Positions 1 to 64,000 of a DNA stretch of 64,000 nucleotides are shown here, in pieces (position 1 is the first letter of the stretch; every line of letters starts with the position of its first letter). This stretch comes from Herbidospora sakaeratensis. GTDB lineage: Bacteria; Actinomycetota; Actinomycetes; Streptosporangiales; Streptosporangiaceae. Where the stretch lies: the NCBI RefSeq assembly GCF_001570525.1, contig NZ_BBXC01000007.1:1310679-1374678 (forward strand). Direction: 5' to 3'. The position numbers and the translations under genes were made by a program. The notes under the pieces are model-generated. The model did no database searches, had not been told where the DNA came from, and worked only from the letters and a program-made list of their open reading frames with translations.

Positions 1-1
1 G

Positions 2-1939
2 CGGGGCATCGAGGCGTATGAGGCCGCCCATCCGGAGCAGGTGCTGCCGGCCTCGCCGACCGGCAAGGTGGCGGGTGGCGCGGTGGTGGGCGACGTGCCG
101 CACACGGTGCCGATGCTGAGCCTGGACAACGTGTTCGGGCCCGATCAGCTGGTGGCGTGGGCGGCGTCGCTGGAGCGGCGGCTCGACCGTCCGGTGACGG
201 CGTGGAGCGTGGAGGCCAAGCTCGACGGGCTGGCGGTGTCGGCGCGTTACCGGCGGGGGCGGCTGGTGCAGCTGGTGACGCGCGGTGACGGCCTGGCGGG
301 GGAGGACGTGTCGCATTCGATCGGCACGATCGTGGGGTTGCCGGAGCGGCTGGCCGAGGCGGTGACGGTGGAGCTGCGCGGTGAGGTGATGATGACGACG
401 GCGCAGTTCGAAGACGCGTGCGCCAAGCGCCAGGCCCACGACGGCACCACGTTCGCCAATCCGCGCAGCGCGGCGGCGGGCACGTTGCGGACGAAGGACC
501 GTCCGTATGTGTGTGAGCTGACGTTCTTCGGTTACGGCGCGTTGCCGTTGCCGCCGGGTGACGACTCGGAGCTGGCGGTGCGGCTGCGGGAGTGGCCGCA
601 CAGTCAGATCATGGAATGGGTGGCGGGCCAGGGGGTGCGGACGACGGCGGTGACGCCGGTGGCGGGGGTGCTGGTCGCCGATCTGGCGGCGGTGCAGGCG
701 CGGGTGGAGGAGATCGCGGCGGCGCGGGCCGGGCTGGAGTTCGGCATCGACGGCATCGTGGTCAAGTGCGACCTGGCGGCCGACCAGGCGGCGGCGGGGT
801 TCAGCTCGCGCGCCCCGAGGTGGGCGGTGGCCTACAAGCTGCCGGCCACCGAGAAGATCACCAAGCTGGTGGGCGTGGAGTGGAACACCGGCCGGACCGG
901 CATCATCGCGCCGCGTGCGGTGCTGGAGCCGGTGGAGCTCGACGGGTCGATCGTCACCTACGCGACCCTGCACAACGCGGCCGACATCGCGCGGCGCGGC
1001 CTGATGATCGGCGACTCGGTGACCGTCTACAAGGCGGGCGACGTGATCCCGCGCGTGGAGGCCCCGGTCGTCCACCTGCGCACCGGCGACGAGACGCCGA
1101 TCGACATCCCGCAGGTGTGCCCGTCGTGCGGCGACGCGATCGACGCGAGCCAGGAGCGGTGGCGGTGCGTGCGGGGCCGCGCGTGCCGGGCCATCGCCTC
1201 GATCGAGTACGCGGTGGGCCGTGACCAGCTCGACATCGAGGGTTTGGCGGTCAACCGGATCCAGCAGATGCTCGACGCCGGTCTCATCGCCGACTTCGCC
1301 GACCTGTTCTTCCTGACGCGTGAGCAGCTGCTCGGGCTGGAGCGTATGGGCGAGACCAGCACCGACAACCTGCTGGCCGCCCTCGAACGCGCCAAGGCGC
1401 AGCCGTTGAGCCGGGTGTTCTGCGCGCTGGGCGTGCGCGGCACGGGCCGCAGCATGTCGCGCCGCATCGCCGCCCATTTCGGCACCATGGACGCCATCCG
1501 CGCCGCCGACGCGGCCGCGATCCAGGAGGTCGACGGCATCGGCCCGGAGAAGGCCCCCGTGGTGGTCGCCGAGCTGCTGGAACTCGACGCCCTGATCGAC
1601 AAGCTGATCAAGGCGGGCGTGAACATGACCCAGCCCGGCGTGGTGCCGAACCGGGCCGACGTCGCCGAGGCGGCGGGCGAGCCGGTCGAGCTGCCGCTGG
1701 CGGGCATGTCGGTGGTGGTGACCGGCACGATGACGGGCCCGCTGGCGGCGTTGTCGCGCAACGAGATGAACGAGCTGGTGGAGCGGGCGGGCGGCAAGGC
1801 GTCGTCGTCGGTGTCGGCCAAGACGTCGCTGGTGGTCGCGGGCGACAAGGCGGGCTCGAAGCGGGCCAAGGCCGAGAGCCTGGGGGTCCGGGTGGCGAGC
1901 CCGGAGGAGTTCGCCGACCTGGTCGCGGCGTTCCTATGA
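2..1939 (+). CDS. ligA: NAD-dependent DNA ligase, 5'-truncated by window edge
   Basis: Seals nicks in DNA with NAD as adenylate donor. The reading frame is open from base 2, so the start and most of the N-terminal NMN-binding domain lie upstream. The adenylation motif KLDG is at bases 218-229, followed by the nucleotidyltransferase and OB domains, a four-cysteine cluster (CPSC ... C ... C, about 1118-1185), helix-hairpin-helix repeats and a C-terminal BRCT domain (about 1690-1936). The stretch after the zinc cysteines lacks the usual CPAQ and HFASR-type residues, which suggests a divergent second ligase rather than the housekeeping copy. Family assignment is firm; paralogue status is inference. 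Confidence 0.93.
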
Positions 1940-1992
1940 GGTCGGCGCGTCGCCGTCGTCGTCATCCGGTGGTGGCCGTCGAGCTCGGTCAA

Positions 1993-2030
1993 GCGACCGC
2001 CGCCGGTTACGCGGAGTGAACGGCGGTCGC
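1993..2030. terminator. Candidate bidirectional terminator hairpin
   Basis: A perfect 10-bp inverted repeat (GCGACCGCCG / CGGCGGTCGC) with an 18-base loop lies between the ligase stop and the convergent small secreted gene. No T-tract follows, as is usual in actinomycetes. Confidence 0.5.
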
Positions 2031-2047
2031 CTCCGCCCATGGGGCGG

Positions 2048-2290
2048 CTAGTTTCCGCTGTGGTCGATCACGTTGCCGTTGGAGCAGTTGTTCACGTGGT
2101 TGCCCACCCAGTCTCCCAGGACCGGCACGACCGCGACCTCCTGCAGGCAGACGGCGGCGGCCGTGAAGTTCCAGTTGTTGGCCGCGTTCACCCCTCCGCC
2201 GAAGTTCGAGTCGGGATCGTCGGCATGCGCGGAGCCGGCCATCCCCGCCACGCCCAGCGCCAGCGCGACCGTCGCGAACGTCCTCTTCAT
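2048..2290 (-). CDS. Small secreted protein, unknown function
   Basis: An 80-residue protein with a clear signal peptide: MKR, a hydrophobic stretch, then cleavage after SAHA at about residue 23. The mature part (about 57 residues) is rich in Asn and Gly and holds two cysteines that could form one disulfide. The start at 2290 is preferred over the GTG nine bases upstream because GAGGGAG sits 8 bases before this ATG. The size recalls chaplin-like surface peptides, but the chaplin cysteine and GN patterns are not convincing. No function is assigned. Confidence 0.7.
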   Translation of the reverse strand: MKRTFATVALALGVAGMAGSAHADDPDSNFGGGVNAANNWNFTAAAVCLQEVAVVPVLGDWVGNHVNNCSNGNVIDHSGN

Positions 2291-2476
2291 CGGAACCACT
2301 CCCTCAAAACCAATTACAAAGCGTAATCAGAGTGGCGCATGCCTCGATCGATCCCGTAGAGCCACGCCCACGATGACCGGCACGTCGATGTCGAAGCCGT
2401 GCACGAACAGATCGGGCTCCCGGCCTCATCCGCGAAGGCCGGGGTGTCGGGCCGGGACCACCTGCCGGTCGGGCAC

Positions 2477-2482
2477 TAGGGT
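2477..2482 (+). promoter_or_regulatory. -10 element of a leaderless promoter
   Basis: TAGGGT lies 6 bases before the GTG at 2489, so transcription should begin at or next to the start codon. No Shine-Dalgarno sequence is visible. Confidence 0.5.
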
Positions 2483-2488
2483 GTCCGG

Positions 2489-3196
2489 GTGAGCGACTGG
2501 CGCTTCCTGTACGAAAGCCTCCACGACTCGCCCGACCCGCTGTGGCCCTGGCTGGCCGCGCACCCGGATCTGGTCGCCGACGTCCAGCGGGCAGGTCGGC
2601 CCGGCAGCCACCTGACCTCCCCGGGAGACGAGACCCTGTGGCGGCTCTACGCCGTCGGCCGCGTCATCGACCTGCTCATCGCCGACCACCCCCGCCTCTA
2701 CCCCGCCTTCTGCACAGCCCTGGGAGGCGACCGCATCGACCGACCCGACTTCCACCCGTTCTGCCACGAGGTCGCCGAGGTCCGGCAGGCCGCCGACCCC
2801 GACCAGCCGCCGGTGATCGTCGAAGAGCGCCGGCCAGGATTCATGGTCGGGTCGTTGTTGTTGTCCCGCGCCGGCGTCGTCGTCACCGCAGGGGAACGCC
2901 ACCTGGTCGCCGGGGTCGCCGACCGCTCGACCCTCTACTGGACGCACCGCCGCCGCGACCGCCCCGCCCGGGACCTGTCCCACGGCTGGGGACACAACTC
3001 GCAGTGGCGGACCGCCGCCCGCCGCGACTACCTCGCCGACGGCCACTTCCACTACAACGTCGACGGCACCGAGCGCCCGACAGGCCGGGCGGAGATCGAG
3101 ATCGTCCGCCATCGGTGCGGCACGCTGCACGATCCGGGTGACGACCTGTTCCCCTACGACGACGTCCACGTCGAGCCCGCCATGCCGGCCGCATGA
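2489..3196 (+). CDS. Hypothetical protein, 235 aa
   Basis: I do not recognise this family. The protein is soluble, has no signal peptide or membrane segment, and is rich in Trp, His and Asp. It starts with GTG directly after a leaderless -10 element. It overlaps the next gene by four bases (ATGA), so it is probably co-transcribed with the phosphoesterase and perhaps the LexA-like repressor. The high third-position GC and the tight coupling support a real gene. Confidence 0.7.
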   Translation: MSDWRFLYESLHDSPDPLWPWLAAHPDLVADVQRAGRPGSHLTSPGDETLWRLYAVGRVIDLLIADHPRLYPAFCTALGGDRIDRPDFHPFCHEVAEVRQAADPDQPPVIVEERRPGFMVGSLLLSRAGVVVTAGERHLVAGVADRSTLYWTHRRRDRPARDLSHGWGHNSQWRTAARRDYLADGHFHYNVDGTERPTGRAEIEIVRHRCGTLHDPGDDLFPYDDVHVEPAMPAA

Positions 3197-3675
3197 AGAT
3201 CGTCGTCCTGTCCGACACGCACGCGCCGCGTTTCTGGAAGGCCCTCCCGCCCCGGGTCGCCGAGCACCTGCGCGGCGCCGACGTGATCCTGCACGCCGGT
3301 GACGTGTGCGTCGGGTGGGTGCTCGACGAGCTGGCCGCCCACGCGCCCGTCCACGCCGTCAAGGGCAACAACGACGGCCCCGACGTCGAGGCCCCCGAGA
3401 CGCTGGAGCTGACGCTCGGCGGGCTGCGCGTGGCGATGATCCACGACGCCGGGCCGGCCAAGGGCAGGCCGGCGCGGATGCGGGCCCGGTTCCCGGACGC
3501 CGATCTGGTCGTGTACGGCCACTCGCACATCCCCCTCGACGACGACTCCGGCCCGGTCCGCATCTTCAACCCGGGCTCGCCGACCGACAAGCGCCGCCAG
3601 CCCCACGGCACCCTCGGCCTGCTGCGCGTCGAGGGCGGAAGGCTCGCCGAGGCGAGGATCGTCGCGGTGACCTGA
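3193..3675 (+). CDS. YfcE/MJ0936-type metallophosphoesterase
   Basis: A 160-residue calcineurin-like phosphoesterase. All metal-binding signatures are visible in order: DTH (residues 8-10), HAGD (about 34-37), GNND (about 56-59), a His-Asp pair near 80 and GHSH near 110. The length matches the small YfcE/MJ0936 phosphodiesterases that act on phosphodiester substrates with two metal ions. The physiological substrate cannot be read from sequence. It overlaps the upstream hypothetical gene by 4 bp and lies 36 bp before the LexA-like gene. Confidence 0.88.
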   Translation: MKIVVLSDTHAPRFWKALPPRVAEHLRGADVILHAGDVCVGWVLDELAAHAPVHAVKGNNDGPDVEAPETLELTLGGLRVAMIHDAGPAKGRPARMRARFPDADLVVYGHSHIPLDDDSGPVRIFNPGSPTDKRRQPHGTLGLLRVEGGRLAEARIVAVT

Positions 3676-3698
3676 CCCGCGTCCGGTGCCGCGCGGCC

Positions 3699-3704
3699 TA
3701 CGAT
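3699..3704 (+). promoter_or_regulatory. -10 element of a leaderless promoter for the LexA-like gene
   Basis: TACGAT ends 7 bases before GTG 3712. The ATG at 3703 overlaps this hexamer and so is less likely to be the start. No GAAC-N4-GTTC SOS box is seen in the 50 bases around it. Confidence 0.5.
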
Positions 3705-3711
3705 GTCGCAG

Positions 3712-4368
3712 GTGACCGCCTACGACGACGACCTGTTCGAGCACCTCGACACCGCAGGGCTGCCGCCGCGCCAGCAGCGGATCCTGGCCACGATCCACGA
3801 CTGGGTGGTGCGGCACGGCTATCCGCCGAGCACCCGCGAGATCGGCGACGCGGTGGGGCTGCGGTCGGCGTCGGCGGTGTCGCGGCATCTGCGGAGCCTG
3901 GAGGAGCTGGGGTTCCTGCGCCGGGGCAGTGCGATGAGCCGGCCGATGGACGTGCGGGCGTTCCTGCGCGGGCCGGCGGCGCGGCCGGCCGCCGACCTGG
4001 TCAGCGTGCCGGTCGTGGGCGACATCGCGGCGGGGGCACCGATCCCGGCCGAGCAGTACGTCGACGACGCGCTGACGCTGCCGCGCGACCTCACCGGCCG
4101 GGGCACCGTCTTCGGGTTGCGGGTGCGGGGCGACTCGATGGTCGAGGCGGCCATCTGCGACGGCGACATCGTCGTGGTCCGGCAGCAGCCGGAGGCGCAC
4201 TCGGGGCAGATCGTGGCCGCGATGATCGACGGCGAGGCGACCGTGAAGGTGTTCCGGCGGCGCGGCGGCCACGTCGTGCTGGAGCCGCGCAACCCGGCCT
4301 ACCCCGACATCGACGGCGACGACGCGGTGGTGCTCGGCATCGTGGTCTCGGTGTTGCGCAGCGTCTGA
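3712..4368 (+). CDS. lexA: LexA-family repressor
   Basis: A transcriptional repressor with an N-terminal winged helix-turn-helix (about residues 12-65) and a C-terminal S24 self-cleaving peptidase domain. The cleavage site appears as AAG within GDIAAGAPI. The nucleophile Ser is in GDSM and the general base Lys in ATVKVF, so RecA-stimulated autocleavage should be possible. The GTG start fits a leaderless -10 element; an ATG nine bases upstream is the alternative. The HTH differs from the usual actinobacterial LexA and no SOS box is visible upstream, so this may be a LexA paralogue with its own regulon rather than the main SOS repressor. Confidence 0.88.
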   Translation: MTAYDDDLFEHLDTAGLPPRQQRILATIHDWVVRHGYPPSTREIGDAVGLRSASAVSRHLRSLEELGFLRRGSAMSRPMDVRAFLRGPAARPAADLVSVPVVGDIAAGAPIPAEQYVDDALTLPRDLTGRGTVFGLRVRGDSMVEAAICDGDIVVVRQQPEAHSGQIVAAMIDGEATVKVFRRRGGHVVLEPRNPAYPDIDGDDAVVLGIVVSVLRSV

Positions 4369-4445
4369 GAAATTCCTCCCGCCGGGATGTCGAGAACGCG
4401 GCGGCGGCTCCGTCCCCGGTTCACCTACGGAGAAGGAGAACCACC

Positions 4446-4886
4446 ATGACCGTCCAGCGCATGGACAACGTCGCGATCGTCGTCGACGACCTGGAGGCCG
4501 CCGTCGCGTTCTTCGCCGAGCTGGGGCTGGCCGTCGAGGGGCGGGCCCGCATCGAAGGGGGGTTCGCCGACCGTACCGTCGGACTGGAGGGTGTGAGCAG
4601 CGACATCGCGATGATGCGCACCCCCGACGGGCACGGGCGGCTGGAGCTGACGAAGTACCACCACCCGGCGGCGGTCGGCCCCGACCCGGGCAGCCTGCCG
4701 CCCAACACGCGGGGCATGCACCGCGTCATGTTCGCCGTGACCGGCATCGACGACGTCGTGGCCCGGCTGCGTGAGCACGGCGCCGAGCTCGTCGGCGACG
4801 TGGTCCGCTACGAGGACAGCTACCGGTTGTGCTACCTGCGCGGCCCGGAGGGCGTCATCGTCGCCCTGGCCGAGCAGCTGAGCTGA
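4446..4886 (+). CDS. VOC (glyoxalase/bleomycin-resistance fold) protein
   Basis: A 146-residue single-chain VOC protein with two beta-alpha-beta-beta-beta modules: about 5-70, beginning DNVAIVVDDLEAAVAFF, and about 80-143, ending in a GPEGVIVALAEQL strand. Members are metal-dependent lyases, dioxygenases or drug-binding proteins; the substrate is unknown. A strong RBS (GGAGAAGGAG) precedes ATG 4446. It lies 20 bp before the DGPF gene of the ECF42 pair, and VOC proteins often share such loci, so one transcript is likely. Confidence 0.85.
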   Translation: MTVQRMDNVAIVVDDLEAAVAFFAELGLAVEGRARIEGGFADRTVGLEGVSSDIAMMRTPDGHGRLELTKYHHPAAVGPDPGSLPPNTRGMHRVMFAVTGIDDVVARLREHGAELVGDVVRYEDSYRLCYLRGPEGVIVALAEQLS

Positions 4887-4906
4887 CACCGAAGGAGGGA
4901 CCGGAG

Positions 4907-5326
4907 ATGGCCAAGTACCTGCTGCTGAAGCACTACCGGGGCGCGCCGGCCGCCGTGAACGACGTGCCGATGGACCAGTGGACGCCCGAGGAGGTCGCCG
5001 CGCACGTCCAGTACATGGTCGACTTCGCCGCCCGGCTGGAGGGCACCGGCGAGTTCGTCGACAGCCAGGGACTGTCCCCGGAGGGGAGTTTCGTGCGCTA
5101 CGACGGCGAGGGGCGGCCGCCGGTCGTCGACGGCCCGTTCGCCGAGACGAAAGACCTGATCGCGGGCTGGATGGTGATCGACGTCGAGTCGCCGGAACGC
5201 GCCTACGAGCTGGCCGCCGAACTGTCGGCCGCTCCCGGCGCGGGCGGCCGGCCGATCCACGAATGGCTGGAGGTGCGGCCGTTCCTCACCCTGCACGCGG
5301 CCGTCTTCGACCGGGTGCCGGATTGA
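4907..5326 (+). CDS. YCII-related DGPF-domain protein (ECF42 partner)
   Basis: A 139-residue YCII-like protein with the diagnostic DGPFAETKD motif near residue 78 and the conserved pattern of a C-terminal ferredoxin-like fold. DGPF proteins are the characteristic genomic partners of ECF42 sigma factors, and the next gene is exactly that. Start ATG 4907 has GGAGGGA upstream. Its 3' end overlaps the sigma-factor start by four bases (TTGA), which points to translational coupling. The biochemical role of DGPF proteins is not settled. Confidence 0.9.
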   Translation: MAKYLLLKHYRGAPAAVNDVPMDQWTPEEVAAHVQYMVDFAARLEGTGEFVDSQGLSPEGSFVRYDGEGRPPVVDGPFAETKDLIAGWMVIDVESPERAYELAAELSAAPGAGGRPIHEWLEVRPFLTLHAAVFDRVPD

Positions 5327-6462
5327 ACGAGGCGCTGCTGCGGGAGCTGGTGCCCGCGGTGATCGGGGTGCTGGTCCGCCGCGGGGCCGACTTCGCGGCG
5401 GCCGAGGACGCCGTCCAGGACGCCCTCGTCGAGGCGGTGCGGGCGCCGCAGGACGTGCGCGACCCCAAGGGGTGGCTGATCACGGTGGCCTGGCGCAAGT
5501 TCCTCGACGCCGCCCGCGCCGAGACCTCCCGGCGCGACCGGGAGCTGCGCGCCGACAACGAACCGGAGCCCGGCCCGGCCGAGTCGGCCGACGACACGCT
5601 GCGCCTGTACTTCCTGTGCGCCCACCCGTCACTGACCCCGGCGTCGGCGGTGGCGCTGACGTTGCGGGCGGTCGGCGGGCTGACCACCCGGCAGATCGCG
5701 CAGGCCTACCTGGTGCCCGAGTCGACGATGGCGCAGCGCATCAGCCGGGCCAAACGCACCGTGGCCGGGGTGCGGTTCACCCGGCCGGGCGACGTCGCGA
5801 CCGTGCTGCGGGTGCTCTACCTGGTGTTCAACGAGGGCTACTCCGGCGACGTCGACCTGGCGGCCGAGGCGATCCGGCTGACCCGCCAGCTGGCCGCCAT
5901 GACCCGGCACGAGGAGGTCGCCGGGCTGCTGGCGCTGATGCTGCTGCACCACGCCCGGCGGCCGGCCCGCACCACCCCCGAGGGGCGGCTCGTCCCGCTG
6001 GCCGAGCAGGACCGGAGCCGGTGGGACACCCGCCTGATCGCCGAGGGCGTCGAGGTGCTGCAGGCGGCGCTGGCCCGCGACCGGCTCGGCGAGTTCCAGG
6101 CGCAGGCCGCCATCGCCGCGCTGCACGCCGACGCCCCGGCGGCCGCCGAGACCGACTGGGTGCAGATCGTCGAGTGGTACGACGAACTGGTGCGCCTGAC
6201 CGGCAACCCGGTGGCCCGGCTCAACTGCGCGGTCGCGGTCGGCGAGGCCGACGGCGCGCACGCGGGCCTGGCCGCTTTGGCCGAGGTCGACCCGGGCCTG
6301 CCCCGCCACACGGCCGCCTCGGCCTACCTGCACGAGCGGGCCGGCGACCTGGCCGCCGCCGCCCGCCTGTACGCCGAGGCCGCCGGCCAGGCGTCCAGCG
6401 TGCCCGAACGCGACCACCTCACCCGCCAGGCCGCCCGCCTCAACGCCCTCCTGCGCCGTTGA
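5323..6462 (+). CDS. ECF42-group RNA polymerase sigma factor with C-terminal TPR-like extension
   Basis: A 379-residue extracytoplasmic-function sigma factor. Sigma region 2 is about residues 8-70 (AEDAVQDALVEA, then the PKGWLITVAWRKFLDA strand). Region 4 is about 105-155 (TTRQIAQAYLVPESTMAQRISRAK). A long C-terminal helical extension of about 200 residues, typical of ECF42, follows. Members have no classical anti-sigma factor; the extension is thought to control activity. The start is TTG 5323, overlapping the DGPF stop; family members begin with a similar NEALLR sequence. It probably controls its own VOC-DGPF-sigma transcript. Confidence 0.92.
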   Translation: MNEALLRELVPAVIGVLVRRGADFAAAEDAVQDALVEAVRAPQDVRDPKGWLITVAWRKFLDAARAETSRRDRELRADNEPEPGPAESADDTLRLYFLCAHPSLTPASAVALTLRAVGGLTTRQIAQAYLVPESTMAQRISRAKRTVAGVRFTRPGDVATVLRVLYLVFNEGYSGDVDLAAEAIRLTRQLAAMTRHEEVAGLLALMLLHHARRPARTTPEGRLVPLAEQDRSRWDTRLIAEGVEVLQAALARDRLGEFQAQAAIAALHADAPAAAETDWVQIVEWYDELVRLTGNPVARLNCAVAVGEADGAHAGLAALAEVDPGLPRHTAASAYLHERAGDLAAAARLYAEAAGQASSVPERDHLTRQAARLNALLRR

Positions 6463-6489
6463 TCAAAACGGTCGGTAAGGTGCAGCACC

Positions 6490-7335
6490 ATGGAATTCTT
6501 CCGCCACGGCCCCGCCGGGTCCGAGCGCCCCGCCGTCCGGCACGGGGGCCGCGACTACGACCTGACGCCGCTCACCGCCGACATCGACGGCCCCTTCCTG
6601 GCCGATGACGGCATCGAGCGCGCCGCCGCCGCGCTGGCCGCCGACGAGCTGCCCGAGATCGACATCGCCGGGCGGCGCATCGGCCCGCCGATCGCCCGCC
6701 CGCCGGCGGTGGTGTGCATCGGCATGAACTACGCCGCCCACGCCGCCGAGTCGGGCGCCGCGCCGCCGCCCTACCCGATCGTGTTCCTCAAGCACCCCGG
6801 CTGCGTGGTCGGCCCCGACGACGACGTGATCCTGCCGCCGAACTCGGCCAAGACCGACTGGGAGGTCGAGCTCGCCGTCGTCATGAAGGGCACCCCCCGC
6901 TACCTGAACGACCCCTCCGAGGCGCTCGGTTACGTCGCCGGATACGCCCTGTCGAACGACCTGTCGGAGCGCGCCTTCCAGCTGGAGGAGTCGGGCGGCC
7001 AGTGGTCGAAGGGCAAGTGCGCCGAGACGTTCAACCCGCTCGGGCCGGTGCTGCGGCCCGCCTCGGAGATCGACCCCACCGGGCTCCGGCTGCGGTCGTG
7101 GGTGAACGGCGAGGTGCGGCAGGACTCCAGCACGGCCGACATGGTGTTCTCCGTCGCCGAGATCATCCACCACCTGAGCCACTACATGCTCCTCATGCCG
7201 GGCGACGTGATCAGCACCGGCACCCCCGAGGGCGTGGCGCTGTCGGGCCGTTTCCCCTACCTGAAGGTCGGCGACGTCGTGACGATGGAGATCGACGGGC
7301 TCGGCCGCCAGGAGCAGGTGATCGTGGCCTACTGA
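6490..7335 (+). CDS. Fumarylacetoacetate hydrolase (FAH) family protein
   Basis: A 281-residue FAH-fold enzyme with an N-terminal cap of about 70 residues, then the catalytic fold from CIGMNYAAHAAE. The metal-binding acidic cluster includes the DWEVELAVV motif near residue 121 and a conserved Lys near 100. Relatives cleave acylpyruvates or hydrate/decarboxylate 2-oxo acids in aromatic catabolism; the substrate is not predictable here. TAAGGT lies 8 bases before the ATG, so the message may be leaderless. It converges on the next gene and overlaps it by 7 bp. Confidence 0.9.
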   Translation: MEFFRHGPAGSERPAVRHGGRDYDLTPLTADIDGPFLADDGIERAAAALAADELPEIDIAGRRIGPPIARPPAVVCIGMNYAAHAAESGAAPPPYPIVFLKHPGCVVGPDDDVILPPNSAKTDWEVELAVVMKGTPRYLNDPSEALGYVAGYALSNDLSERAFQLEESGGQWSKGKCAETFNPLGPVLRPASEIDPTGLRLRSWVNGEVRQDSSTADMVFSVAEIIHHLSHYMLLMPGDVISTGTPEGVALSGRFPYLKVGDVVTMEIDGLGRQEQVIVAY

Positions 7336-8474
7336 GCGGGGAACGTCACCTCCGGACAGCACGGCGACGGCCCGTCCAGAAGAGGTTGCCGCCGCCCTTT
7401 CAGGTGCAGGTCGAGGAAGGCGGCCACGTAGGCGCGGGTGAGCTCCGCGCCCCGGGACGCGGGCAGCATCCCGGGCAGCGGGTCCAGGCCGATGACCTCG
7501 GCCAGCAGCGGGACGTCGGTGAACGTCTGGTGCTCGGCCCCGGCGACCACGAGCCACCGCTTCCACCCCGTCAGCGCCTTCCAGTCGCGGTCCCACGAGT
7601 GGTCCGGTCCGCCCGGGACGTGCTGCGGCGTGCCCAGGAACAGGAACGGCCGCGACAGGCCGCCCTTCGGGATGCGCGCGTAGGTGGTGCCGTCCAGGTC
7701 GATCCCGGCGCGGACCCGCCGGTCGGCGACCATGGCCGCCACGGCGGCGGCCCCGCCGATCGACTGGCCGGCCATCGCGATGCGCCCGGAGTCGATCAGC
7801 CGGGCATACGTGGAGGTCAGCCGGTCGAGGACGAAGGACACGTCGGCCGCCCGGCCCCGCACCAGCCCGGCGCGGAACCCCGGGTCGCCGGAGGAATCGC
7901 AGGCCAGGCACCCGGCCACCCGCCCGTCGGCCAGGGTCGTGGCGTAACTTTCGTGGGTGTGGTCGATCCCGGCCACGACGTACCCCCGGGAGGCCAGGTC
8001 CTCGGCCAGGGACGTGAGGGTGCTCATCGGTTTGGTGAAGCCGGGAGACAGCACCACGAGCGGCAGGCCGCGCCCGGCGGGGGCGGCGTCCCTGACGGAG
8101 TGGGTCCCCGTCTCGCTCAGCGTCCCGGCGGCGGTCGCGGGCATCCCCGAGCCGGTCAGCAGCGGTTCGGCCTCCTTCGGCGACATGTACGGCGCGCGCG
8201 GCCCGTCGCGTTGCTCGGTCGGGTACCAGAGGGTGACCCTGAGCTGCCTGGCCCGCATGCTCTCGTCCCAGGGGTCGGGGCGGGAGCCGTCGGTCAGGTG
8301 CAGAACCGCGCTGCCGACCGGGCGGCCGCCGGTGGGGGCGGGGAGGGCGACCGGGCGGGCGGGCGCGGGCGAGGGGGCGGCCGAGCGGGGCGGTTCGGGC
8401 GCGGAGCAGGCGCACGCGGCGACGCCGGTCAGCAGCGCGGCGGCGAGCAGTCGTCTCATCGGAGGTCCGTTCAC
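7329..8474 (-). CDS. Lipoprotein alpha/beta hydrolase (PAF-acetylhydrolase/PET-hydrolase-like)
   Basis: A 381-residue exported hydrolase. The N-terminus has Arg residues, a hydrophobic stretch and a lipobox ending GVAAC, so it should be lipid-anchored outside the membrane. The nucleophile elbow GQSIGG is near residue 240 and a candidate catalytic His lies in AGAEHQTF. A paired-Cys segment (GCLACDSSG) may form a local disulfide. The GTG start at 8474 overlaps the upstream protease stop (GTGA); ATG 8459 is an alternative. It is last in a four-gene operon with an ABC transporter and an S41-like lipoprotein. Substrate unknown (lipid or polyester). Confidence 0.85.
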   Translation of the reverse strand: MNGPPMRRLLAAALLTGVAACACSAPEPPRSAAPSPAPARPVALPAPTGGRPVGSAVLHLTDGSRPDPWDESMRARQLRVTLWYPTEQRDGPRAPYMSPKEAEPLLTGSGMPATAAGTLSETGTHSVRDAAPAGRGLPLVVLSPGFTKPMSTLTSLAEDLASRGYVVAGIDHTHESYATTLADGRVAGCLACDSSGDPGFRAGLVRGRAADVSFVLDRLTSTYARLIDSGRIAMAGQSIGGAAAVAAMVADRRVRAGIDLDGTTYARIPKGGLSRPFLFLGTPQHVPGGPDHSWDRDWKALTGWKRWLVVAGAEHQTFTDVPLLAEVIGLDPLPGMLPASRGAELTRAYVAAFLDLHLKGRRQPLLDGPSPCCPEVTFPAQ

Positions 8475-9784
8475 GGGCGCAGCAGGGTCAGGGCCGTCTC
8501 GAGCGCGCGGTCGCGCCCGGCGGCGGCGTCGTGCGGGGTCGCCGGGACGTGGTGGTCGGGCGGCACGCCGATCCGGTCGACGACCTCCCGGTCCGGGCCC
8601 AGATGACGCCGGGCCGACAGGCTCAGCACGGTGCCGTTCCCGAGCCGGAACGGCCGGGCCGGGCCGGAGATCGCCCCGGCGGTCCGCGTGCCGACCAGCG
8701 TGCCGGCGCGCAGCCCCTTGACCGCGGCGGCGAGGTGCTCGCAGGCCCCCGCGCAGCCGTGGTCGACCAGCACCACCAGGGGCAGGCCGAGCAGGGGAAC
8801 GGTGTCGTCGGTCCACACGCCGTCGCACCCGCCGTCAGCGGCGCACTCGTGGGCGGTGACCGCGCCGTGGACGAACGCGCTGAGCAGCCGGACCGCCTCC
8901 GTCGAGCTGCCGCCGCCGTTGCCGCGCAGGTCCAGCACCACCCCGGACAGGGTGTGTCCGGCGCGCAGCCGGGAGATCGCCCGCAGCGCCCGGTCGGCGG
9001 CGTCGGGCGGGAATCCGGTCATCCGCACGTGGGCGACGTCGCCGAGCAGCTCCGACCGCACCACCCGCAGGGCGGCCGGGTCTCTCGGGTAGACGGCGGG
9101 CGTGAGGGTCACGCCCCAGCGGCGGCCGGTGCCGGGCCGCAGCAGCCGCAGCCGCACCGGCCGCGCGTCCGGGTAGACGGCGTCGAGCTCGCCGTCGGCG
9201 CTCTCGACGACGTCGCCGGGACGCAGCCCCGCCGCCCGCGCCGGGCCGCCGTCCACGGCCGTGACGAACAGCGGAGGGAGCGCCGCGCCGGCGTTCGTGC
9301 GCAGCCCCAGGCCGTAGCCGTCGCCGTCGTGGTGGTCGGGCGGGATCTCGGGCGGGCGCTCCCAGCGGGCGTGGCCCTCGCCGAGGGCGGCCGCCATCCC
9401 CTCCAGGGTGGCGGCGGCCAGGTCCGCGCGCAGGGCGGGGACCCGGTCGCCGATCGCCCGGAGCCGGGTCTCGAAGGCGGCCCAGTCGGCCGCGCGGTCG
9501 CCGGTCATCGCGGGCAGGGCCGCCTCGGGCAGGTCGCGCCCGCCCCGGTTGAGCTCCCGCACGAGGGCGGCGAACCCGGCGGTCAGCACCTCGCGGCCGT
9601 CGACCTGGGAGTCGGCGAGGATGCAGCCGTACGCCTGCCCGACGACGTCGATCGTGGTGGGCGTCACCGTGAGGGAACCCGAGGGCGGGGAGCAGGCCGG
9701 GAAACCGGCCTCGGCGCGCGGCGGCGCGGGAACGGAGCAGCCCGCCGCCAGGAGCAGGGCCGCGCCCGCGGTGGCGAGTCTCAC
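8471..9784 (-). CDS. S41-family protease-like lipoprotein lacking the usual catalytic serine
   Basis: A 437-residue exported protein with a lipobox ending LAAGC and a PDZ-like segment (about residues 165-225, around the GGPARAAGLRPGDVV stretch). A C-terminal S41 peptidase core (LDLRGNGGGSS) follows. In active relatives the nucleophile sits in an SACE or SAAE sequence; here the same stretch reads CAGACEH, with Gly (codon GGG) in the Ser position. It may be a pseudoprotease or binding protein. The GTG start overlaps the permease stop by four bases. It belongs to the ABC transporter operon and probably acts at the cell surface with it. Confidence 0.85.
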   Translation of the reverse strand: MRLATAGAALLLAAGCSVPAPPRAEAGFPACSPPSGSLTVTPTTIDVVGQAYGCILADSQVDGREVLTAGFAALVRELNRGGRDLPEAALPAMTGDRAADWAAFETRLRAIGDRVPALRADLAAATLEGMAAALGEGHARWERPPEIPPDHHDGDGYGLGLRTNAGAALPPLFVTAVDGGPARAAGLRPGDVVESADGELDAVYPDARPVRLRLLRPGTGRRWGVTLTPAVYPRDPAALRVVRSELLGDVAHVRMTGFPPDAADRALRAISRLRAGHTLSGVVLDLRGNGGGSSTEAVRLLSAFVHGAVTAHECAADGGCDGVWTDDTVPLLGLPLVVLVDHGCAGACEHLAAAVKGLRAGTLVGTRTAGAISGPARPFRLGNGTVLSLSARRHLGPDREVVDRIGVPPDHHVPATPHDAAAGRDRALETALTLLRP

Positions 9785-10848
9785 AGCGGGCTCCTGATCC
9801 ACCGCAGGCAGCAGCCCGCCAGGCCGAGGGCGAGCAGCGCGTAGATCCCGGTCTCGATCCACTGGACCGGCCAGAAACGGTCGAGGGGCTGGTAGGCGGC
9901 CTGCTGGCGGTAGCCGAGCCGGTTGACCTCGTCCAGGCACGGGCTCGTCCCCGGTGGCGCCGCCGCTCCTTCGGGCCCGCACGGCCCCGACGTGGTGGAG
10001 ACCGGGATCGACCGGGTGACCGTGCTCGACGGGCCGGAGAGCCCCTCGGCGCTCGCCCGTCCCGGGCCGGTCAGTTCGCTCGACAGGACCCACGCGCCCG
10101 GATGGCCGGGGACGGCAGAGGTGCGCAGGAAGACGTGGAGCGAGCCGCCGCGCTCCGCGCCGATCCCGTCGACGTTCTCCCGGCCGAGCTCGAAGGTCCC
10201 GGTGACGGGCGGCATCAGGTGGGGCCGGACCAGCAGCGGCACGGCGACCTGGACGGCCGCGAAGATCACCAGGGTGAGCGCCATCGCGGGCAGCGTGCGG
10301 CGGACCAGCAGGCCCACGGTCACGCCGAGGACGAACGCGAACGCCGCGTACCCCATCGGCGCGATGCCGCGCGCGCCGAACACCACGGGGGCCATCTGCG
10401 CCATCTCGGGCACGGCCGACCGGTCGAGCGGGCCCGACCACCACGTCACCGCCAGCCCGCACCCCCCGGCGACGGCCACGGCCGCCAGGCCGACGACGGC
10501 GAGCTTGACCGCCAGCCAGCGGCGGCGGGTGACGCTCTGGCTCCACACCAGCAGATGCGTGCCCGCCTCCAGCTCCCGGGCGACCAGCGGCGCGCCCCAG
10601 AACAGCCCGATCAGCGCCGGCAGGAGCAGCACGACGAGGGTGAGGGCCAGGAACAGCAGGTCGTACGCGCCGAAGAACCGGTCGAAGAAGTCCAGGCAGG
10701 TCTCGTCCGGGACGCAGGCGGCGATCCCGGCGGTGTACTCGGCGGCCAGGCCCGGGCCGGTCGCGCCCAGCGCGACGACGAAGGCGACGAGCACGGCGGC
10801 CGTCAGGGCGGCCGAGCCGCGGAACTGCCGCCAGGTCAGCCAGATCAT
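9781..10848 (-). CDS. ABC-2 type transporter permease
   Basis: A 355-residue integral membrane protein beginning with IWLTWRQFRG, the usual opening of actinobacterial ABC-2 permeases. It has about six hydrophobic segments (near residues 14-34, 62-85, 115-135, 165-185, 190-210, 330-350) and a large extracytoplasmic loop (about 215-325) before the last one. It pairs with the ATPase directly upstream (4-bp overlap) to form a probable exporter. The long external loop and the two lipoprotein genes downstream suggest a surface complex. Cargo unknown. Confidence 0.9.
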   Translation of the reverse strand: MIWLTWRQFRGSAALTAAVLVAFVVALGATGPGLAAEYTAGIAACVPDETCLDFFDRFFGAYDLLFLALTLVVLLLPALIGLFWGAPLVARELEAGTHLLVWSQSVTRRRWLAVKLAVVGLAAVAVAGGCGLAVTWWSGPLDRSAVPEMAQMAPVVFGARGIAPMGYAAFAFVLGVTVGLLVRRTLPAMALTLVIFAAVQVAVPLLVRPHLMPPVTGTFELGRENVDGIGAERGGSLHVFLRTSAVPGHPGAWVLSSELTGPGRASAEGLSGPSSTVTRSIPVSTTSGPCGPEGAAAPPGTSPCLDEVNRLGYRQQAAYQPLDRFWPVQWIETGIYALLALGLAGCCLRWIRSPL

Positions 10849-11561
10849 CGTCCGGCCCCCGCGTCCATGGCGGCCAGGACGACGTCCTCCAGGCCGCGCC
10901 CGGAGGCCCGCAGCCGGTCCACGTCACCGGCCAGCCGGACGCGGGAGCCGGCGAGCACGATCACGTGGTCGCAGACGCGTTCCAGGTCGGAGACCAGGTG
11001 GGAGGAGAGCAGCACGCTCAGCCCGTGCGCGGCGGCGGCCTCGCCGAGCCCTTCGAGGAACTCGCGGCGGGCCAGCGGGTCGAGCGCGGCGACCGGCTCG
11101 TCCAGGATCAGCAGTTCGGGCCGCTTGGCCAGGCCCAGGGTGAGGGCCAGCTGGGCGCGCTGGCCGCCGGACAACCGTCCGGCCCGCCGGGCGGGCGGCA
11201 GGCCGAGCCGCGCGGCGCGTTCGCGGGCGAGCGGGGCGTCCCAGCGCGGGTTGAGGCGGGCGCCCAGCCGCAGGTGGTCGGCGACCGTCAGGGCCGCGTA
11301 CACGGGGGTGTCCTGGGCGACGAACCCGACCCGGGCCAGGTGCGCGGGGGTGGCGCCGGGCCGCTCGCCGAGGACGGCGAGGTCGCCGGTGGTCGGCGCG
11401 AGCTGGCCGGCGGCCAGCTTCAGCAGGGTGGTCTTGCCGGCGCCGTTGGGTCCGACCAGGCCGACGACGCGGCCGGCCGGGACGACGACGGTGCACTCGC
11501 GCAACGCCCAGCGAGTGCCGTATCTACGACCGAGCACGTGGGCTTCCAGGACGGCGGTCAT
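10845..11561 (-). CDS. ABC transporter ATP-binding protein
   Basis: A 238-residue ATPase with Walker A GPNGAGKT (about 37-44), signature LSGGQ near 128, Walker B LLILDEP near 150 and the switch His in SSH. It energises the ABC-2 permease encoded next. Start 11561 is chosen because AGGAGGAG lies 6 bases upstream; the ATG at 11567 would abut the RBS. It is first in the minus-strand operon and divergent from a histidine kinase/response regulator pair, which is the likely regulator of this transporter. Confidence 0.92.
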   Translation of the reverse strand: MTAVLEAHVLGRRYGTRWALRECTVVVPAGRVVGLVGPNGAGKTTLLKLAAGQLAPTTGDLAVLGERPGATPAHLARVGFVAQDTPVYAALTVADHLRLGARLNPRWDAPLARERAARLGLPPARRAGRLSGGQRAQLALTLGLAKRPELLILDEPVAALDPLARREFLEGLGEAAAAHGLSVLLSSHLVSDLERVCDHVIVLAGSRVRLAGDVDRLRASGRGLEDVVLAAMDAGAGR

Positions 11562-11771
11562 CGCCATCTCCTCCTGAACCGGTGGTCCGATGGGGCAGGG
11601 CACCGAACCTAGGCAGCGCCCCCTCGGGCCCGCGTCGGCCGCGCCACCGAGATCGGGTCACTCCCGGGAGCGAGGGGCGGCGGGGTCATCCTCGCGATGT
11701 ACTCCCGGCGGCCGGGCGGCGCCCTCACTACGGCCGATGCGGGAGCGCCGGGTCCGCGTGATGATGTCCCG
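11562..11771. promoter_or_regulatory. Divergent promoter region between ABC operon and two-component system
   Basis: This 210-bp gap has a minus-strand -10-like TAGGTT (11606-11611), about 45 bases upstream of the ATPase start. A plus-strand GATGAT (11760-11765) lies 6 bases before GTG 11772. No strong operator repeat was found. The ATG at 11697 gives a longer kinase reading frame but has no promoter or RBS support. Confidence 0.35.
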
Positions 11772-13028
11772 GTGGAAACCGGTGAACGACCGCCCTGGTG
11801 GCGGCTCCTGCTCGACTCCGGCCGCGAGCGGGCGCGGCCGTCCCGCTGGGCGGTGGCCGCCGACGTCGTGGTCGCGCTCGTCCTGACGTTCGTCGTGCTG
11901 GCCGTGGCGAAGGACCTGACCGGTTCCGCCGAGTACCTGTCGCTCCGGCCGGAATCCGATCCCCTGCCGCCGCCGCTTCCCGTGCTCCCGGAGGTCCCCG
12001 ACGGGAGCGGGCCCGCGCCCGGCTCCCCGCCGCCGCTGGTGCTGGTGGCGCTGACGGCGCTGCCGCTGGCGGTGCGGCGGCGGTTTCCGCTCGCGACCTG
12101 CTGGGTGGTGCTGGCCGCGGCGCTGGCCACCCAGGCGGCCGCGACCTGGATCACGGTGCTGACCTGCGCCGTCGCCACCTACGGGGCCGTCGTGCACGGC
12201 CGCAACCGGGTGCTGGCGATGGGCGGCCTCGTGCTCGCGGCGGTGCTGGCGGGGGTCGCGTTCCGGGACGTCGCGCCCGCGCCGAGCTGGATGGGGCCGT
12301 TCGTGGTGCTGCTGGGCGTCGGCGTCGCCGCGAGCTTCGTCGGCCGGCTGGCCGAACTGCGGCGGGCCCAGGAGGAGGCCACCCGCCGGGCCGTCGCCGA
12401 GGAGCGCTCGCGGATCGCCGCCGAGCTCCACGACGTGGTGACCCACAACGTCAGCGTGATGGTGATCCAGGCCGGGGCGGCCCGCAAGGTCGTCGACGTG
12501 GAGCCGGAACTGTCGAAGGAGGCGCTGCTGGCGATCGAGTCGGGCGGCCGGGCCGCCATGGCCGAACTCCGCCACGTCATGGGCCTGCTCGCCGGGCCCG
12601 GCGGCGACCGCCTCGACGGGCCCGCCGACGGGCTCGAACCCCAGCCCGGCCTCGACCGGCTCGACGCCCTGGTCGACGGGGTCCGCGCCGCCGGGGTGCC
12701 GGTCCGCACCGAGGTCGCGCCGCCCGGCCCGCTGCCGCCGGGCGTCGACCTGGCCGCCTACCGCGTCGTGCAGGAGGCCCTCACCAACACGCTCAAGCAC
12801 GCGCCGGGCGCGGCGGCGTCCGTCCGGATCGGCGGCGACGCCGAATGGCTGGAGATCGAGGTGACCGACACCGGCGGGACCCGCGGCGGCGGGCCGAGGG
12901 CGCCCGGCGGCCGGGGCCTGATGGGGTTGCGCGAGCGGCTGGCCGTCTACGGCGGCACCCTGGAGGCCGGGCGCACGGTAGACGGCGGGTTCCGCCTCGC
13001 CGCCCGGGTCCCGTGGGGCACGCCGTGA
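11772..13028 (+). CDS. NarL/DesK-type sensor histidine kinase
   Basis: A 418-residue membrane sensor. The N-terminal half has about five hydrophobic segments after a short cytoplasmic tail. The HisKA_3 dimerisation box follows (RSRIAAELHDVVTHNVS, phospho-acceptor His in ELHD, about residue 220). The HATPase domain shows the N box QEALTNTLKHA and the G box GRGLMGLRERL. The start GTG 11772 is favoured by an upstream GATGAT -10; an ATG 75 bases upstream is possible. It overlaps its response regulator (GTGA) and is divergent from an ABC operon. Signal unknown. Confidence 0.9.
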   Translation: METGERPPWWRLLLDSGRERARPSRWAVAADVVVALVLTFVVLAVAKDLTGSAEYLSLRPESDPLPPPLPVLPEVPDGSGPAPGSPPPLVLVALTALPLAVRRRFPLATCWVVLAAALATQAAATWITVLTCAVATYGAVVHGRNRVLAMGGLVLAAVLAGVAFRDVAPAPSWMGPFVVLLGVGVAASFVGRLAELRRAQEEATRRAVAEERSRIAAELHDVVTHNVSVMVIQAGAARKVVDVEPELSKEALLAIESGGRAAMAELRHVMGLLAGPGGDRLDGPADGLEPQPGLDRLDALVDGVRAAGVPVRTEVAPPGPLPPGVDLAAYRVVQEALTNTLKHAPGAAASVRIGGDAEWLEIEVTDTGGTRGGGPRAPGGRGLMGLRERLAVYGGTLEAGRTVDGGFRLAARVPWGTP

Positions 13029-13708
13029 CCGGGCCGCTGCGCGCCGTCATCGCCGACGACCAGGCGCTGGTCCGCACCGGTTTCCGGATGATCCTGGCCG
13101 CCGACGGCATCGAGGTCGCCGCCGAGGCCGCCGACGGCGACGAGGCCGTGGCCGCCGTCCGCCGCACCCGGCCCGACGTGGTGCTCATGGACGTCCGCAT
13201 GCCGCGGACCGACGGTCTGGAGGCCACCCGGCGGATCACGGCGGCCGGCGGGGACACCCGGGTGCTGATCCTGACGACCTACGACCTCGACCACTACGTG
13301 TACGCCGCCCTCGCGGCCGGGGCCAGCGGCTTCCTGCTCAAGGACGTCACCCCCGAGCACCTGGTGGCGGCCGTGCGCCTGGTGCGGTCGGGCGACGCGC
13401 TGCTCGCGCCGACGATCACCCGCCGGCTGGTGGAGCGGTTCGCCCGCCGTGACCCGGCGCGGCCGGCGCTCCATCGCGACCTGGGGGAGCTGACGTCCCG
13501 GGAGCTGGACGTGCTGCGGCTGCTGGCCACGGGCTTGAGCAACGCCGAACTGGCCGCGCGGCTGAGCCTGAGCGTGGCGACGGTGAAGACGCACGTCGCG
13601 CGGATCCTGTCGAAACTGGGCCTGCGTGACCGCGTCCAGGCGGTGGTGGTCGCCTACGAGACCGGCCTGGTCGCGCCCGGGGGCCCGGCCCCGCCGGGCC
13701 GCCCCTGA
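13025..13708 (+). CDS. NarL/FixJ-family response regulator
   Basis: A 227-residue regulator: receiver domain (residues 5-122; acidic pair DD at 11-12, phospho-acceptor Asp in VLMDVRMP, switch Thr in ILTTY, Lys in LLKD) and LuxR-type HTH (about 158-222, LTSRELDVLRLLATGLSN ... VKTHV). Partner of the kinase it overlaps by four bases. The location suggests that it controls the divergent ABC-S41-hydrolase operon and/or its own operon. The stop codon lies in the loop of a strong terminator hairpin. Confidence 0.93.
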   Translation: MTGPLRAVIADDQALVRTGFRMILAADGIEVAAEAADGDEAVAAVRRTRPDVVLMDVRMPRTDGLEATRRITAAGGDTRVLILTTYDLDHYVYAALAAGASGFLLKDVTPEHLVAAVRLVRSGDALLAPTITRRLVERFARRDPARPALHRDLGELTSRELDVLRLLATGLSNAELAARLSLSVATVKTHVARILSKLGLRDRVQAVVVAYETGLVAPGGPAPPGRP

Positions 13709-13723
13709 AGGCGGCCCGGCGGG
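13690..13723. terminator. Strong terminator hairpin overlapping the response-regulator stop
   Basis: A perfect 14-bp stem (CCCGCCGGGCCGCC / GGCGGCCCGGCGGG) with a 6-base loop. The TGA at 13706-13708 lies inside the loop. It sits between convergent genes and can serve both strands. Confidence 0.75.
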
Positions 13724-13733
13724 CGGCGTCACG

Positions 13734-14039
13734 TCAGCAGACGATGAAGACGCTCTTCCAGCCGACCGGCGTGATCTGCTCGGCGTTACGGTTGCTGTCG
13801 AGCGTGAAGTGGGCCACGCCCTGGGCGTTGGGCTGGTTGTACATCCGGCCGCTCTGGCCGGTGCCGTACCACTTGTAGGAGCCCCCGAACGGGATGTTGT
13901 TGATGCCGCACGCGCTCAGGGCGACGCTGCGGCCCGAGAAGCCGGGGCCCTCGTAGGCGACGTACACCGAGGCGTGGGCCATGCCGGCGGTGCCGGCGAT
14001 GACGGCGGCGATCGCGGAGGTGAGGAGGATCCTCTTCAC
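13734..14039 (-). CDS. Secreted beta/gamma-crystallin-like (peptidase inhibitor I36-type) protein
   Basis: A 101-residue exported protein. GTG 14039 is preceded by GGAAGGA; the longer frame from 14063 has no RBS. The signal peptide (VKRILLTSAIAAVIAGTAG) is cleaved near HAS-VYVAYEGPGFSG. The mature ~77 residues contain YEGPGFSGRS, a Trp-Tyr pair and a C-terminal Val-Cys, with two cysteines that could pair. This pattern is shared by secreted actinobacterial crystallin-fold proteins annotated as peptidase inhibitor I36. Inhibitory activity is family knowledge, not visible here. Confidence 0.8.
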   Translation of the reverse strand: MKRILLTSAIAAVIAGTAGMAHASVYVAYEGPGFSGRSVALSACGINNIPFGGSYKWYGTGQSGRMYNQPNAQGVAHFTLDSNRNAEQITPVGWKSVFIVC

Positions 14040-14113
14040 GGGTGTCCTTCCGTTGAGTGACATTGCGTGATCATCGTGGGACGGCCCGCGTCCATGATCG
14101 AGTGCGCCGCGCG

Positions 14114-14119
14114 TACAGT
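14114..14119 (+). promoter_or_regulatory. -10 element of a leaderless promoter
   Basis: TACAGT ends 6 bases before ATG 14126; no RBS is present. Confidence 0.5.
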
Positions 14120-14125
14120 GACCAC

Positions 14126-15085
14126 ATGAAGATCGTCATTTTGGACGACTATCAGCGGGTGGCCCGCGAACTGGGCCCCTTCGACACCCTGACCGGCGAC
14201 GAGATCGTCGTCCTGCACGAGCACCTGGCCGATCTCGACGACCTGGCGGCGGCGCTGGCGGACGCGCGGGTCGTGGTCGCCATGCGCGAGCGCACCCCCT
14301 TCCGCGCCGAGACCTTCGCGCGGCTGCCCGGCCTGCGGCTGCTGGTGACCACCGGCATGGCCAACGCGTCGATCGACCTGGCGGCCGCCGCCGCCCACGG
14401 CGTGACCGTCACCGGCACGGCCGCGACCGGGTCGGCCACGAGCTCCAACACGGCCGAGCTGACCTGGGCGCTGATCCTGGCCTGCCGCCGCCACGTCGTC
14501 ACCGAGGACCGGGCGCTGCGCGAGGGCCGCTGGCAGACCACCGTGGGAACCGACCTGGCCCGCACCACCCTGGGCGTGCTCGGGCTGGGCCGCCTGGGCG
14601 GCCAGGTGGCGCGCATCGGGCAGGCGTTCGACATGCGGGTCATCGCCTGGAGCGAGAACCTCACCCCTGAGCGGGCCGCCGAGGCGGGCGCGACGTGGGT
14701 GCCCAAAGACGAGCTGTTCGCGCGCAGCGACGTGCTGACCGTCCACCTCAAACTGAGCGACCGCACCACCGGCCTGGTCGGCGCGGCCGAGCTGGCCGCC
14801 ATGAAACCGACCGCGATCCTGGTCAACACCTCCCGCGGCCCGATCGTCGACCAGGCCGCGCTGGCCGCCGCGCTCACCGCCGGCACGCTCGCCGGAGCCG
14901 GCCTGGACGTCTACGACACCGAACCCCTCCCGCCCGGCGACCCCCTGCGCGACGCGCCCCGCACGGTGCTGCTGCCGCACCTGGGGTACGTCACCGAGGC
15001 CGGCTACCGGTCGATGTACACGCAGGTCGTCGAGGACATCGCCGCCTGGAAGGCGGGCTCGCCGATCCGCGTGCTGACGGGCTGA
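14126..15085 (+). CDS. D-2-hydroxyacid dehydrogenase family protein
   Basis: A 319-residue NAD(P)-dependent dehydrogenase of the D-isomer-specific group, which interconverts 2-hydroxy and 2-oxo acids. The substrate-binding halves flank a Rossmann domain (GLGRLGGQVARIG, about 155-168). The catalytic Arg lies in NTSRGPIVD, the Glu in YDTEPLP and the His in LLPHLG. Length is normal. It begins at a leaderless ATG. Neighbours are unrelated secreted proteins, so the pathway is not indicated. Confidence 0.92.
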   Translation: MKIVILDDYQRVARELGPFDTLTGDEIVVLHEHLADLDDLAAALADARVVVAMRERTPFRAETFARLPGLRLLVTTGMANASIDLAAAAAHGVTVTGTAATGSATSSNTAELTWALILACRRHVVTEDRALREGRWQTTVGTDLARTTLGVLGLGRLGGQVARIGQAFDMRVIAWSENLTPERAAEAGATWVPKDELFARSDVLTVHLKLSDRTTGLVGAAELAAMKPTAILVNTSRGPIVDQAALAAALTAGTLAGAGLDVYDTEPLPPGDPLRDAPRTVLLPHLGYVTEAGYRSMYTQVVEDIAAWKAGSPIRVLTG

Positions 15086-15150
15086 CCTACGGCGCGGGGC
15101 GTAGCCGGGGACACCCCGCCACGCCGATGAACGGGGGAGGGGCCGGTCCC

Positions 15151-15156
15151 TAGATT
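15151..15156 (+). promoter_or_regulatory. -10 element of a leaderless promoter
   Basis: TAGATT ends 7 bases before ATG 15164. Confidence 0.5.
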
Positions 15157-15163
15157 TCGGGCC

Positions 15164-15994
15164 ATGATCTCCGCAACGACGCCGCTGGCGCTCGCCCTGT
15201 CCTCGGTCCTCGCGCTCGGCACGCCCGCGCAGACCCCCGCTCCCCGCCCGCACGACTACCTCGGCGCCTGGAACTACGACCAGCCCGACCGCGCCACCCT
15301 GCGCAACGTCGCCGTCATCAGGGCCACCCCGCCGATCCACGTCCCGCAGATCGGCGACATCGTCTTCACCAGCACCGCCGACGGCGTCACCGGCCGCACC
15401 GACCAGGGCTGCACGTGGACGTTCGCCGTCCGGCCCGCCTCGCTGGAGCTCGACCCGCCGACGCAGAACTGCTTCAACCGGGTCATCGGGTCGGCGTACA
15501 CGATCACGAGATGGTCGGTGACCGTGGCCGGCCGCCACCAGCGCGAGAGCATCGAGGCCGTCAGCCACCAGCCGAACGGCGACTACGCCTTCCGCCTCGG
15601 CGACGGCCGCCGCACCCGCGCGACCGGCGGGACGGGGGCGCGCTTCGCGGGCTCCTGGCGCTACGACCCGGCCGACCCGGCGGCCCGGGTGAACATCGTC
15701 ACCACCCGCTACGCCGACCGGGTCACCCAGACGCCCCGGCAGGGGACCGTCACGTTCACCGGCCGCCGGGGCGTGCTGACCGCCCGCACGGCCGACGGCT
15801 GCGCCTGGCGGCTGACCGCGCGCGGCAACACCGCCAAGCTCGACCCGGCCGTGCAGACCTGCGGCGGCACCACGTTGTCGTTCTGGACGGTCGCGAGCGA
15901 CGGCCGCCGGCAGGCGTCGGTCCAGGCGGGCACCGGCCCGGACGGCGGGGCGTTCCTGCTCAGCGTCGGTGCGCTGACCAGGGAGCGCGGGTAG
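15164..15994 (+). CDS. Secreted protein with two tandem copies of an unrecognised domain
   Basis: A 276-residue protein with an N-terminal signal sequence (hydrophobic to about residue 20, then a Pro-rich start of the mature chain). Residues about 33-150 and 164-274 align with each other. Each begins GAWNYD or GSWRYD, then an Arg-Asn-Val region, a DG.TGRT or DGCAWRLT strand with a conserved Cys, a second Cys about 25 residues later (TQNC, VQTC), an SFWTV-like strand and a closing strand. The two cysteines per copy probably form an internal disulfide. I do not recognise a function. Confidence 0.75.
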   Translation: MISATTPLALALSSVLALGTPAQTPAPRPHDYLGAWNYDQPDRATLRNVAVIRATPPIHVPQIGDIVFTSTADGVTGRTDQGCTWTFAVRPASLELDPPTQNCFNRVIGSAYTITRWSVTVAGRHQRESIEAVSHQPNGDYAFRLGDGRRTRATGGTGARFAGSWRYDPADPAARVNIVTTRYADRVTQTPRQGTVTFTGRRGVLTARTADGCAWRLTARGNTAKLDPAVQTCGGTTLSFWTVASDGRRQASVQAGTGPDGGAFLLSVGALTRERG

Positions 15995-16007
15995 CAGGAT
16001 GGGGCGC

Positions 16008-16967
16008 ATGACTTCAGCCCGCGCCTTCTGGGAACAGCACACCTGCCTGCCGCTCAGCCTCGACGCCGACGTCGGCGACCTGCTGCGCTACCGCCGCCCC
16101 GGCGGGGCCTACGTGTCGGTCAACGTCGGCTACGCCCCGCACTCCCGGGAGGACGCGCTCGCCTACATCGGGCACTTCACCCGGGCGGTCGAGGCCCACC
16201 CCGACCTGGAGCTGGCCACGACCGTCGCGGAGATCGACGCGGCGGTGCCGGGCGACCGGATCGTGGTGGCCTTCGACCTGGAGGACTCCGCGCCGCTGGC
16301 CGGCGACCTGGACATGGTGGAGACGTTCTACCGGCTGGGCGTCAAGTCGCTGCTGCCGAGCTACAACAACGGCAACGCCGCCGGGGGCGGCTGCCTCGAC
16401 GCCGTCGACTCCGGGCTGACCGCCTACGGGCGCGACCTGGTGCGGCGGATGAACGAGGTCGGCATGCTGGTCGACGGGTCGCACTGCGGCACCCGTACCG
16501 GGCTGGACCTGTCGGAGGTCTCCGAGCGGCCGATGATCTACTCCCATTCGGCCATGCGCGGGGTGTGGGACCACGCCCGCAACATCACCGACGAGCAGGC
16601 CCGCGAGTGCGCCGCGACCGGCGGCGTCATCGGCATCCCCGGCGTGGGCATCTTCCTGGGCCCCAACACCGCCACTTTGGAGGCGTTCGTCGCGCACATC
16701 GACTACGCCGTCGAGCTGGTGGGGCCCGAGCACGTCGGCATCGGCAGCGACTACTCCTTCGACGCCGACACCATCATGGAGGACCTGGCGGCCAACCCCG
16801 AGCTGTTCCCCGAGGAGTACACCCGGTGGGGCACGATCCGGTTCGTCGAGCCGGAGACGACGCTGCTCGTCGAACGGGAACTGATCGGGCGCGGCTACCC
16901 GGAGGAGACGGTGCGCGGCATCCTGGGCGGCAACTTCCGGCGGGTGGCCGCCCAGGTCTGGACCTGA
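16008..16967 (+). CDS. M19-family membrane-type dipeptidase, cytoplasmic
   Basis: A 319-residue zinc dipeptidase of the renal dipeptidase family, which hydrolyses dipeptides and tolerates a D-residue at the C-terminal side. Visible metal ligands: Glu in FDLEDS, His in DGSHCG and His in YSHSA. The N-terminal ligand pair, normally HxD, reads HTC, so Asp appears replaced by Cys. No signal peptide is seen, so it should act in the cytoplasm. The start at 16008 has CAGGAT 7 bases upstream; an ATG at 15999 is in frame. It precedes a peptide importer operon and probably feeds the same pathway. Confidence 0.88.
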   Translation: MTSARAFWEQHTCLPLSLDADVGDLLRYRRPGGAYVSVNVGYAPHSREDALAYIGHFTRAVEAHPDLELATTVAEIDAAVPGDRIVVAFDLEDSAPLAGDLDMVETFYRLGVKSLLPSYNNGNAAGGGCLDAVDSGLTAYGRDLVRRMNEVGMLVDGSHCGTRTGLDLSEVSERPMIYSHSAMRGVWDHARNITDEQARECAATGGVIGIPGVGIFLGPNTATLEAFVAHIDYAVELVGPEHVGIGSDYSFDADTIMEDLAANPELFPEEYTRWGTIRFVEPETTLLVERELIGRGYPEETVRGILGGNFRRVAAQVWT

Positions 16968-16971
16968 GGTT

Positions 16972-16989
16972 CTTGTCTGATCGGACAAG
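16972..16989. terminator. Short stem-loop after the dipeptidase gene
   Basis: CTTGTC and GACAAG flank a 6-base loop just after the stop. It is a weak terminator or an operator near the promoter of the next operon. Confidence 0.3.
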
Positions 16990-17042
16990 GGCCGCCGGTT
17001 CGGGTTGTGCGATCGGCTGAGTACGACGGCCGCCGCGCGATC

Positions 17043-17048
17043 TAGCCT
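17043..17048 (+). promoter_or_regulatory. -10 element for the peptide-importer operon
   Basis: TAGCCT ends 6 bases before ATG 17055, so the eight-gene operon 17055-26779 probably starts with a leaderless message. Confidence 0.5.
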
Positions 17049-17054
17049 CGGCAC

Positions 17055-18407
17055 ATGACGACGCCGGAACGCTGGCTCGACGAGCACCTCGCCCCGATCC
17101 TGGCCGCCCGCGGCGTGCCGGGCGCCTCGGTCGCCGTGCTGGCCGGAGGCCGGGTGGTGACGGCCGCCGCCGGGGTGCTCAGCACCGCCACCGGCGTCGC
17201 GGCCACCCCCGACTCGGTCTTCCAGATCGGGTCGATCACCAAGTTGTGGACGAGCGCGCTGGTGCTGCAGCTCGTCGACGACGGCCTGGTCGACCTCGAC
17301 GTCCCGGTGCGGGTCTACCTGCCGGAGCTGGCGGCGGGCGACCCGTCGATCACCACCCGCCAGCTGCTCTGCCACGTCGCCGGGTTCGAGGGCGACGTCT
17401 TCACCGACACCGGCCGGGGCGACGACGCCGTGGAGCGCTACGTCGCCTCGATCCGGGACATCCCGCAGTTGTTCCCGCCCGGTGAGGTGTTCTCGTACAA
17501 CAACACCGGGTTCGTCGTCCTCGGCCGTCTGGTCGAGGTCATGCGCGGCGAGCCGTTCGACCGGGTGCTGGTCGGCCGGCTCGCCGCGCCCCTCGGGCTC
17601 ACCCACGTCTCGCCGAGCCCGTACGAGGCGATCCTGCACCGGGCCGCCGTCGGGCACCTGCCCGGCGAGGGCGGCGGCCCGGTGCCGGCGCCGACGTGGG
17701 CGCTGGCCCGTTCGAACGCGCCCGCCGGGTCGATGCTCGCGATGACCGCCCGCGACCTGGCCGGCTTCGCCGCCGCGCACCTGGAGGGCGGCGCGGGCCT
17801 GCTCAAGCCGGGAACGGTGGCGGCCATGTGGCGGCCCCAGGTGCGGCTGCCCCGCCTCAGCGGCATGGCCGCCGCGTGGGGGCTCGGCTGGGAACTGGAG
17901 GAGCACGACGGGCGGGCCGTCGTCGGCCACGACGGCGGGACCATCGGCCAGGCCGCCTTCCTGCGGCTCGTGCCCGACCGCGGCGTCGCCGTCGCGCTGC
18001 TGACCAACGGCGGCGACGTCCTGGGCGCCTACGCCGACGTCGTCGGGCATCTGCTGGGCGAGCTGGCCGGCGTCGCGCTGCCGCCCCGCCCGACGCCGCC
18101 CGCCGCGCCCGAGCCGATCGACCCGACGCCCTACCTGGGCCGCTACGCCGACACGATCTACGACATCACCGTCAGCCAGGATGCCGACGGCGCCATCTGG
18201 CTGGAGCGGGTCCCCAAGGACGTCATCGCCGAGATCGGGGAGAAGCCCCTGCGGACCCGGCTGGTGCACCTGGAGGGCGACTCGCTGATCGCGCTGGAGG
18301 CGATCCACGGCGTCCATCCCGTCTTCGCCTTCGTCGGACGCGACGAATCGGGGCTCGCGAAGCACATCCACTACGGCCGCGTGGTCTCGAGAAAAGGAAC
18401 GCCATGA
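17055..18407 (+). CDS. Serine hydrolase, S12 beta-lactamase-like family (copy 1)
   Basis: A 450-residue penicillin-binding-fold hydrolase. The SxxK motif is SITK at residues 60-63, the second motif is YNN at 148-150 and the third is HDG at 292-294. A C-terminal beta domain (about 350-445) follows, as in D-aminopeptidase/EstB relatives. There is no signal peptide, so the enzyme is predicted to be cytoplasmic and to act on imported compounds. It is the first gene of a tightly packed operon and overlaps the substrate-binding protein gene (ATGA). It resembles the copy at 23509-24870, with shared TDTGRGDDA and IGQAAFLR stretches. Substrate not proven; D-amino peptide or ester is suggested by context. 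Confidence 0.88.
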   Translation: MTTPERWLDEHLAPILAARGVPGASVAVLAGGRVVTAAAGVLSTATGVAATPDSVFQIGSITKLWTSALVLQLVDDGLVDLDVPVRVYLPELAAGDPSITTRQLLCHVAGFEGDVFTDTGRGDDAVERYVASIRDIPQLFPPGEVFSYNNTGFVVLGRLVEVMRGEPFDRVLVGRLAAPLGLTHVSPSPYEAILHRAAVGHLPGEGGGPVPAPTWALARSNAPAGSMLAMTARDLAGFAAAHLEGGAGLLKPGTVAAMWRPQVRLPRLSGMAAAWGLGWELEEHDGRAVVGHDGGTIGQAAFLRLVPDRGVAVALLTNGGDVLGAYADVVGHLLGELAGVALPPRPTPPAAPEPIDPTPYLGRYADTIYDITVSQDADGAIWLERVPKDVIAEIGEKPLRTRLVHLEGDSLIALEAIHGVHPVFAFVGRDESGLAKHIHYGRVVSRKGTP

Positions 18408-20002
18408 CGCGCATGAGGGCACTGGCGGCACTCGCCCTGACGGGTTCGGTCGGCCTGGCCGCCTGCGGCGGCGAAGCAGCCGAATCACCCGGCCAGGCCG
18501 CCGGGACGACCGGGTCCGCCTACGCGACCGGCAAGACGTTCACCCTGAACATCGCCGCCGACCCCGGCGCCCTCGACCCGCAGGGCGCGGCGACGAGCGG
18601 GCTGTTCGCCCTGACGCAGTACGCCTACGACAACCTGGTCGCCGTCGCGGCCGACGGCTCGATCCAGCCGCAGCTGGCCGAGGCGTGGACGGCCGAGGGC
18701 GCCACCCTCACCTTCACCGTCAAGAGCGGCGTCACCTGCGCCGACGGCGCGCCGTTCACCGCCCAGACCGTGGTCGACAACATCGCCTACGTGACCGACC
18801 CGGAGAACAAGAGCCCGTTCCTGGGCGTGTTCATCCCGGCCGGGGCCACCGCTTCGGCGGAAGGCGCCAAGGTGACGGTCAAGCTGCCCGCGCCCGCGCC
18901 GTTCGCGCTGAACCAGTTCTCCAACCTGCCGATGGTGTGCGACGCCGGGATGAAGAACCGCGCGAGCCTCAAGGCCGGCACCAACGGCACCGGGCCCTAC
19001 ACGCTCGTCGAGGCGGTGCCCTCCGACCACTACACCTACCAGCTGCGCCAGGGCTACACCTGGGGCCCCGGCGGCGCGACCACCGCCGAGCCGGGCCTGC
19101 CGGCCACGGTCGTCGTCAAGATCGTCGCCAACGAGACCACCGCCGCCAACCAGCTGCTGTCGGGGGCCGCCAACGCCGTCCAGATCACCGGCGCCGACGC
19201 CGCCCGCCTGAGCGGCGCGGGCCTGAAGTCGGTCGACACGCAGGCGCTCGTCGGCGAGCAGTGGTACAACCAGGCCGACGGCCACCCCACCGCCGACCCG
19301 GCGGTGCGGCTGGCGCTGACCCGGGCGCTCGACCTCAACCAGCTCCAGACCGCCATCACCTCCGGCAAGGGCGCCGCCGCCACCCAGCTGGCCGTGCTGG
19401 CGCCGAGCGGCTGCGCGGGCGACGCCGTGGCGGGCAACCTGCCCTCCTTCGACGCCGCCGCCGCGGGCGCCGGACTCGACGCGGCCGGATGGGTGAAGGG
19501 CGCCGACGGCGTGCGGGCCAAGGGCGGCGACCGCCTCACGGTCTCCCTGCTGTACGACGGCGCCCTGGGCAGCGCGGGCAGCGCCGCGGCCGAACTGGCC
19601 GTCGCGGCGTGGAAGGCGGTCGGCGTCGACGCCAAGGCCGTCCAGCAGAACCAGACCCAGCTGTCCGGCGCGATCTTCGGGACCGGCGGCTGGGAGGTCG
19701 CCTGGGTGCCGCTCAACGTCAGCACCCCCGACCAGGTGATGCCGTTCGTGTCCGGCCCGGCCGCGCCCAAGGGCACCAACTTCGCCGCCATCGACAACCC
19801 CGACTACCTCGCCGCCGCCAAGCGGGCCATGGCCGCCACCGGCGCCGAGGGGTGCGCCGACTGGTTCGCCGCCGAGCAGGCCCTCTACAAGGCCGCCGAC
19901 GTGGTGCCCTTCGCCAACAACGTGGTCCCCACCTTCGTCAAGGGCGCGGAGTTGTCCGTCGTGGGCAGCATCGTCCCGACCAGCATCCGGATGCTCGGCT
20001 GA
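18404..20002 (+). CDS. ABC transporter solute-binding lipoprotein, peptide family (SBP_bac_5)
   Basis: A 532-residue DppA/OppA-like binding protein. The signal peptide ends in lipobox GLAAC (Cys about residue 21), so it is anchored outside the membrane. The conserved opening FTLNIAADPGALDPQGA and the PQLAEAWTAEGATLTFTVKSGV region are typical of the family. A candidate RBS (AAAAGGAA) precedes ATG 18404. It delivers peptides or related solutes to the permeases encoded directly downstream. Confidence 0.93.
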   Translation: MTRMRALAALALTGSVGLAACGGEAAESPGQAAGTTGSAYATGKTFTLNIAADPGALDPQGAATSGLFALTQYAYDNLVAVAADGSIQPQLAEAWTAEGATLTFTVKSGVTCADGAPFTAQTVVDNIAYVTDPENKSPFLGVFIPAGATASAEGAKVTVKLPAPAPFALNQFSNLPMVCDAGMKNRASLKAGTNGTGPYTLVEAVPSDHYTYQLRQGYTWGPGGATTAEPGLPATVVVKIVANETTAANQLLSGAANAVQITGADAARLSGAGLKSVDTQALVGEQWYNQADGHPTADPAVRLALTRALDLNQLQTAITSGKGAAATQLAVLAPSGCAGDAVAGNLPSFDAAAAGAGLDAAGWVKGADGVRAKGGDRLTVSLLYDGALGSAGSAAAELAVAAWKAVGVDAKAVQQNQTQLSGAIFGTGGWEVAWVPLNVSTPDQVMPFVSGPAAPKGTNFAAIDNPDYLAAAKRAMAATGAEGCADWFAAEQALYKAADVVPFANNVVPTFVKGAELSVVGSIVPTSIRMLG

Positions 20003-20004
20003 CC

Positions 20005-20979
20005 ATGAAGACCCCGACGTCCGGCGTCAAGGTCGGCAGGTGGCCGCGCTTCGCGCTCCGGCGCGCGGCGCGGCTGCTCGCGTCGTTGTGGGTGCTGGTG
20101 ACCGCCTCGTTCCTGATGATCCACCTGGTGCCCGGCGACCCCGTGCGCGCAGCGCTCGGCCCGACCGCCCCCGCCGACCTGGTGCTCGCCCACAAGGAGG
20201 AGCTCGGCCTGCTCGACCCGCTGTGGCAGCAGTACGCGACCTTCCTCGGCCACCTGCTCCAGGGCGACCTGGGGGTGTCGATCGCCAGCCGGCTCCCCGT
20301 CGGCGAGGTGATCGCCCAGCAGCTGCCCGCCACCGCCGAGCTCGCCCTGCTGGCGTTCCTGCTGGCGGTGGCGGTCGCGGTGCCCGTCGGCGTGGTGATG
20401 GCGGTGCTCACCCGCCGGGGCCGGGGACGGCGCGCCGAACTGGCCTTCACCGGCACGAACGTCGTGGTCAGCGCGATCCCCGACTTCCTGCTCGGCGTCG
20501 GGCTGGTCTACCTGCTGGCGGTGCAGACGCACGTGTTCCCGGTCGCCGGGCGCGCCGGGCCCGACTCCTACGTGCTGCCGGTGCTGGCCCTGGCGGTCGG
20601 CCCGGCGGCGGTGTTGTCGCGCATCGTCCGGGTGGAGATGCTCGCGGTGATGGAGGCCGACTACGTGCGCACGGCGCGGGCCAAACGGCTCACCCCGGTG
20701 CGGGTGCACGTCGTGCACGCGCTGCCGAACGCGGTGACCGCGACGTTGACGATCGGCGGGCTGGCGCTCAGCTCGCTGGTGGCCGGCACGGTGCTGGTGG
20801 AGAACGTGTTCGCCTGGCCGGGGCTCGGCTCCTCGATCGTCTCCTCGATCGTCGCCAAGGACTATCCGCTGGTCCAGGGCACCGTGCTGGTGTACGGCGT
20901 CGGGGTGCTGCTGATCAACACGCTCGTCGACGTGGCGCTCGCGCTGCTCGACCCCCGCTCGGCGATCGGGGAGGCCTGA
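20005..20979 (+). CDS. Peptide ABC transporter permease (DppB type)
   Basis: A 324-residue membrane protein with about six transmembrane segments. The N-terminal MIHLVPGDP motif is characteristic of DppB/OppB permeases, and an EAA loop (DYVRTARAKRLTPVRV) contacts the ATPase. It starts 2 bp after the binding-protein stop and shares one base with the next gene, so coupled expression is expected. It forms the channel with the DppC half of the next protein. Confidence 0.93.
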   Translation: MKTPTSGVKVGRWPRFALRRAARLLASLWVLVTASFLMIHLVPGDPVRAALGPTAPADLVLAHKEELGLLDPLWQQYATFLGHLLQGDLGVSIASRLPVGEVIAQQLPATAELALLAFLLAVAVAVPVGVVMAVLTRRGRGRRAELAFTGTNVVVSAIPDFLLGVGLVYLLAVQTHVFPVAGRAGPDSYVLPVLALAVGPAAVLSRIVRVEMLAVMEADYVRTARAKRLTPVRVHVVHALPNAVTATLTIGGLALSSLVAGTVLVENVFAWPGLGSSIVSSIVAKDYPLVQGTVLVYGVGVLLINTLVDVALALLDPRSAIGEA

Positions 20980-22777
20980 TGAGGGCGCTGCGCAGGCCCG
21001 TCGGCCTGGTCGGGGTCGCGCTGCTGGCCCTGGTGCTGTTCGCCGCCGCCTTCGGGCCGGTGCTCTGGGGGGATCGGGCCGCCGCCGTCGACACCGCCGA
21101 CCTGCTGGCCGGGCCGTCGGCCGAGCACTGGATCGGCACCGACAACCTCGGCCGCGACCTGTTCGCCCGGGTGCTGGTGGCCGCCCGGCTCTCGATCCTG
21201 CTGGCGCTGGCGGCGACCGCGATCGGCATGGTGCTGGGCTTCCTCCTCGGGGCCGCGCCGATGCTCCTCGGGCGGCGGCTCGGCCGCCTGATCACCGCCG
21301 CCGTCAACGTCCTGGTCGCCTTCCCCGGGCTGCTGCTGGTGCTGTTCTTCGCCGTCGTCTTCGGCGTCGGCGCGCGCGGGGCCGCGCTCGCGGTCGGGCT
21401 GGCCGGCGCGCCCGCCTTCGCCCGGCTCTGCCACACCCTCATCGCCGGGGTCTCCGAACGCGACTACGTCGCGGCGGCCCGCATCGCCGGGGTCGGCCGG
21501 GTGCGCATGCTCTGGCGGCACGTGCTGCCCAACATCGCCGAGCCGGTCATCGTGTACGCGACGATGACGGCCGGCGCGGCCCTGCTCACCTTCGCGGGCC
21601 TGTCGTTCCTCGGGCTGGGGGTGCAGGCGCCGGACTACGACTGGGGCAAGCTCATGCAGGACGGCCTCAACGGCATCTACGTCCACCCGCTGGCCGCGCT
21701 CGGCCCCGGCATCGCCGTCGTGCTGGCCGGGCTGGCCTTCAACCTCACCGGCGAGGCGTTCGCGGCCGGGCCGCGCCGCACCCACGTCCTGCCCCCGGCC
21801 GGGCCGCCGTCGCCCGCCACCACCCCGGCCGCGACCACCGTGTTGTCGGCCGACGACCTGCGGGTGACCATCCCCGGCCCGAACGGGCCGATCCACGCCG
21901 TGCGCGGGGTCAGCCTCACCGTCGGCGACGGCGAGGCCGTCGGGGTCGTCGGCGAGTCGGGGTCGGGCAAGTCCGTGACGGCGCTGGCGGTCGCCGGGCT
22001 GCTGGAGCCGCCGGTCCGCGTGGAGGCCGGCCACCTGGCCGTCGCCGGGGAGGACCTGCTGGCCCCCGGCGCGAGCCGGCGGCTGGGCACCGCGCTGGCG
22101 GTGGTGTTCCAGGACCCGATGACGTCGTTCAACCCGGCCCACCGCGTCGGCCCGCAACTCGCCGAGGTGAGCCGCTTCCACCAGGGCATGGGCCGCAGGG
22201 CCGCGTTCGCGCGGGCGGTCGACCGGCTGCGCGCGGTGCGGATCGGCGACCCCGCGCGGCGGGCCCGGCAGTACCCGTTCGAGTTCTCCGGCGGCATGCG
22301 CCAGCGGGCCATGATCGGCATGGGCCTCATGGGCGAGCCCCGGCTCATCGTCGCCGACGAGCCCACCACCGCCCTCGACGTCACCGTGCAGCGGCAGGTG
22401 CTCGACCTGCTCGCCGACGTGCGCCGCGACACCGGCGCGGCGCTGCTGCTGATCAGCCACGACGTGTCGGTCGTCACCGACGTGTGCGACCGCGTCCTGG
22501 TCATGTACGCCGGTCGTGTCGTCGAGGAGCTGCCCGCCAAGGACCTGCGGGCGCTGGCGCGCCATCCGTACACGCGGGCGCTGGTGGCCGCCGTGCCGGA
22601 CATGGAGACCGACCTCGACCGGCCGCTCGCCGTCATCCCCGGGCTGCCTGTCGACCCCGTCGAGGCGCCGGCCGGATGCGCGTTCGCGCCCCGCTGCCCG
22701 CTGGCCGACGACCACTGCCGCGCGGTTCCGCCGCCGCTGCTCGACGGCGTGGCCTGCCATAAGGCCGGGGAGGCCCA

Positions 22778-22781
<4 letters not shown>
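20979..22781 (+). CDS. Fused DppC-type permease and DppD-type ATPase
   Basis: A 600-residue fusion. Residues 1-265 form a DppC-like permease (about five or six membrane segments, WIGTDNLGRDLFAR motif, EAA loop DYVAAARIAGVG). A Pro/Ala/Thr linker (about 268-290) joins an ATPase with Walker A GESGSGKS, signature FSGGMRQR, Walker B LIVADEP and the C-terminal oligopeptide domain with CAFAPRCPLA cysteines. Normally these are two proteins. The fusion keeps every motif, so it should be functional. It overlaps its neighbours at both ends. Confidence 0.93.
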
Positions 22782-23508
<727 letters not shown>

Positions 23509-23512
<4 letters not shown>

Positions 23513-24870
23513 ACCAGGCCCACTGGCAGCACCGCCTCGACGAACTGGCCGCCAAGCACGGTGTGCCCGGCGCCCAACTGGGCATCCTGCGCGACGACGA
23601 CCTGCTGACCCTGGCCACCGGCGTGCTGCACGCCGGGACCGGCCAGCCCGCCGCCCCCGACTCGGTCTGGCAGATCGGCTCGATCTCCAAGGTGTGGACG
23701 GCCACCGTCGTCATGCAGCTGATCGACGAGGGCCGCTTCACCCTCCAGACCCCGGTCGCCGAGGTGCTGCCCGAGTTCCGGCTGCGCGACCCCGGGACCA
23801 CCGCCGCCGTCACCGTCTGGCACCTGCTCACCCACACCAGCGGCATCGACGGCGACCTGTTCACCGACACCGGCCGCGGCGACGACGCCCTGGAGAAGTA
23901 CGTCGCCCTGCTGGCCGACTCGGCGCAGAACCACCCGATCGGCGCGACCTGGTCGTACTGCAACGCGGGCTACTCGGTGCTCGGCCGGATCATCGAGGTC
24001 GCCACCGGCCAGACGTGGGACCAGGCGATCAGGGAGAAGCTGTTCACGCCGCTCGGCCTGACCCGCACCACGACCCTGCCCGAGGAGGCGATGGTCTTCG
24101 GCCACGCCATGGGCCACGTCAAGGGCGGGGAGGAACCCGTGGTCGCGCCCGTGTGGGGGCTGCCGCGCGCGGTCGGCCCGGCCGGGCTCATCACCGCCCC
24201 CGTCGCCGACGTGCTCGCCTTCGCCCGCATGCACCTGCGCGGCGGGCTCGCCGCCGACGGCGCCCGGGTGTTGTCGGAGGAGAGCGCGGCGGCCATGTCG
24301 GCCTACCAGACCGACTGCCCCGAGAAGCGGCTGCTCGGCGACTCCTGGGGGCTGGGCTGGTTCCGCTGCGACTGGCGCGGCCACCGCGCCTACGGCCACG
24401 ACGGCAACACCATCGGCCAGGCCGCGTTCCTGCGCGTGCTGCCCGAGGCCGGGGTCGCCGTCGCGCTGCTCACCAACGGCGGCAACACCCACGACCTGTA
24501 CGCCGACCTCTACGACGAGATCTTCGCCGAGCTGACCGGCGTCCACCTGCCCGAGCCGTTCGAGCCCCCGGCCGAACCGGTGGCCACCGACCTGACCGCC
24601 CACGCCGGCGTGTACGAGCGCGAGTCGGTCCGCATGGAGGTCTTCGACGACGACGGCAAGCCGACCCTGCGCACCATCCTCACCGGCCCGCTGGCCGGGC
24701 TGGAGGACGACCCCGTGCAGACCTACGAGATGACCCCGGTCGAGCCCGGCGTGTACGCGGTCCGCCCCGAAGGCATGGAGACGTGGATCCCGGTGACGTT
24801 CTACTCCCTGCCGACCGGCGAGGAGTACGTCCACTACGGCGCCCGCGCGACCCCGAAGAAGCTCGGCTGA
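23509..24870 (+). CDS. Serine hydrolase, S12 beta-lactamase-like family (copy 2)
   Basis: A 453-residue relative of the copy at 17055. SISK is at residues 58-61, YCN at 150-152 and GHDG near 295, followed by a C-terminal beta domain. No signal peptide is present, so it is predicted cytoplasmic. GTG 23509 overlaps the ATPase stop (GTGA), with AAGGAG upstream. The two S12 enzymes flank the importer genes, which suggests duplication and different peptide preferences. D-aminopeptidase or esterase activity are both known in the family. Confidence 0.88.
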
Positions 24871-24872
24871 CC

Positions 24873-25658
24873 GTGCTCTCCCAACACCACGACGACCACC
24901 TCGACGCGGCCCGGGACGCCGGCGACCGGGCCCGCAAGGCCGGCGTGGAGATCCGGGAACTCCACGACCTGCCCGGCGCCCACGCCATGATCGACCTGCT
25001 CGCGGAGATCTGGGGCCGCCCGCTGATCACCGTGGAGTTCCTCCGCGCGCTGACCCGGGCCGGCAACTACGCCGCCGGCGCCTACGACGGCGACCGCCTC
25101 GTCGGCGTCTGCCTCGGCTTCCACGAGGAACCGGCGGCCCGCACCCTGCACAGCCACGTCGCCGGGGTCGTGCCGGGGCTGGCCGGCCGCGGCGTCGGCG
25201 CCGCGCTCAAACTCCACCAGCGGGCCTGGGCGCTGGCCCGCGGCATCCCGACGATCGAGTGGACCTTCGACCCGCTCGTCAGCCGCAACGCCTACTTCAA
25301 CATCGTCAAGCTGGGGGCGCTGCCGGTGGAGTACCTGCCGAACTTCTACGGCGCGATGCACGACGCCATCAACGGCGCCGACGACACCGACCGCCTGCTG
25401 ATGCGCTGGGACCTGCTCTCGCCGAGGGTCGCCGCCGCCTGCTCCGGCGCGCCCTTCGACCGCCCGGCCGCCGGTCCGGCCGGGCGACGCGTCGCCGTCC
25501 CCGACGACATCGAGGCGCTGCGCGCCGACGACCCGGCCGCCGCCGTAGCGTGGCGGCGGCGGCTCCGCGACGAACTGGCGCCGCTGATGACCTCCGGAGG
25601 CCGCGTCGTCGACTTCGACCGCGACCTCGGCTACCTCGTCGACCTGGAGACCCCATGA
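24873..25658 (+). CDS. GNAT-family N-acyltransferase linked to an N-succinylamino acid racemase
   Basis: A 261-residue acyltransferase. The acetyl-CoA-type pyrophosphate loop appears in VPGLAGRGVGAALK (about 100-115). Flanking strands include VAGVV and IEWTFDPLVSRNAYFN; the latter is characteristic of the GNAT group encoded beside NSAR/OSBS enzymes. That group is known to succinylate D-amino acids using succinyl-CoA, and such a role is inferred here. GTG 24873 lies 2 bp after the hydrolase stop, and the gene overlaps the racemase (ATGA). Confidence 0.87.
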   Translation: MLSQHHDDHLDAARDAGDRARKAGVEIRELHDLPGAHAMIDLLAEIWGRPLITVEFLRALTRAGNYAAGAYDGDRLVGVCLGFHEEPAARTLHSHVAGVVPGLAGRGVGAALKLHQRAWALARGIPTIEWTFDPLVSRNAYFNIVKLGALPVEYLPNFYGAMHDAINGADDTDRLLMRWDLLSPRVAAACSGAPFDRPAAGPAGRRVAVPDDIEALRADDPAAAVAWRRRLRDELAPLMTSGGRVVDFDRDLGYLVDLETP

Positions 25659-26779
25659 AGCTGCGCGGAATCGAACTGCGCCGCGTCTCGATGCCGCTCG
25701 TGGCGCCCTTCCGCACCTCGTTCGGCACCCAGACCGACCGCGACGTCCTGCTGGTGAAGGCGGTGACCGACGAGGCCGAGGGCTGGGGCGAGTGCGTCGC
25801 GCTGACCGACCCGCTCTACTCGCCCGAGTACGTCGACTCCCAGCAGGACGTGCTGCGCCGCTTCCTGCTGCCGAAACTCGCCTCGCCGGAGGGGGCCGCC
25901 GCGGTCGGCCGGTCGGGCGCGGCCGGGGTCGCGGGGGCGCTGCACGCGTACAAGGGACACCGCATGGCCAAGGCGGCCGTGGAAATGGCGATCCTGGACG
26001 CCGAACTGCGCGCCCTCGGCCGCTCCTTCGGCCGTGAACTCGGCGCCGTCGCCGACCGGGTGCCCAGCGGCGTCTCGGTCGGCATCCACGACTCGATCCC
26101 GGCGCTGCTGGCGGCCGTCGAGGGCTACCTGGACGAGGGCTACGCCCGCATCAAGCTGAAGATCGAACCCGGCTGGGACGTGGAACCGGTCGCCGCCGTC
26201 CGCGACCGCTTCGGCGGCGACGTGCTCCTGCAGGTGGACGCCAACACCGCCTACACCCTCCGCGACGCCCGCCACCTGGCGAGACTCGACGCCTTCGACC
26301 TGCTGCTGATCGAACAGCCGCTGGAGGAGGAGGACGTGCTCGGCCACGCCGCCCTGGCCCGGCAGCTGGCCACCCCGATCTGCCTCGACGAGTCGGTCGT
26401 GTCGGCGCAGACCGCCGCCGCCGCGATCACGCTCGGGGCCTGCCAGATCATCAACATCAAGCCCGGCCGCGTCGGCGGCTACCTGGAGGCCCGGAAGATC
26501 CACGACCTGGCCGCCGCGCACGGCGTCGCGGTCTGGTGCGGCGGCATGGTCGAGACCGGCCTCGGCCGGGCCGCCAACATCGCCCTGGCCGCGCTGCCCG
26601 GCTTCACCCTGCCCGGCGACGTGTCGGCCTCCGGCCGCTTCTACCGGACCGACATCACCGAGCCGATCGTGCTGGCCGACGGCCACGTCGCGGTGCCCAC
26701 CGGCCCCGGCCTGGGCGTGACCCCGATCCCCGAGCTGCTGGAGCGGGTGACGACGTCGGTGGAGTGGATCCCGTTCTGA
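25655..26779 (+). CDS. N-succinylamino acid racemase / o-succinylbenzoate synthase family enzyme
   Basis: A 374-residue enolase-superfamily enzyme (MenC2/NSAR-OSBS group). The catalytic KxK is K167/K169 in RIKLKIEP; metal ligands are D195, E220 and D245; the second catalytic Lys is K269 in INIKPGRVGG. The C-terminal GGMVETGLGRAANIALA pattern is diagnostic for this group. It could racemise N-succinyl amino acids or make o-succinylbenzoate for menaquinone. Coupling to a GNAT and a peptide importer, with no other men gene here, favours amino acid racemisation. Confidence 0.92.
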   Translation: MKLRGIELRRVSMPLVAPFRTSFGTQTDRDVLLVKAVTDEAEGWGECVALTDPLYSPEYVDSQQDVLRRFLLPKLASPEGAAAVGRSGAAGVAGALHAYKGHRMAKAAVEMAILDAELRALGRSFGRELGAVADRVPSGVSVGIHDSIPALLAAVEGYLDEGYARIKLKIEPGWDVEPVAAVRDRFGGDVLLQVDANTAYTLRDARHLARLDAFDLLLIEQPLEEEDVLGHAALARQLATPICLDESVVSAQTAAAAITLGACQIINIKPGRVGGYLEARKIHDLAAAHGVAVWCGGMVETGLGRAANIALAALPGFTLPGDVSASGRFYRTDITEPIVLADGHVAVPTGPGLGVTPIPELLERVTTSVEWIPF

Positions 26780-26789
26780 GGTGCGCGCC

Positions 26790-26795
26790 TATACT
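26790..26795 (+). promoter_or_regulatory. -10 element of a leaderless promoter for the PucR-type regulator
   Basis: TATACT, close to consensus, ends 6 bases before GTG 26802 and gives the regulator its own promoter separate from the operon upstream. Confidence 0.6.
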
Positions 26796-26801
26796 CCGGG
26801 C

Positions 26802-28412
26802 GTGAGTCAGCGACCGCGTGCGAGCCTCGGCCGGGTCCTCGACGACCTGGGCTCCACCCTCCTGGAACTCGTCGCGGGCGACGTCGACCACCCCGGGGGC
26901 ATCAGCGCCCTGGTCATCTTCGACCCGCTCGACGAACCCGTGCTCGCGCCCCGCTCGCTGGTGCTGGGCGTCGGCGTCGACCCCGCCGCCGGGGCGCTGC
27001 CCGCGCTGCTGCGCTCCCTCGGCGGCCACGACACGGTCGCCCTGGTCGTCAGGGCCCCGGTCGCGCTCACCCCGGAGGTGCGGGCGGCCGTCCAGGAGAG
27101 CGGCGTCGCCCTGATCGGCCTGCGCCGGGGCGCCACCTGGGCGCAGCTGACGGCCCTCATCCGGGCGATGCTCGCCGAGGGCGACATCGGCGTCACCGGC
27201 CACGAGTCCCTCGGCGGCCTGCCGTCGGGCGACCTGTTCGCCGTCGCCAACGCCGTGGCCGCGCTGCTCGACGCCCCCATCACCATCGAAGACCGCAGCT
27301 CCCGCGTGCTGGCCTTCTCCGGCCGCCAGGACGAGGCCGACCCCTCCCGCGTCGAGACCGTCATCGGCCGCCAGGTCCCCGAACGGTACGCCAACCGGCT
27401 GACCGAACTCGGCGTCTTCCGCGACCTCTACCGCTACCAGGCCCCCGTCGTCGTCAAACCGCAGGACCTCGGCTACGACGAGACCACCGTCCAGCGCGTC
27501 GCCATCGCCGTGCGCGCCGGCGACGAGGTCCTCGGCTCCATCTGGGCCGCCATGGACGGCGAGGTCGACCGCGAACGCACCCAGGCCCTGCTCGACGCCT
27601 CCAAGCTGGTCGCCCTCCACCTGCTGCGCCTGCGCGCCGGCGCCGACGTCCAGCGCCGGCTGCGCACCGACCTGATCGGCACCGTCCTGGAAGGCGGCGC
27701 CGGGGCCCGCGACGCCCTCGGCCGCCTCGGCCTGTCGGCCCGCCGCCTGGTCATCGTCGGCGCCGGCCTGCGGCCCGGCCATCCCCCCACCGACCTCGAA
27801 CGCCTGGCCGACGCCCTGTCGGTGCACCTGTCGGCGACCGTCCCGGCCTCGGCCGTGGCCGCCGTCGGCGGCACCGTCTACGGCCTGCTCCCGGTCGTCG
27901 TCACCACCGGCAGCCCCGAACAGCGCGCCGCCCGGCTGGCCGCCGACTTCGTCGACCGCGTCGACGGCAACCTGCACGCCATCGTCGCCGTCGCCCCCGC
28001 GGGGTCGGACATCAGCGGCATCGTCCACGGCAAGGCCCAGGCCGACCGCGTGCTGCGGGTGATGCGCGAAGGCCACACGGGCCTGCGGGTGGCCCAGCTC
28101 GACGACGTCCAGACCCTCGCCCTGGTCCTGGAACTGCGCGACCTGGCCGCCGCCAGAGACGAACGCCCCGGCGGCGCGATCGCCCGCCTGATGGACTACG
28201 ACGAACGCAACAACGCCGGCCTGGTCGAGACCCTGGAGGCCTGGCTCGACGCGCTGGGCGACGTGGGCAAGGCGGCGGCCGCCCTGTTCATCCACCCGAA
28301 CACGCTGCGCTACCGGCTCCGCCGCGTCACCGAGGTGGGCGAGATCGACCTGACCGACCCCGAACAGCGGTTCGCGGCGATGCTCCAGCTCAGGATCCTG
28401 TCCCCCCGCTGA
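26802..28412 (+). CDS. PucR-family transcriptional regulator
   Basis: A 536-residue activator-type regulator: N-terminal sensor region, a central GGDEF-like domain (about 270-400) and a C-terminal PucR HTH (about 470-530, with HPNTLRYRLRRV). PucR proteins control purine, proline, GABA and other amino acid or amine genes. It lies 22 bp after the racemase gene and is the obvious candidate regulator of the importer operon. GTG 26802 is chosen by the TATACT element; GTG 26781 is an upstream alternative. Confidence 0.9.
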   Translation: MSQRPRASLGRVLDDLGSTLLELVAGDVDHPGGISALVIFDPLDEPVLAPRSLVLGVGVDPAAGALPALLRSLGGHDTVALVVRAPVALTPEVRAAVQESGVALIGLRRGATWAQLTALIRAMLAEGDIGVTGHESLGGLPSGDLFAVANAVAALLDAPITIEDRSSRVLAFSGRQDEADPSRVETVIGRQVPERYANRLTELGVFRDLYRYQAPVVVKPQDLGYDETTVQRVAIAVRAGDEVLGSIWAAMDGEVDRERTQALLDASKLVALHLLRLRAGADVQRRLRTDLIGTVLEGGAGARDALGRLGLSARRLVIVGAGLRPGHPPTDLERLADALSVHLSATVPASAVAAVGGTVYGLLPVVVTTGSPEQRAARLAADFVDRVDGNLHAIVAVAPAGSDISGIVHGKAQADRVLRVMREGHTGLRVAQLDDVQTLALVLELRDLAAARDERPGGAIARLMDYDERNNAGLVETLEAWLDALGDVGKAAAALFIHPNTLRYRLRRVTEVGEIDLTDPEQRFAAMLQLRILSPR

Positions 28413-28609
28413 CCGACCGGCGCGTCAGAGATGGTGGGGCTCAGCAGAGCGATTCGGGAGGCCGGCGGCGCCGGAGACGACAGTCCGCCGCGAGCAGCAC
28501 GACCGCCGACTATGGCAAGGTGTCGGACATGACGGACAGAAACGAGCCCACCCTTCCGCGGTGACCGCGCTCCCATCGCCTCGACGGCACCGTGATCGCG
28601 GGGTGCCGC
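28413..28609. other. 197-bp intergenic region
   Basis: No terminator of convincing strength is seen. It contains one short open frame (28529-28564) and no other recognisable element. Confidence 0.4.
28529..28564 (+). other. Possible 11-codon upstream ORF
   Basis: ATG-ACG-GAC opens an 11-residue peptide ending in TGA, 45 bases before the next gene. CAAGGT lies 7 bases upstream, resembling the leaderless spacing used elsewhere in this window. It could be a short leader peptide or a decayed gene start. Confidence 0.25.
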
Positions 28610-29722
28610 ATGAGTGACCCGGAGACCCTGGCGTCACTGCTGCGAACGGCCGCCGGCAGCCGGAGTGTGTCGCCGGCCGAGCTGCTCAACGGCGTCGACG
28701 ACGCCACCGTGGTCCGCCTCGGCCGGTTGTTGCAGGAGCAGATCGAGTTCCGCTACTGCGCCGCGGGCATCCACGAGTTCCCCGACGCCTGCCGGACGGT
28801 CGCGGCGTTCGCCGAACGGGCCGAGACGGCCGAACCCGTGCTCGACCTGCTGGCCTCGGCGCTCGCCATGGCCGACGACCTGCGCAGCGGCCCCACGGGC
28901 CGCCTCCCGTGGCCGCCGGGGGAGCGGGCCGCCACCCTCGCCCGGCTCGAACGGCTCATCGAGTCCCCGCGCTGGAACCCGGTCCTCGCCGAGGCGCGGC
29001 GCTCCGCCGACCCGCTCACCCGGTGGCGGGCGGAATGGGCAGGCCGGGCGCCCGCTGTCGTTCCCTCCGGTTTGGTGGTGTACGTCGCCGTGCCCGACCC
29101 CGCACGCGGCGGCAGAGCCGAGACCCGGCTGCTGGTCGACGGGCTGCCGATCGTGGCCGAGGGTTTCCGTTCCGGCGCGCCGGACGTGCCCGAACGGCTG
29201 CTGCCCGCGCTGCGGGCGACGGCGGAACCGCGCGAGGTGCGGCTGGCCGAGGCGTGGTGCGCCGAAGGGTGCTGCGGGGCGTTGTACGTGACGATCGCCC
29301 TCGACGGGGACACGGTCGTGTGGAGCGACTGGCGGGGACACCGCCCGGGGGCCGCCCTCACGACCTTCTGTTTCCCGGCCGCCGATTACGACCGGGCGCT
29401 GGAGACGGCCGTACAGGACGAGGAATGGAAGTGGCCCGCCCGCACACTCGCCGACCGGCTGGCCCGCCGCCTCGGCGACGACCCCGGCCTGCTCGGACGC
29501 TGGGAGTGCGAGATCGGCGGAGTGCTCGCCCAGGTGGGCGAGCAGGATCGGATCGAGGTGGTCTTCTGGCGGCGGGGGCGGCCCCGGATCCAGTTCGGCT
29601 GGACCGTCCCGGTCGACGACGCCGACCTCGACCGTCAGCTGGCCCGAATCATCGAGCGGCTGCGCGAGGAGGACCCCACGACGCACGCCGAACGCCTGGG
29701 CTTCTCCTGGCCCGAGCCGTGA
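28610..29722 (+). CDS. Hypothetical protein, 370 aa
   Basis: I do not recognise the family. It is a soluble protein without signal peptide. The N-terminal ~150 residues look helical; the C-terminal half has beta character and several Trp residues, with a CAEGCC cluster near residue 218. ATG 28610 is preferred to the upstream in-frame codon at 28592 because a G-rich RBS-like stretch precedes it. The converging gene is also of unknown function. Confidence 0.7.
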   Translation: MSDPETLASLLRTAAGSRSVSPAELLNGVDDATVVRLGRLLQEQIEFRYCAAGIHEFPDACRTVAAFAERAETAEPVLDLLASALAMADDLRSGPTGRLPWPPGERAATLARLERLIESPRWNPVLAEARRSADPLTRWRAEWAGRAPAVVPSGLVVYVAVPDPARGGRAETRLLVDGLPIVAEGFRSGAPDVPERLLPALRATAEPREVRLAEAWCAEGCCGALYVTIALDGDTVVWSDWRGHRPGAALTTFCFPAADYDRALETAVQDEEWKWPARTLADRLARRLGDDPGLLGRWECEIGGVLAQVGEQDRIEVVFWRRGRPRIQFGWTVPVDDADLDRQLARIIERLREEDPTTHAERLGFSWPEP

Positions 29723-29727
29723 ACCGG

Positions 29728-30387
29728 TCACCCGTGCTGAGGGCACCACTTCACGTGCAACAGCGTCGACGGATGCCCGCGGTCCGCAGAGCGAGGGCGG
29801 TCGGCCTCGATCTCGGCGCAGCAGTGGGCGCCCGGGTTCTCCGCACGGTGGGCCGGGCCCGATTCGACCAGGTCACGGACCTCGTCCAGCTGCGCTTCGA
29901 AGGCGGGGCGGCTGCCGGTCAGGAAGAGGGTGTCGGCCGCGACATCCCAGCGGAGGTGGTCGCGGAACTCGCGGTGGCGTCGGCGCTCGTGATCGACGGA
30001 CGGCCGCCACGCCCACGGCGGGAGCGCCACCCGATGCGGGCGTCCCGGCCCCAGCCGGGCCCGGACCTGCTTCCACCGCGAGGCCGGGAACCCTAGCCGA
30101 TGGTGCAGCAGCACCAGGTCGAGCAGCCGCTCCCGGTTGACCGAGCCGGCCGGGCGGGCCTTGCGCAGCGGCAGGTAGATCAGGCTGTTCGGCGACCGGG
30201 CGGCCAGGCCCCAGGCCAGCGCGACCGTCAGCGCCGTCGCGCGGTCGACGCTCAGCTCCGCGCCCCACCAGTGTTCCCAGAGCATGCCGTGCCGCGAGGC
30301 CCGCGCCGGGCGGACGACGCGGTAGGTCTCCCGGCCCAGCCGGACCTCGCTGATCAGCGTCGGCCAGGTCTGCCGCGACAGTCTCAC
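29728..30387 (-). CDS. Hypothetical protein, 219 aa
   Basis: No recognised family. The protein is basic, with many Trp and Arg residues (EHWWGAELS near 40, ALPPWAWRP near 115) and three cysteines in the last 35 residues, including an adjacent CC pair. GTG 30387 is taken as start because the upstream extension to 30552 would run through the cobalamin riboswitch on the other strand. Its end comes close to the convergent 370-residue gene. Confidence 0.6.
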   Translation of the reverse strand: MRLSRQTWPTLISEVRLGRETYRVVRPARASRHGMLWEHWWGAELSVDRATALTVALAWGLAARSPNSLIYLPLRKARPAGSVNRERLLDLVLLHHRLGFPASRWKQVRARLGPGRPHRVALPPWAWRPSVDHERRRHREFRDHLRWDVAADTLFLTGSRPAFEAQLDEVRDLVESGPAHRAENPGAHCCAEIEADRPRSADRGHPSTLLHVKWCPQHG

Positions 30388-30460
30388 GCGAAGCAGGGTA
30401 GAAGGCGGCCCATCCGCGTGCCGACCGGTTTTTCCCGCTATGAGACGATGCCCCGGCAAA

Positions 30461-30561
30461 GGCGACGGCGGACGAGGAAACCGGTGCGAATCCGGCGCGG
30501 TCCCGCCACTGTGACCGGGGCGGCCCCTCGCCCCGGGAGCCAGGAGACTCACGCGGTCGCC
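30461..30561 (+). promoter_or_regulatory. Cobalamin (B12) riboswitch aptamer
   Basis: All hallmark elements are present in order: AAACCGGTGCGAATCC, CGCGGTCCCGCCACTGTGA (the B12-box core) and GAGCCAGGAGAC. A closing P1-like stem pairs GGCGAC (30461-30466) with GTCGCC (30556-30561). It lies 45 bases upstream of a [2Fe-2S] protein gene and should repress it when adenosylcobalamin is abundant. Confidence 0.92.
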
Positions 30562-30597
30562 TCCTCACGAGCCGGGGCGGATCTCCCCGAGAGAGGA
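30562..30597 (+). promoter_or_regulatory. Candidate SD-sequestering hairpin (riboswitch expression platform)
   Basis: TCCTC (30562-30566), directly after the aptamer, can pair with GAGGA (30593-30597), the likely Shine-Dalgarno of the gene at 30606. An inner CGGGG/CCCCG stem supports it. This suggests translational control. Confidence 0.55.
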
Positions 30598-30605
30598 CGG
30601 CGCCG

Positions 30606-30932
30606 GTGCGCGTCACCGTGTGCCGGGACTGCTGCTGCGGCAGCACCCGGAAGGTTCCCCATCTCGACCACGACGAGCAGATCCGGCTGCTGCGCGAGGT
30701 CGCCGAGGTGCGGGTGACCGAGTGCCTGGACGTCTGCGACCAGGCCAACGTCATCGTCGTCCAGCCGACCCCCGAAGGCCGCGCCGCCGGAGGCCGGCCG
30801 GTGTGGCTCGCCTTCGTCAACGACGGCCCGGCCACCGCCGACGTGGCGGCCTGGATCCGCGCGGGCGGGCCCGGACTCGCGCCGTTGCCCCCGATCCTCG
30901 AACTGCACCGCTTCACCGCGCCCGGTCGCTGA
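30606..30932 (+). CDS. (2Fe-2S) ferredoxin-domain protein under B12 riboswitch control
   Basis: A 108-residue thioredoxin-like [2Fe-2S] ferredoxin. Candidate cluster ligands are in VCRDCCCGS (Cys 6, 9, 10, 11) and in ECLDVCDQANV (near 40-44). Similar small proteins are found near cobalamin and cobalt-uptake genes, and the riboswitch upstream ties this one to B12 status. Its role is likely electron transfer or metal handling in cobalamin synthesis; this is inference. GTG start at 30606. Its 3' end overlaps the convergent glycosyltransferase by 20 bp. Confidence 0.85.
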   Translation: MRVTVCRDCCCGSTRKVPHLDHDEQIRLLREVAEVRVTECLDVCDQANVIVVQPTPEGRAAGGRPVWLAFVNDGPATADVAAWIRAGGPGLAPLPPILELHRFTAPGR

Positions 30933-32112
30933 GCCGGCGCACCGCCTCGACGACCGGCGCCGCGCCGTCCTCCGCCGAGATGCCGGCCGCGAGTGCTTGG
31001 GCGCGCCGCCGGTAGACCGGGTCGGTGACCGCTGTGGTGAGCGCGGCGGCCAGGCGGGCGGAGGTCAGGCGGCGGAAGGGCAGCGCGGCCGGGGCCACGC
31101 CGAGCGCCGTCAGCCGGGACGCCCAGAACGGCTGGTCGTTCATGACGGGCACGGCCACGGCCGGCGCCCCCGCCCGCAGGCCGATCCCGGTGGTGCCGGC
31201 GCCGCAGTGGTGGGCGACGGCGGCCATCTGGGGGAACAGCCAGTCGTGCGGCACGTCGCCGACCGCGAGCACGTCGTCGGTGAGGCGTCCGCGCACGCCG
31301 GTCTGCAGCACGCCGCGCAGCCCCGCCCGCCGCAGTGCGCCGAGGGCCAGTTCCGTGTACCGCTCGGCCCGCGTGTCGGCCAGGCTGCCGAAGCCGACGA
31401 ATACCGGCTTGGGGCCCGCCGCCAGGAAGTCGCGCAACACCGGGTCGGGCTGCCAGCCCGGCGGCCGGAGCGGCCACCAGTACCCGGTGATCTCCAGGCC
31501 GGGCCGCCAGTCGGCCGGGCGCGGCACCACCAGCGGGCTGAACCCGTGGAAGACCGGCCAGCGGGTGGTCTCCCGGCGCAGGTGGAGGGCGCGCGGGGTC
31601 ATCGGGGGCAGCCCCAGCCGGGTCCGGATCCGGGTGCTCAACCCGGTGATCAGCGGCCCGGCGGCCGGCACCTCGAAGGCGAGCCGGGCCGCCCGCCGGT
31701 TCGCCCAGCGGCCGAGCGAGCGCTGGAACACGCTCATGACGGGCGGGAAGTCGCCCGTGGGGTCGATCGGCTGCAGGTGCACCCCCATGCTGGGCACGCC
31801 CATCGCCTCGGCGACGTGACGAGCCGGTGTGCCCGCGACGCCGGTCAGCAGCAGGTCGGCCCGCTGCCCGGCGAGCCCGGCCAGTCCTTCGACGAGCTGC
31901 TCGCCGTAGTGCCTGAAGGCGCGGATGGAGAGCAGGGAGAGCGGGTCTCCCGGAACCGGCAGGTAGGCCAGGCCCGCGCCGGTCACCAGATCCCGGTACG
32001 GCTCGTGGGCCGCGATCGTCACCTCGTGCCCGGCCGCGCGTAACCGAGAGCCCAGCCCGGTGTACGGCCCCACGTCGCCGCGGGTGCCGACACCGATGAG
32101 AAGGATTCGCAT
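30913..32112 (-). CDS. UDP-glycosyltransferase-like (MGT/UGT, GT1 family) enzyme
   Basis: A 399-residue GT-B glycosyltransferase. The N-terminal Rossmann half starts MRILLIGVGTRGDVGPY; the C-terminal donor-binding motif HHCGAGTTGIGLRAGAPAV is near residue 310, followed by the donor-contacting NDQPFWA. Relatives glycosylate macrolides, lipids or xenobiotics. Start ATG 32112 is favoured, with another in-frame ATG at 32127. It is divergent from a TetR repressor, with two identical 13-bp direct repeats between them, so repression by that TetR is likely. Confidence 0.9.
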   Translation of the reverse strand: MRILLIGVGTRGDVGPYTGLGSRLRAAGHEVTIAAHEPYRDLVTGAGLAYLPVPGDPLSLLSIRAFRHYGEQLVEGLAGLAGQRADLLLTGVAGTPARHVAEAMGVPSMGVHLQPIDPTGDFPPVMSVFQRSLGRWANRRAARLAFEVPAAGPLITGLSTRIRTRLGLPPMTPRALHLRRETTRWPVFHGFSPLVVPRPADWRPGLEITGYWWPLRPPGWQPDPVLRDFLAAGPKPVFVGFGSLADTRAERYTELALGALRRAGLRGVLQTGVRGRLTDDVLAVGDVPHDWLFPQMAAVAHHCGAGTTGIGLRAGAPAVAVPVMNDQPFWASRLTALGVAPAALPFRRLTSARLAAALTTAVTDPVYRRRAQALAAGISAEDGAAPVVEAVRRLSDRAR

Positions 32113-32121
32113 GTCATACAG

Positions 32122-32164
32122 TCGCATGAGAAAAGAGCTTTTACCATGCACTCGCATGAGAAAA
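32122..32164. promoter_or_regulatory. Tandem operator-like direct repeats
   Basis: TCGCATGAGAAAA occurs at 32122-32134 and 32152-32164, 30 bp apart (about three helical turns). AAAAG-AG-CTTTT lies between them. Probable binding region of the TetR protein encoded at 32175. Confidence 0.65.
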
Positions 32165-32174
32165 ATGGCGGGCA

Positions 32175-32762
32175 ATGCCGAAGATCGTCGACCACGACGC
32201 CCGGCGCCGGCACATCGCCGACGCCGTGCACCGCATCGTCCACGACAAGGGGATGGAGAGCGTCAGCCTGAGAGAGGTCGCCGCCGAGGCCGGGATGTCC
32301 ATGGGGGCGGTGCAGTACTACGTCGCCACCAAGGAGCAGATGCTGCTGCTGGCGCTGGAGCGCATCGGCGTCTGGATCGGCGAGCGCATCGCGACCGTGG
32401 CCGCCCGGCAGCCGACGCCGCTCGACGTGCTGCGGACGACCGTCCTGGAGCTGCTGCCCCTCGACGAGGAACGCCGCTACCTCAACCGCGTCGGGCTGGC
32501 CTTCCAGGCGAGTTCGGTGGTGAACGACAACCAGGCCGCCGCGATGCGGATGGGGTACACGCACCTGCTCGCCTTCCTCGCCGAGCAGATCAGGGCCGCC
32601 CAGGCCGCCGGTCAGCTCGCCGCCGGCCTGGACGCGGGCAAGGAGGCGAGCATCCTGTACGCCTTCGCCCAGGGCGTCGTGAACGCCGCTCTCGTCGGGC
32701 ACTACACGGCCGACGAGGTCACCGCGCTCCTCGACGAGCATCTGGGGCGCCTGTCGGCGTAG
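32175..32762 (+). CDS. TetR-family repressor
   Basis: A 195-residue regulator with an N-terminal HTH (about residues 10-55, VSLREVAAEAGMSMGAVQYYV) and a helical ligand-binding C-terminal domain. The QYYVATKE form of the recognition region resembles repressors of efflux or antibiotic-modifying genes. It is divergent from a glycosyltransferase and probably controls both genes through the repeats in the 62-bp gap. Confidence 0.9.
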   Translation: MPKIVDHDARRRHIADAVHRIVHDKGMESVSLREVAAEAGMSMGAVQYYVATKEQMLLLALERIGVWIGERIATVAARQPTPLDVLRTTVLELLPLDEERRYLNRVGLAFQASSVVNDNQAAAMRMGYTHLLAFLAEQIRAAQAAGQLAAGLDAGKEASILYAFAQGVVNAALVGHYTADEVTALLDEHLGRLSA

Positions 32763-32769
32763 CCGCCGG

Positions 32770-33096
32770 TCACATGTGGGCGTCGTTCCACAGGCGGTAC
32801 CAGGGGCCCGCCAGGTGGCGCACTTCGGCCGGTCGGCGGACGGGGTTCCAGATGTAGCCGTAGCCGTCCTGGTCCCAGGTGCGGCCCCGGTAGAAGATCA
32901 CCCCGTCCTCCTCCTGGCGGACGAACACGAACGACAACAGCCCGATGTGCACGTCGCGGACCTCGACGCCCTTGCCCAGCGTGCGGGCGAACTCCGCCAT
33001 CTCCTCCGACGAGTGCTCGAAGCGCAGGCCCTCGGCCCAGGGCACGTCGACGACGAGGACGACCGCCAGGAGCACGTACAGGATGCGCTTGGTCAT
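32770..33096 (-). CDS. Small membrane-anchored or secreted hypothetical protein
   Basis: A 108-residue protein with one N-terminal hydrophobic segment (residues 4-18), then a soluble Trp/Tyr-rich domain. No known motif. GAGAAT lies 6 bases before the ATG, consistent with a leaderless start. It sits convergent with the TetR gene and divergent from the P450 operon. Confidence 0.6.
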   Translation of the reverse strand: MTKRILYVLLAVVLVVDVPWAEGLRFEHSSEEMAEFARTLGKGVEVRDVHIGLLSFVFVRQEEDGVIFYRGRTWDQDGYGYIWNPVRRPAEVRHLAGPWYRLWNDAHM

Positions 33097-33174
33097 GGGG
33101 ACATTCTCGGTGCTTACTCAAAGATCGGTGTCTTCTGAGCATTCCGGGCGGCGGGGGCGGGCACGGCTGACGGT

Positions 33175-34743
33175 GTGAGAGTGGTCGTCGATCTGACCAG
33201 GTGCCAGGGCTACGGCCAGTGTGTCTTCCTCGCGCCCGAGGTCTTCACCATGGGCGAGGAGGTGCTCCGGTACGACCTCGACCCGCCCGACGACCAGCGC
33301 GACCACATCCTGCGGGCGGCGGCGGCCTGTCCCGTCCAGGCCATCCACCTCGACTGGACGGCCATGCGCGCGCTGCCCGCCTCCCGGGAGTGCGGGACCC
33401 GGTTCGAGGGGCGGATCGTCATCGTCGGCGGGTCGCTGGCCGGGGCGCGGGCGGCCGAGGCGCTGCGGCGCGACGGGTTCGGCGGCCCGCTGACCGTGAT
33501 CGGCGAGGAGGACGGCGAGCCCTACGACCGGCCGCCCCTGTCGAAGCAGGTGCTCACCGGAGAGGTCGCGCCCGAGCACACCAAGCTGCCGAAGGTGCGC
33601 CGGGTCGAGGCCGAGTGGCTGACCGGCACCCCGGCCGCCGGCCTCGACGTGGCCGCGAAGAAGGTGCTGCTGGCCGACGGGCGCGAGATCCCCTTCGACC
33701 GCGTGCTGCTGGCCACCGGCACCCGCGCCCGGCCCTGGCACGACGAGCGGGAGGCCGCGCTGACGGGCGTGCACACCGTGCGGTCGGCGAAGGACGCGGC
33801 CGGGCTGCGCGCGGCGCTGGCGGCGGGGCCGAAGCGGGTGCTGATCCTGGGGGCGGGCTTCACCGGCAGCGAGATCGCCTCGGTCTGCCGGGAGCTCGAC
33901 CTGCCGGTGACCGTCGTCGAGCGCGGGCCCGCCCCGCTGGTGAGCGCCCTGGGCGGGGTGATCGGCGACGTCGCGGCCGACCTGCAGCGCGAGCACGGCG
34001 TCGACCTGCGCTGCGGCACGACCGTCACCGCGCTGGAGGGCGACGCCCAGGGCCGGTTCCGCCGGGCGCGCCTGTCGGACGGCTCCGTGGTCGAGGCCGA
34101 CGTCGCCGTGGTCGCGCTCGGCTCCATCCGCAACGTCGAGTGGTTGCGCGGGTCGGGGCTGGCCGCGGGGGTGTGGGGGGTGACCTGCGACGCGGGCTGC
34201 CGCGCCGTCGACCTCAACGGGCTGGTGCTGGACGACGTCTTCGTGGCCGGCGACATCGCGCGGTTCCCGCACCCGCTCTACCAGTACCAGTTCATGACGC
34301 TGGAGCACTGGGGGAACGCGGTCGCCCAATCGGAGATCGCCGCCCACAACATGATCAGCGACCAGGCCCACCGCTGGCCGCACCTGGCGGTGCCGGTGTT
34401 CTGGTCGAGCCAGTTCGGGATCAACATCAAGTCGGTCGGCGTGCCGACCTTCGCCGACCAGATCGTCGTCACGCAGGGCTCGACGGCCGAGCGCCGGTTC
34501 GTCGCCGCGTACGGCTACCAGGGGCGGATGACCGCGGCCGTCACCTTCGACCAGGGCCTGTGGCTGGAGTTCTACCAGCGCCGCATCGAACAGGCCGCGC
34601 CCCTCCCGCAGGGCGACGCGCAACCCGCGCGGGTGCCCGAACGGCTGTCGGCCACCGCCGAGACGACCGTGGTGGTGACCGGCCACGACCCGGCCGAACG
34701 GCGGGTCTCGCTGCTGCACGCACCCGGGGGAGTCACGTCGTGA
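33175..34743 (+). CDS. Ferredoxin-NAD(P)H reductase fusion, P450 redox partner
   Basis: A 522-residue fusion. Residues 1-65 form a 3Fe-4S-type ferredoxin (Cys in RCQGYGQC and ACPVQA). The rest is a FAD-dependent pyridine nucleotide oxidoreductase: FAD-binding IVIVGGSLAGARAAE near 81, NAD-binding VLILGAGFTGSEIAS near 222, and VFVAGDIARFPHPL near 360 with a C-terminal dimer domain. Such modules are usually separate proteins; here they form one electron-transfer chain for the P450 encoded next, with which the gene overlaps by 4 bp. Confidence 0.9.
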   Translation: MRVVVDLTRCQGYGQCVFLAPEVFTMGEEVLRYDLDPPDDQRDHILRAAAACPVQAIHLDWTAMRALPASRECGTRFEGRIVIVGGSLAGARAAEALRRDGFGGPLTVIGEEDGEPYDRPPLSKQVLTGEVAPEHTKLPKVRRVEAEWLTGTPAAGLDVAAKKVLLADGREIPFDRVLLATGTRARPWHDEREAALTGVHTVRSAKDAAGLRAALAAGPKRVLILGAGFTGSEIASVCRELDLPVTVVERGPAPLVSALGGVIGDVAADLQREHGVDLRCGTTVTALEGDAQGRFRRARLSDGSVVEADVAVVALGSIRNVEWLRGSGLAAGVWGVTCDAGCRAVDLNGLVLDDVFVAGDIARFPHPLYQYQFMTLEHWGNAVAQSEIAAHNMISDQAHRWPHLAVPVFWSSQFGINIKSVGVPTFADQIVVTQGSTAERRFVAAYGYQGRMTAAVTFDQGLWLEFYQRRIEQAAPLPQGDAQPARVPERLSATAETTVVVTGHDPAERRVSLLHAPGGVTS

Positions 34744-35912
34744 GTTGTCCGTTCCAGCGTCTGCTCGAGCCGTCGGGCCGCCCCGACCCCTACCCGATGT
34801 TCGCCGAGTTGCGGTCCACGCCGGTGGCGCGGCAGGACGACGGCACCTACGTCGTCAGCACCTACCAGGAGATCGTCGCCCTGCTGCACGACCCGCGCGT
34901 CAGCTCCCGCCGCCGCGACCCCGACCGGGTCCCGGCCTTCATCGCCCTCGACCCGCCCGAGCACGACCGGCTGCGCCGCCTGGCCATGCGCCACTTCGGC
35001 CCGCCCCACTCACCCGGCCGGATCGACGCGCTGCGCCCCGAGATGCTGGCCGTCACGACCGGCCTGGTCGACGCCCTGGCCGGCAGACGCCGCGCCGACC
35101 TGGTCGAGGAGGTCGCCTACCCGCTGCCGGTCACGATGATCTGCCGGCTGCTCGGCGTGCCGCGCGAGGACGAGGGGCGGTTCCACGCCTGGGCCGACGA
35201 GCTGATCGAGACGCTCGCGCCGGGCGAGCAGCACCGCGCCGAACGCGAGCGCGCCCGGCTGGAGGTGACCGCCAAGTTCGACGGCTACCTGAGCGACCTG
35301 GTCGACGCCCGCCGCCGCGAGCCCGGCGACGACCTGCTGTCGGGCCTCATCGCCGACGGCGAGATGACCCGGGACGACATCGTCAGGACCGGCGTGCTGC
35401 TGCTGATCGCCGGGCACGAGACCACGATCAACCTGATCGCCAACGGCATGCTCACCTTCCTGCGGCACCCCGAGATCCTGGCCCGCGTCCAGGCCGACCC
35501 CGGCCTGATCGTGCCGGCGGTCGAGGAGCTGCTGCGGTTCGAGCCGCCGGTGCAGATGCTGCCCATGCGGACGGCGCTGGAGGACCTCACCATCGCGGGG
35601 GTCGTGATCCCGGCCGGGTCGCCGATCGTGCTGGCACTGGCGGCGGGCAGCCGCGACCCCGCCCACGTGCCCGACCCCGACCGGTTCTCGCTCGACCGGC
35701 CGCGCAACGAGCACCTGGGGTTCGGGGGCGGCGTCCACTACTGCTTCGGCGCTCCGCTGGCCCGGCTGGAGGCGCAGATCGTGCTGACCGAGCTGGTCCG
35801 CCGCCTGATCGGGCCGAGGCTGGTCAGCGACCCGCCGCCCTACCGGCCAAGTCCGGTTCTGCGCGGGCCGCGCCATCTGTGGGTGGAGTACGACGGGGTC
35901 GCCCGGCCATGA
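34740..35912 (+). CDS. Cytochrome P450
   Basis: A 390-residue class I bacterial P450. Oxygen-activation helix LLLIAGHETTINL is near 222, the ExxR motif EELLR near 265 and the heme-ligand loop FGGGVHYCFGAPLAR near 330 with its Cys thiolate. Electrons probably come from the ferredoxin-reductase fusion upstream (GTGA overlap). The substrate is unknown; no biosynthetic cluster surrounds it, so catabolic or xenobiotic oxidation is as likely as secondary metabolism. Its 3' end overlaps the convergent MFS gene by 89 bp. Confidence 0.95.
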   Translation: MSCPFQRLLEPSGRPDPYPMFAELRSTPVARQDDGTYVVSTYQEIVALLHDPRVSSRRRDPDRVPAFIALDPPEHDRLRRLAMRHFGPPHSPGRIDALRPEMLAVTTGLVDALAGRRRADLVEEVAYPLPVTMICRLLGVPREDEGRFHAWADELIETLAPGEQHRAERERARLEVTAKFDGYLSDLVDARRREPGDDLLSGLIADGEMTRDDIVRTGVLLLIAGHETTINLIANGMLTFLRHPEILARVQADPGLIVPAVEELLRFEPPVQMLPMRTALEDLTIAGVVIPAGSPIVLALAAGSRDPAHVPDPDRFSLDRPRNEHLGFGGGVHYCFGAPLARLEAQIVLTELVRRLIGPRLVSDPPPYRPSPVLRGPRHLWVEYDGVARP

Positions 35913-37071
35913 CGAGCGTGCCGGCCAGGGCCGTGATCGCCACGACGGTCCCGTAGCCGGTGGCCATGGACGACACGCCGACCACGCCGACCAGCTGGCC
36001 GGCGACGATGGCGGGCACCCCCAGCGCGAGGTAGCCCACGAGGTAGATGGCCGCGAACAGGCCGGCGCGCTCGTGCGGCCGCACCTCGGGCACCAGCCCC
36101 CGGGTCAGGCCGGAGAACGACGTGCCGACCCCGGCCCCGCCGAACACGGCGGCGGCCCACAGCAGGGGCAGCGCCCCGGCGGCCACGGTCGCGACGAACA
36201 GGACCGCGCCGACGGCGACCAGAGCCATGCCGTACAGGCGCAGCACCCGGGGCGGCACCCCGGTGGTGACCACCGAGGCGACGCCTCCGGCGGTGAAGGC
36301 GACGAAGGCGGCCAGCGCCCCGGCGATCGGGTTGTGCACCCCGAACTCGCCCCCGAGCACGATGGGGACCAGCCCGAGGAACAGCGCCATCGTCATGAAG
36401 GCGCTGACCGTGCTGGGCAGCGTCGTGGCGAACAGCCGCCGCACCTGCGGCGGCACCGAGACGCGCGGCGCCAGCGACCGCAACGCGCCCGGTTTGGGGG
36501 TGGACGTCTCGGGGGTGAACAGGGTGAACACCGTCCCGGCCGCCATGACCACGACGAGCACCAGCCAGACCGCGAACACGGGCTCGGCGGCGAACTCGGC
36601 CAGCAGGCCCGCGAAGATCGCCCCCAGGGCCAGGCCCGCCAGCGGCGCGACCGTGGTCACCAGCGCGCCGAGCTTCTTGTGCCGGGCCGGCGCGAGCTCC
36701 ACGACGGCGGCGCTGAGCGAACTCGACGCCGCGCCCGTGGCGATGCCCTGCACGATCCGGGCCGCGACCAGCCCCCTGATCGAGGACGCCGACAGGAACA
36801 CCAGCATCGCCACCAGCTCGACCGCGAGGGCCGCGATCATGAGCGGCCTCCGTCCGACGTGGTCGGACAACGAGCCGATCACCAGGATGGTGAGCAGGAG
36901 CGCGAGGGAGTAGACGCCGAACGCGAGCGTCAGCTCCCACGGCGCGAGGTGCCAGGAGGACTCGTAGACCGGGAGCAGCGGGGTCGGCACCCCGGCCGCG
37001 GCGAGGATCGCCACCATCGCCGCCGAGATCCCGGCGAAGCCGACGGTGAGCGGCAGCCTGATGGATGTCAT
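35824..37071 (-). CDS. MFS transporter
   Basis: A 415-residue major facilitator protein with about 12 transmembrane segments. The loop 2-3 signature GSLSDHVGRRPLMI is near residue 66 and ARIVQGIATG near 107. It is most like drug/metabolite exporters. It is divergent from an HxlR-type regulator with repeated motifs between them. The polar C-terminal tail of about 25 residues is encoded opposite the P450 3' end. Confidence 0.9.
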   Translation of the reverse strand: MTSIRLPLTVGFAGISAAMVAILAAAGVPTPLLPVYESSWHLAPWELTLAFGVYSLALLLTILVIGSLSDHVGRRPLMIAALAVELVAMLVFLSASSIRGLVAARIVQGIATGAASSSLSAAVVELAPARHKKLGALVTTVAPLAGLALGAIFAGLLAEFAAEPVFAVWLVLVVVMAAGTVFTLFTPETSTPKPGALRSLAPRVSVPPQVRRLFATTLPSTVSAFMTMALFLGLVPIVLGGEFGVHNPIAGALAAFVAFTAGGVASVVTTGVPPRVLRLYGMALVAVGAVLFVATVAAGALPLLWAAAVFGGAGVGTSFSGLTRGLVPEVRPHERAGLFAAIYLVGYLALGVPAIVAGQLVGVVGVSSMATGYGTVVAITALAGTLVMAGRPRRTPPTDGAARAEPDLAGRAAGR

Positions 37072-37095
37072 GCCGTGACAGTAGCCAGCTTTACT

Positions 37096-37145
37096 TCATT
37101 TCTGCAAGTGAACTTCTGTCGAGAAAGTGAGCTATCATTTCTGCA
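37096..37145. promoter_or_regulatory. Operator-like repeats between MFS and HxlR genes
   Basis: TCATTTCTGCA occurs at 37096-37106 and again at 37135-37145, 39 bp apart; a TTCT-GTCG-AGAA inverted repeat lies between. The region is AT-rich against its surroundings, as expected for divergent promoters bound by the HxlR protein. Confidence 0.55.
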
Positions 37146-37822
37146 TGACGCGTCGCGACTACGGGCAGTACTGCGGCCTGGCCCGCGCCCTTGAGATCGT
37201 GGGCGAACGATGGGCCATGTTGATCGTCCGCGACCTGCTCGTCCGCCCCCTCCGCTACACCGACCTGGTCGAGAGCCTCCCGGGCATCCCCACCAACGTG
37301 CTGGCCACCCGGCTGAAGGAGCTGGAGCAGGCGGGCGTCGTCGAGCGCCGCCTCGCCCCCGCGCCGAAGCGCGGCGTGCTCTACGCGCTGACCGCCGCCG
37401 GCGTCGACCTCCAGCCCGCCCTCCTGGCCCTCGGCCGCTGGGGCGCCGGCCAGATGGGCGAGCCGCAGCCCGGCGACATCGTCCGGCCCGAGCTGATGAC
37501 CATCACCTTCCGCGCGGCCTTCGACGCCGAGGCCGCGTCGGGCCTCCACGCGACCTGGGAGGTCCACGTCGCCGACGTGGTGCTGCACCTCGTCGTGGCC
37601 GACGGAGATCTCGTCTCCGGCGTCGGCCCGGCCCCCCGCGAGCCCGACCTCGTGATCACCTTCCGGCCCGACGGCCCGCCCTCCTTCCGGGCCCTGATCA
37701 GGGCGGCCAGATTGGGCGAGGTCGCCCTCACGGGCCGCGCCGAGCTCCTCGACCCGTTCCTGCGCGTCTTCTCCCTCGTGCCCGTTACCCGCGACGTAAT
37801 CGCGGCTCCGCGCGGCGGCTGA
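37145..37822 (+). CDS. HxlR-family transcriptional regulator with SCP2-like C-terminal domain
   Basis: A 225-residue regulator. The winged-helix HxlR domain covers about residues 5-95 (CGLARALEIVGERWAMLIVRDLL at the start). The C-terminal half (about 110-215) resembles a sterol-carrier (SCP2)-type binding domain and may sense a hydrophobic ligand. It is divergent from an MFS exporter. Start ATG 37145 follows the operator repeat; the upstream in-frame codon at 37127 has no support. Confidence 0.88.
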   Translation: MTRRDYGQYCGLARALEIVGERWAMLIVRDLLVRPLRYTDLVESLPGIPTNVLATRLKELEQAGVVERRLAPAPKRGVLYALTAAGVDLQPALLALGRWGAGQMGEPQPGDIVRPELMTITFRAAFDAEAASGLHATWEVHVADVVLHLVVADGDLVSGVGPAPREPDLVITFRPDGPPSFRALIRAARLGEVALTGRAELLDPFLRVFSLVPVTRDVIAAPRGG

Positions 37823-37870
37823 CATCGTTCGGGGTGTCGGCACGTCCCCTTTCCGCCGGAGGAGCCCGAG

Positions 37871-38260
37871 ATGACCACCGTCACCGACCGCACGAAGTTC
37901 CTGCGCCTGGCGCTCCTCGGCGACGCCGTCGTCACCGGCGGCAACGGCCTGATCTACCTCGCCCTCGCCGGCCCCGTGAGCTCCCTGCTCGGCCCGGAGG
38001 CCGGCCTGCTCCGGGGCATCGGCGCCTTCCTTCTCGTGTACGGCCTCGCGGTCGGCCTGCTGTCCACGCGGCGCCCGATCAGCCCGGCCGGGACCACGGC
38101 GGTCATCACCCTGAACGTGTTGTGGTCGCTGGGCAGCGTCGCCGCCGTGCTCGCCGGCGCGGTGGCGTTCACCACCGTCGGCGCCCTGTGGGCCGTCGCC
38201 CAGGCCGTGGTGGTCGCGGCCTTCGCGGCGCTGCAGGTCACCGGCCTGCGAAGGTCGTAG
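37871..38260 (+). CDS. Small integral membrane protein
   Basis: A 129-residue protein with four hydrophobic segments (about 12-32, 42-60, 70-92, 98-122). GGAGGAG precedes ATG 37871. No family function is known to me. It converges on and overlaps the next gene by 23 bp. Confidence 0.75.
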   Translation: MTTVTDRTKFLRLALLGDAVVTGGNGLIYLALAGPVSSLLGPEAGLLRGIGAFLLVYGLAVGLLSTRRPISPAGTTAVITLNVLWSLGSVAAVLAGAVAFTTVGALWAVAQAVVVAAFAALQVTGLRRS

Positions 38261-39038
38261 CGAGCCAGTCCCGGTACGACAGCGGCTCCCGCCCCAGCAG
38301 GTCCCTGACCGTCGACGTGGCCGGGTGGGGGGTGCGGTGCCACGCGGCGAAGATCTCGATCAGCTCCTCCCCGTGCCCGGCCGCCCGCCAGCGCTCCCGG
38401 GCCTGCTCCTCGCCCAGCTCGGCGAACTCCAGCCGCCGTCCCAGCACCTCCCCGATCGCGGCGAGCCGCTCGCGGGCCGTCAGGGCGGCCGGTCCGGTGA
38501 TCGTGTACGACCGCCCCGCGTGCCCGCCGTCGATCAGGATCCGGGCCGCGACCGCGCCGACGTCGGCCTCGTGCACGAACGCCACGGGCACGTCCCCGAA
38601 CACCTCCTCGACCCGGCCTTTCTCGATCTGAGGCGACCACTGGAGGGTGTTGGCCATGAAGTCGGTCGCCTCCAGCCGGGTCCACTCGACCGGCCCGGCC
38701 GCGAACGCCTCCTCGACCGGCCCCACCCGCCCGTTCCACAACAGGGCGACCCGCCGGACGCCCGCCTCGGCGAACAGGGCGACCAGCTCGGGGCCGGTGG
38801 CGAGGGTGGCGTAGTCGTCCCCGCCGGTGGTGAGCAGGTGCACGCCCACCACGCCGCGTAACGCGGCGCGCAGCGATTCGGGGTCGGTGAGGTCGCCGCC
38901 CGCGACCTCCACCTGCGGCGGGAAGGCCGCCTCGCCGGGGTGGCGGGTCAGGGCGCGCACCCGGTGGCCCTCGGCGAGCAGCGCGTCGACGACGTGGCGG
39001 CCGGCCCGGCCCGTCGCCCCGGTCACGAGAAACGTCAT
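38238..39038 (-). CDS. NmrA-like NAD(P)-binding oxidoreductase
   Basis: A 266-residue extended-SDR/NmrA protein. The dinucleotide-binding motif VTGATGRAGRHV is at residues 5-16, and a GPAALTARERLAAIGEVLGR region near 180 is typical of the group. Members are redox sensors or quinone reductases. It is monocistronic here, and its target is unknown. Confidence 0.88.
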   Translation of the reverse strand: MTFLVTGATGRAGRHVVDALLAEGHRVRALTRHPGEAAFPPQVEVAGGDLTDPESLRAALRGVVGVHLLTTGGDDYATLATGPELVALFAEAGVRRVALLWNGRVGPVEEAFAAGPVEWTRLEATDFMANTLQWSPQIEKGRVEEVFGDVPVAFVHEADVGAVAARILIDGGHAGRSYTITGPAALTARERLAAIGEVLGRRLEFAELGEEQARERWRAAGHGEELIEIFAAWHRTPHPATSTVRDLLGREPLSYRDWLATTFAGR

Positions 39039-39077
39039 GCGCCCGAGGCTACGAACCGCCCGCCCGCGCCGCCTCGG

Positions 39078-40229
39078 TCAACGGTCGGAGCCGAGCCTCG
39101 GACTTTCGGCCGGTTCCAGGAGGGGGGCGAACGGGTCGTCGTACCGGGCCCAGGCCGATGAGCCCGCCACCGCCTCCTCCGGGGTCAGCAGGCACGCGTC
39201 GAGCGTGGCGTGGACGCGGTCGCGGTCGAGGTCGGGGCCGATGAAGACCAGGTGCTGGACGCGGTCGCCGAGCGGGCCGGTCCAGTCGAGGGCGGCGGCC
39301 GCGCGGCGGGCGGGGGAGACCAGGTCCCAGGCGGCCTCGGGCAGCGCGGCCAGCCACGGGCCGGCGTCCTCGACGGCCATGCCGCCCGCGACGGCGTCCC
39401 AGCCGAGCAGCCGGTCGGGCCGGGTGGCCAGCCAGAACCGGCCGCGCGAGCGGACCGAGGTGGTGACCAGGTCGTCGAGGGCCTCGAACAGCCGCCCGGG
39501 GTGCAGCGGGCGCAGGCGGTGCCACACGACGGTGGTGACCTCGCCGTCGCGCGCGTCGCACGGCAACACGGCGGTGGCGGGGTCGACGCGTTCGGCCAGG
39601 GTCCGGGTGTCCAGGGCGGGGCCGGTCACCTCGGGCAGGCCGTCGGCCACGGGGGTGGCGGGCGCGAGGTGGGCCAGCAGGGCACGCGACAGGTCGTGGT
39701 CCTCCTCGTCCCCGCCGTACAGGACCAGAGCGGTCGCGTACTCCGTCTGCCGGGCCAGCACCTCGGCCAGGTGCCGCCGGTCGCCGCCCGTGCCGTGGCC
39801 CGTCTCCGACAACCGCTCGCCCCGGACGATGTCGACCGGCAGCCGCGCGGCGTGCAGCGCGGTCGCCACGCAGGTCAGCCGCAGCGCCTCGGCCGCCTCC
39901 TCGGTGTCGAGCGCCTCGGCGACCGCGCGCGGTTCGACCGCGTCCCACAGGTCGACGACCAGCAGCGACGCGCTCGGCGCACGCCGGATCAGCTCGGGCA
40001 GCAGGTCCTCCCTGACCGTGCAGGTGACGCACCCGTGCGCCAGCCGCACCTCGGCCCGCTCCAGCACGCCGGAGACGTCGCGGACGGTGCGCTCGACCCG
40101 GCCGGAGGCGACCTCGCGCAGGTCGTGGTGGACGGCCACCGCGCCGGGGTGGGCGGCCAGCAGACGGTGGACGGTGGCGGTGCGGGCCCGGCGGTGCAGG
40201 CCGGCGACCAGGACGACGGGGGTGGTCAT
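39078..40229 (-). CDS. CobW/COG0523-like protein with degenerate P-loop
   Basis: A 383-residue protein of the CobW family, whose members are GTPase metallochaperones. The cysteine motif GCVTCTVREDLLPEL (CxxC) is at about 66-80, and a CobW C-terminal domain covers about 240-360. The P-loop, normally GxxGxGKT, reads AGLHRRARTATV, without the Lys, so GTP hydrolysis is doubtful. It shares a Zur box with divergent zinc-free ribosomal protein genes, so it should be induced under zinc limitation. ATG 40229 is chosen over the longer frame, which would run through the Zur box. Confidence 0.88.
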   Translation of the reverse strand: MTTPVVLVAGLHRRARTATVHRLLAAHPGAVAVHHDLREVASGRVERTVRDVSGVLERAEVRLAHGCVTCTVREDLLPELIRRAPSASLLVVDLWDAVEPRAVAEALDTEEAAEALRLTCVATALHAARLPVDIVRGERLSETGHGTGGDRRHLAEVLARQTEYATALVLYGGDEEDHDLSRALLAHLAPATPVADGLPEVTGPALDTRTLAERVDPATAVLPCDARDGEVTTVVWHRLRPLHPGRLFEALDDLVTTSVRSRGRFWLATRPDRLLGWDAVAGGMAVEDAGPWLAALPEAAWDLVSPARRAAAALDWTGPLGDRVQHLVFIGPDLDRDRVHATLDACLLTPEEAVAGSSAWARYDDPFAPLLEPAESPRLGSDR

Positions 40230-40251
40230 GGCGGACCTCTCGAGTAGCGAA

Positions 40252-40266
40252 TGAAAACAATTATCA
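40252..40266. promoter_or_regulatory. Zur box (zinc-uptake regulator operator)
   Basis: TGAAAACAATTATCA is an imperfect palindrome that matches the actinobacterial Zur consensus TGaaAAc-n-aTTttCA. It sits in the AT-rich gap between the CobW-like gene and the alternative ribosomal protein genes, and TATCAT elements beside it may be -10 hexamers. Confidence 0.82.
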
Positions 40267-40305
40267 TTATCATCGCATGGACACGCCTCCAGGAAGGACC
40301 CGGCC

Positions 40306-40470
40306 TTGGCCAGGAACGAACTACGCCCGGTGATCAAACTCCGCTCCACGGCGGGCACCGGCTACACCTACGTGACCCGCAAGAACCGCCGCAACGACCC
40401 CGACCGGCTCACCCTCAGCAAGTACGACCCGATCGTGCGCCGCCACGTCGCGTTCCGGGAGGAACGATGA
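40306..40470 (+). CDS. rpmG: 50S ribosomal protein L33, zinc-free paralogue
   Basis: A 54-residue L33 with the family start [14 protein letters not shown] and C-terminal [15 protein letters not shown]. It lacks the CxxC pairs of zinc-binding L33, so it is the C-minus form used when zinc is scarce. The start is TTG 40306, preceded by AGGAAGGA at good spacing; the short length hid it from ordinary ORF listing. It is first in the Zur-controlled operon and overlaps the L28 start (ATGA). Confidence 0.92.
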
Positions 40471-40703
40471 GCGCCCGCTGCCAGCTCACCGGCGCGCAGC
40501 CGGTCTTCGGCAACCGGGTCTCCCACTCCCACCGCCGCACCCGCCGCCGGTGGGACCCCAACATCCAGAGCCGCCGCTACTGGGTGCCGAGCGAGAACCG
40601 GCACGTCCGGCTCACCCTCAGCACCCGTGCGATCAAGACCATCGACAAGATCGGCATCGAGGCGGCCGTGGCCCGCATCCGCGCCAGAGGAGAGAGGATC
40701 TGA
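40467..40703 (+). CDS. rpmB: 50S ribosomal protein L28, zinc-free paralogue
   Basis: A 78-residue L28 with the hallmark [21 protein letters not shown]. It has one Cys only, so no zinc site. ATG 40467 follows GGGAGGAACG and overlaps the L33 stop; an upstream in-frame ATG at 40251 lies in the Zur box and is not a credible start. Replaces zinc-containing L28 in ribosomes under zinc limitation. Confidence 0.93.
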
Positions 40704-41002
40704 TGGCCAAGAAGAGCAAGATCGCCGCCAACGACCGCCGCCGCGCCGTCGTCGCCCGCTACGCCGCCCGCCGCGCCGAGCTCAAGGAGCTCGTCCGCGT
40801 GGGCACGCCCGAGGAGAAGGCCGCGGCGGCCCGCGAACTGGCCCGCCAGCCCCGCGACGCCAGCGCGACCCGCGTGCGCAACCGCGACGCCGTCGACGGC
40901 CGGCCCCGCGGCCACCTGACCAAGTTCGGCCTGTCGCGCGTCCGCTTCCGCGCGATGGCCCACCGGGGCGAACTGCCCGGCGTCACGAAGGCGAGCTGGT
41001 GA
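40703..41002 (+). CDS. rpsN: 30S ribosomal protein S14, zinc-free paralogue
   Basis: A 99-residue S14 of the long C-minus type: [13 protein letters not shown] at the start, [22 protein letters not shown] in the middle and the conserved [17 protein letters not shown] near the end. No zinc-binding Cys is present. Its ATG shares a base with the L28 stop (TGATG). Confidence 0.94.
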
Positions 41003-41004
41003 CG

Positions 41005-41172
41005 ATGGCCGTCCCGAAGCGGAAGACCTCCCGCAGCAACACCCGCCACCGCCGCGCCCAGTGGAAGGCGGCGGCCCCCGACCTGGTCCCGATCGTGGTC
41101 GGCGGCGAACGCCTCCTGGTGCCCCGCCGCCTGGTGGCCGCCTACCAGCGCGGCCTGATAGCGGTGCGCTAG
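41005..41172 (+). CDS. rpmF: 50S ribosomal protein L32, zinc-free paralogue
   Basis: A 55-residue L32 with the family opening [21 protein letters not shown]. The C-terminal part, normally carrying four zinc-binding cysteines, has none and reads [13 protein letters not shown]. Last gene of the Zur-controlled set. ATG 41005 is the canonical start. Confidence 0.9.
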
Positions 41173-41194
41173 AACAGCGTCCTTCGCCGCCCGT

Positions 41195-41995
41195 CTACCC
41201 GAGGAACTCCCGCAGTGGGCGCGCCGGGCGGCCCAGGATGTCGGCGACGGTCGTCGTCGTGGTGGCCCAGCGGCCGTCGCCGATCTGGGCCATCAGCAGT
41301 GCCAGGTCGCGGGCCGCCTCGGCGGGCAGGCCGCGTTTCCCGAAGTGTTCGGCGCCCTCCTCGACGGACATGTCCACGTATCGCACCGGTCGCCCGAGCG
41401 CGCGGGTGAGTTCGGCGGCGATCTCGTCGTGCGTCGGCGCGGCCGGGCCGGTGAGTTCGTAGGTCGCGTTCTCGCCCACGGGGCGGGTGAGCAGCGCGGC
41501 CGCGACCGCCGCGATGTCGCGGGCGTCGATGTAGCCGACCGGGCCCCGGCCGTACGCGCCGAAGATCCGCCCCTCGTCGTCGACGTCGCCCGCGAGGTTC
41601 TGCATGAACCCGACCGGCGCCAGGATCGACCAGGGCACGCCCGACGCCGTGAGGTGGTCGTCCACCTGCCCGTGCAGGCCCGAGGCGAGCAGCCCGGCCG
41701 GCGTCGCGCCGCGCACGGACACCGTCACCACCTGCGCCGCGCCCCGGGCCGCCGCGTGGTCGATCACCGCCCGGTGCGCCGCCACGAAGCCGGGCCAGAT
41801 CGAGCTGTTGAGGAAGAGCCGGTCGCCGGGCCCGACGGGAATGCTCTCCGGCCGCTCCAGGTCGCCGACCACGTGCTCACAGCCGAGGTCCGCGCCCTGT
41901 TCCGGCCGCCGCACCACCGCCAGCGCCGCGCCGCCGAGTTCCCCGATCAGCGCGCGCCCGATCGTGCCCGTCGCGCCCGTCACCACGATCGCCAT
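41195..41995 (-). CDS. NmrA-like NAD(P)-binding protein
   Basis: A 266-residue oxidoreductase with VVTGATGTIGRALI at the N-terminus and the GYIDARDIAAVAAALL segment typical of NmrA/atypical SDR proteins. ATG 41995 has AGGAG six bases upstream; ATG 42001 would abut the RBS. It is divergent from a TetR regulator across a 52-bp gap with a loose inverted repeat (TCCTA.AGT / ACTTAGGA), so it is probably that regulator's target. Confidence 0.87.
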   Translation of the reverse strand: MAIVVTGATGTIGRALIGELGGAALAVVRRPEQGADLGCEHVVGDLERPESIPVGPGDRLFLNSSIWPGFVAAHRAVIDHAAARGAAQVVTVSVRGATPAGLLASGLHGQVDDHLTASGVPWSILAPVGFMQNLAGDVDDEGRIFGAYGRGPVGYIDARDIAAVAAALLTRPVGENATYELTGPAAPTHDEIAAELTRALGRPVRYVDMSVEEGAEHFGKRGLPAEAARDLALLMAQIGDGRWATTTTTVADILGRPARPLREFLG

Positions 41996-42047
41996 GACCA
42001 TCTCCTATAGTAAGCGGAAGCCGATCGTCCACTTAGGAGCGTCTCAC

Positions 42048-42569
42048 ATGCGCGCCGACGCCCGCCGCAATCGGGACAAGATTCTCGAAGCGGCTCGTGA
42101 TGTGGTGGCCGAGCGCGGCCCCGACGTGCCGATGGAGCTGATCGCCCGCCGGGCGGGGGTCGGCGTGGGCACCCTCTACCGCCGTTTCCCCGACCGGAAC
42201 ACCCTGCTCGCGGCGCTGGCGGAGCAGTACGTCCACGAGCTCATCGACGCCCTCGGCGAAGCCGCGTCGGCCGGGCCCGACGCGTGGGCGGCCGTGCGCG
42301 CCTTCGTCGTGCACGCCGTGGACGAGGGCCGGGGCGCCGTCGCGGCCGCGCTGGCCGGGACCTCCGCGCCGGAGGCGAGAGAGGCGCTGGTCGAGCGGCT
42401 CGACGTGCTGGTCGGTCAGGCGCAGGCCGACGGCGCGATGCGGTCGGACGTCGGCACCGGCGACGTCATGGACCTGCTCAACGTCTTCGCCTGCAACCCG
42501 GGCGTCATCCCGGAACGTTTCCTGCCGCTCATGCTCGACGGTCTGGGGCGGCGTTCTCCTGGAAGGTGA
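42048..42569 (+). CDS. TetR-family transcriptional regulator
   Basis: A 173-residue repressor with HTH at about residues 8-52 (PMELIARRAGVGVGTLYRRFPDR) and a short TetR_C-type ligand domain. AGGAGCG precedes ATG 42048. It is divergent from an NmrA-type gene. Its last 41 bp overlap the convergent HxlR gene. Confidence 0.9.
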   Translation: MRADARRNRDKILEAARDVVAERGPDVPMELIARRAGVGVGTLYRRFPDRNTLLAALAEQYVHELIDALGEAASAGPDAWAAVRAFVVHAVDEGRGAVAAALAGTSAPEAREALVERLDVLVGQAQADGAMRSDVGTGDVMDLLNVFACNPGVIPERFLPLMLDGLGRRSPGR

Positions 42570-42900
42570 CGATCGCGTCGCCGTGCGACCTCGCCCAGTC
42601 GGTGAGCACCGCGATCGGCTCGACGAGGGTCAGCCCCAGCTCGGTCAGGCTGTACTCGACGCGTGGGGGAGCCTCGGCGTAGGCGTGGCGTTCGACCAGG
42701 CCGTAGCCCTGCAACCGGCGCAGCGTCTGGGTGAGCACCTTGCGCGAGACGCCGCCGACGAGGTCGACGAGCTCGCCGTGCCGGCACGGCCCCCGGCTGA
42801 GCGCGAACAGCACGACGACCGCCCACTTGGTGGTGATGATCTCGATGGCCAGCCGGGCGGGGCAGTCGGCGAGGAAGACGCTGCCTGCGGAATCATGCAC
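42529..42900 (-). CDS. HxlR-family transcriptional regulator
   Basis: A 123-residue winged-helix regulator. The HxlR domain includes CPARLAIEIITTKWAVVVLF, HGELVDLVGGVSRKVLTQTLR and the GLVERHAYAEAPPRVEYSLTE wing. The N-terminal Cys in DCP may sense redox or electrophiles, as in some relatives. GTG 42900 is the start. It is divergent from an alpha/beta hydrolase and likely controls it. Confidence 0.9.
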   Translation of the reverse strand: MHDSAGSVFLADCPARLAIEIITTKWAVVVLFALSRGPCRHGELVDLVGGVSRKVLTQTLRRLQGYGLVERHAYAEAPPRVEYSLTELGLTLVEPIAVLTDWARSHGDAIVTFQENAAPDRRA

Positions 42901-42908
42901 GCGCCGAA

Positions 42909-42925
42909 AGGTACCAAAAGGTTCC
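42909..42925. promoter_or_regulatory. Direct-repeat operator candidate for the HxlR protein
   Basis: AGGTACC (42909-42915) and AGGTTCC (42919-42925) repeat with 10-bp periodicity, upstream of the divergent hydrolase promoter. Confidence 0.45.
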
Positions 42926-42936
42926 TAACGGATCTC

Positions 42937-42942
42937 TAGCGT
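42937..42942 (+). promoter_or_regulatory. -10 element of a leaderless promoter
   Basis: TAGCGT ends 7 bases before ATG 42950. Confidence 0.5.
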
Positions 42943-42949
42943 CGAGCCC

Positions 42950-43630
42950 ATGAAGACCTTCCTGCTCGTCCACGGCGCCTGGCACAGCGGCCGCGTCTGG
43001 GACCGCGTCGTCCCCCTGCTGACCGAAGCCGGGCACCGCGTGCTCGCCCCCTCGCTGACCGGCCACGGCGACAAGGAACACCTGCTCGGCCCCGATGTGG
43101 GCCTCGACACCCACGTCGCCGACGTCCTGGCCGTCCTCGCCGACGAGGACCTGACCGACGTGGTCCTCGTCGGGCACAGCTACGCCGGGATGGTGATCTC
43201 CGCCGTGGCCGGCCTGGCGCCGGAGCGCGTCTCCGCGCTCGTGTACGTCGACGCGATGATCCCCGCCGACGGCGAGAGCGTGCTCGACGTCATGCCCTTC
43301 ACGCAGGGCCTCATCGACGCGGCCGGCGGCTGGCGCATCCCGCCCATGGGCGGCGATTTCGGGGTGACCGACCCCGCCGACGTCGAATGGCTGCGCCCGA
43401 TGCTCTCGGACGAGCCGGTGCGCTGCTTCCAGCAGCCGGTGAGCCTCGACGAGGCGGCCCTGGCGGCCATCCCGCGGACCTGCGTGCACTGCGTCGGCGA
43501 CGCCCCGGAGGGCGTCGCCCGCCGCGTCCCGCCCGGGGCGCGGGTCTGGGAGCTGCGCAGCGGCCACGACTGCATGGTCACCGTGCCCGGGGAGCTCAGC
43601 GGGCTGTTGCTGAAGGCCGCGTCAGCATGA
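42950..43630 (+). CDS. Alpha/beta-fold hydrolase
   Basis: A 226-residue hydrolase. The oxyanion motif LVHGAWHSGRVW is at residues 6-17, the nucleophile elbow GHSYAGM near 72 and the catalytic His in SGHDCMV near 205. It resembles short esterases of the pyrethroid-hydrolase/salicylate-esterase type. It is divergent from an HxlR regulator that probably induces it. Its end overlaps the next gene by 35 bp. Confidence 0.88.
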   Translation: MKTFLLVHGAWHSGRVWDRVVPLLTEAGHRVLAPSLTGHGDKEHLLGPDVGLDTHVADVLAVLADEDLTDVVLVGHSYAGMVISAVAGLAPERVSALVYVDAMIPADGESVLDVMPFTQGLIDAAGGWRIPPMGGDFGVTDPADVEWLRPMLSDEPVRCFQQPVSLDEAALAAIPRTCVHCVGDAPEGVARRVPPGARVWELRSGHDCMVTVPGELSGLLLKAASA

Positions 43631-44525
43631 AGTCGCGCAGGCTCGCGGCCAGCCGGTCTTCGGCTTCGAGCGCGAGGCTGTGGCCGCACCGGTCGAAGAC
43701 GTGCTCCCGTTCGACGCCCTCGGACACCGCGCGCATCTGGTCGGCGACGAGCGCGCCGAAGAACTCCGTCGCGCCGACCGTCATGATCGGCAACGTCAGC
43801 CGGGTCTGCCGGAGCTCCGCGTTGATGCGCGCGTTCGCCAGGCCGGCGCGGTAGCTCTCCAGGCATCCGCGCAGCCCGCCGGGCGCCTTGAGGCAGCCGA
43901 TCCACTCGGCGATGGCCTCTTCGGAGACGGCGTAGGGGTTGTAGGTCTCCGCCTTGATCCAGTACTCCCAGAACTCCCGTTCGTGCCCGGTGATCAGCAT
44001 CTCCGGGATGTGCGGGAGCCAGAAGAACGGCGGATGCCACAACCAGACGCCCTGCCGCCGGTACTGCGCCGAGACGTGGTCGGGCGTGAAGGCCGTCCAC
44101 TCCTCGAACCCGCCGCCGGAGAGCAGCATCTCGCCGAACGACAGGGTCCTGATCCGCTCGGGACGGGTCGCCGCGAGCACGTAGCCGTACTCCGCGCCGC
44201 GGTCCTCCCCGTGGACGTGGTAGCTCGCGTGGCCGAGCCGATCCATCAGTTCGGCCACGTCGGCCGTGCTGGTGAGGCTGTCGTAGCCCTCTTCGGCCGG
44301 CGGTTTGTCGGTGTGGCCGAAGCCGCGCAGGTCGGGCGCGACGACCGTGAAGTGCTCGGTCAGCAGCGGGATCAGTTTGTACCAGTAGAAGTGGTTCTTC
44401 GGGGTGCCGTGGAGCAGCAGCAGCGGTTCGCCCCGCCCGGCGGTCACGTAGTGCATGCGGATGCCGTTGACATGGGCCCGGCCATGCGTGACCGGGTCTC
44501 CCCGATGGTCGTACGTCTCAGCCAC
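43596..44525 (-). CDS. Haloalkane dehalogenase/epoxide hydrolase-like alpha/beta hydrolase
   Basis: A 309-residue hydrolase with HGTP at the oxyanion loop (LLLLHGTPKNHFYW), then DLRGFGHTDKP. The nucleophile elbow is HGEDRGAEYG, in which Asp rather than Ser is the nucleophile, as in fluoroacetate dehalogenases and epoxide hydrolases. The C-terminal catalytic His is in RCGHSLALE. The substrate could be a halogenated acid, an epoxide or an ester. It lies 9 bp downstream of a TetR gene on the same strand and is probably co-transcribed with it. Confidence 0.87.
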   Translation of the reverse strand: MAETYDHRGDPVTHGRAHVNGIRMHYVTAGRGEPLLLLHGTPKNHFYWYKLIPLLTEHFTVVAPDLRGFGHTDKPPAEEGYDSLTSTADVAELMDRLGHASYHVHGEDRGAEYGYVLAATRPERIRTLSFGEMLLSGGGFEEWTAFTPDHVSAQYRRQGVWLWHPPFFWLPHIPEMLITGHEREFWEYWIKAETYNPYAVSEEAIAEWIGCLKAPGGLRGCLESYRAGLANARINAELRQTRLTLPIMTVGATEFFGALVADQMRAVSEGVEREHVFDRCGHSLALEAEDRLAASLRDFMLTRPSATAR

Positions 44526-44534
44526 TCCCGAACG

Positions 44535-45143
44535 TTACGTCTCCGCGGTCTCGGCGACCTGGAGGAGGCGCAGGCTGTTGGCCCAGAGTTGGTCGAGCTG
44601 GCCCGGATCGTTGAACAGTTTCGCGAACAGGACCGTGCCCTCGATCTGGGCGACGATCGACTTGGCCGCCCCGGGCGCGTCGATGGCGGTCAGCTCGCCC
44701 TGCGCCTGGGCGGCCTCGATCGAGCGGCGGATGAGGTCGACCTGCTCGTCGAAGATCGTGCGCAGTTTCTGGCGCATCGGGTCGTCGCCGGTGCTCAGTT
44801 CGAGGCTGAGGTTGCCGAACAGGCAGCCGGAGACGATGCCGGCGTCGTTGAGCGAGGCGGTCTGCACCTCGACCGTGAACGCGAACAGGTCTTTGAGCCG
44901 GTGGACGAGCGGGCGGTCGCCGTCGAGGATCGCCTGCCAGCGGCCGCGCTGGGAGTTCCACTGGAGGTCGATGATCTCCAGGGCGAGCGCCTGCTTCGAC
45001 TCGAAGAAGTGGTAGAAGCTGCCCTTCGGCGTGCCCGCCTGCGCACAGATCTCCGCGACGCCGATGGAGCCGTAGGAGCGGCGGGAGAACAGGTCGGTGG
45101 CGGCGGCGAGGATCCGCTCCCGAGCGTCTGACGTTCGGCCCAT
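44535..45143 (-). CDS. TetR-family repressor (AcrR/YxaF-like)
   Basis: A 202-residue repressor with HTH at about 10-55 (GVAEICAQAGTPKGSFYHFFESK) and a TetR_C-type domain containing the SGCLFGNLSLEL motif of the YxaF/LmrA group. A perfect TATAAT -10 lies 6 bases before ATG 45143, so the message is leaderless. Palindromes of the type known for this group lie in the gap before the divergent SDR gene. Confidence 0.92.
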   Translation of the reverse strand: MGRTSDARERILAAATDLFSRRSYGSIGVAEICAQAGTPKGSFYHFFESKQALALEIIDLQWNSQRGRWQAILDGDRPLVHRLKDLFAFTVEVQTASLNDAGIVSGCLFGNLSLELSTGDDPMRQKLRTIFDEQVDLIRRSIEAAQAQGELTAIDAPGAAKSIVAQIEGTVLFAKLFNDPGQLDQLWANSLRLLQVAETAET

Positions 45144-45149
45144 CTTGCA

Positions 45150-45155
45150 ATTATA
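45150..45155 (-). promoter_or_regulatory. -10 element of the TetR gene
   Basis: TATAAT (read on the minus strand), 6 bases from the start codon and immediately next to the CGACCGGTCG palindrome, so repressor binding would block it. Confidence 0.65.
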
Positions 45156-45202
45156 CGACCGGTCGGCTAAAACGGAAATGTCAGTAGTAGACCGACCGTC
45201 TA
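45156..45202. promoter_or_regulatory. Two TetR operator palindromes
   Basis: CGACCGGTCG (45156-45165) is a perfect palindrome. TAGACCGACCGTCTA (45188-45202) has perfect 5-bp arms around CGACC. Both share the core ACCG/CGGT of YxaF/LmrA-type sites. The first covers the TetR promoter, the second the region before the SDR start. Confidence 0.75.
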
Positions 45203-45212
45203 GGAGCAAGTC

Positions 45213-45920
45213 ATGGCAGATCAGCGCGTCGCCGTCATCACCGGGGCCTCGCAGGGCATTGGAGCGGCCCTGGTGGCGGCGTACCGGGAACTGGGCTACG
45301 CCGTGGTGGCCACCTCGCGTTCCATCGAGCCCGCCGACGACCCCGAAGTGGTCGCGGTGCCCGGCGACATCGCCGAGCCCGCCACCGCCGAGCAGGTCGT
45401 GAAGACCGCGCTGCACCGGTTCGGGCGCGTCGACACCCTGATCAACAACGCGGGCGTCTTCGTCGCCAAGCCGTTCACCGACTACACGCACGAGGACTAC
45501 AAGAAGGTGATGGACATCAACGTCGGCGGCTTCTTCCACCTCACGCAGCAGGTCATCGACCCGATGCTGGAACAGGGCGGCGGCCACATCGTCAGCATCA
45601 CCACCACGCTCGTCGAGCAGGCCAACTCCGCCGTCCCCTCGGTGCTGGCCTCGCTCAGCAAGGGCGGGGTCGCGGCGGCCACCAAGTCACTGGCCATCGA
45701 GTACGCCTCCCGCGGCATCCGGGTCAACGCCGTGTCGCCGGGCCTGATCGACACGCCGCTGCACAGCGGCGGCGACCCCGACCAGCTCGCCCAGATGCAC
45801 CCGATGAAGAAGATCGGGCACATCAGCGACGTCACCCACGGCGTGCTCTACCTGGAGCGGGCGCCGCTCGTCACCGGGGAGTTCCTGCACGTCGACGGCG
45901 GCCAGAGCGCGGGCCGATGA
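45213..45920 (+). CDS. Short-chain dehydrogenase/reductase with missing catalytic Tyr
   Basis: A 235-residue SDR. The cofactor motif TGASQGIG is at residues 10-17, NNAG near 79 and a Ser in SITTT near 132. In the YxxxK position the sequence reads ASLSK, so Tyr is replaced by Ala while Lys is kept. It may be catalytically altered or a binding protein. AGGAG precedes ATG 45213. It is divergent from a TetR with a clear operator and is followed by an NTF2-like gene (ATGA overlap). Confidence 0.9.
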   Translation: MADQRVAVITGASQGIGAALVAAYRELGYAVVATSRSIEPADDPEVVAVPGDIAEPATAEQVVKTALHRFGRVDTLINNAGVFVAKPFTDYTHEDYKKVMDINVGGFFHLTQQVIDPMLEQGGGHIVSITTTLVEQANSAVPSVLASLSKGGVAAATKSLAIEYASRGIRVNAVSPGLIDTPLHSGGDPDQLAQMHPMKKIGHISDVTHGVLYLERAPLVTGEFLHVDGGQSAGR

Positions 45921-46282
45921 GCGAGGAGGTCTTCGCGGGCGTGCTCGCCGTCTGGAAACACGGCATCGACGTCCACGACCCCGACGAGATCGGCACGGTG
46001 TTCGCCGACGACGCGCTGTTCCAGGGCGCCCACCCCGAGCCCACGCGGGGCCGCGCCTCGGTCGTCGCCTACTACGACGGCCAGCCGGCGGGCCTGCGGG
46101 TCGACTACGCGATCATCGACGCCCGCCGGTCGGCCGACGACGTCGTCACGGGCTACGCGGCCGCCGACTTCACCTACGCCGACGGCGAGGTCGTGCGCCG
46201 TCACGTGACGATGGTGCTGGAACGCCACGACGACCGGTGGCTCGTCGGCCACTACCACGTCTCGCTGAAGCCGCCGGAGTGA
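45917..46282 (+). CDS. NTF2-like (SgcJ/EcaC-type) protein
   Basis: A 121-residue cone-shaped NTF2-fold protein. The pattern begins VLAVWKHGIDVHDPDEIGTVFADDALFQG and ends with the DDRWLVGHYHVS strand of the SgcJ/EcaC oxidoreductase family. Such proteins bind or convert small ligands. It is coupled to the SDR gene by a 4-bp overlap, so both probably act on the same compound. Confidence 0.88.
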   Translation: MSEEVFAGVLAVWKHGIDVHDPDEIGTVFADDALFQGAHPEPTRGRASVVAYYDGQPAGLRVDYAIIDARRSADDVVTGYAAADFTYADGEVVRRHVTMVLERHDDRWLVGHYHVSLKPPE

Positions 46283-46317
46283 CGTAACCGTCACCGGAGC
46301 CTGTCACGATCACGGAC

Positions 46318-46959
46318 ATGCTCCTCATCGTCCGACGAACGGCCGCCGGAGCGGCGGCCGGAGTGCTCGCCTTCGGCCTGGTCCTTGTGGCGACAGGGCT
46401 GGTCCCGCACCTGAGTCCCGTCACCGTCTACGGGTTGTTCACCCTGGTCTACGCCGCGCTTCCGGCGGGCGCGCTCCTGGCCTGGCCGCTCCTCTGGGCG
46501 TTCCGGGTGCGGCCCGCGGGGTACGCGGCGGTGCTCGGACTGCTGATCGTCATGGTGGCGGGCTATCTGTACCTTCAGGTCGGCGACCTGGAGATCCTCC
46601 CGTCGGCCCTGGTCGTCGCGGGGGCCTACGCCGTGGCGGCCCTGCTCACCGCCCCGGGACTGGGCTGGCGGCTGCCGTTGCTCGCCCCCGACCTGGCCGA
46701 TCACACGCTGGAGGTGGTGGACGTCTCCCCGGGCTTCCTGCACTACCGGCTGGTCGCCGCCACCGGCCCGGCGGTCGAGGTGACGATCTGGCCACCGGGC
46801 TTCGGCGGCCTGGAGGGCCGGATCGTCGAACGCCGCGACGCCACCGTGGCGATCATCGCCGGTCCTGACGTGCCCGAATCGGTGATCGAGACGATCATGT
46901 CGACCCTCGCCCCCCGGCCCCGCCTCTTCCGTGGCGATTCTGTCGGGGAGGGCCGCTAG
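46318..46959 (+). CDS. Membrane protein with C-terminal soluble domain
   Basis: A 213-residue protein with four hydrophobic segments in residues 8-115, then about 95 soluble residues of alternating charged and beta-like sequence. No known motif. CACGAT 7 bases before the ATG hints at a leaderless start. It is followed closely by the large DUF6493-like gene. Confidence 0.7.
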   Translation: MLLIVRRTAAGAAAGVLAFGLVLVATGLVPHLSPVTVYGLFTLVYAALPAGALLAWPLLWAFRVRPAGYAAVLGLLIVMVAGYLYLQVGDLEILPSALVVAGAYAVAALLTAPGLGWRLPLLAPDLADHTLEVVDVSPGFLHYRLVAATGPAVEVTIWPPGFGGLEGRIVERRDATVAIIAGPDVPESVIETIMSTLAPRPRLFRGDSVGEGR

Positions 46960-46962
46960 AGT
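46957..46962 (+). promoter_or_regulatory. -10 element of a leaderless promoter
   Basis: TAGAGT ends 7 bases before GTG 46970 and overlaps the stop codon of the previous gene. Confidence 0.5.
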
Positions 46963-46969
46963 CCCCGGC

Positions 46970-49591
46970 GTGAACGCGTGGGAGCAGGTCGGGAAGTACA
47001 TCGACGCCGGTGACGACGCCGGGCTGGCCGCCCTCGCCGGGTCGCTCACCGACGCCGACCGCAGGGCCGTCGCCGACGAGCTGCCCCGCCATGCGGCCTC
47101 CCGGCCGCGCGCCGAGGTCGCCGGACGGGCGAGGGCCTTCCGGGTCGCCGGGGCGGCCTGCTTCTCCGGCGCCGCCCAGGTCGCCGCCTGGCTCGACCGG
47201 CGCGAACTCCGGCTGCCACAGTGGCCCAGAACCGACGCCGAGCGCGTCGCCGAGATCCTCCGGCCGAGAGACGAGCGGTGGCGGTGTGACCTGGCCCGCC
47301 GTCTCGTCACCGGGCTGCGGCCGGGCGAGCGCCGGGGCTGGCAGAACGTCGACGGCCAGCCCGGCTACGACCTGGCCGCGCGCCTCGTGATCGAGACGGG
47401 CATCGAGCCGCCCGGGAACGACGCCTTCGTCGTCGGCTGGTTGTGGGACGTGTGCCACCGGTTCTGGCAGGGCGGAGGGCTCGGCCTGCTCCGCGACGAT
47501 CCGCTCCTCGACGTGCTGACGCCCCGGGTGTTCACCGCCGAGGGCGTCGCCGCGCCGCTGATCCACGACGGGAAGTGGAACGGCGCCTACGACAAGACCA
47601 CCGTCATCGGCGCGCTGACCGCCCTCGCGGACGAGGGGCGGCTCGACCGGCGCATGCTGCTCGACGGGTGCGTGTCGCGGTTCCTGACCCACGGGCACGA
47701 CCGCGACATCGAGCCGTTCACCCTGTTATGGGAGCGGCTGCGCCCCGAACCCGCCGAGATCCCCGCGATCGACCTGGTCAGGGTGCTGCCGGTCGCCGCG
47801 CCGCCGCTCGCGGTGCTGGCCGTCGGCGAACTGGCCCGGGTCCCGCTCGACGCCGGCCTGTTCGCCGAGGCCGTGGGGGCGCTGGCGTTCCGGCCCGAGA
47901 AGAGACACGTCACCACCGCGCTCCAGTGGATCGCCCACGCGCGGCCCGAGGAGGCCGACGGCGCGCTCGCGGCGCTGGCGGTCGTCTTCGATCAGCAGAC
48001 CCCGGCGCTGCGCGACCGCGCGGTGCGCCTGGCGCTCACGCTCGCCCCGCACGCCTCTCCCGAGACGGCCGTCGTCGTCCGCGAGGCCGCGTCGGGGCTG
48101 CCGCCGGAGCTGCGCGCCCGGGTCGCCGACGCGTTCGGGGCGGTCGAGGCGGAGCCCGCCGAGGTGCTGACGCCCGGCGAGCTGCGGGTGACGGGTGGGT
48201 TGCCCGCGCTGCCGCCGGCGATCGGCTCCCCGGCCGAGCTCGCCGACCGGGTGGGCGACGACGGGCCGTCCCACGACCCCGCCGAGGTCGAGCGGATCAT
48301 GGCCGCGCTGGTGGCGTTCAGCCATGACGACCGCGAGGCGACGATCGCCGCCGTGCGGCCGTGGGCCGAGGGGGGCTGGGGGCGGCTCCGCCCCATCGAT
48401 CACTACTACCTGGCCCACCACCTCGACGTGCTGCTGACCCAGTGCGCGCTCGCGCTGGTGAACCCGGCCGAGAGCGCCGAGTTGTCGGGCCGGATCACCG
48501 GGTATCTGCCCCACTCGCCCGACCAGGGCACGCCGTTCGACCGCTTCACCCGCGACCGGGTGCGCGAGGTCGTCGCGCTGCTCGAATCGGGCCGCACCAT
48601 CCCCCTCCTGCTGGCCACCCCGACCGAGCCCACCGGCCACGTCGACGCCGCGACACTGGTCGACCGCGTGACGCGGCTGGGCGACGCCGAGCCGCTGCCG
48701 CTCGACTTCTGCCAGGCCCTGCTCCGGCTGCCGCGCACCGTCGACCCGGCCGTGCGGGCCCGCGCCGATCGCCTGACCTCCCCGGCGGGCCGGCGGCTGG
48801 CCGCGTGGTTGCGCGACGGCGGGCTGGCCGACCCCGAGGTGACCTGCTCCGTCGAGACCACCCTCGATCCCGACTGGTTCGAAGACCGGGAGATGTCGGC
48901 CGTGCACGCCCGCGTCCGGCCGTCCGCTCCCGGGCTGCCCGATCCGGTCGCCGCGTTGTGCACGCTCGGGCCGGGCGACTGGAACCACCACTCCGGCGAG
49001 ACCCGGTGGTGGCCTGCGGTGCTGCCGTCCCACCGCGAGGTGGTCGCCGCCCACGTGCTCGAATGCTTCGTCGCCGGCATCCGGTCGAACGAGGCCCGGG
49101 TGTCGACGCTGCGGGCGCTGGTCCAGGGGAGCGGCCCGGTCGGGCGCGCGACGGCGAGCGCCGTCACGATGGCGCTCGGCCACAAGGACCCCGAGAAGCG
49201 CGACCTCGCCGTCGAGGCGATGAAGATCCTCGCGGTACGCGGCGAGCTCGCCCCCGCCGACTTCGGCTGGGCCCTCGGCCAGCTGGCCGGGGCGGGCGCC
49301 GTGCCGCTCAACCGGGCCACGCCCGCCCTCGAGGACCTCGTCTTGTCGGGAGCCCATCGCGAGACGTGGGCGCTGCTGGCCGAGGCGCTGCCGCTGCTGC
49401 TGCGCCGCCCCGGGCGGCCCGTCCACGGGCTGGCCGGCCTGCTCGACGTCGCGGTCAGGGCGGCCGTGCTCGCGGGCGCCCGGGGCGAGGTGCCGGGGCT
49501 GGCCGAGGCGGCGGCCCGCAGGGGGGCCAGCAGGGTGACCGACACGGCCCGCCGTCTCCTCGACACGCTCGGCGCACCTCAACCGCATTAG
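46970..49591 (+). CDS. Large DUF6493-like helical-repeat protein
   Basis: An 873-residue soluble protein made mostly of short amphipathic helices, like HEAT-type repeats; no catalytic motif is seen. The C-terminal region contains PSHREVVAAH near residue 685 and ends in a helix-rich tail. A second, partial member lies on the minus strand at the window end and aligns with this C-terminal third. GTG 46970 is chosen by the TAGAGT element; GTG 46931 is an alternative. Such families often sit near SWIM-domain or MoxR-type ATPase genes, but none is here. Function unknown. Confidence 0.8.
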   Translation: MNAWEQVGKYIDAGDDAGLAALAGSLTDADRRAVADELPRHAASRPRAEVAGRARAFRVAGAACFSGAAQVAAWLDRRELRLPQWPRTDAERVAEILRPRDERWRCDLARRLVTGLRPGERRGWQNVDGQPGYDLAARLVIETGIEPPGNDAFVVGWLWDVCHRFWQGGGLGLLRDDPLLDVLTPRVFTAEGVAAPLIHDGKWNGAYDKTTVIGALTALADEGRLDRRMLLDGCVSRFLTHGHDRDIEPFTLLWERLRPEPAEIPAIDLVRVLPVAAPPLAVLAVGELARVPLDAGLFAEAVGALAFRPEKRHVTTALQWIAHARPEEADGALAALAVVFDQQTPALRDRAVRLALTLAPHASPETAVVVREAASGLPPELRARVADAFGAVEAEPAEVLTPGELRVTGGLPALPPAIGSPAELADRVGDDGPSHDPAEVERIMAALVAFSHDDREATIAAVRPWAEGGWGRLRPIDHYYLAHHLDVLLTQCALALVNPAESAELSGRITGYLPHSPDQGTPFDRFTRDRVREVVALLESGRTIPLLLATPTEPTGHVDAATLVDRVTRLGDAEPLPLDFCQALLRLPRTVDPAVRARADRLTSPAGRRLAAWLRDGGLADPEVTCSVETTLDPDWFEDREMSAVHARVRPSAPGLPDPVAALCTLGPGDWNHHSGETRWWPAVLPSHREVVAAHVLECFVAGIRSNEARVSTLRALVQGSGPVGRATASAVTMALGHKDPEKRDLAVEAMKILAVRGELAPADFGWALGQLAGAGAVPLNRATPALEDLVLSGAHRETWALLAEALPLLLRRPGRPVHGLAGLLDVAVRAAVLAGARGEVPGLAEAAARRGASRVTDTARRLLDTLGAPQPH

Positions 49592-49636
49592 CGCAGGTGA
49601 GGGCGGGCGTCTGAGAGTTTCACGGGCGACCTGCGC
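49591..49636. terminator. Candidate terminator after the DUF6493-like gene
   Basis: Perfect 8-bp arms GCGCAGGT and ACCTGCGC flank a 30-base loop. Confidence 0.35.
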
Positions 49637-49697
49637 TTCCTCTGCCGCGAAGGGGAGATCGCTGGCCTGTCGACCAGCGGGGGCGGAGCATCCGGGC

Positions 49698-50777
49698 ATG
49701 AGACTGCGCTTGTCCCTGATCGCCGGAGCGTTGCTCGCGATCATCACCCCGCTCCCGGCCCTCGCGGCCGATACGACCCCGCCGTCCCGCCCCGGCGGCC
49801 TGATGTCCTGCCCGCCGCCGAGCTCGCAGGGCGGCATGGTCGGCATCTGCTGGACGCCGTCGACCGACGACAGCGGCTCGGTGGCCGGATACGACGTGTA
49901 CCGGCTCACCTCGACGGGGTTCGTGAAGACCTCGTCGCCCACGAGCAGCCCCACCATCGTCGGCGGCCTGGTGCTCGGCCGCTCCTACTCCTTCTACATC
50001 GTCGCCCGCGACCTGTCGGGCAACGTGAGCGCGCCCTCGTCGTTCATCACCCTGACGGCGACCACCGGCATGCAGACGCCCACGCCGTCGCCCGAACCCG
50101 GCGACACCCGGCCGCCGACCCAGCCGCAGAACGTGCGCGACGGCTGCCTGTGGGACTTCCCCGGCACGGCTTTCTGCTGGGACGCCTCCACCGACGACGT
50201 GGGCGTGGTCGGCTACGACGTCTACCGGGAGACGATCGGCGGCTGGCTCAAGGTCGGCACCGCCGGCACGCAGTACCGGATGTTCAACGAGGGCGGCCTG
50301 GTCACCGGCCAGTACTACACCTACGCCGTGGTGGCCAGGGACGCCGCGGGCAACGTCAGCCCGCCGTCCACGCCCACCCCGATCCTGGCCCGGCAGGGCC
50401 TGCCCACCCCCAGCCCGAGCCCGAGTCCCAGCCCGAGCCCGACGCCGACGGCGGGCCCGTGTGAGGTCGGCTACGACAGCGCGATGTGGACGACCGGCAT
50501 GGCCGTGTGGATGTCGGTCAAGAACACGGGCACCACGCCCGTCAGCATCTGGAGCCTGGAGTTCGACTTCCCCGACGCCGGACAGCGGTTCGTCTCGGGG
50601 CACAACGCCAACTGGTCGCAGTCGGGCCGCCACGTGACCGCGCGCAACGTCGCCTGGAACGCCCAGATCGCGCCGGGCGCGACGATCAACCTCGGCTTCA
50701 ACGGCGCCCACACGGGCCTGAACCCCGAGCCGACGGCCTTCACGCTCAACGGGATGAGCTGCGTCGTCAAGCCGTGA
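49698..50777 (+). CDS. Secreted protein with two FN3 domains and a CBM2 cellulose-binding module
   Basis: A 359-residue exported protein: signal peptide (residues 1-24, cleaved after ALAA), FN3 domain 1 (about 28-122), Pro-Thr linker, FN3 domain 2 (about 136-232), a PSPSPSPSPTPT linker and a C-terminal family 2 carbohydrate-binding module (about 253-359; Trp residues in NANWSQSG and NVAWN, Cys at both ends). No catalytic domain is present. It is probably an accessory polysaccharide-binding protein that docks the cell or helps secreted enzymes bind cellulose or chitin. Confidence 0.9.
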   Translation: MRLRLSLIAGALLAIITPLPALAADTTPPSRPGGLMSCPPPSSQGGMVGICWTPSTDDSGSVAGYDVYRLTSTGFVKTSSPTSSPTIVGGLVLGRSYSFYIVARDLSGNVSAPSSFITLTATTGMQTPTPSPEPGDTRPPTQPQNVRDGCLWDFPGTAFCWDASTDDVGVVGYDVYRETIGGWLKVGTAGTQYRMFNEGGLVTGQYYTYAVVARDAAGNVSPPSTPTPILARQGLPTPSPSPSPSPSPTPTAGPCEVGYDSAMWTTGMAVWMSVKNTGTTPVSIWSLEFDFPDAGQRFVSGHNANWSQSGRHVTARNVAWNAQIAPGATINLGFNGAHTGLNPEPTAFTLNGMSCVVKP

Positions 50778-50825
50778 CCGGCCGCGCGCCGATGTCCGAC
50801 GCCACCCCGGACATCGGCGCCCGCG

Positions 50826-51086
50826 TCACCGGGCGCGCCGCCGCCGGACCACGACGACCAGGTCGGCGATCGCGATCAGGGCCAGGACGGCCATGATGAT
50901 CCCCAGGACCATCAGGCCGATCACGAAGGCCGCCACGGCCAGGGCGCCGCAGACGATCAGGCCGAAGATCGCCAGCACCATCCGGAGGCCGAGCGCGCTG
51001 CGCGGCCGTTCGGACGTCGGCGAGAAGGTCTCCCAGAACCTGTCGCCGATCTTCTTCCGGTCGATGAGAACCTCCCTCCCGTCCAC
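50826..51086 (-). CDS. Small membrane protein
   Basis: An 86-residue protein: a polar N-terminal region (1-32), then two hydrophobic helices (about 35-55 and 58-78) and an Arg-rich end that fixes a cytoplasmic C-terminus. The start is a GTG at 51086 and is uncertain. No function assigned. Confidence 0.55.
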   Translation of the reverse strand: MDGREVLIDRKKIGDRFWETFSPTSERPRSALGLRMVLAIFGLIVCGALAVAAFVIGLMVLGIIMAVLALIAIADLVVVVRRRRAR

Positions 51087-51186
51087 GTTAACCAGGCACC
51101 CGATAACCGGGCAAATGTGACGTAGTGCATAAAGTGGCTGGTGGAAGACCTGTACCGGCCACGATCAGGACGGGGGGCGGTCGCCC

Positions 51187-51879
51187 ATGGCCAGGTTGCT
51201 CTTCATGATGCCCGCGGCGTCGTACTGGACGCTCAAGGACGGGACCCGGCACGCCACCGGGTACTGGGCCGAGGAGTTCGCGGCCCCCTACCGGGCGCTC
51301 ACCGAGGCGGGGCACCGGATCGTGGTCGCCACCCCGGGCGGGGTGATCCCGACCGTCGACATGATGAGCCTGCGGCCCGAGATGGCGGGCGGCGCGCAGG
51401 CGGCGCTCGACCTGGAGGCGACGATCCGTCAGGCCGAGGAGCTGCGGCAGCCGATCCAGTTGTCCGGCGCGCGGCTGGAGGACTACGACGCCGTCTACTG
51501 CCCCGGCGGGCACGGCCCGATGGAGGACCTGTGCGCCGACCCCGACGCGGGGCGGCTGCTGACGGCGGCGCTGGCCTCGGGCAAGCCGCTCGCCATCGTC
51601 TGCCACGGGCCGGCCGCCATGCTGGCGACCCGGTTCCGCGGCGAGTCGCCGTTCGCGGGGTACCAGGTCACCGCGTTCTCCAACGAGGAGGAGGAAGGCG
51701 TCGGGCTGGCGTCCCAGGCCCGGTGGTTGCTGGAGGACGAGCTGATCAAGCTGGGTGTCGACTTCACCAAGGGCGAGCCCTGGAAGCCGTACACGGTCGT
51801 CGACCACAACCTGCTCACCGGGCAGAACCCCGCCTCGGCGGAGGTGCTGGCCGAGCAGCTGCTCAAGGTCCTCAACTAG
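51187..51879 (+). CDS. DJ-1/PfpI family (Hsp31-like) protein
   Basis: A 230-residue class I glutamine amidotransferase-like protein. The conserved Glu of the acid pair is in YWAEEFAAP and the nucleophilic Cys is in IVCHGPAAML near residue 138 with His next to it. EEEEGVGL and a long cap match Hsp31/YhbO-type glyoxalase III or deglycase enzymes that detoxify reactive carbonyls. A G-rich RBS precedes ATG 51187. It overlaps the convergent MFS gene by 8 bp. Confidence 0.9.
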   Translation: MARLLFMMPAASYWTLKDGTRHATGYWAEEFAAPYRALTEAGHRIVVATPGGVIPTVDMMSLRPEMAGGAQAALDLEATIRQAEELRQPIQLSGARLEDYDAVYCPGGHGPMEDLCADPDAGRLLTAALASGKPLAIVCHGPAAMLATRFRGESPFAGYQVTAFSNEEEEGVGLASQARWLLEDELIKLGVDFTKGEPWKPYTVVDHNLLTGQNPASAEVLAEQLLKVLN

Positions 51880-53110
51880 CCGGTACGTCGTCGTGGGCGA
51901 TGTGCATGAGCTGCCGCCACAACACGACCAGGAACACCAGCGAGCCGCCGAACGCGAACCAGAACGGGGCCGCGACCCCGAACTGGGTGGCCAGCACGCC
52001 GCCGATCAGGGAGCCGACGACGAGACCGGCGTACACGCAGACGGTGTTGACGCTGCCCACGCGGCCCTGCAGTTCGGCGGGGACCGCACGCTGACGGACG
52101 GTGACCGAGGTGGTGCCCCAGATGAACGCGTGCGCGCCGAACACCAGGAAGATCGCCCCGGCCACCCACGGGGAGTGGGTCAGGGCCAGGCCCAGGTGGG
52201 TGAAGGTCTCGATGACGAGCCCGATCCGCATCAGCGCGCCGAGGCTCACCCTGCGGGTGATCGCCCCGTAGAGGCCGGTGCCGATCAGGCCGCCGACGCC
52301 GCCGATCGTGGTCATCAGGCCGAAGCCGAGGGCGCCGAGGCCGAGTTGCTCCTGGGTGTAGAGGACCAGCACCGACCAGGCCGCGCCGAACGTGAAGTTG
52401 AAGATCAGGATCGTCAGGGCCAGCGTCCGGACGGCGGCGTGCCGGGCCGTCCAGCGGAAGCCCTCGACCAGTTCGCGCAGCCCGTTGGGCTTGCGGCCGC
52501 CGGCCTGCCGGGGATGCGGCGGCAGGGTGAGGCGCGAGACCAGCACGATCGCCGCCGCGACCAGGAGCAGCTGACCGGCGAACGGCCAGGCCAGGCCCAG
52601 GCCGAACAGCGCCGCGCCGACCGGCGGCCCGGCCAGTTGGTTGAGCGTGATGAACCCGGTGCCCAGGCGGGCGTTGGCGACCACGAGGTCGTCGCGGTCG
52701 ACCAGCATCGGCGTGAGCGTGGCGGTCGCGTTGTCGGCGAAGACCTCCGCGACGGCCCGCAGCGCGAGCAGCGCCAGCGCCGCCTCGACCGTCACCCGGC
52801 CGGTCGCCATCAGCACGACGAGCAGGACCAGCACCAGCGCCCGCGCCGCGTTGGCGGCCAGCACGATCCGCCGCCGGTCGTGGCGGTCGGACAACACGCC
52901 CGCGTACAGGCCGAACAGCAGGGGCGGCGCCCAGGCCACCAGCGCCGACAACGAGATCATCAGCGGGTCGTCGGTCAGCGACGCGACCAGCAGCGGGCCC
53001 GCGGCGGCGGCGATGCCGTCACCCAGGTTCGTCAGCCAGCTCGACGCCAGCAACCACCGGAATCCGCGCCCGAGACGCGCGGGCAGCACCCGCTCCACAA
53101 CTGTGACCAC
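51872..53110 (-). CDS. MFS transporter (macrolide-efflux-like)
   Basis: A 412-residue MFS protein with about 12 membrane helices. GLYAGVLSDRHDRRRIVLAAN near residue 68 is the loop 2-3 signature. The pattern (LTNLGDGI, ADNATATLTPMLV) resembles the MefA/TetV-type exporters common in actinomycetes. Start GTG 53110 has TATGGT about 9 bases upstream; the frame stays open to an ATG at 53149, so the exact start is uncertain. Confidence 0.85.
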   Translation of the reverse strand: MVTVVERVLPARLGRGFRWLLASSWLTNLGDGIAAAAGPLLVASLTDDPLMISLSALVAWAPPLLFGLYAGVLSDRHDRRRIVLAANAARALVLVLLVVLMATGRVTVEAALALLALRAVAEVFADNATATLTPMLVDRDDLVVANARLGTGFITLNQLAGPPVGAALFGLGLAWPFAGQLLLVAAAIVLVSRLTLPPHPRQAGGRKPNGLRELVEGFRWTARHAAVRTLALTILIFNFTFGAAWSVLVLYTQEQLGLGALGFGLMTTIGGVGGLIGTGLYGAITRRVSLGALMRIGLVIETFTHLGLALTHSPWVAGAIFLVFGAHAFIWGTTSVTVRQRAVPAELQGRVGSVNTVCVYAGLVVGSLIGGVLATQFGVAAPFWFAFGGSLVFLVVLWRQLMHIAHDDVPAS

Positions 53111-53167
53111 GGGCGCAAGACCATACGTTCCGGAGAAGACCGGCGGCAACGCGTTTTCGGCGCCGGA

Positions 53168-54172
53168 TCAGGCCGGCGGTCGGGGCCGGGCGGGCGGAGC
53201 CGTGACGGAGCCGTATTTTCCGGCGAGCGCGACGGCGCGGTCGTGCAGGGCGGCGCGCAACCACGGCGGCGCGAGGGCTTCGGCACCCGCGCCGAGCCGC
53301 CACAACGCCCACACGGCGTGCCGGGAGTCCTGGAAGGCGACCTCCAGCCGCAGCCGCCCGTCGGGTTCGGTCTCCTCGGCGAGCACGGCCAGCGCGGTGC
53401 CCGCCAGCTCCTCCCGCCGCGCCGCGTCGAGCACGACCAAAACGGTGACCTGGTCGCCGCCCGCCCGGAAACGGGTGCCGCGCTCCTGCCAGGCCCGGTC
53501 GAGGTCGACGCGCTCTGGCCGCTCGGCCGCGTCGGCGAGCTCCTCGACGGCCGCGATGCGCGACACCCGGTAGGTGCGGTCGGCCCCCGACCGCGTGGCC
53601 AGCAGATAACCCTTGTCGCGCACGGTCACCAGGCCGATCGGGTCGACCGTGCGCCACTGCGGCTCCTGACCGGCGGGGGCGTAGTGGATGCGCAGCTTGC
53701 GTCCGGCGAGCACCGCGCGCAGCACCCCCGCCACGACCGCGTCGGGCGCCTCGTCGTGCACCAGCCGCCGTGACAGCAGATCGGTCTCGGGGTCGATGAG
53801 CAGCCGCTCGGCCGCCCCGGCGGCGGTGTCGCGATAGTTGTCGGGCAGCGCGTCGACCACCTTCAGCATCGCCGACGCGAGCGCCGACCCCAGCCCGAAC
53901 GCCTGCGCGCCCCGCCGCGACCCCGCGATCAGCAGTGCGAGAGCCTCGTCGGGGGTCAGCCCGGTGAGCTCGGTACGGAACCCCGGCAACAACACGAACC
54001 CGCCATGCCTGCCCCGCTCGGCGTAGACCGGCACCCCGGCCGCCGAGAGCGCCTCGATGTCGCGCAGGACCGTGCGCGTCGACACCTCCAGCTCCCGGGC
54101 CAGCGCCGACGCGGACAACCGGCCATGCCGCCGGAGCAGCAGCACCAGGGAGACCAGCCGGTCGGCACGCAT
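53168..54172 (-). CDS. WYL-domain HTH transcriptional regulator (YafY/DeoR type)
   Basis: A 334-residue regulator: N-terminal HTH_11 (about 5-58; LSASALARELEVSTRTVLRDIEAL), a WYL ligand-sensing domain (about 140-225) and a WCX-type C-terminal extension. ATG 54172 has TAGGGT 6 bases upstream, so it is leaderless. A perfect 7-bp-arm palindrome upstream is the probable operator, shared with the divergent RidA-family gene. Confidence 0.92.
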   Translation of the reverse strand: MRADRLVSLVLLLRRHGRLSASALARELEVSTRTVLRDIEALSAAGVPVYAERGRHGGFVLLPGFRTELTGLTPDEALALLIAGSRRGAQAFGLGSALASAMLKVVDALPDNYRDTAAGAAERLLIDPETDLLSRRLVHDEAPDAVVAGVLRAVLAGRKLRIHYAPAGQEPQWRTVDPIGLVTVRDKGYLLATRSGADRTYRVSRIAAVEELADAAERPERVDLDRAWQERGTRFRAGGDQVTVLVVLDAARREELAGTALAVLAEETEPDGRLRLEVAFQDSRHAVWALWRLGAGAEALAPPWLRAALHDRAVALAGKYGSVTAPPARPRPPA

Positions 54173-54178
54173 ACGCCA

Positions 54179-54184
54179 ACCCTA
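54179..54184 (-). promoter_or_regulatory. -10 element of the WYL regulator gene
   Basis: TAGGGT on the minus strand, 6 bases from the ATG. Confidence 0.55.
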
Positions 54185-54193
54185 GGAGCAATA

Positions 54194-54212
54194 CACGACA
54201 GAGGATGTCGTG
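54194..54212. promoter_or_regulatory. Operator palindrome between WYL regulator and RidA gene
   Basis: CACGACA-N5-TGTCGTG, perfect 7-bp arms, centred about 31 bases upstream of the regulator start; it overlaps the expected -35 region. Confidence 0.75.
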
Positions 54213-54260
54213 ATTCGGCGGGAGGCTCGATCCACACAGACGAACGAACGGAGCTTTCTC

Positions 54261-54662
54261 ATGGCGATGCGGCGCACGGCCGTCAACCCGGTGACGTGGT
54301 CGGCGGACCTGGGCTTCAACCAGGGCGAACTGGTCTCGGGTGAAACGCGGACCCTCTACCTGTCGGGCCAGACGGCGATGGACGCCGACGGCAGACCCCA
54401 GCACGCCGACGACCTGGCCGGGCAACTGGCGCTGAGCCTCGACAACGTGGAGGCGGTGCTGGCGGAGGCCGGCATGTCGCTGGGGAACCTGGTCAGGCTG
54501 AACGTGTACACGACCGACGTCGACCTGCTGTTCCGGCACTACGGCGTGCTGGCCGCGCGGCTCGGGGCGGCGGGTGCGGCGCCGGCGACGACGATGCTCG
54601 GGGTGACGCGGCTGGCGATCGCGGGTCAGCTGGTCGAACTGGAGGGAACTGCGGTGGCGTGA
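54261..54662 (+). CDS. RidA/YjgF/Rid-family protein
   Basis: A 133-residue Rid protein with the family pattern RTLYLSGQTAMDADGRP, NVEAVLAEAGMSLGNLVRLNVYTTD and a C-terminal GQLVELEGTAV strand. RidA enzymes hydrolyse reactive enamine/imine intermediates; in this divergent subgroup the Arg of the active site cannot be placed with confidence. ATG 54261 has GGAGC upstream. It is divergent from a WYL regulator with a shared operator. Confidence 0.9.
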   Translation: MAMRRTAVNPVTWSADLGFNQGELVSGETRTLYLSGQTAMDADGRPQHADDLAGQLALSLDNVEAVLAEAGMSLGNLVRLNVYTTDVDLLFRHYGVLAARLGAAGAAPATTMLGVTRLAIAGQLVELEGTAVA

Positions 54663-54757
54663 CGCGCCGCACCATCGGGTCGGCCGGGTTGTGAGATGTG
54701 GGAATCATCCGCGTAACACGGCCGTTGACCGGAATGCGGCCCGCCGACGGGATCCGC

Positions 54758-54797
54758 CCGGACGAGACGCGCCGTACCCGGACTGCCAAGACGACGC
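54758..54797 (+). promoter_or_regulatory. Guanidine-III (ykkC-III) riboswitch aptamer
   Basis: The order CCGGACGAG - GCGCCGTACCCGG - AAGACGACGC matches the actinobacterial ykkC-III motif. CCGG pairs with CCGG for P1 and GCGCCGT with ACGACGC for the pseudoknot (one C-A mismatch). It lies 16 bases upstream of an SMR exporter gene, the classic target, and should turn it on when guanidine is bound. Confidence 0.88.
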
Positions 54798-54809
54798 TCC
54801 GAAAGGAGC
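54796..54809 (+). promoter_or_regulatory. SD-masking hairpin, guanidine riboswitch expression platform
   Basis: GCTCC-GAAA-GGAGC forms a perfect tetraloop hairpin that buries the GGAG Shine-Dalgarno. Its 5' arm shares bases with the aptamer's 3' strand, so ligand binding would open it. Confidence 0.7.
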
Positions 54810-54813
54810 CGTC

Positions 54814-55137
54814 ATGGCCTGGATCCTCCTCATCGCCGCCGGTCTGTTCGAGGTCGCGATGGCCTACTCGCTCAAGCTCAGCGACGGGTTCTCCGTGCCG
54901 GTCCCCGCCGTCGCCTTCGCCGGCTTCGCGATCCTCAGCTTCGGCCTGCTGGCGGTCGCGCTGAAGAGCCTCGACGTCGGCACCGCCTACGCCGTCTGGA
55001 CCGGCATCGGCGCGGTCGGCACGGCCACCCTCGGCATGATCGTGCTGGGCGACGACGTGAGCCCCTTGAAGATCGCGTCGATCGTCCTCATCCTCGCGGG
55101 GGTGGTCGGCCTCAACCTGGCCGGCGCCGGTCACTGA
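54814..55137 (+). CDS. SMR-family exporter, probable guanidinium exporter (Gdx/SugE type)
   Basis: A 107-residue, four-helix small multidrug resistance protein. The conserved Glu in AGLFEVAMAYSLK (residue 13) couples transport to protons. The riboswitch upstream points to guanidinium as substrate rather than broad drugs. AAAGGAGCC precedes ATG 54814; frames open further upstream run through the riboswitch and are not used. The stop overlaps the convergent SDR gene by 26 bp. Confidence 0.93.
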   Translation: MAWILLIAAGLFEVAMAYSLKLSDGFSVPVPAVAFAGFAILSFGLLAVALKSLDVGTAYAVWTGIGAVGTATLGMIVLGDDVSPLKIASIVLILAGVVGLNLAGAGH

Positions 55138-55900
55138 GGGCCCGGACGGTCTCCTCGAAACGGCGCGCCTCGTCCACGTCGACGGCGTGGGCGAGGCGCC
55201 GGCCTCTGCGCCACATCGTGAGCGGTTCGGCCGGTGGGCGGTCGACGAGGGCGGCGATCGGCGGGATCGCCCGGGACACCGGCTGGGCGAACACCGCCGA
55301 CGCCGCCCGCACGATGCCGCGCAGCGGCTGCCTGAAGGGCTCGTGCAGGCCCGTCGCCACGAACACCGGGTTGTACAGGACGTATCTCACGCGTTCGGCG
55401 ACATAGGCCGCCCCGAGCAACTCGCCGGCCCTGGCTCCCTGCATGGTCGCGGTCAGCGGGCGGTAGCTCTTCGTGAGCTGGAGGTCGTCCCAGTGGATGC
55501 GGCCGCCCTGGCCGGCGCCGCACAGGTTGACGATCACCGGGGCGGCCGCCCGTTCGAGCGGGCCGCGTAGTCCTTCGGCCAGCACATGGCGGTTGAGCAC
55601 GTAGAGGGCGAAGGTGTGCTCGAAGCCCTCTTCGGTGACCACCCGCACGGGGTTGAAGCGGAACGCCGCGAGGATCAGGGCGTCGATCACGGGGTGCTCG
55701 GTGGCCAGCCGGTTCACCAGGTCATGAGTGTGGCGCAGCGAGCTGAGGTCGCATCTGACGAACCGGATGCCGGGCGTGTCCTCGTGGGGGCGGCTTCCGC
55801 TGGCCACGACCACGACCTGGTCGCCGCGTGCGGCGTGGTGGTGGGCCAGGGCCTTGCCGATGCCGTGCGTGCCACCGGTGATGACGATCGTCCGAGTCAT
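55112..55900 (-). CDS. SDR-like oxidoreductase with degenerate active site
   Basis: A 262-residue Rossmann-fold protein with TGGTHGIG at residues 8-15 and an ALILAAFRF segment where NNAG usually stands. No YxxxK motif is found at the expected place (ATMQGARAG), so classical catalysis is doubtful. It is divergent from a TetR gene with nested palindromes between them and is a likely target. Confidence 0.85.
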   Translation of the reverse strand: MTRTIVITGGTHGIGKALAHHHAARGDQVVVVASGSRPHEDTPGIRFVRCDLSSLRHTHDLVNRLATEHPVIDALILAAFRFNPVRVVTEEGFEHTFALYVLNRHVLAEGLRGPLERAAAPVIVNLCGAGQGGRIHWDDLQLTKSYRPLTATMQGARAGELLGAAYVAERVRYVLYNPVFVATGLHEPFRQPLRGIVRAASAVFAQPVSRAIPPIAALVDRPPAEPLTMWRRGRRLAHAVDVDEARRFEETVRALSDRRRPG

Positions 55901-55903
55901 GAC

Positions 55904-55939
55904 TTGAGAGCTCCCTCAACTTGAGACAGGCCTCAAGTT
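55904..55939. promoter_or_regulatory. Nested TetR operator palindromes
   Basis: TTGAG-N6-CTCAA (55904-55919) is followed directly by AACTTGAG-N6-CTCAAGTT (55918-55939). The second has perfect 8-bp arms. Confidence 0.78.
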
Positions 55940-55942
55940 AGC

Positions 55943-55948
55943 TAGGGT
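55943..55948 (+). promoter_or_regulatory. -10 element of the TetR gene
   Basis: TAGGGT, 7 bases before ATG 55956 and 3 bases after the operator. Confidence 0.55.
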
Positions 55949-55955
55949 GGCGGTC

Positions 55956-56552
55956 ATGCGCAAGGACGCCGTACAGAACCGCGAGCGCCTGCTTCGCGCG
56001 GCGCGGCAGCTGTTCGCCGACCGCGGGCTCGACGTGCCGCTCGACGAGATCGCGCGGGTGGCGGGGGTGAGCATCGGCACGCTCTACAACCGGTTCCCCA
56101 CCCGCGACGCCCTGGTGGAGGCGGTCTTCGCCGACCGGAGGGCGACCGTCGCCGACCTGGCAGAGCGGGCCCTCGCGGCCGACGACGCCTGGGACGGGTT
56201 CGCCGGCTTCCTCACCGGGGTGTGCGAGCTGCAGGCGGCCGACCTCGGCTACAACGACCTCGCCGCGCGGACCGCGCCCGTCGACGGCGACCGGGGACCC
56301 GCGCTGATGATCGAGATCGTCGAACGGGCCCAGCGTGCCGGAACCCTGCGGGGCGACGTCACGCTCACCGACCTGGCCTTCGTGATCTGGGGCGTCGCGG
56401 CGACCATCGCCGCCACCCGCCAGACGGCCCCGGGGGCCTGGCGGCGTCACCTCGCCCTGATGCTCGACGGCCTGCGCGCCGGCGCGGCCCGGCCGCTGCC
56501 GGGTCCGCCCATGTCCGCCGGCCAGGCCGGGGCCGCGCTGCGGGACTGCTGA
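55956..56552 (+). CDS. TetR-family repressor
   Basis: A 198-residue regulator: HTH at about 5-55 (VPLDEIARVAGVSIGTLYNRFPTR) and a C-terminal domain typical of the TetR group that controls neighbouring SDR genes. ATG 55956 is selected by the leaderless -10; the frame from 55947 adds three residues. Autoregulation through the adjacent palindromes is likely. A strong terminator follows. Confidence 0.92.
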   Translation: MRKDAVQNRERLLRAARQLFADRGLDVPLDEIARVAGVSIGTLYNRFPTRDALVEAVFADRRATVADLAERALAADDAWDGFAGFLTGVCELQAADLGYNDLAARTAPVDGDRGPALMIEIVERAQRAGTLRGDVTLTDLAFVIWGVAATIAATRQTAPGAWRRHLALMLDGLRAGAARPLPGPPMSAGQAGAALRDC

Positions 56553-56555
56553 GCC

Positions 56556-56580
56556 GGGGGCGGGACCTCGTCCCGCCCCC
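56556..56580. terminator. Bidirectional terminator hairpin
   Basis: Perfect 10-bp stem GGGGGCGGGA / TCCCGCCCCC with a 5-base loop, 3 bases after the TetR stop and 8 bases before the convergent gene end. Confidence 0.8.
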
Positions 56581-56587
56581 GCTGTTC

Positions 56588-57667
56588 CTATTGGGTCGAG
56601 GTGTACGACACGAACGACGCGCGGTCGGCGCGGGTCACGTTGGTCCAGCACTGCACGTTGCGCACCATGGCGACGCCGCCCATGGTGTTCCAGACCGACT
56701 GCAGGTTGCAGTGGTCGGGGTTGTTGCCGTAGGCCGTCACCTGGACGTGGTCGATCGCGTAGCCCACCAGGGGGAACGTGACCAGGCGCAGGCCCAGGCC
56801 GGACGACCGGACCGTGTTCACCCCGCCCTGCGAGTTGTAGTTGACGCCCGGCGGGGCCGGCGCGTAGGGACCGGGGTTGGCCGGGGTGTGGTCGAAGGTG
56901 TAGCCGAACGCCTTCGGCGGCACCCAGCGGCCGTTGATGTTGCGCTCCCGCTGGTAGGTCAGGCTCCAGCCGGAGTGCATCGGGGTGTTGACCCCGTTGA
57001 AGCACCGGATCTCGATCTGCTGGACGACCGCTCCCGGCACCCAGTTGACGACCTTGCACCTGGCCTGGGTCAGGTCGTTCTGCGCGGTCACCTGGATGCC
57101 GCCGGCCACGGCGGCCGAGCCGAGGCCGTTCATGTCGACCTTGTACCAGCCCACGCCCAGCACGCTGACGAGGTTCGCGCCGCCCGCGGAGTTGTAGGAG
57201 GCGATGGTCCCGCCGTTGTAGTGCACGTAGCCGAAGCCCTGGCCGGCGGGGCCGGCCATCGGGGGCGTGCTCTCCGACCAGGTGACCGTGAACGGCGTGG
57301 TCACCGGCGCGCCGCCGAACTGGTGACACCTGACCACGACGATCTGGTCGGGGCCGACCGGCATCCACTTGGCGACCTGGCAGATGTTCGGCCCGGTCGA
57401 CACGGCGGTGGCGTGGGCGACGCCGCCGGGGCCGGCGATCTGCGGGAACCGGACGATGGTCTCGCCGGGCACGCCCGGGGTCACGCTGACGTTGAAGCCG
57501 CCCGGCCAGCTTCCAGCCTGGTGGGCGAGGCTGGGGATGCCGGCGGGGACGTTGACGTAGGCGTAGCCCCAGCGGTTCGGGACGGCGGCCTGCGCGGGCG
57601 TCGTGGCGACCTGCACGAGGCCGAGGGCGATCGCGACCGCCAGCAGGGTCCTTGATAATCGCGTCAC
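56588..57667 (-). CDS. Secreted protein with three copies of an unrecognised ~105-residue domain
   Basis: A 359-residue exported protein: signal peptide to about residue 28 (cleaved after AQA), then three homologous units at about 30-130, 140-240 and 250-355. Each starts with an aromatic GY pair (WGYAYV, FGYVHY, FGYTFD), has a GGxN stretch, a VxV/VQVTA strand, one Cys before KVxxW or QSVW and a second Cys about 20 residues later (VVRC, EIRC, NVQC). The cysteines likely pair within each unit. GTG 57667 follows GGAAGG. Its role is unknown, perhaps surface binding. Confidence 0.78.
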   Translation of the reverse strand: MTRLSRTLLAVAIALGLVQVATTPAQAAVPNRWGYAYVNVPAGIPSLAHQAGSWPGGFNVSVTPGVPGETIVRFPQIAGPGGVAHATAVSTGPNICQVAKWMPVGPDQIVVVRCHQFGGAPVTTPFTVTWSESTPPMAGPAGQGFGYVHYNGGTIASYNSAGGANLVSVLGVGWYKVDMNGLGSAAVAGGIQVTAQNDLTQARCKVVNWVPGAVVQQIEIRCFNGVNTPMHSGWSLTYQRERNINGRWVPPKAFGYTFDHTPANPGPYAPAPPGVNYNSQGGVNTVRSSGLGLRLVTFPLVGYAIDHVQVTAYGNNPDHCNLQSVWNTMGGVAMVRNVQCWTNVTRADRASFVSYTSTQ

Positions 57668-57729
57668 GGGTTTCCTTCCGGTTGGAGAGGTTGTCACGCC
57701 GTTCATAAACCGGAAACGCGATTGTGAGA

Positions 57730-57744
57730 AGCGGGGGTCCCGCT
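57730..57744 (-). terminator. Candidate terminator of the nitronate monooxygenase gene
   Basis: AGCGGG-GGT-CCCGCT hairpin 28 bases past the stop, read on the minus strand, followed by a T-containing stretch. Confidence 0.45.
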
Positions 57745-57772
57745 AAGTGAGACCACCGCCGCGCGGCCGCGA

Positions 57773-58810
57773 TCAGAGCCACAACCGGCGGGTGAGGCCC
57801 GTCAGGATTCGCGTCACGGGTTCGGCCGTGGCGTTGTGGTAGCCGGTGCCGGCCCACAGGTTGACGCGTTCGGGGTCGCCCGCGGCGGCGGCCGCCTTCC
57901 GGATCGGGCTGGTCAGGTGGTGGAGGGCCGGGTAGCCCAACGGGGCCCGGGCCGTGTAGCGGTCGGTGAACTCGTTGCGCAGGCCGCGGGCCGGGCGGCC
58001 GGTGAAGGCGCGGGTGATCACCGTGCACCGGCGCCGGGCGTCGGCCAGCGCGTCGCGGTGGGGGGCCGAGGCGCCGCTCTCGTCGGACCGCAGCAGCACG
58101 GTTCCGACGCTCACCGCGTCGGCGCCGGCGGCCAGGGCCGTGCCGACGGCGGTCGGGGTCGCGATGCCGCCTGCGGCGATCAGCGGCAGCCGAACGGCCG
58201 CGCGCACCTCGCCGAGCAGCTGGGGGAGGGGCGTCTCGGGCGGGACCCGGCCGGGGGTGAGGGTGCCCGAGTGGCCGCCGGCGGCGGACGACTGGACCGC
58301 CAGGAGGTCGACGCCCCGTTCGGCGGCGGCCCGGGCCTCCTCGGCCGAGGTGACGGTCTGCACGACGAGGGTGCCGGCGGCGCGCAGGGCCGCGACGGTC
58401 CGGGCCTCCGGGAGGCCGAAGGTGAAGCTCACCACCGGGACCGGGTCGGCCAGCAGCAGGTCGATCTTCTCGTGCCAGTGGTCGTCGTCCTCGGTCGCCT
58501 CGACGCCGCCGACGTCCAGGCCGTAGCGGTCGGCCTCGGGGCGCAGCAGGCCGGCGTACTCGCGGTAGCGGGCCGGGTCGACCGGGACGGGGTTGGGCGC
58601 GAAGACGTTCACCCCGAAGAGCACACCCGCCGCGCGGACCTGGCCGATCTGATCGGCGAGCGCGGCCGGCGTCTTGTAGCCCGCGGCCACGAAGCCGAGG
58701 CCGCCCGCCTTCGCCGCCGCGACCACCAGCGCCGGGGTGCTGGCCCCGCCGGCCATCGGAGCCGCCAGGACGGGGGAGGTCAGTCCCAGGCCGCTGAGGG
58801 TACTGTGCAC
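57773..58810 (-). CDS. Nitronate monooxygenase family protein
   Basis: A 345-residue FMN-dependent TIM-barrel enzyme. The N-terminal LAAPMAGGASTPALV binds FMN; GGHSGTL near 180 and AAGGIATPTAVGTALAAGADAVSVGTVLL near 210 are the class I signatures. It oxidises nitronates such as propionate-3-nitronate, protecting central metabolism. It is divergent from a LysR regulator, a typical control arrangement. Confidence 0.92.
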   Translation of the reverse strand: MHSTLSGLGLTSPVLAAPMAGGASTPALVVAAAKAGGLGFVAAGYKTPAALADQIGQVRAAGVLFGVNVFAPNPVPVDPARYREYAGLLRPEADRYGLDVGGVEATEDDDHWHEKIDLLLADPVPVVSFTFGLPEARTVAALRAAGTLVVQTVTSAEEARAAAERGVDLLAVQSSAAGGHSGTLTPGRVPPETPLPQLLGEVRAAVRLPLIAAGGIATPTAVGTALAAGADAVSVGTVLLRSDESGASAPHRDALADARRRCTVITRAFTGRPARGLRNEFTDRYTARAPLGYPALHHLTSPIRKAAAAAGDPERVNLWAGTGYHNATAEPVTRILTGLTRRLWL

Positions 58811-58869
58811 GATCGGTCCTCTCGGTGTGTCGTCACTCTGACGCTAGGTCGCCCCGGAGCCATCCGGAA

Positions 58870-58887
58870 ATGCCCATTGTGGTGCAT
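58870..58887. promoter_or_regulatory. LysR-type binding-site candidate
   Basis: An 18-bp imperfect palindrome, ATGCCCATT / GTGGTGCAT, lies just upstream of the LysR -10 and between the divergent genes. Confidence 0.45.
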
Positions 58888-58888
58888 C

Positions 58889-58894
58889 TATGCT
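58889..58894 (+). promoter_or_regulatory. -10 element of the LysR gene
   Basis: TATGCT ends 8 bases before ATG 58903. Confidence 0.5.
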
Positions 58895-58902
58895 TGACGG
58901 TT

Positions 58903-59748
58903 ATGGATGTGGAGCTGCGGCACCTGCGGGCGTTCGTCACCGTGGCCCGGCTGGGGTCGTTCACCCGCGCGGCCGACGAGATGGCGCTCACCCAGCCCGC
59001 GCTGAGCCGGACCGTGCGCCAGCTGGAGGACGCGCTCCAGGTGCGGCTGCTCGACCGCAGCTCCCGGCACGTCGAGCTCACGGGCGAGGGGCGGCAGTTC
59101 CTGGACGACGCTGAGAGGGTGCTCGCCGACGTCGACCGCGCCGTGTCGGCGGCCCGGCGGCAGAGCCGGGTCCGGCTGGGTTTCAGCTGGCTGCTGCCCG
59201 ACCCGTGGGCGCAGGAGATGATCAACCGGTTCGAGGAGGCGACCGGGAGCACGGTCGTCATGGTCCGCGCCGACGACGTGATCGCGGCCGTGGAGCGCGG
59301 CACCGTCGACGTCGGGCTGCTGCGGGGCGACCTGAGACACCCCGCCTCGGGCGAGCTGCGGCTCGTCCACCTCTTCGACGAGACGCGCGTGGCGGTCTGC
59401 GACCTCAACAGCGACCTGGCCGCCCGCGACCACGTCGACTGGGAGGAGATCCCCGACTGGCCCCTGGTCGTCAACGTCCTCAGCGGGACCACCGGGCCGT
59501 GGTCGTGGTCCGACCGGCAACCCCGCGCCGTCGTCGAGACCGAGAACTTCGACGAGTGGATCGAGTCGGTCGCCGCCGGGCGCGGCATCGGGGTGGTGCC
59601 GGAGGTGGCCCGGCGGCGCTCCGTCCACCCCGCCGTCACGTACGTGCCGCTGCGGAACGCCCCGCCGATCCCGGTGTCGCTGGCCTTCGTGCCCGGCAGG
59701 CAGGAGCGGCTGGTGCGCGCGTTCGTGGAGGCCGCCCTGCAGGCGTGA
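58903..59748 (+). CDS. LysR-family transcriptional regulator
   Basis: A 281-residue regulator: HTH at about 3-62 (LRHLRAFVTVARLGSFTRAADEM, LTQPALSRTVRQLED) and a two-lobed effector domain (about 90-275). It is divergent from a nitronate monooxygenase gene and likely activates it in response to a nitro compound; the effector identity is inference. The frame extends to 58825 but the leaderless ATG at 58903 gives a normal LysR N-terminus. Confidence 0.93.
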   Translation: MDVELRHLRAFVTVARLGSFTRAADEMALTQPALSRTVRQLEDALQVRLLDRSSRHVELTGEGRQFLDDAERVLADVDRAVSAARRQSRVRLGFSWLLPDPWAQEMINRFEEATGSTVVMVRADDVIAAVERGTVDVGLLRGDLRHPASGELRLVHLFDETRVAVCDLNSDLAARDHVDWEEIPDWPLVVNVLSGTTGPWSWSDRQPRAVVETENFDEWIESVAAGRGIGVVPEVARRRSVHPAVTYVPLRNAPPIPVSLAFVPGRQERLVRAFVEAALQA

Positions 59749-59752
59749 CGGC

Positions 59753-60400
59753 TCAGGGCGCCAGCCCGGTCTCGTACGCGATGATGACCAGCTGCACCCG
59801 GTCGCGGGCGGCCAGCTTCACCAGCAGCCGCGTCACGTGGGCCTTGACCGTCGCCGCGCTGATGAACAACTCGGCCGCGATCTCGGCGTTCGACCGGCCG
59901 CGCCCGATCAGGGTCAGCACCTCGCGCTCGCGGTCGGTGATCACGGCCAGCGACCGGGGCTCGGGACGGGGTTCCGGCCGGGCGGCGAAGGCCGCGATCA
60001 ATCGGCGGGTCACGGCGGGCGCGATCAGGGCGTCACCGGCGGCGACCACCCGCACCGCGCTCAGGATGTCGTCGAGCGCCATGTCCTTGACCAGGAACCC
60101 GGCCGCTCCGGCGCGCAGGGCGCCGTAGACGTTCGCGTCGTCGTCGAAGGTCGTCAGCACCACCACCCGGGCGGTCCCGCCCGCCTCGGTGATCCGCCGG
60201 GTCGCCTCGATGCCGTCCATGCCGGGCATCCGCAGGTCCATCACGACCACGTCGGGGGCGAGTTCTCCGGTGAGGCGGACCGCCTCGGCGCCGGTGCCGG
60301 CCTCGCCCGCGACCTCCAGGCCGGGCGCGTCGGCGATGACCATGCGCAGCGCGGTCCGGATCAGCGGCTGGTCGTCGGCCAGCAGCACGCGCACGGTCAC
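59753..60400 (-). CDS. NarL/FixJ-family response regulator
   Basis: A 215-residue regulator: receiver domain with DD at 9-10, phospho-acceptor Asp in VVMDLRMPG, Thr in VLTTF and Lys in LVKD; LuxR HTH at about 150-210 (ITDREREVLTLIGRGRSN ... VKAHV). GTG 60400 overlaps the kinase stop by four bases. Partner of the kinase upstream; no obvious target operon adjoins, so it may act on the secreted hydrolase divergent from the kinase or at a distance. Confidence 0.93.
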   Translation of the reverse strand: MTVRVLLADDQPLIRTALRMVIADAPGLEVAGEAGTGAEAVRLTGELAPDVVVMDLRMPGMDGIEATRRITEAGGTARVVVLTTFDDDANVYGALRAGAAGFLVKDMALDDILSAVRVVAAGDALIAPAVTRRLIAAFAARPEPRPEPRSLAVITDREREVLTLIGRGRSNAEIAAELFISAATVKAHVTRLLVKLAARDRVQLVIIAYETGLAP

Positions 60401-61458
60401 CGCGCCTCCACCGGCAGCCGCGCCGCCACCCGGAACCCGCCCCCGGGCGCGGGACCGGCCGTGAACTCGCCGCCCAGCAGCGCCGCCCGCTCCCGCATGC
60501 CGGCCAGCCCGAACCCCGGCACGATCGGCCCCCGGCCGCCCCGCCCGCCGTCGACGACCTCGACGGCCACCTCGGCCTCGCGGTAGTCGATCGTCACCGC
60601 GCACGAGCCGGTCGCGGCGTGCCGGGCCACGTTGGTGACGGCCTCCTGGATGATCCGGTACGCCGCCCTGTCGACCTCCGGCGGCAACGTCCGCCGCCCG
60701 CCGCGTTCCCGGATCTCCACGCGCACCCCCGTCGCGGCGAGCCGCGGCAGGTCGGCCAGCCCGCCCGAGGGGGCCGGGTCGCCGTCGCGCAGCGCCACCA
60801 GCAGGCGGCGCAGCCCCGTGAGCACCTCGCGCCCGGCCGTCTCGATCTCGCCGAGCGCCCGCGCCGCCTCGTCGGGCCGGGTCTCGATCACCCGCCGGGC
60901 CGCCCCGGCTTGGAAGGCGATCACGCCCATGGAGTGGGCGACCGTGTCGTGCAGCTCGCGGGAGATGCGCAGCCGCTCGTCGGTGACGGCCTGGGCGGCG
61001 GTCCAGCCGACGCGCGCGGCGGTGTGCTCGCCGGCCTGCCCGACGGCCCGGCCGAGCAACCAGGCGATCACGGTGAACAGCACCACCACGGAGTAGGCGG
61101 GCGGGGCGGACAGCAGGCAGAGGATCTCCACCCCCGCCGCGGCGGCCAGGGCGACCGCCGAGACGCGCCGGGCGGCGGTGGCGGCGATCCGGTAGAGGGC
61201 GAAGTCGACCACGGCGAACTGGGCGAACGGCAGCACCCCGACGGAGAGCAGGCCGCCGACCGGCAGCGTGACCAGCAACAGGGCGAGCCCCGGCAGCGGC
61301 CGCCGGTCGAGCAGCCATCCGCCCGCCACGACCAGCACGGTCGTGACCGCCAGCACGGCCACATCGGAGCCCCCGGGGGAGCCGCCACGCGACAACACCA
61401 CGACCAGCACGCCGACCGCCCACGGCGGGACCGTCCACCACAAGCCCGGTTGACCCAT
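60397..61458 (-). CDS. NarL/DesK-type sensor histidine kinase
   Basis: A 353-residue kinase with four to five N-terminal membrane segments (to about residue 125). HisKA_3 follows (ISRELHDTVAHSMGVIAFQAGAA) with the phospho-acceptor His, then HATPase motifs QEAVTNVARHA and FGLAGMRERAALLGG. ATG 61458 is chosen because TACGAT lies 6 bases upstream; a longer frame lacks support. Confidence 0.93.
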   Translation of the reverse strand: MGQPGLWWTVPPWAVGVLVVVLSRGGSPGGSDVAVLAVTTVLVVAGGWLLDRRPLPGLALLLVTLPVGGLLSVGVLPFAQFAVVDFALYRIAATAARRVSAVALAAAAGVEILCLLSAPPAYSVVVLFTVIAWLLGRAVGQAGEHTAARVGWTAAQAVTDERLRISRELHDTVAHSMGVIAFQAGAARRVIETRPDEAARALGEIETAGREVLTGLRRLLVALRDGDPAPSGGLADLPRLAATGVRVEIRERGGRRTLPPEVDRAAYRIIQEAVTNVARHAATGSCAVTIDYREAEVAVEVVDGGRGGRGPIVPGFGLAGMRERAALLGGEFTAGPAPGGGFRVAARLPVEAR

Positions 61459-61464
61459 GGGCCG

Positions 61465-61470
61465 ATCGTA
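61465..61470 (-). promoter_or_regulatory. -10 element of the second histidine kinase gene
   Basis: TACGAT (minus strand), 6 bases before the ATG at 61458. Confidence 0.5.
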
Positions 61471-61559
61471 GGTTCGCGGCGGTGGGCGAGGAATCGGACC
61501 GTGGTCGTACACCCCGGCTCCGACGCGCCCCTTCGGCGGGCTGCGGCATCGTCCCCGGC

Positions 61560-62399
61560 ATGAAGCGTCTGCTGGGATCACTCCTGCTCACCGCGTCCGT
61601 GGCCGTGCCGGTCGGCGGCCAGGGCGTCGCCGCGCCGCCGGCGACCCCGGTGGCCTTCGGCCCGGCGCAGTACACCCTGACCAGGGAGGCCATCGGCCGC
61701 GCCGCCCGGCAGGCCGCCGAACGGGGCGACGCCACGCGGGCCGCGTCGTTGCGCGCGATGGCGGTTCCGGCGCGCACGTTCCTGGCCTTCGACGGCCACG
61801 ACGGTGGCACGGCGATCGAGGTCGTCGGCGCGCTCCCGGCCCGGACCGTCGCGATCCTGGTCCCCGGCGCGGGCACCACCCTCGACGCCTACGGGCGGCT
61901 CCGGGGCGGCGCGCTGCGCCTCCACGCCGCGCTCGGGCCCGGTTCGGCGGTCGTCGCCTGGCTCGGCTACCCGGCCCCGCGCCTGCTCAGCCTCGGCTCG
62001 GTGACCACCACCCGCGCCGACGCGGCGGCCCCGCGCCTGCGCGCGTTCGTCACCCGGCTCGCCGCCGCCCACCCGGCCGCGCGGATCTCGCTGCTCTGCC
62101 ACTCCTACGGCGCCGTCGTGTGCGCCCGCGCCGCGCCGGGCCTGCCCGTCGAAAACCTGGTCCTGTACGGCTCCGCCGGCGTCCCGGCCCCGTCGGCCGC
62201 CGCCCTGCGCAGCCCGGGGACCGTCTGGGCCGGCCGGGGCCGGGCCGACTGGATCGGCGACGTGCCGGCGATCTTCGGACCCGACCCCGCGGCCCCGGGC
62301 TTCGGGGCGCGGCCGTTCGACGCCGGCGACGCCGGGCACGGCGACTACCTGCTGGGCCGGTCGCTGATGAGCATCGCCCGGATCGTGGCCCATGCGTGA
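61560..62399 (+). CDS. Secreted alpha/beta hydrolase (DUF1023-like)
   Basis: A 279-residue protein with a signal peptide (residues 1-26, MKRLLGSLLLTASVAVPVGG). The hydrolase fold has VPGAGTTLDAYGR near the oxyanion region, the nucleophile elbow CHSYGAV near 178 and a C-terminal GDAGHGDYL with the probable catalytic His. Relatives include actinobacterial DUF1023 lipases or esterases. It overlaps the membrane acyltransferase gene by 8 bp, so the two may work on the same surface lipid or glycan. Confidence 0.87.
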   Translation: MKRLLGSLLLTASVAVPVGGQGVAAPPATPVAFGPAQYTLTREAIGRAARQAAERGDATRAASLRAMAVPARTFLAFDGHDGGTAIEVVGALPARTVAILVPGAGTTLDAYGRLRGGALRLHAALGPGSAVVAWLGYPAPRLLSLGSVTTTRADAAAPRLRAFVTRLAAAHPAARISLLCHSYGAVVCARAAPGLPVENLVLYGSAGVPAPSAAALRSPGTVWAGRGRADWIGDVPAIFGPDPAAPGFGARPFDAGDAGHGDYLLGRSLMSIARIVAHA

Positions 62400-64000
62400 C
62401 CGTGGCGTCGACGCGCTGCGTGCCTTCGCGATCACGGGGGTGGTGGGCGGCCACTGGCTCGTCACCGCCCTCGTCGCCGACAGCGGCACGATCAGGGTGA
62501 CCAGCCCGCTGAAGCACCTGCCCGAACTGGCCCCGGTGTCGTGGCTGCTCCAGACGATGGCGCTGTTCTTCCTGGTCGGCGGCATGGTCGCGGCCCGGAG
62601 CACGACCCCGCTGCGGCTGCGCCTGCTCCGGCTGCTGCGCCCGCTGCCCGCCCTCGCCGGGGTGTGGGCCGTCGTGGTGGTCGTGCTGCTGGCCTGCGGT
62701 GCCGACCCCGGCACGGTGGCGGCGCTGGCCAAGCTGGTGTGGGCGCCGTTGTGGTTCCTGCCCGTCTACGGCGCGCTGATGGCGGCGACACCGCTGGTCG
62801 CGAGGCTGCACCCCGGCTGGCCGGTGGCCGTGGTCGCGGCCGTCGACCTGGCCAGGTTCGGCTTCGACGCCCCCGGGTGGGTCGGCTGGCTCAACGTGGG
62901 GGCGGCCTGGCTGGTGCCCTACTGCGTCGGGCTGACCTGGCGGCGGCACGACGGCTGGACGCTGCTGGCGGGCGGGGCCGTCGCGACCGGCGTGCTGATC
63001 ACCGCCGGGGGCTACCCGGCGGCCATGGTCGGCGTGCCCGGCGCGGTGGTGTCGAACCAGTCGCCGCCGACGCTGGCCGCCGTGACGTTCGGGCTGGCCC
63101 AGGCGGGCGCGGCGCTGCTGCTCCTCGGCCCGCTGCGCCGCCTCATGCGCCGCCCGGCCCTGTGGGGCGCGGTGGCGGCGGTGAACCTGTCGGCGCTGAC
63201 CGTCTACGTCTGGCACCAGACGGCCCTCATCGCGGTGACCGCGCTCGCGCTGCCCGCCGGGCCGCTGGCCGGGCTGCACACCATTCCGGTCGATCTGGGC
63301 TGGGTGGCGGCCCGGCTGGCCTGGTTGCCGCTGTTCGTGCCGGCCCTGCTGGCCTGCCGGGCCGTGTTCCAGCGGGCGGCCCCGTCACGTCGCCGCCCCG
63401 GTGAGCTGGGCGTGCAGCCGCCTGCACTCGTGGACGAAGCGGAGCGTGCGCGGGCTCCGCGCGTTCTCGGCGACGACCGGGATCTCCCCGCGCGCGCCGG
63501 CCCGGCGGGCGACGTCGGCGGCGAAGGCGACGAGTTCGGTGAGCGTCACGGTCATGCGCCGGCGCTCGACCGGCAGCACCGCGGGCAACACGGCGCTCAG
63601 GACGCGCCACACCTCCTGGTGGCCGCCCGCCTCGGCGAGCTCACTCAGCACCGCGACGGCCGGCCGGGTCTCCCGGCCCGAGCGGCGCAGCACCAGCACG
63701 AGCTGCCGGGCGACCTCCTCGACGGGCAGCTCGCCCTTGGCGGCCATGGCCCGGAACAGCGGGACCACGCCGGGCGCGCCACAGGCCACGAGGAACGCGA
63801 CGATCACCGCCGTCGGCGCGCCGGCCGGGCCCTCGGCGAGCTCCAGCCCGGCCAGCTCGGCAGGGGTCACCCGTTCGCGCAGCAGGTAGGGCAGCAGGTT
63901 GAGCGCCACGACCTCGCGGTGGGAGGGCAGCATGGCGGGCCAGTCGCCGAGCCCCTGGGCAGAGTCGTCGACCATCCAGTCGCGGGGCTCGCGCAGCAGC
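62392..64000 (+). CDS. Acyltransferase-3-type membrane protein; frame open to window end
   Basis: The first ~330 residues (to about base 63390) are a multi-helix membrane acyltransferase: the opening RGVDALRAFAITGVVGGHW carries the catalytic His environment of the family, and about ten hydrophobic segments follow, ending in ARLAWLPLFVPALLACRAV. Such enzymes acylate exported sugars, lipids or antibiotics. No in-frame stop occurs from there to base 64000; the extra >200 codons lie opposite a real gene and look unlike membrane protein. A single-base slip near 63385-63400 would reach a TGA at 63402-63404. I trust the membrane part, not the extension. Confidence 0.7.
   Translation, partial: MRDRGVDALRAFAITGVVGGHWLVTALVADSGTIRVTSPLKHLPELAPVSWLLQTMALFFLVGGMVAARSTTPLRLRLLRLLRPLPALAGVWAVVVVVLLACGADPGTVAALAKLVWAPLWFLPVYGALMAATPLVARLHPGWPVAVVAAVDLARFGFDAPGWVGWLNVGAAWLVPYCVGLTWRRHDGWTLLAGGAVATGVLITAGGYPAAMVGVPGAVVSNQSPPTLAAVTFGLAQAGAALLLLGPLRRLMRRPALWGAVAAVNLSALTVYVWHQTALIAVTALALPAGPLAGLHTIPVDLGWVAARLAWLPLFVPALLACRAVFQRAAPSRRRPGELGVQPPALVDEAERARAPRVLGDDRDLPARAGPAGDVGGEGDEFGERHGHAPALDRQHRGQHGAQDAPHLLVAARLGELTQHRDGRPGLPARAAQHQHELPGDLLDGQLALGGHGPEQRDHAGRATGHEERDDHRRRRAGRALGELQPGQLGRGHPFAQQVGQQVERHDLAVGGQHGGPVAEPLGRVVDHPVAGLAQQ
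63385..63999 (-). CDS. DUF6493-like protein, 5' part beyond window edge
   Basis: A partial gene whose frame is open from 63999 leftward; it codes for at least 204 residues ending at 63385. LPSHREVVALNLLPYLL aligns with LPSHREVVAAHVLECFV of the 873-residue protein at 46970-49591, and both share a helix-rich tail with GARGE and a terminal Arg-rich helix. It is therefore the C-terminal third of a paralogue. It opposes the extended reading frame of the acyltransferase. Function unknown. Confidence 0.8.
   Translation of the reverse strand: MLREPRDWMVDDSAQGLGDWPAMLPSHREVVALNLLPYLLRERVTPAELAGLELAEGPAGAPTAVIVAFLVACGAPGVVPLFRAMAAKGELPVEEVARQLVLVLRRSGRETRPAVAVLSELAEAGGHQEVWRVLSAVLPAVLPVERRRMTVTLTELVAFAADVARRAGARGEIPVVAENARSPRTLRFVHECRRLHAQLTGAAT

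What the first reader, a model, noticed from the sequence alone, without database searches (positions are those of the whole stretch)
16008..28412. Candidate pathway for D-amino-acid-containing peptides: importer + two cytoplasmic S12 hydrolases + M19 dipeptidase + GNAT + N-succinylamino acid racemase + PucR
Genes 17055-26779 form one tightly packed operon (gaps of 2 bp or overlaps of 1-4 bp) in the order S12 hydrolase, peptide-binding lipoprotein, DppB, DppC-DppD fusion, DppF, S12 hydrolase, GNAT, NSAR/OSBS, with an M19 dipeptidase just upstream and a PucR regulator just downstream. Established: some NSAR enzymes work with a GNAT that succinylates D-amino acids, followed by racemisation and hydrolysis to L-amino acids; S12 relatives include D-aminopeptidases; M19 enzymes accept dipeptides with C-terminal D-residues. 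Neither S12 enzyme nor the M19 enzyme has a signal peptide, so they should act after import. Inference: the locus imports peptides with D-residues (peptidoglycan stem peptides or non-ribosomal peptides), cleaves them inside the cell and turns the D-amino acids into L-forms. The final desuccinylase (M20-type) is not in the window.
Basis: partly seen in the sequence, partly recalled or inferred. Interest (0 to 1): 0.85.

Follow-up and report, generated by a model that had tools for sequence, protein, structure and literature searches.

The report
Actinobacterial D-peptide salvage operon
A soil actinobacterium (closest to Herbidospora) carries a conserved set of genes that most likely takes in peptides containing mirror-image (D) amino acids, cuts them up and turns the D-amino acids into ordinary L-amino acids; the core chemistry is already known, but I did not find its coupling to an importer and special peptidases described in the open papers searched.

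Summary
The gene order and packing are confirmed. The genome is Herbidospora-like (Streptosporangiaceae). The enolase homologue is an N-succinylamino acid racemase (NSAR) of the crystallised Amycolatopsis type with the catalytic residues kept. It is not needed for menaquinone: the genome has its own menC overlapping menD. Across 80 named NSAR loci (33 genus labels) a core recurs: peptide ABC importer, S12 peptidase (often fused behind an S9 peptidase), M20 hydrolase, GNAT, NSAR, PucR. This genome keeps a relative on another contig, in an M19-M20-GNAT operon without NSAR, so the two loci look complementary. The genome's only two M19 genes lie at these two loci. S12B's nearest solved structures are an esterase and mostly D-acting enzymes. 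A palindromic operator candidate marks the operon promoter in three families. Best reading: import of D-residue peptides, cytoplasmic cleavage, and D-to-L inversion by succinylation, racemisation and desuccinylation. The inversion core is known (Sakai 2006); the importer and peptidase coupling looks like a new variant. No activity, substrate or DNA binding was tested.

The parts
16008..16967 (+). M19 family dipeptidase-like protein, 319 aa, divergent subgroup (HTC in place of HxD)
   Evidence: Pfam PF01244 243.6 bits; metal-site alignment; one of two M19 matches in the genome
16972..16989 (.). Palindromic operator candidate CTTGTCTGATCGGACAAG before S12A
   Evidence: Dyad upstream of S12A, SBP or S9-S12 in relatives, 0 hits for the reversed control in the same loci; the only 0-mismatch site in the genome
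17055..18407 (+). S12A: S12 peptidase without signal-like segment, 450 aa, motifs SITK / YNN / HDG
   Evidence: Pfam PF00144; PDB hits; separate clade 100/100; motifs
18404..20002 (+). Family 5 solute-binding lipoprotein (SBP)
   Evidence: Pfam PF00496 142.2 bits; lipobox LAAC; PDB hits to nickel- and peptide-type binding proteins
20005..20979 (+). DppB-type permease
   Evidence: Pfam PF00528 + PF19300
20979..22781 (+). DppC-DppD fusion (permease + ATPase + oligo_HPY)
   Evidence: Pfam
22778..23512 (+). DppF-type ATPase, 244 aa
   Evidence: Pfam PF00005 116.4 bits
23509..24870 (+). S12B: S12 peptidase with C-terminal beta-rich domain, 453 aa, motifs SISK / YCN / HDG
   Evidence: Pfam; model mean pLDDT 92.2; Foldseek; related to the C-terminal half of S9-S12 fusions
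24873..25658 (+). GNAT N-acyltransferase, proposed D-amino acid N-succinyltransferase
   Evidence: Pfam PF00583 21.3 bits; GNAT fold; GNAT of this family in 70 of 80 NSAR loci
25655..26779 (+). N-succinylamino acid racemase (NSAR/OSBS subfamily), 374 aa
   Evidence: 572 bits to Amycolatopsis NSAR 1sja; K167, K169, D195, E220, D245, K269, R272 present
26802..28412 (+). PucR-family regulator, candidate for binding the operator
   Evidence: Pfam PF13556 77.7 bits; PucR in 64 of 80 NSAR loci

Best explanation
The locus is a catabolic operon for peptides that contain D-amino acids. SBP and DppBCDF import the peptides (inferred from family). In the cytoplasm the S12 peptidases S12A and S12B release D-residues, helped by M19 enzymes on dipeptides (inferred from fold, neighbours and family). 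The GNAT puts a succinyl group on the free D-amino acid; NSAR racemises the N-succinyl amino acid; an M20 hydrolase removes succinate from the L-form, which makes the conversion one-way (inferred from the known pathway). In this genome the M20 is probably the one in a second locus on contig C8 (M19'-M20-GNAT'), which lacks NSAR, so the two loci would complete each other. PucR probably controls the operon through the dyad at 16972-16989 (inferred). Shown here: gene identities, order, conservation, an M20 relative in trans, a separate menC, the S9-S12 fusion relatives and the conserved dyad. Not shown: any activity, substrate or regulator-DNA binding. Peptides with hydrophobic or aromatic D-residues are more likely substrates than muropeptides (weak inference from substrates reported for related NSAR and GNAT enzymes).
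For: NSAR: 572 bits to the Amycolatopsis enzyme 1sja; catalytic residues kept, and Arg at the position that is Gln in 7s8w. Not menaquinone: menC (428.8 bits, cut-off 288) overlaps menD by 4 bp in the same genome, while the window NSAR scores 64.7 on that model; futalosine family PF02621 in 0 of 7 Herbidospora genomes. Context in 80 named loci: GNAT 70, PucR 64, S12 62, DppB 61, M20 59, SBP 47, S9 44, M19 15; S12B-M20-GNAT-NSAR directly in a row in 42 of 80. Class sample of 296 genomes: 38 have an S12B-like match (E <= 1e-90); of 24 S9-S12B fusions among the 40 fetched stretches, 24 have SBP, DppB, DppCD, DppF and M20, 22 GNAT, 21 NSAR, 19 PucR. M20 relative (58-60%) outside the operon in 7 of 7 Herbidospora genomes; in the 3 whose surroundings I read (G000, G002, G006) it sits in M19'-M20-GNAT' without NSAR, while L038, L076, L080 and L104 have M19-M20-GNAT-NSAR. 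Only two M19 matches in the genome, both at these loci. S12B model: of the 10 distinct proteins ranked before the first class C beta-lactamase, 8 act on D-residues, judged from entry titles, the Pab87 paper and, for Ulm16, recall. Pab87 is D-stereospecific and lies near a D-aminoacylase and a dipeptide ABC transporter (PMC2651629). Dyad: 20 hits against 0 for the reversed control in the same loci.
Against: The best S12A and S12B match is IS11, a carboxylesterase, so esterase activity is possible. The SBP's best NCBIfam hit is NikA (113.8 bits, below its cut-off of 393), so a peptide solute is not proven. The window M19 has an altered metal motif. 12 of 16 fetched stretches with unfused S12B-like genes show no NSAR in view. 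The trans M20 locus carries no dyad: best 5 or more mismatches in 250 bp upstream of M19', M20 and GNAT' in all three loci examined, so co-regulation is not shown. The genome has 8 matches to the M20 dimerisation domain, so another M20 could serve. 10 of 80 loci lack a recognisable GNAT of this family. G001 lacks the importer and M19 at its locus. In whole Herbidospora genomes the loose dyad is not clearly enriched: 14 sites against 9 for the reversed control in 7 genomes, 5 of the 14 at the operon.
Confidence: 0.62

Rival explanations
1. Peptidoglycan or muropeptide recycling: the same operon, but the imported peptides are D-Ala / D-Glu containing stem peptides from cell walls.
Against: I recognised no muropeptide enzyme among the recurrent neighbour clusters, but they were not searched for systematically. 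NSAR and GNAT substrates in the passages seen are N-acyl phenylglycine, phenylalanine and methionine, and D-Phe, D-Tyr, D-Trp.
Confidence: 0.2
2. Detoxification of D-residue non-ribosomal peptides: S12 peptidases act as D-stereospecific resistance peptidases and the rest is clean-up.
For: D-stereospecific peptidases that hydrolyse peptide antibiotics are known (recalled; an abstract in the listing, PMC9541196, reports one for gramicidin A); fold neighbours include Lip3 DL-peptidase and ClbP.
Against: The S12 enzymes have no signal-like segment and the transporter has a binding lipoprotein, so it looks like an importer; a D-to-L route with desuccinylation is a catabolic design.
Confidence: 0.1
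3. The enolase homologue is an o-succinylbenzoate synthase serving menaquinone and the rest of the cluster is unrelated peptide uptake.
For: Window NSAR passes the NCBIfam TIGR01928 o-succinylbenzoate synthase cut-off (291.6 against 200.65 bits), so automatic annotation may call it OSBS.
Against: Separate menC beside menD in the same genome; pairing with GNAT and M20 in dozens of loci.
Confidence: 0.03
4. The S12 enzymes are esterases or beta-lactam hydrolases and the operon handles some other N-acylated or ester compound rather than D-peptides.
For: Best PDB match IS11 is a carboxylesterase; class A beta-lactamase-like genes occur in 7 of 80 named loci; NSARs accept many N-substituted amino acids (PMC7431475 passages).
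Against: S12B is fused to an S9 prolyl-oligopeptidase-family protein in 37 of 44 S9-cluster proteins, M19 genes recur, and the importer is of the Dpp/Opp type.
Confidence: 0.12

Closest known systems
Geobacillus kaustophilus D-to-L conversion pathway (GNAT, NSAR, M20 hydrolase; Sakai et al. 2006)
   Same: The same three catalytic steps are predicted: GNAT acylates the D-amino acid, NSAR racemises, M20 hydrolyses. The GNAT step and the citation were seen as passages in PMC8762209; the rest is recalled.
   Different: Here the set is joined to a peptide importer, two S12 peptidases and M19, and the M20 is in trans; relatives add S9-S12 fusions and an operator candidate.
Amycolatopsis NSAR/OSBS (PDB 1sja, 4a6g, 7s8w)
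   Same: 572 bits over the whole protein. The Amycolatopsis loci L110 and L111 carry M20-GNAT-NSAR-PucR plus S12A, SBP and DppB; L116 shows M20-GNAT-NSAR-PucR before its contig ends. The first 50 residues of the L110 NSAR agree with 1sja but for the start residue.
   Different: The Amycolatopsis loci have a different order and extra class A beta-lactamase-like and amidohydrolase genes; no S12B label and no M19 in view.
Pab87 CubicO peptidase of Pyrococcus abyssi (PDB 2qmi)
   Same: S12 catalytic motifs, C-terminal beta-rich domain, peptide ABC transporter nearby.
   Different: CubicO-specific motifs YAEAF/L, FFYLN and C-terminal ERY are absent from S12A and S12B; whole-chain overlay of S12B is poor (TM 0.64, rmsd 11.5).
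IS11 family VIII carboxylesterase (PDB 7spn)
   Same: Closest whole-chain structural match to S12B (TM 0.86, 31% identity); reported as S12-type domain plus lipocalin domain.
   Different: Characterised as a carboxylesterase from a hydrothermal metagenome (PMC9972953 abstract and passages); its gene context was not examined.

Membership tests
NSAR/OSBS subfamily of the enolase superfamily | Catalytic Lys residues and three metal ligands; closest to characterised NSARs | tested here: met
   K167, K169, D195, E220, D245, K269 present; best hits 1sja, 7s8w, 4a6g. Residue roles recalled.
NSAR/OSBS subfamily of the enolase superfamily | Racemisation of N-succinyl amino acids | not testable with these tools
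   Needs an enzyme assay.
Sakai-type D-to-L inversion pathway | GNAT next to NSAR | tested here: met
   4-bp overlap in the window; GNAT in 70 of 80 named loci.
Sakai-type D-to-L inversion pathway | M20 desuccinylase in the same operon | tested here: not met
   Absent from the window operon; a relative lies in the same genome on contig C8, 59% to the G002 operon copy; 59 of 80 named loci have M20. Operon membership as a defining feature is recalled.
Sakai-type D-to-L inversion pathway | GNAT acylates D-amino acids with succinyl-CoA | not testable with these tools
   Needs an assay; no close solved relative.
S12 serine peptidases | SxxK, YxN and HxG motifs | tested here: met
   S12A SITK/YNN/HDG; S12B SISK/YCN/HDG.
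CubicO (Pab87) peptidases | C-terminal lipocalin-type barrel | tested here: inconclusive
   S12B model has a C-terminal beta-rich domain (361-453); whole-chain TM 0.86 to IS11 and 0.64 to Pab87.
CubicO (Pab87) peptidases | Motifs YAEAF/L, FFYLN and C-terminal ERY | tested here: not met
   None found in S12A or S12B (motifs).
M19 dipeptidases | HxD, bridging Glu and two His of the metal site | tested here: inconclusive
   Window M19 has HTC instead of HxD; Glu, both His, Arg and Asp kept. The second M19 on C8 reads THND. Ligand roles recalled.
D-stereospecific resistance peptidases | Peptidase that inactivates peptide antibiotics | not tested
   Family recalled; no biosynthetic cluster search was made and no activity is testable here.

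The most novel reading that the evidence does not exclude
Actinomycetes carry a dedicated, operator-controlled system for eating peptides of mixed handedness: a Dpp-type importer delivers them to a two-headed S9-S12 peptidase (or its split descendant S12B), and a GNAT-NSAR-M20 module inverts the released D-amino acids. This would be the natural job of the Amycolatopsis NSAR/OSBS that has served as a model of enzyme promiscuity.
Probability: 0.42. Interest if true: 0.75.

Novelty: new variant of a known kind. Interest (0 to 1): 0.6.

Why it matters
If true, it gives a physiological role to the NSAR branch of the enolase superfamily in actinomycetes, corrects a likely automatic annotation as o-succinylbenzoate synthase, and names a testable route by which soil bacteria recover carbon and nitrogen from D-amino acid peptides. 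The S9-S12 fusion and the operator candidate are new handles for finding the substrate.

Tried and rejected
Menaquinone role for the enolase homologue: rejected. Second NSAR in the genome: the other enolase-superfamily hits listed for G000 are 34% identical or less (the list is cut off). S9 orthologue elsewhere in Herbidospora: none of the 24 listed matches exceeds 39% identity. Dyad at the trans M20 locus: none with 3 or fewer mismatches within 250 bp upstream of M19', M20 or GNAT' in L139-L141 (earlier scan). One search does not speak to these three loci, because their M19' genes were left out by its 40-bp gap rule. Whole-genome scan with the loose dyad (at most 1 mismatch): 14 sites against 9 for the reversed control in 7 genomes; 5 of the 14, including the 3 exact ones, are at the operon. 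GNAT: no close relative in the PDB by sequence (best E 0.67); the fold search gives generic GNATs, so acyl donor and acceptor cannot be read off. The N-terminal M19 metal motif could not be aligned between the two M19 groups. Paper searches: (all ten allowed); judged from the listings and the passages I opened, none describes this operon. This covers the open library only; the listed papers were mostly not opened.

Limits: gene calls in relatives come from a simple codon-usage caller of mine, and labels from BLAST against window and relative proteins. The 80 named loci are the best of at least 581 matches to an NSAR alignment and are not independent; genus labels were typed from the record titles and include two that are not genera. 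Flanks are at most 10 kb, so absences are lower bounds; for example the NSAR of G039:C53 lies outside stretch L196. Of the 56 matches listed, 40 were fetched as new stretches, 10 more are second copies inside those stretches, 4 were already held (window, G003:C75 twice, G009:C455) and 2 were not fetched (G148:C204, G009:C11). The dyad pattern was chosen after seeing the window site and then loosened. The S12 tree carries the tool's warning about long branches.

Full report
OBSERVATION. From S12A (17055) to NSAR (26779) the gaps are -4, +2, -1, -4, -4, +2 and -4 bp; M19 lies 87 bp upstream and PucR starts 22 bp downstream. Pfam supports every family; the GNAT is only just above its cut-off by sequence, but its AlphaFold2 model (mean pLDDT 92.9) has the GNAT fold with an extra C-terminal part.

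NSAR, NOT MENAQUINONE. The enolase homologue scores 572 bits against the Amycolatopsis N-acylamino acid racemase 1sja and keeps K167, K169, D195, E220, D245 and K269, plus R272 at the position that is Gln in entry 7s8w (roles recalled). It passes the NCBIfam o-succinylbenzoate synthase model TIGR01928 (291.6 bits against a cut-off of 200.65), so it may be annotated as OSBS. The same genome has a separate menC, 428.8 bits against a cut-off of 288, overlapping menD by 4 bp; the window gene scores 64.7 bits on that model. Futalosine-pathway family PF02621 is found in 0 of 7 Herbidospora genomes, menD above its cut-off in 7 of 7. Menaquinone therefore should not need the window gene.

A CONSERVED CORE. 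One scan of genome contigs with an NSAR alignment gave 80 named loci. My gene calls and labels show a recurrent order: SBP, DppB, DppCD, DppF, S9 and/or S12, M20, GNAT, NSAR, PucR. Counts in the 80 loci, with 33 genus labels typed from the titles: GNAT 70, PucR 64, any S12 62, DppB 61, M20 59, S12B 56, SBP 47, S9 44, M19 15. S12B, M20, GNAT and NSAR stand directly in a row in 42 of 80. Flanks are at most 10 kb, so absences are lower bounds. As background, the 8.6-Mb genome has 14 PF00144 matches. In the seven Herbidospora genomes (window and L031-L036) S12A, S12B, GNAT, NSAR and PucR are present in 7 of 7, importer and M19 in 6 of 7, M20 inside the operon in 1 of 7.

S9-S12 FUSION. In the 99 loci L031-L129, 37 of 44 proteins of the S9 cluster carry a C-terminal S12 domain related to S12B at 55-69% identity; Pfam confirms both halves in the one examined. 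A less biased sample of 296 genomes of the class has an S12B-like match (E <= 1e-90) in 38. I fetched 40 stretches; 24 hold S9-S12B fusions, and of these 24 have SBP, DppB, DppCD, DppF and M20, 22 GNAT, 21 NSAR and 19 PucR. Of the other 16 stretches, with unfused S12B-like genes, 12 show no NSAR in view. A tree of 83 S12 domains puts all 19 S12A in one clade (100/100) and the window S12B among fusions on starred branches, so most simply the S9 half was lost in this lineage; the tool warns of long branches. No S9 orthologue is left elsewhere in Herbidospora (24 matches listed, none above 39% identity).

THE MISSING M20. In G002 (Herbidospora), two Planotetraspora and Catellatospora the M20 lies exactly between S12B and GNAT. 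The window operon lacks it. A relative 58-60% identical to the G002 copy lies elsewhere in 7 of 7 Herbidospora genomes. In the three whose surroundings I read (G000, G006, G002) it sits in an M19'-M20-GNAT' operon without NSAR. Other Streptosporangiaceae have M19-M20-GNAT-NSAR (L038, L076, L080, L104). The two loci therefore look complementary. The genome has 8 matches to the M20 dimerisation domain in all, so the assignment is likely, not proven. A PF01244 search finds only two M19 genes in the whole genome: the ones at these two loci. The window M19 has HTC where the other reads THND; Glu, two His, Arg and Asp are kept, so its activity is uncertain.

S12 CHEMISTRY. Both S12 enzymes keep SxxK, YxN and HxG. 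The S12B model (mean pLDDT 92.2) has a C-terminal beta-rich domain at 361-453. Foldseek's best match is IS11, a carboxylesterase with a lipocalin domain (TM 0.86); the other distinct proteins before the first class C beta-lactamase (rank 25) are SurE, Pab87, Lip3 DL-peptidase, Ulm16, ClbP, alkaline D-peptidase, R61 DD-peptidase, dHy1 and an FmtA-like protein. Eight of these ten act on D-residues, judged from entry titles, the Pab87 paper and, for Ulm16, recall. Pab87 prefers D-Ala-p-nitroanilide, cuts D-Ala from muropeptides and lies near a D-aminoacylase and a dipeptide ABC transporter (PMC2651629: abstract and parts 1-2 of 4 of the main text). The CubicO-specific motifs are absent from S12A and S12B, so neither is filed as CubicO. 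The IS11 paper was seen as abstract and passages (PMC9972953).

OPERATOR. A dyad, CTTGTCTGATCGGACAAG, lies at 16972-16989, 83 bp before the S12A start. The pattern TTGTCNNATNNGACAA with at most one mismatch gives 20 hits in the window and 139 loci (2.78 Mb); 20 of 20 are intergenic and lie before S12A (7), SBP (12) or an S9-S12 gene (1); the reversed pattern gives 0. L033 and L050 are one site, so 19 are distinct; 10 come from one unnamed genus, and three families are represented (Streptosporangiaceae, unnamed family f21, Micromonosporaceae). Among transcription-unit starts in 126 loci, at most two mismatches within 200 bp upstream occur for S12A 9 of 21, SBP 15 of 36, DAA 7 of 21, PucR 5 of 59, S9 1 of 24 and unlabelled genes 5 of 717 (near-copies included). 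In seven whole Herbidospora genomes the loose pattern has 14 sites against 9 for its reversed control; 5 of the 14, including the 3 exact ones, are at the operon. The pattern was chosen from the window site and then loosened. PucR is the obvious candidate binder; this is inference. The M20 locus on C8 does not carry the dyad.

HOW IT WORKS. Import by SBP-DppBCDF, cleavage by S12A, S12B and M19, acylation of the D-amino acid by GNAT, racemisation by NSAR, desuccinylation by the M20 in trans. The GNAT-NSAR-M20 logic follows Sakai et al. 2006, of which I saw only a passage and the citation in a review (PMC8762209); the rest is recalled. NSAR substrates in the passages seen include N-acyl phenylglycine, phenylalanine and methionine (PMC8142540), and the GNAT acylates D-Phe, D-Tyr and D-Trp. 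This favours hydrophobic D-residues over D-Ala and D-Glu, weakly.

NOVELTY. The inversion core is known; the coupling to an importer, S12 / S9-S12 peptidases and PucR was not found in the listings, which cover the open library only. The Amycolatopsis loci L110, L111 and L116 also hold M20-GNAT-NSAR-PucR, with S12A, SBP and DppB in the first two, which suggests a physiological setting for a much-studied promiscuous enzyme. I rate it a new variant of a known kind.

Noticed in passing
window 30431-30570: Cobalamin riboswitch (Rfam RF00174, 55.8 bits) just upstream of a 108-aa protein with an N-terminal Cys cluster at 30606-30932 that has no NCBIfam match.
   Followed up: partly
window 54733-54800: Guanidine-III riboswitch (Rfam RF01763, 49.6 bits).
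   Followed up: no
window 14102-15085: D-2-hydroxyacid dehydrogenase family protein, two genes upstream of M19; below the cut-off of all 21 NCBIfam models listed.
   Followed up: no
G000:C7:1157750-1158985 and G000:C12:97340-98566: Each of the seven Herbidospora genomes has two menD matches above the family cut-off; in G000 only the C7 copy lies beside the menC match.
   Followed up: no
L177-L189 (10 of these 13 loci), upstream end: The operon sits beside ClpX- and ClpP-like genes (named by eye from the L177 sequences) with an Amidohydro_3 gene between; the dyad lies before that kind of gene in 7 of 21 unit starts.
   Followed up: partly
G003:C23:60251-60484: Fragment matching the first 78 residues of NSAR at 63% with one stop codon, possibly a remnant of a second NSAR gene.
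   Followed up: no
L110, L111, L124: Class A beta-lactamase-like genes (PF13354, 175 bits in L110) beside S12A in these NSAR loci; role unknown.
   Followed up: no
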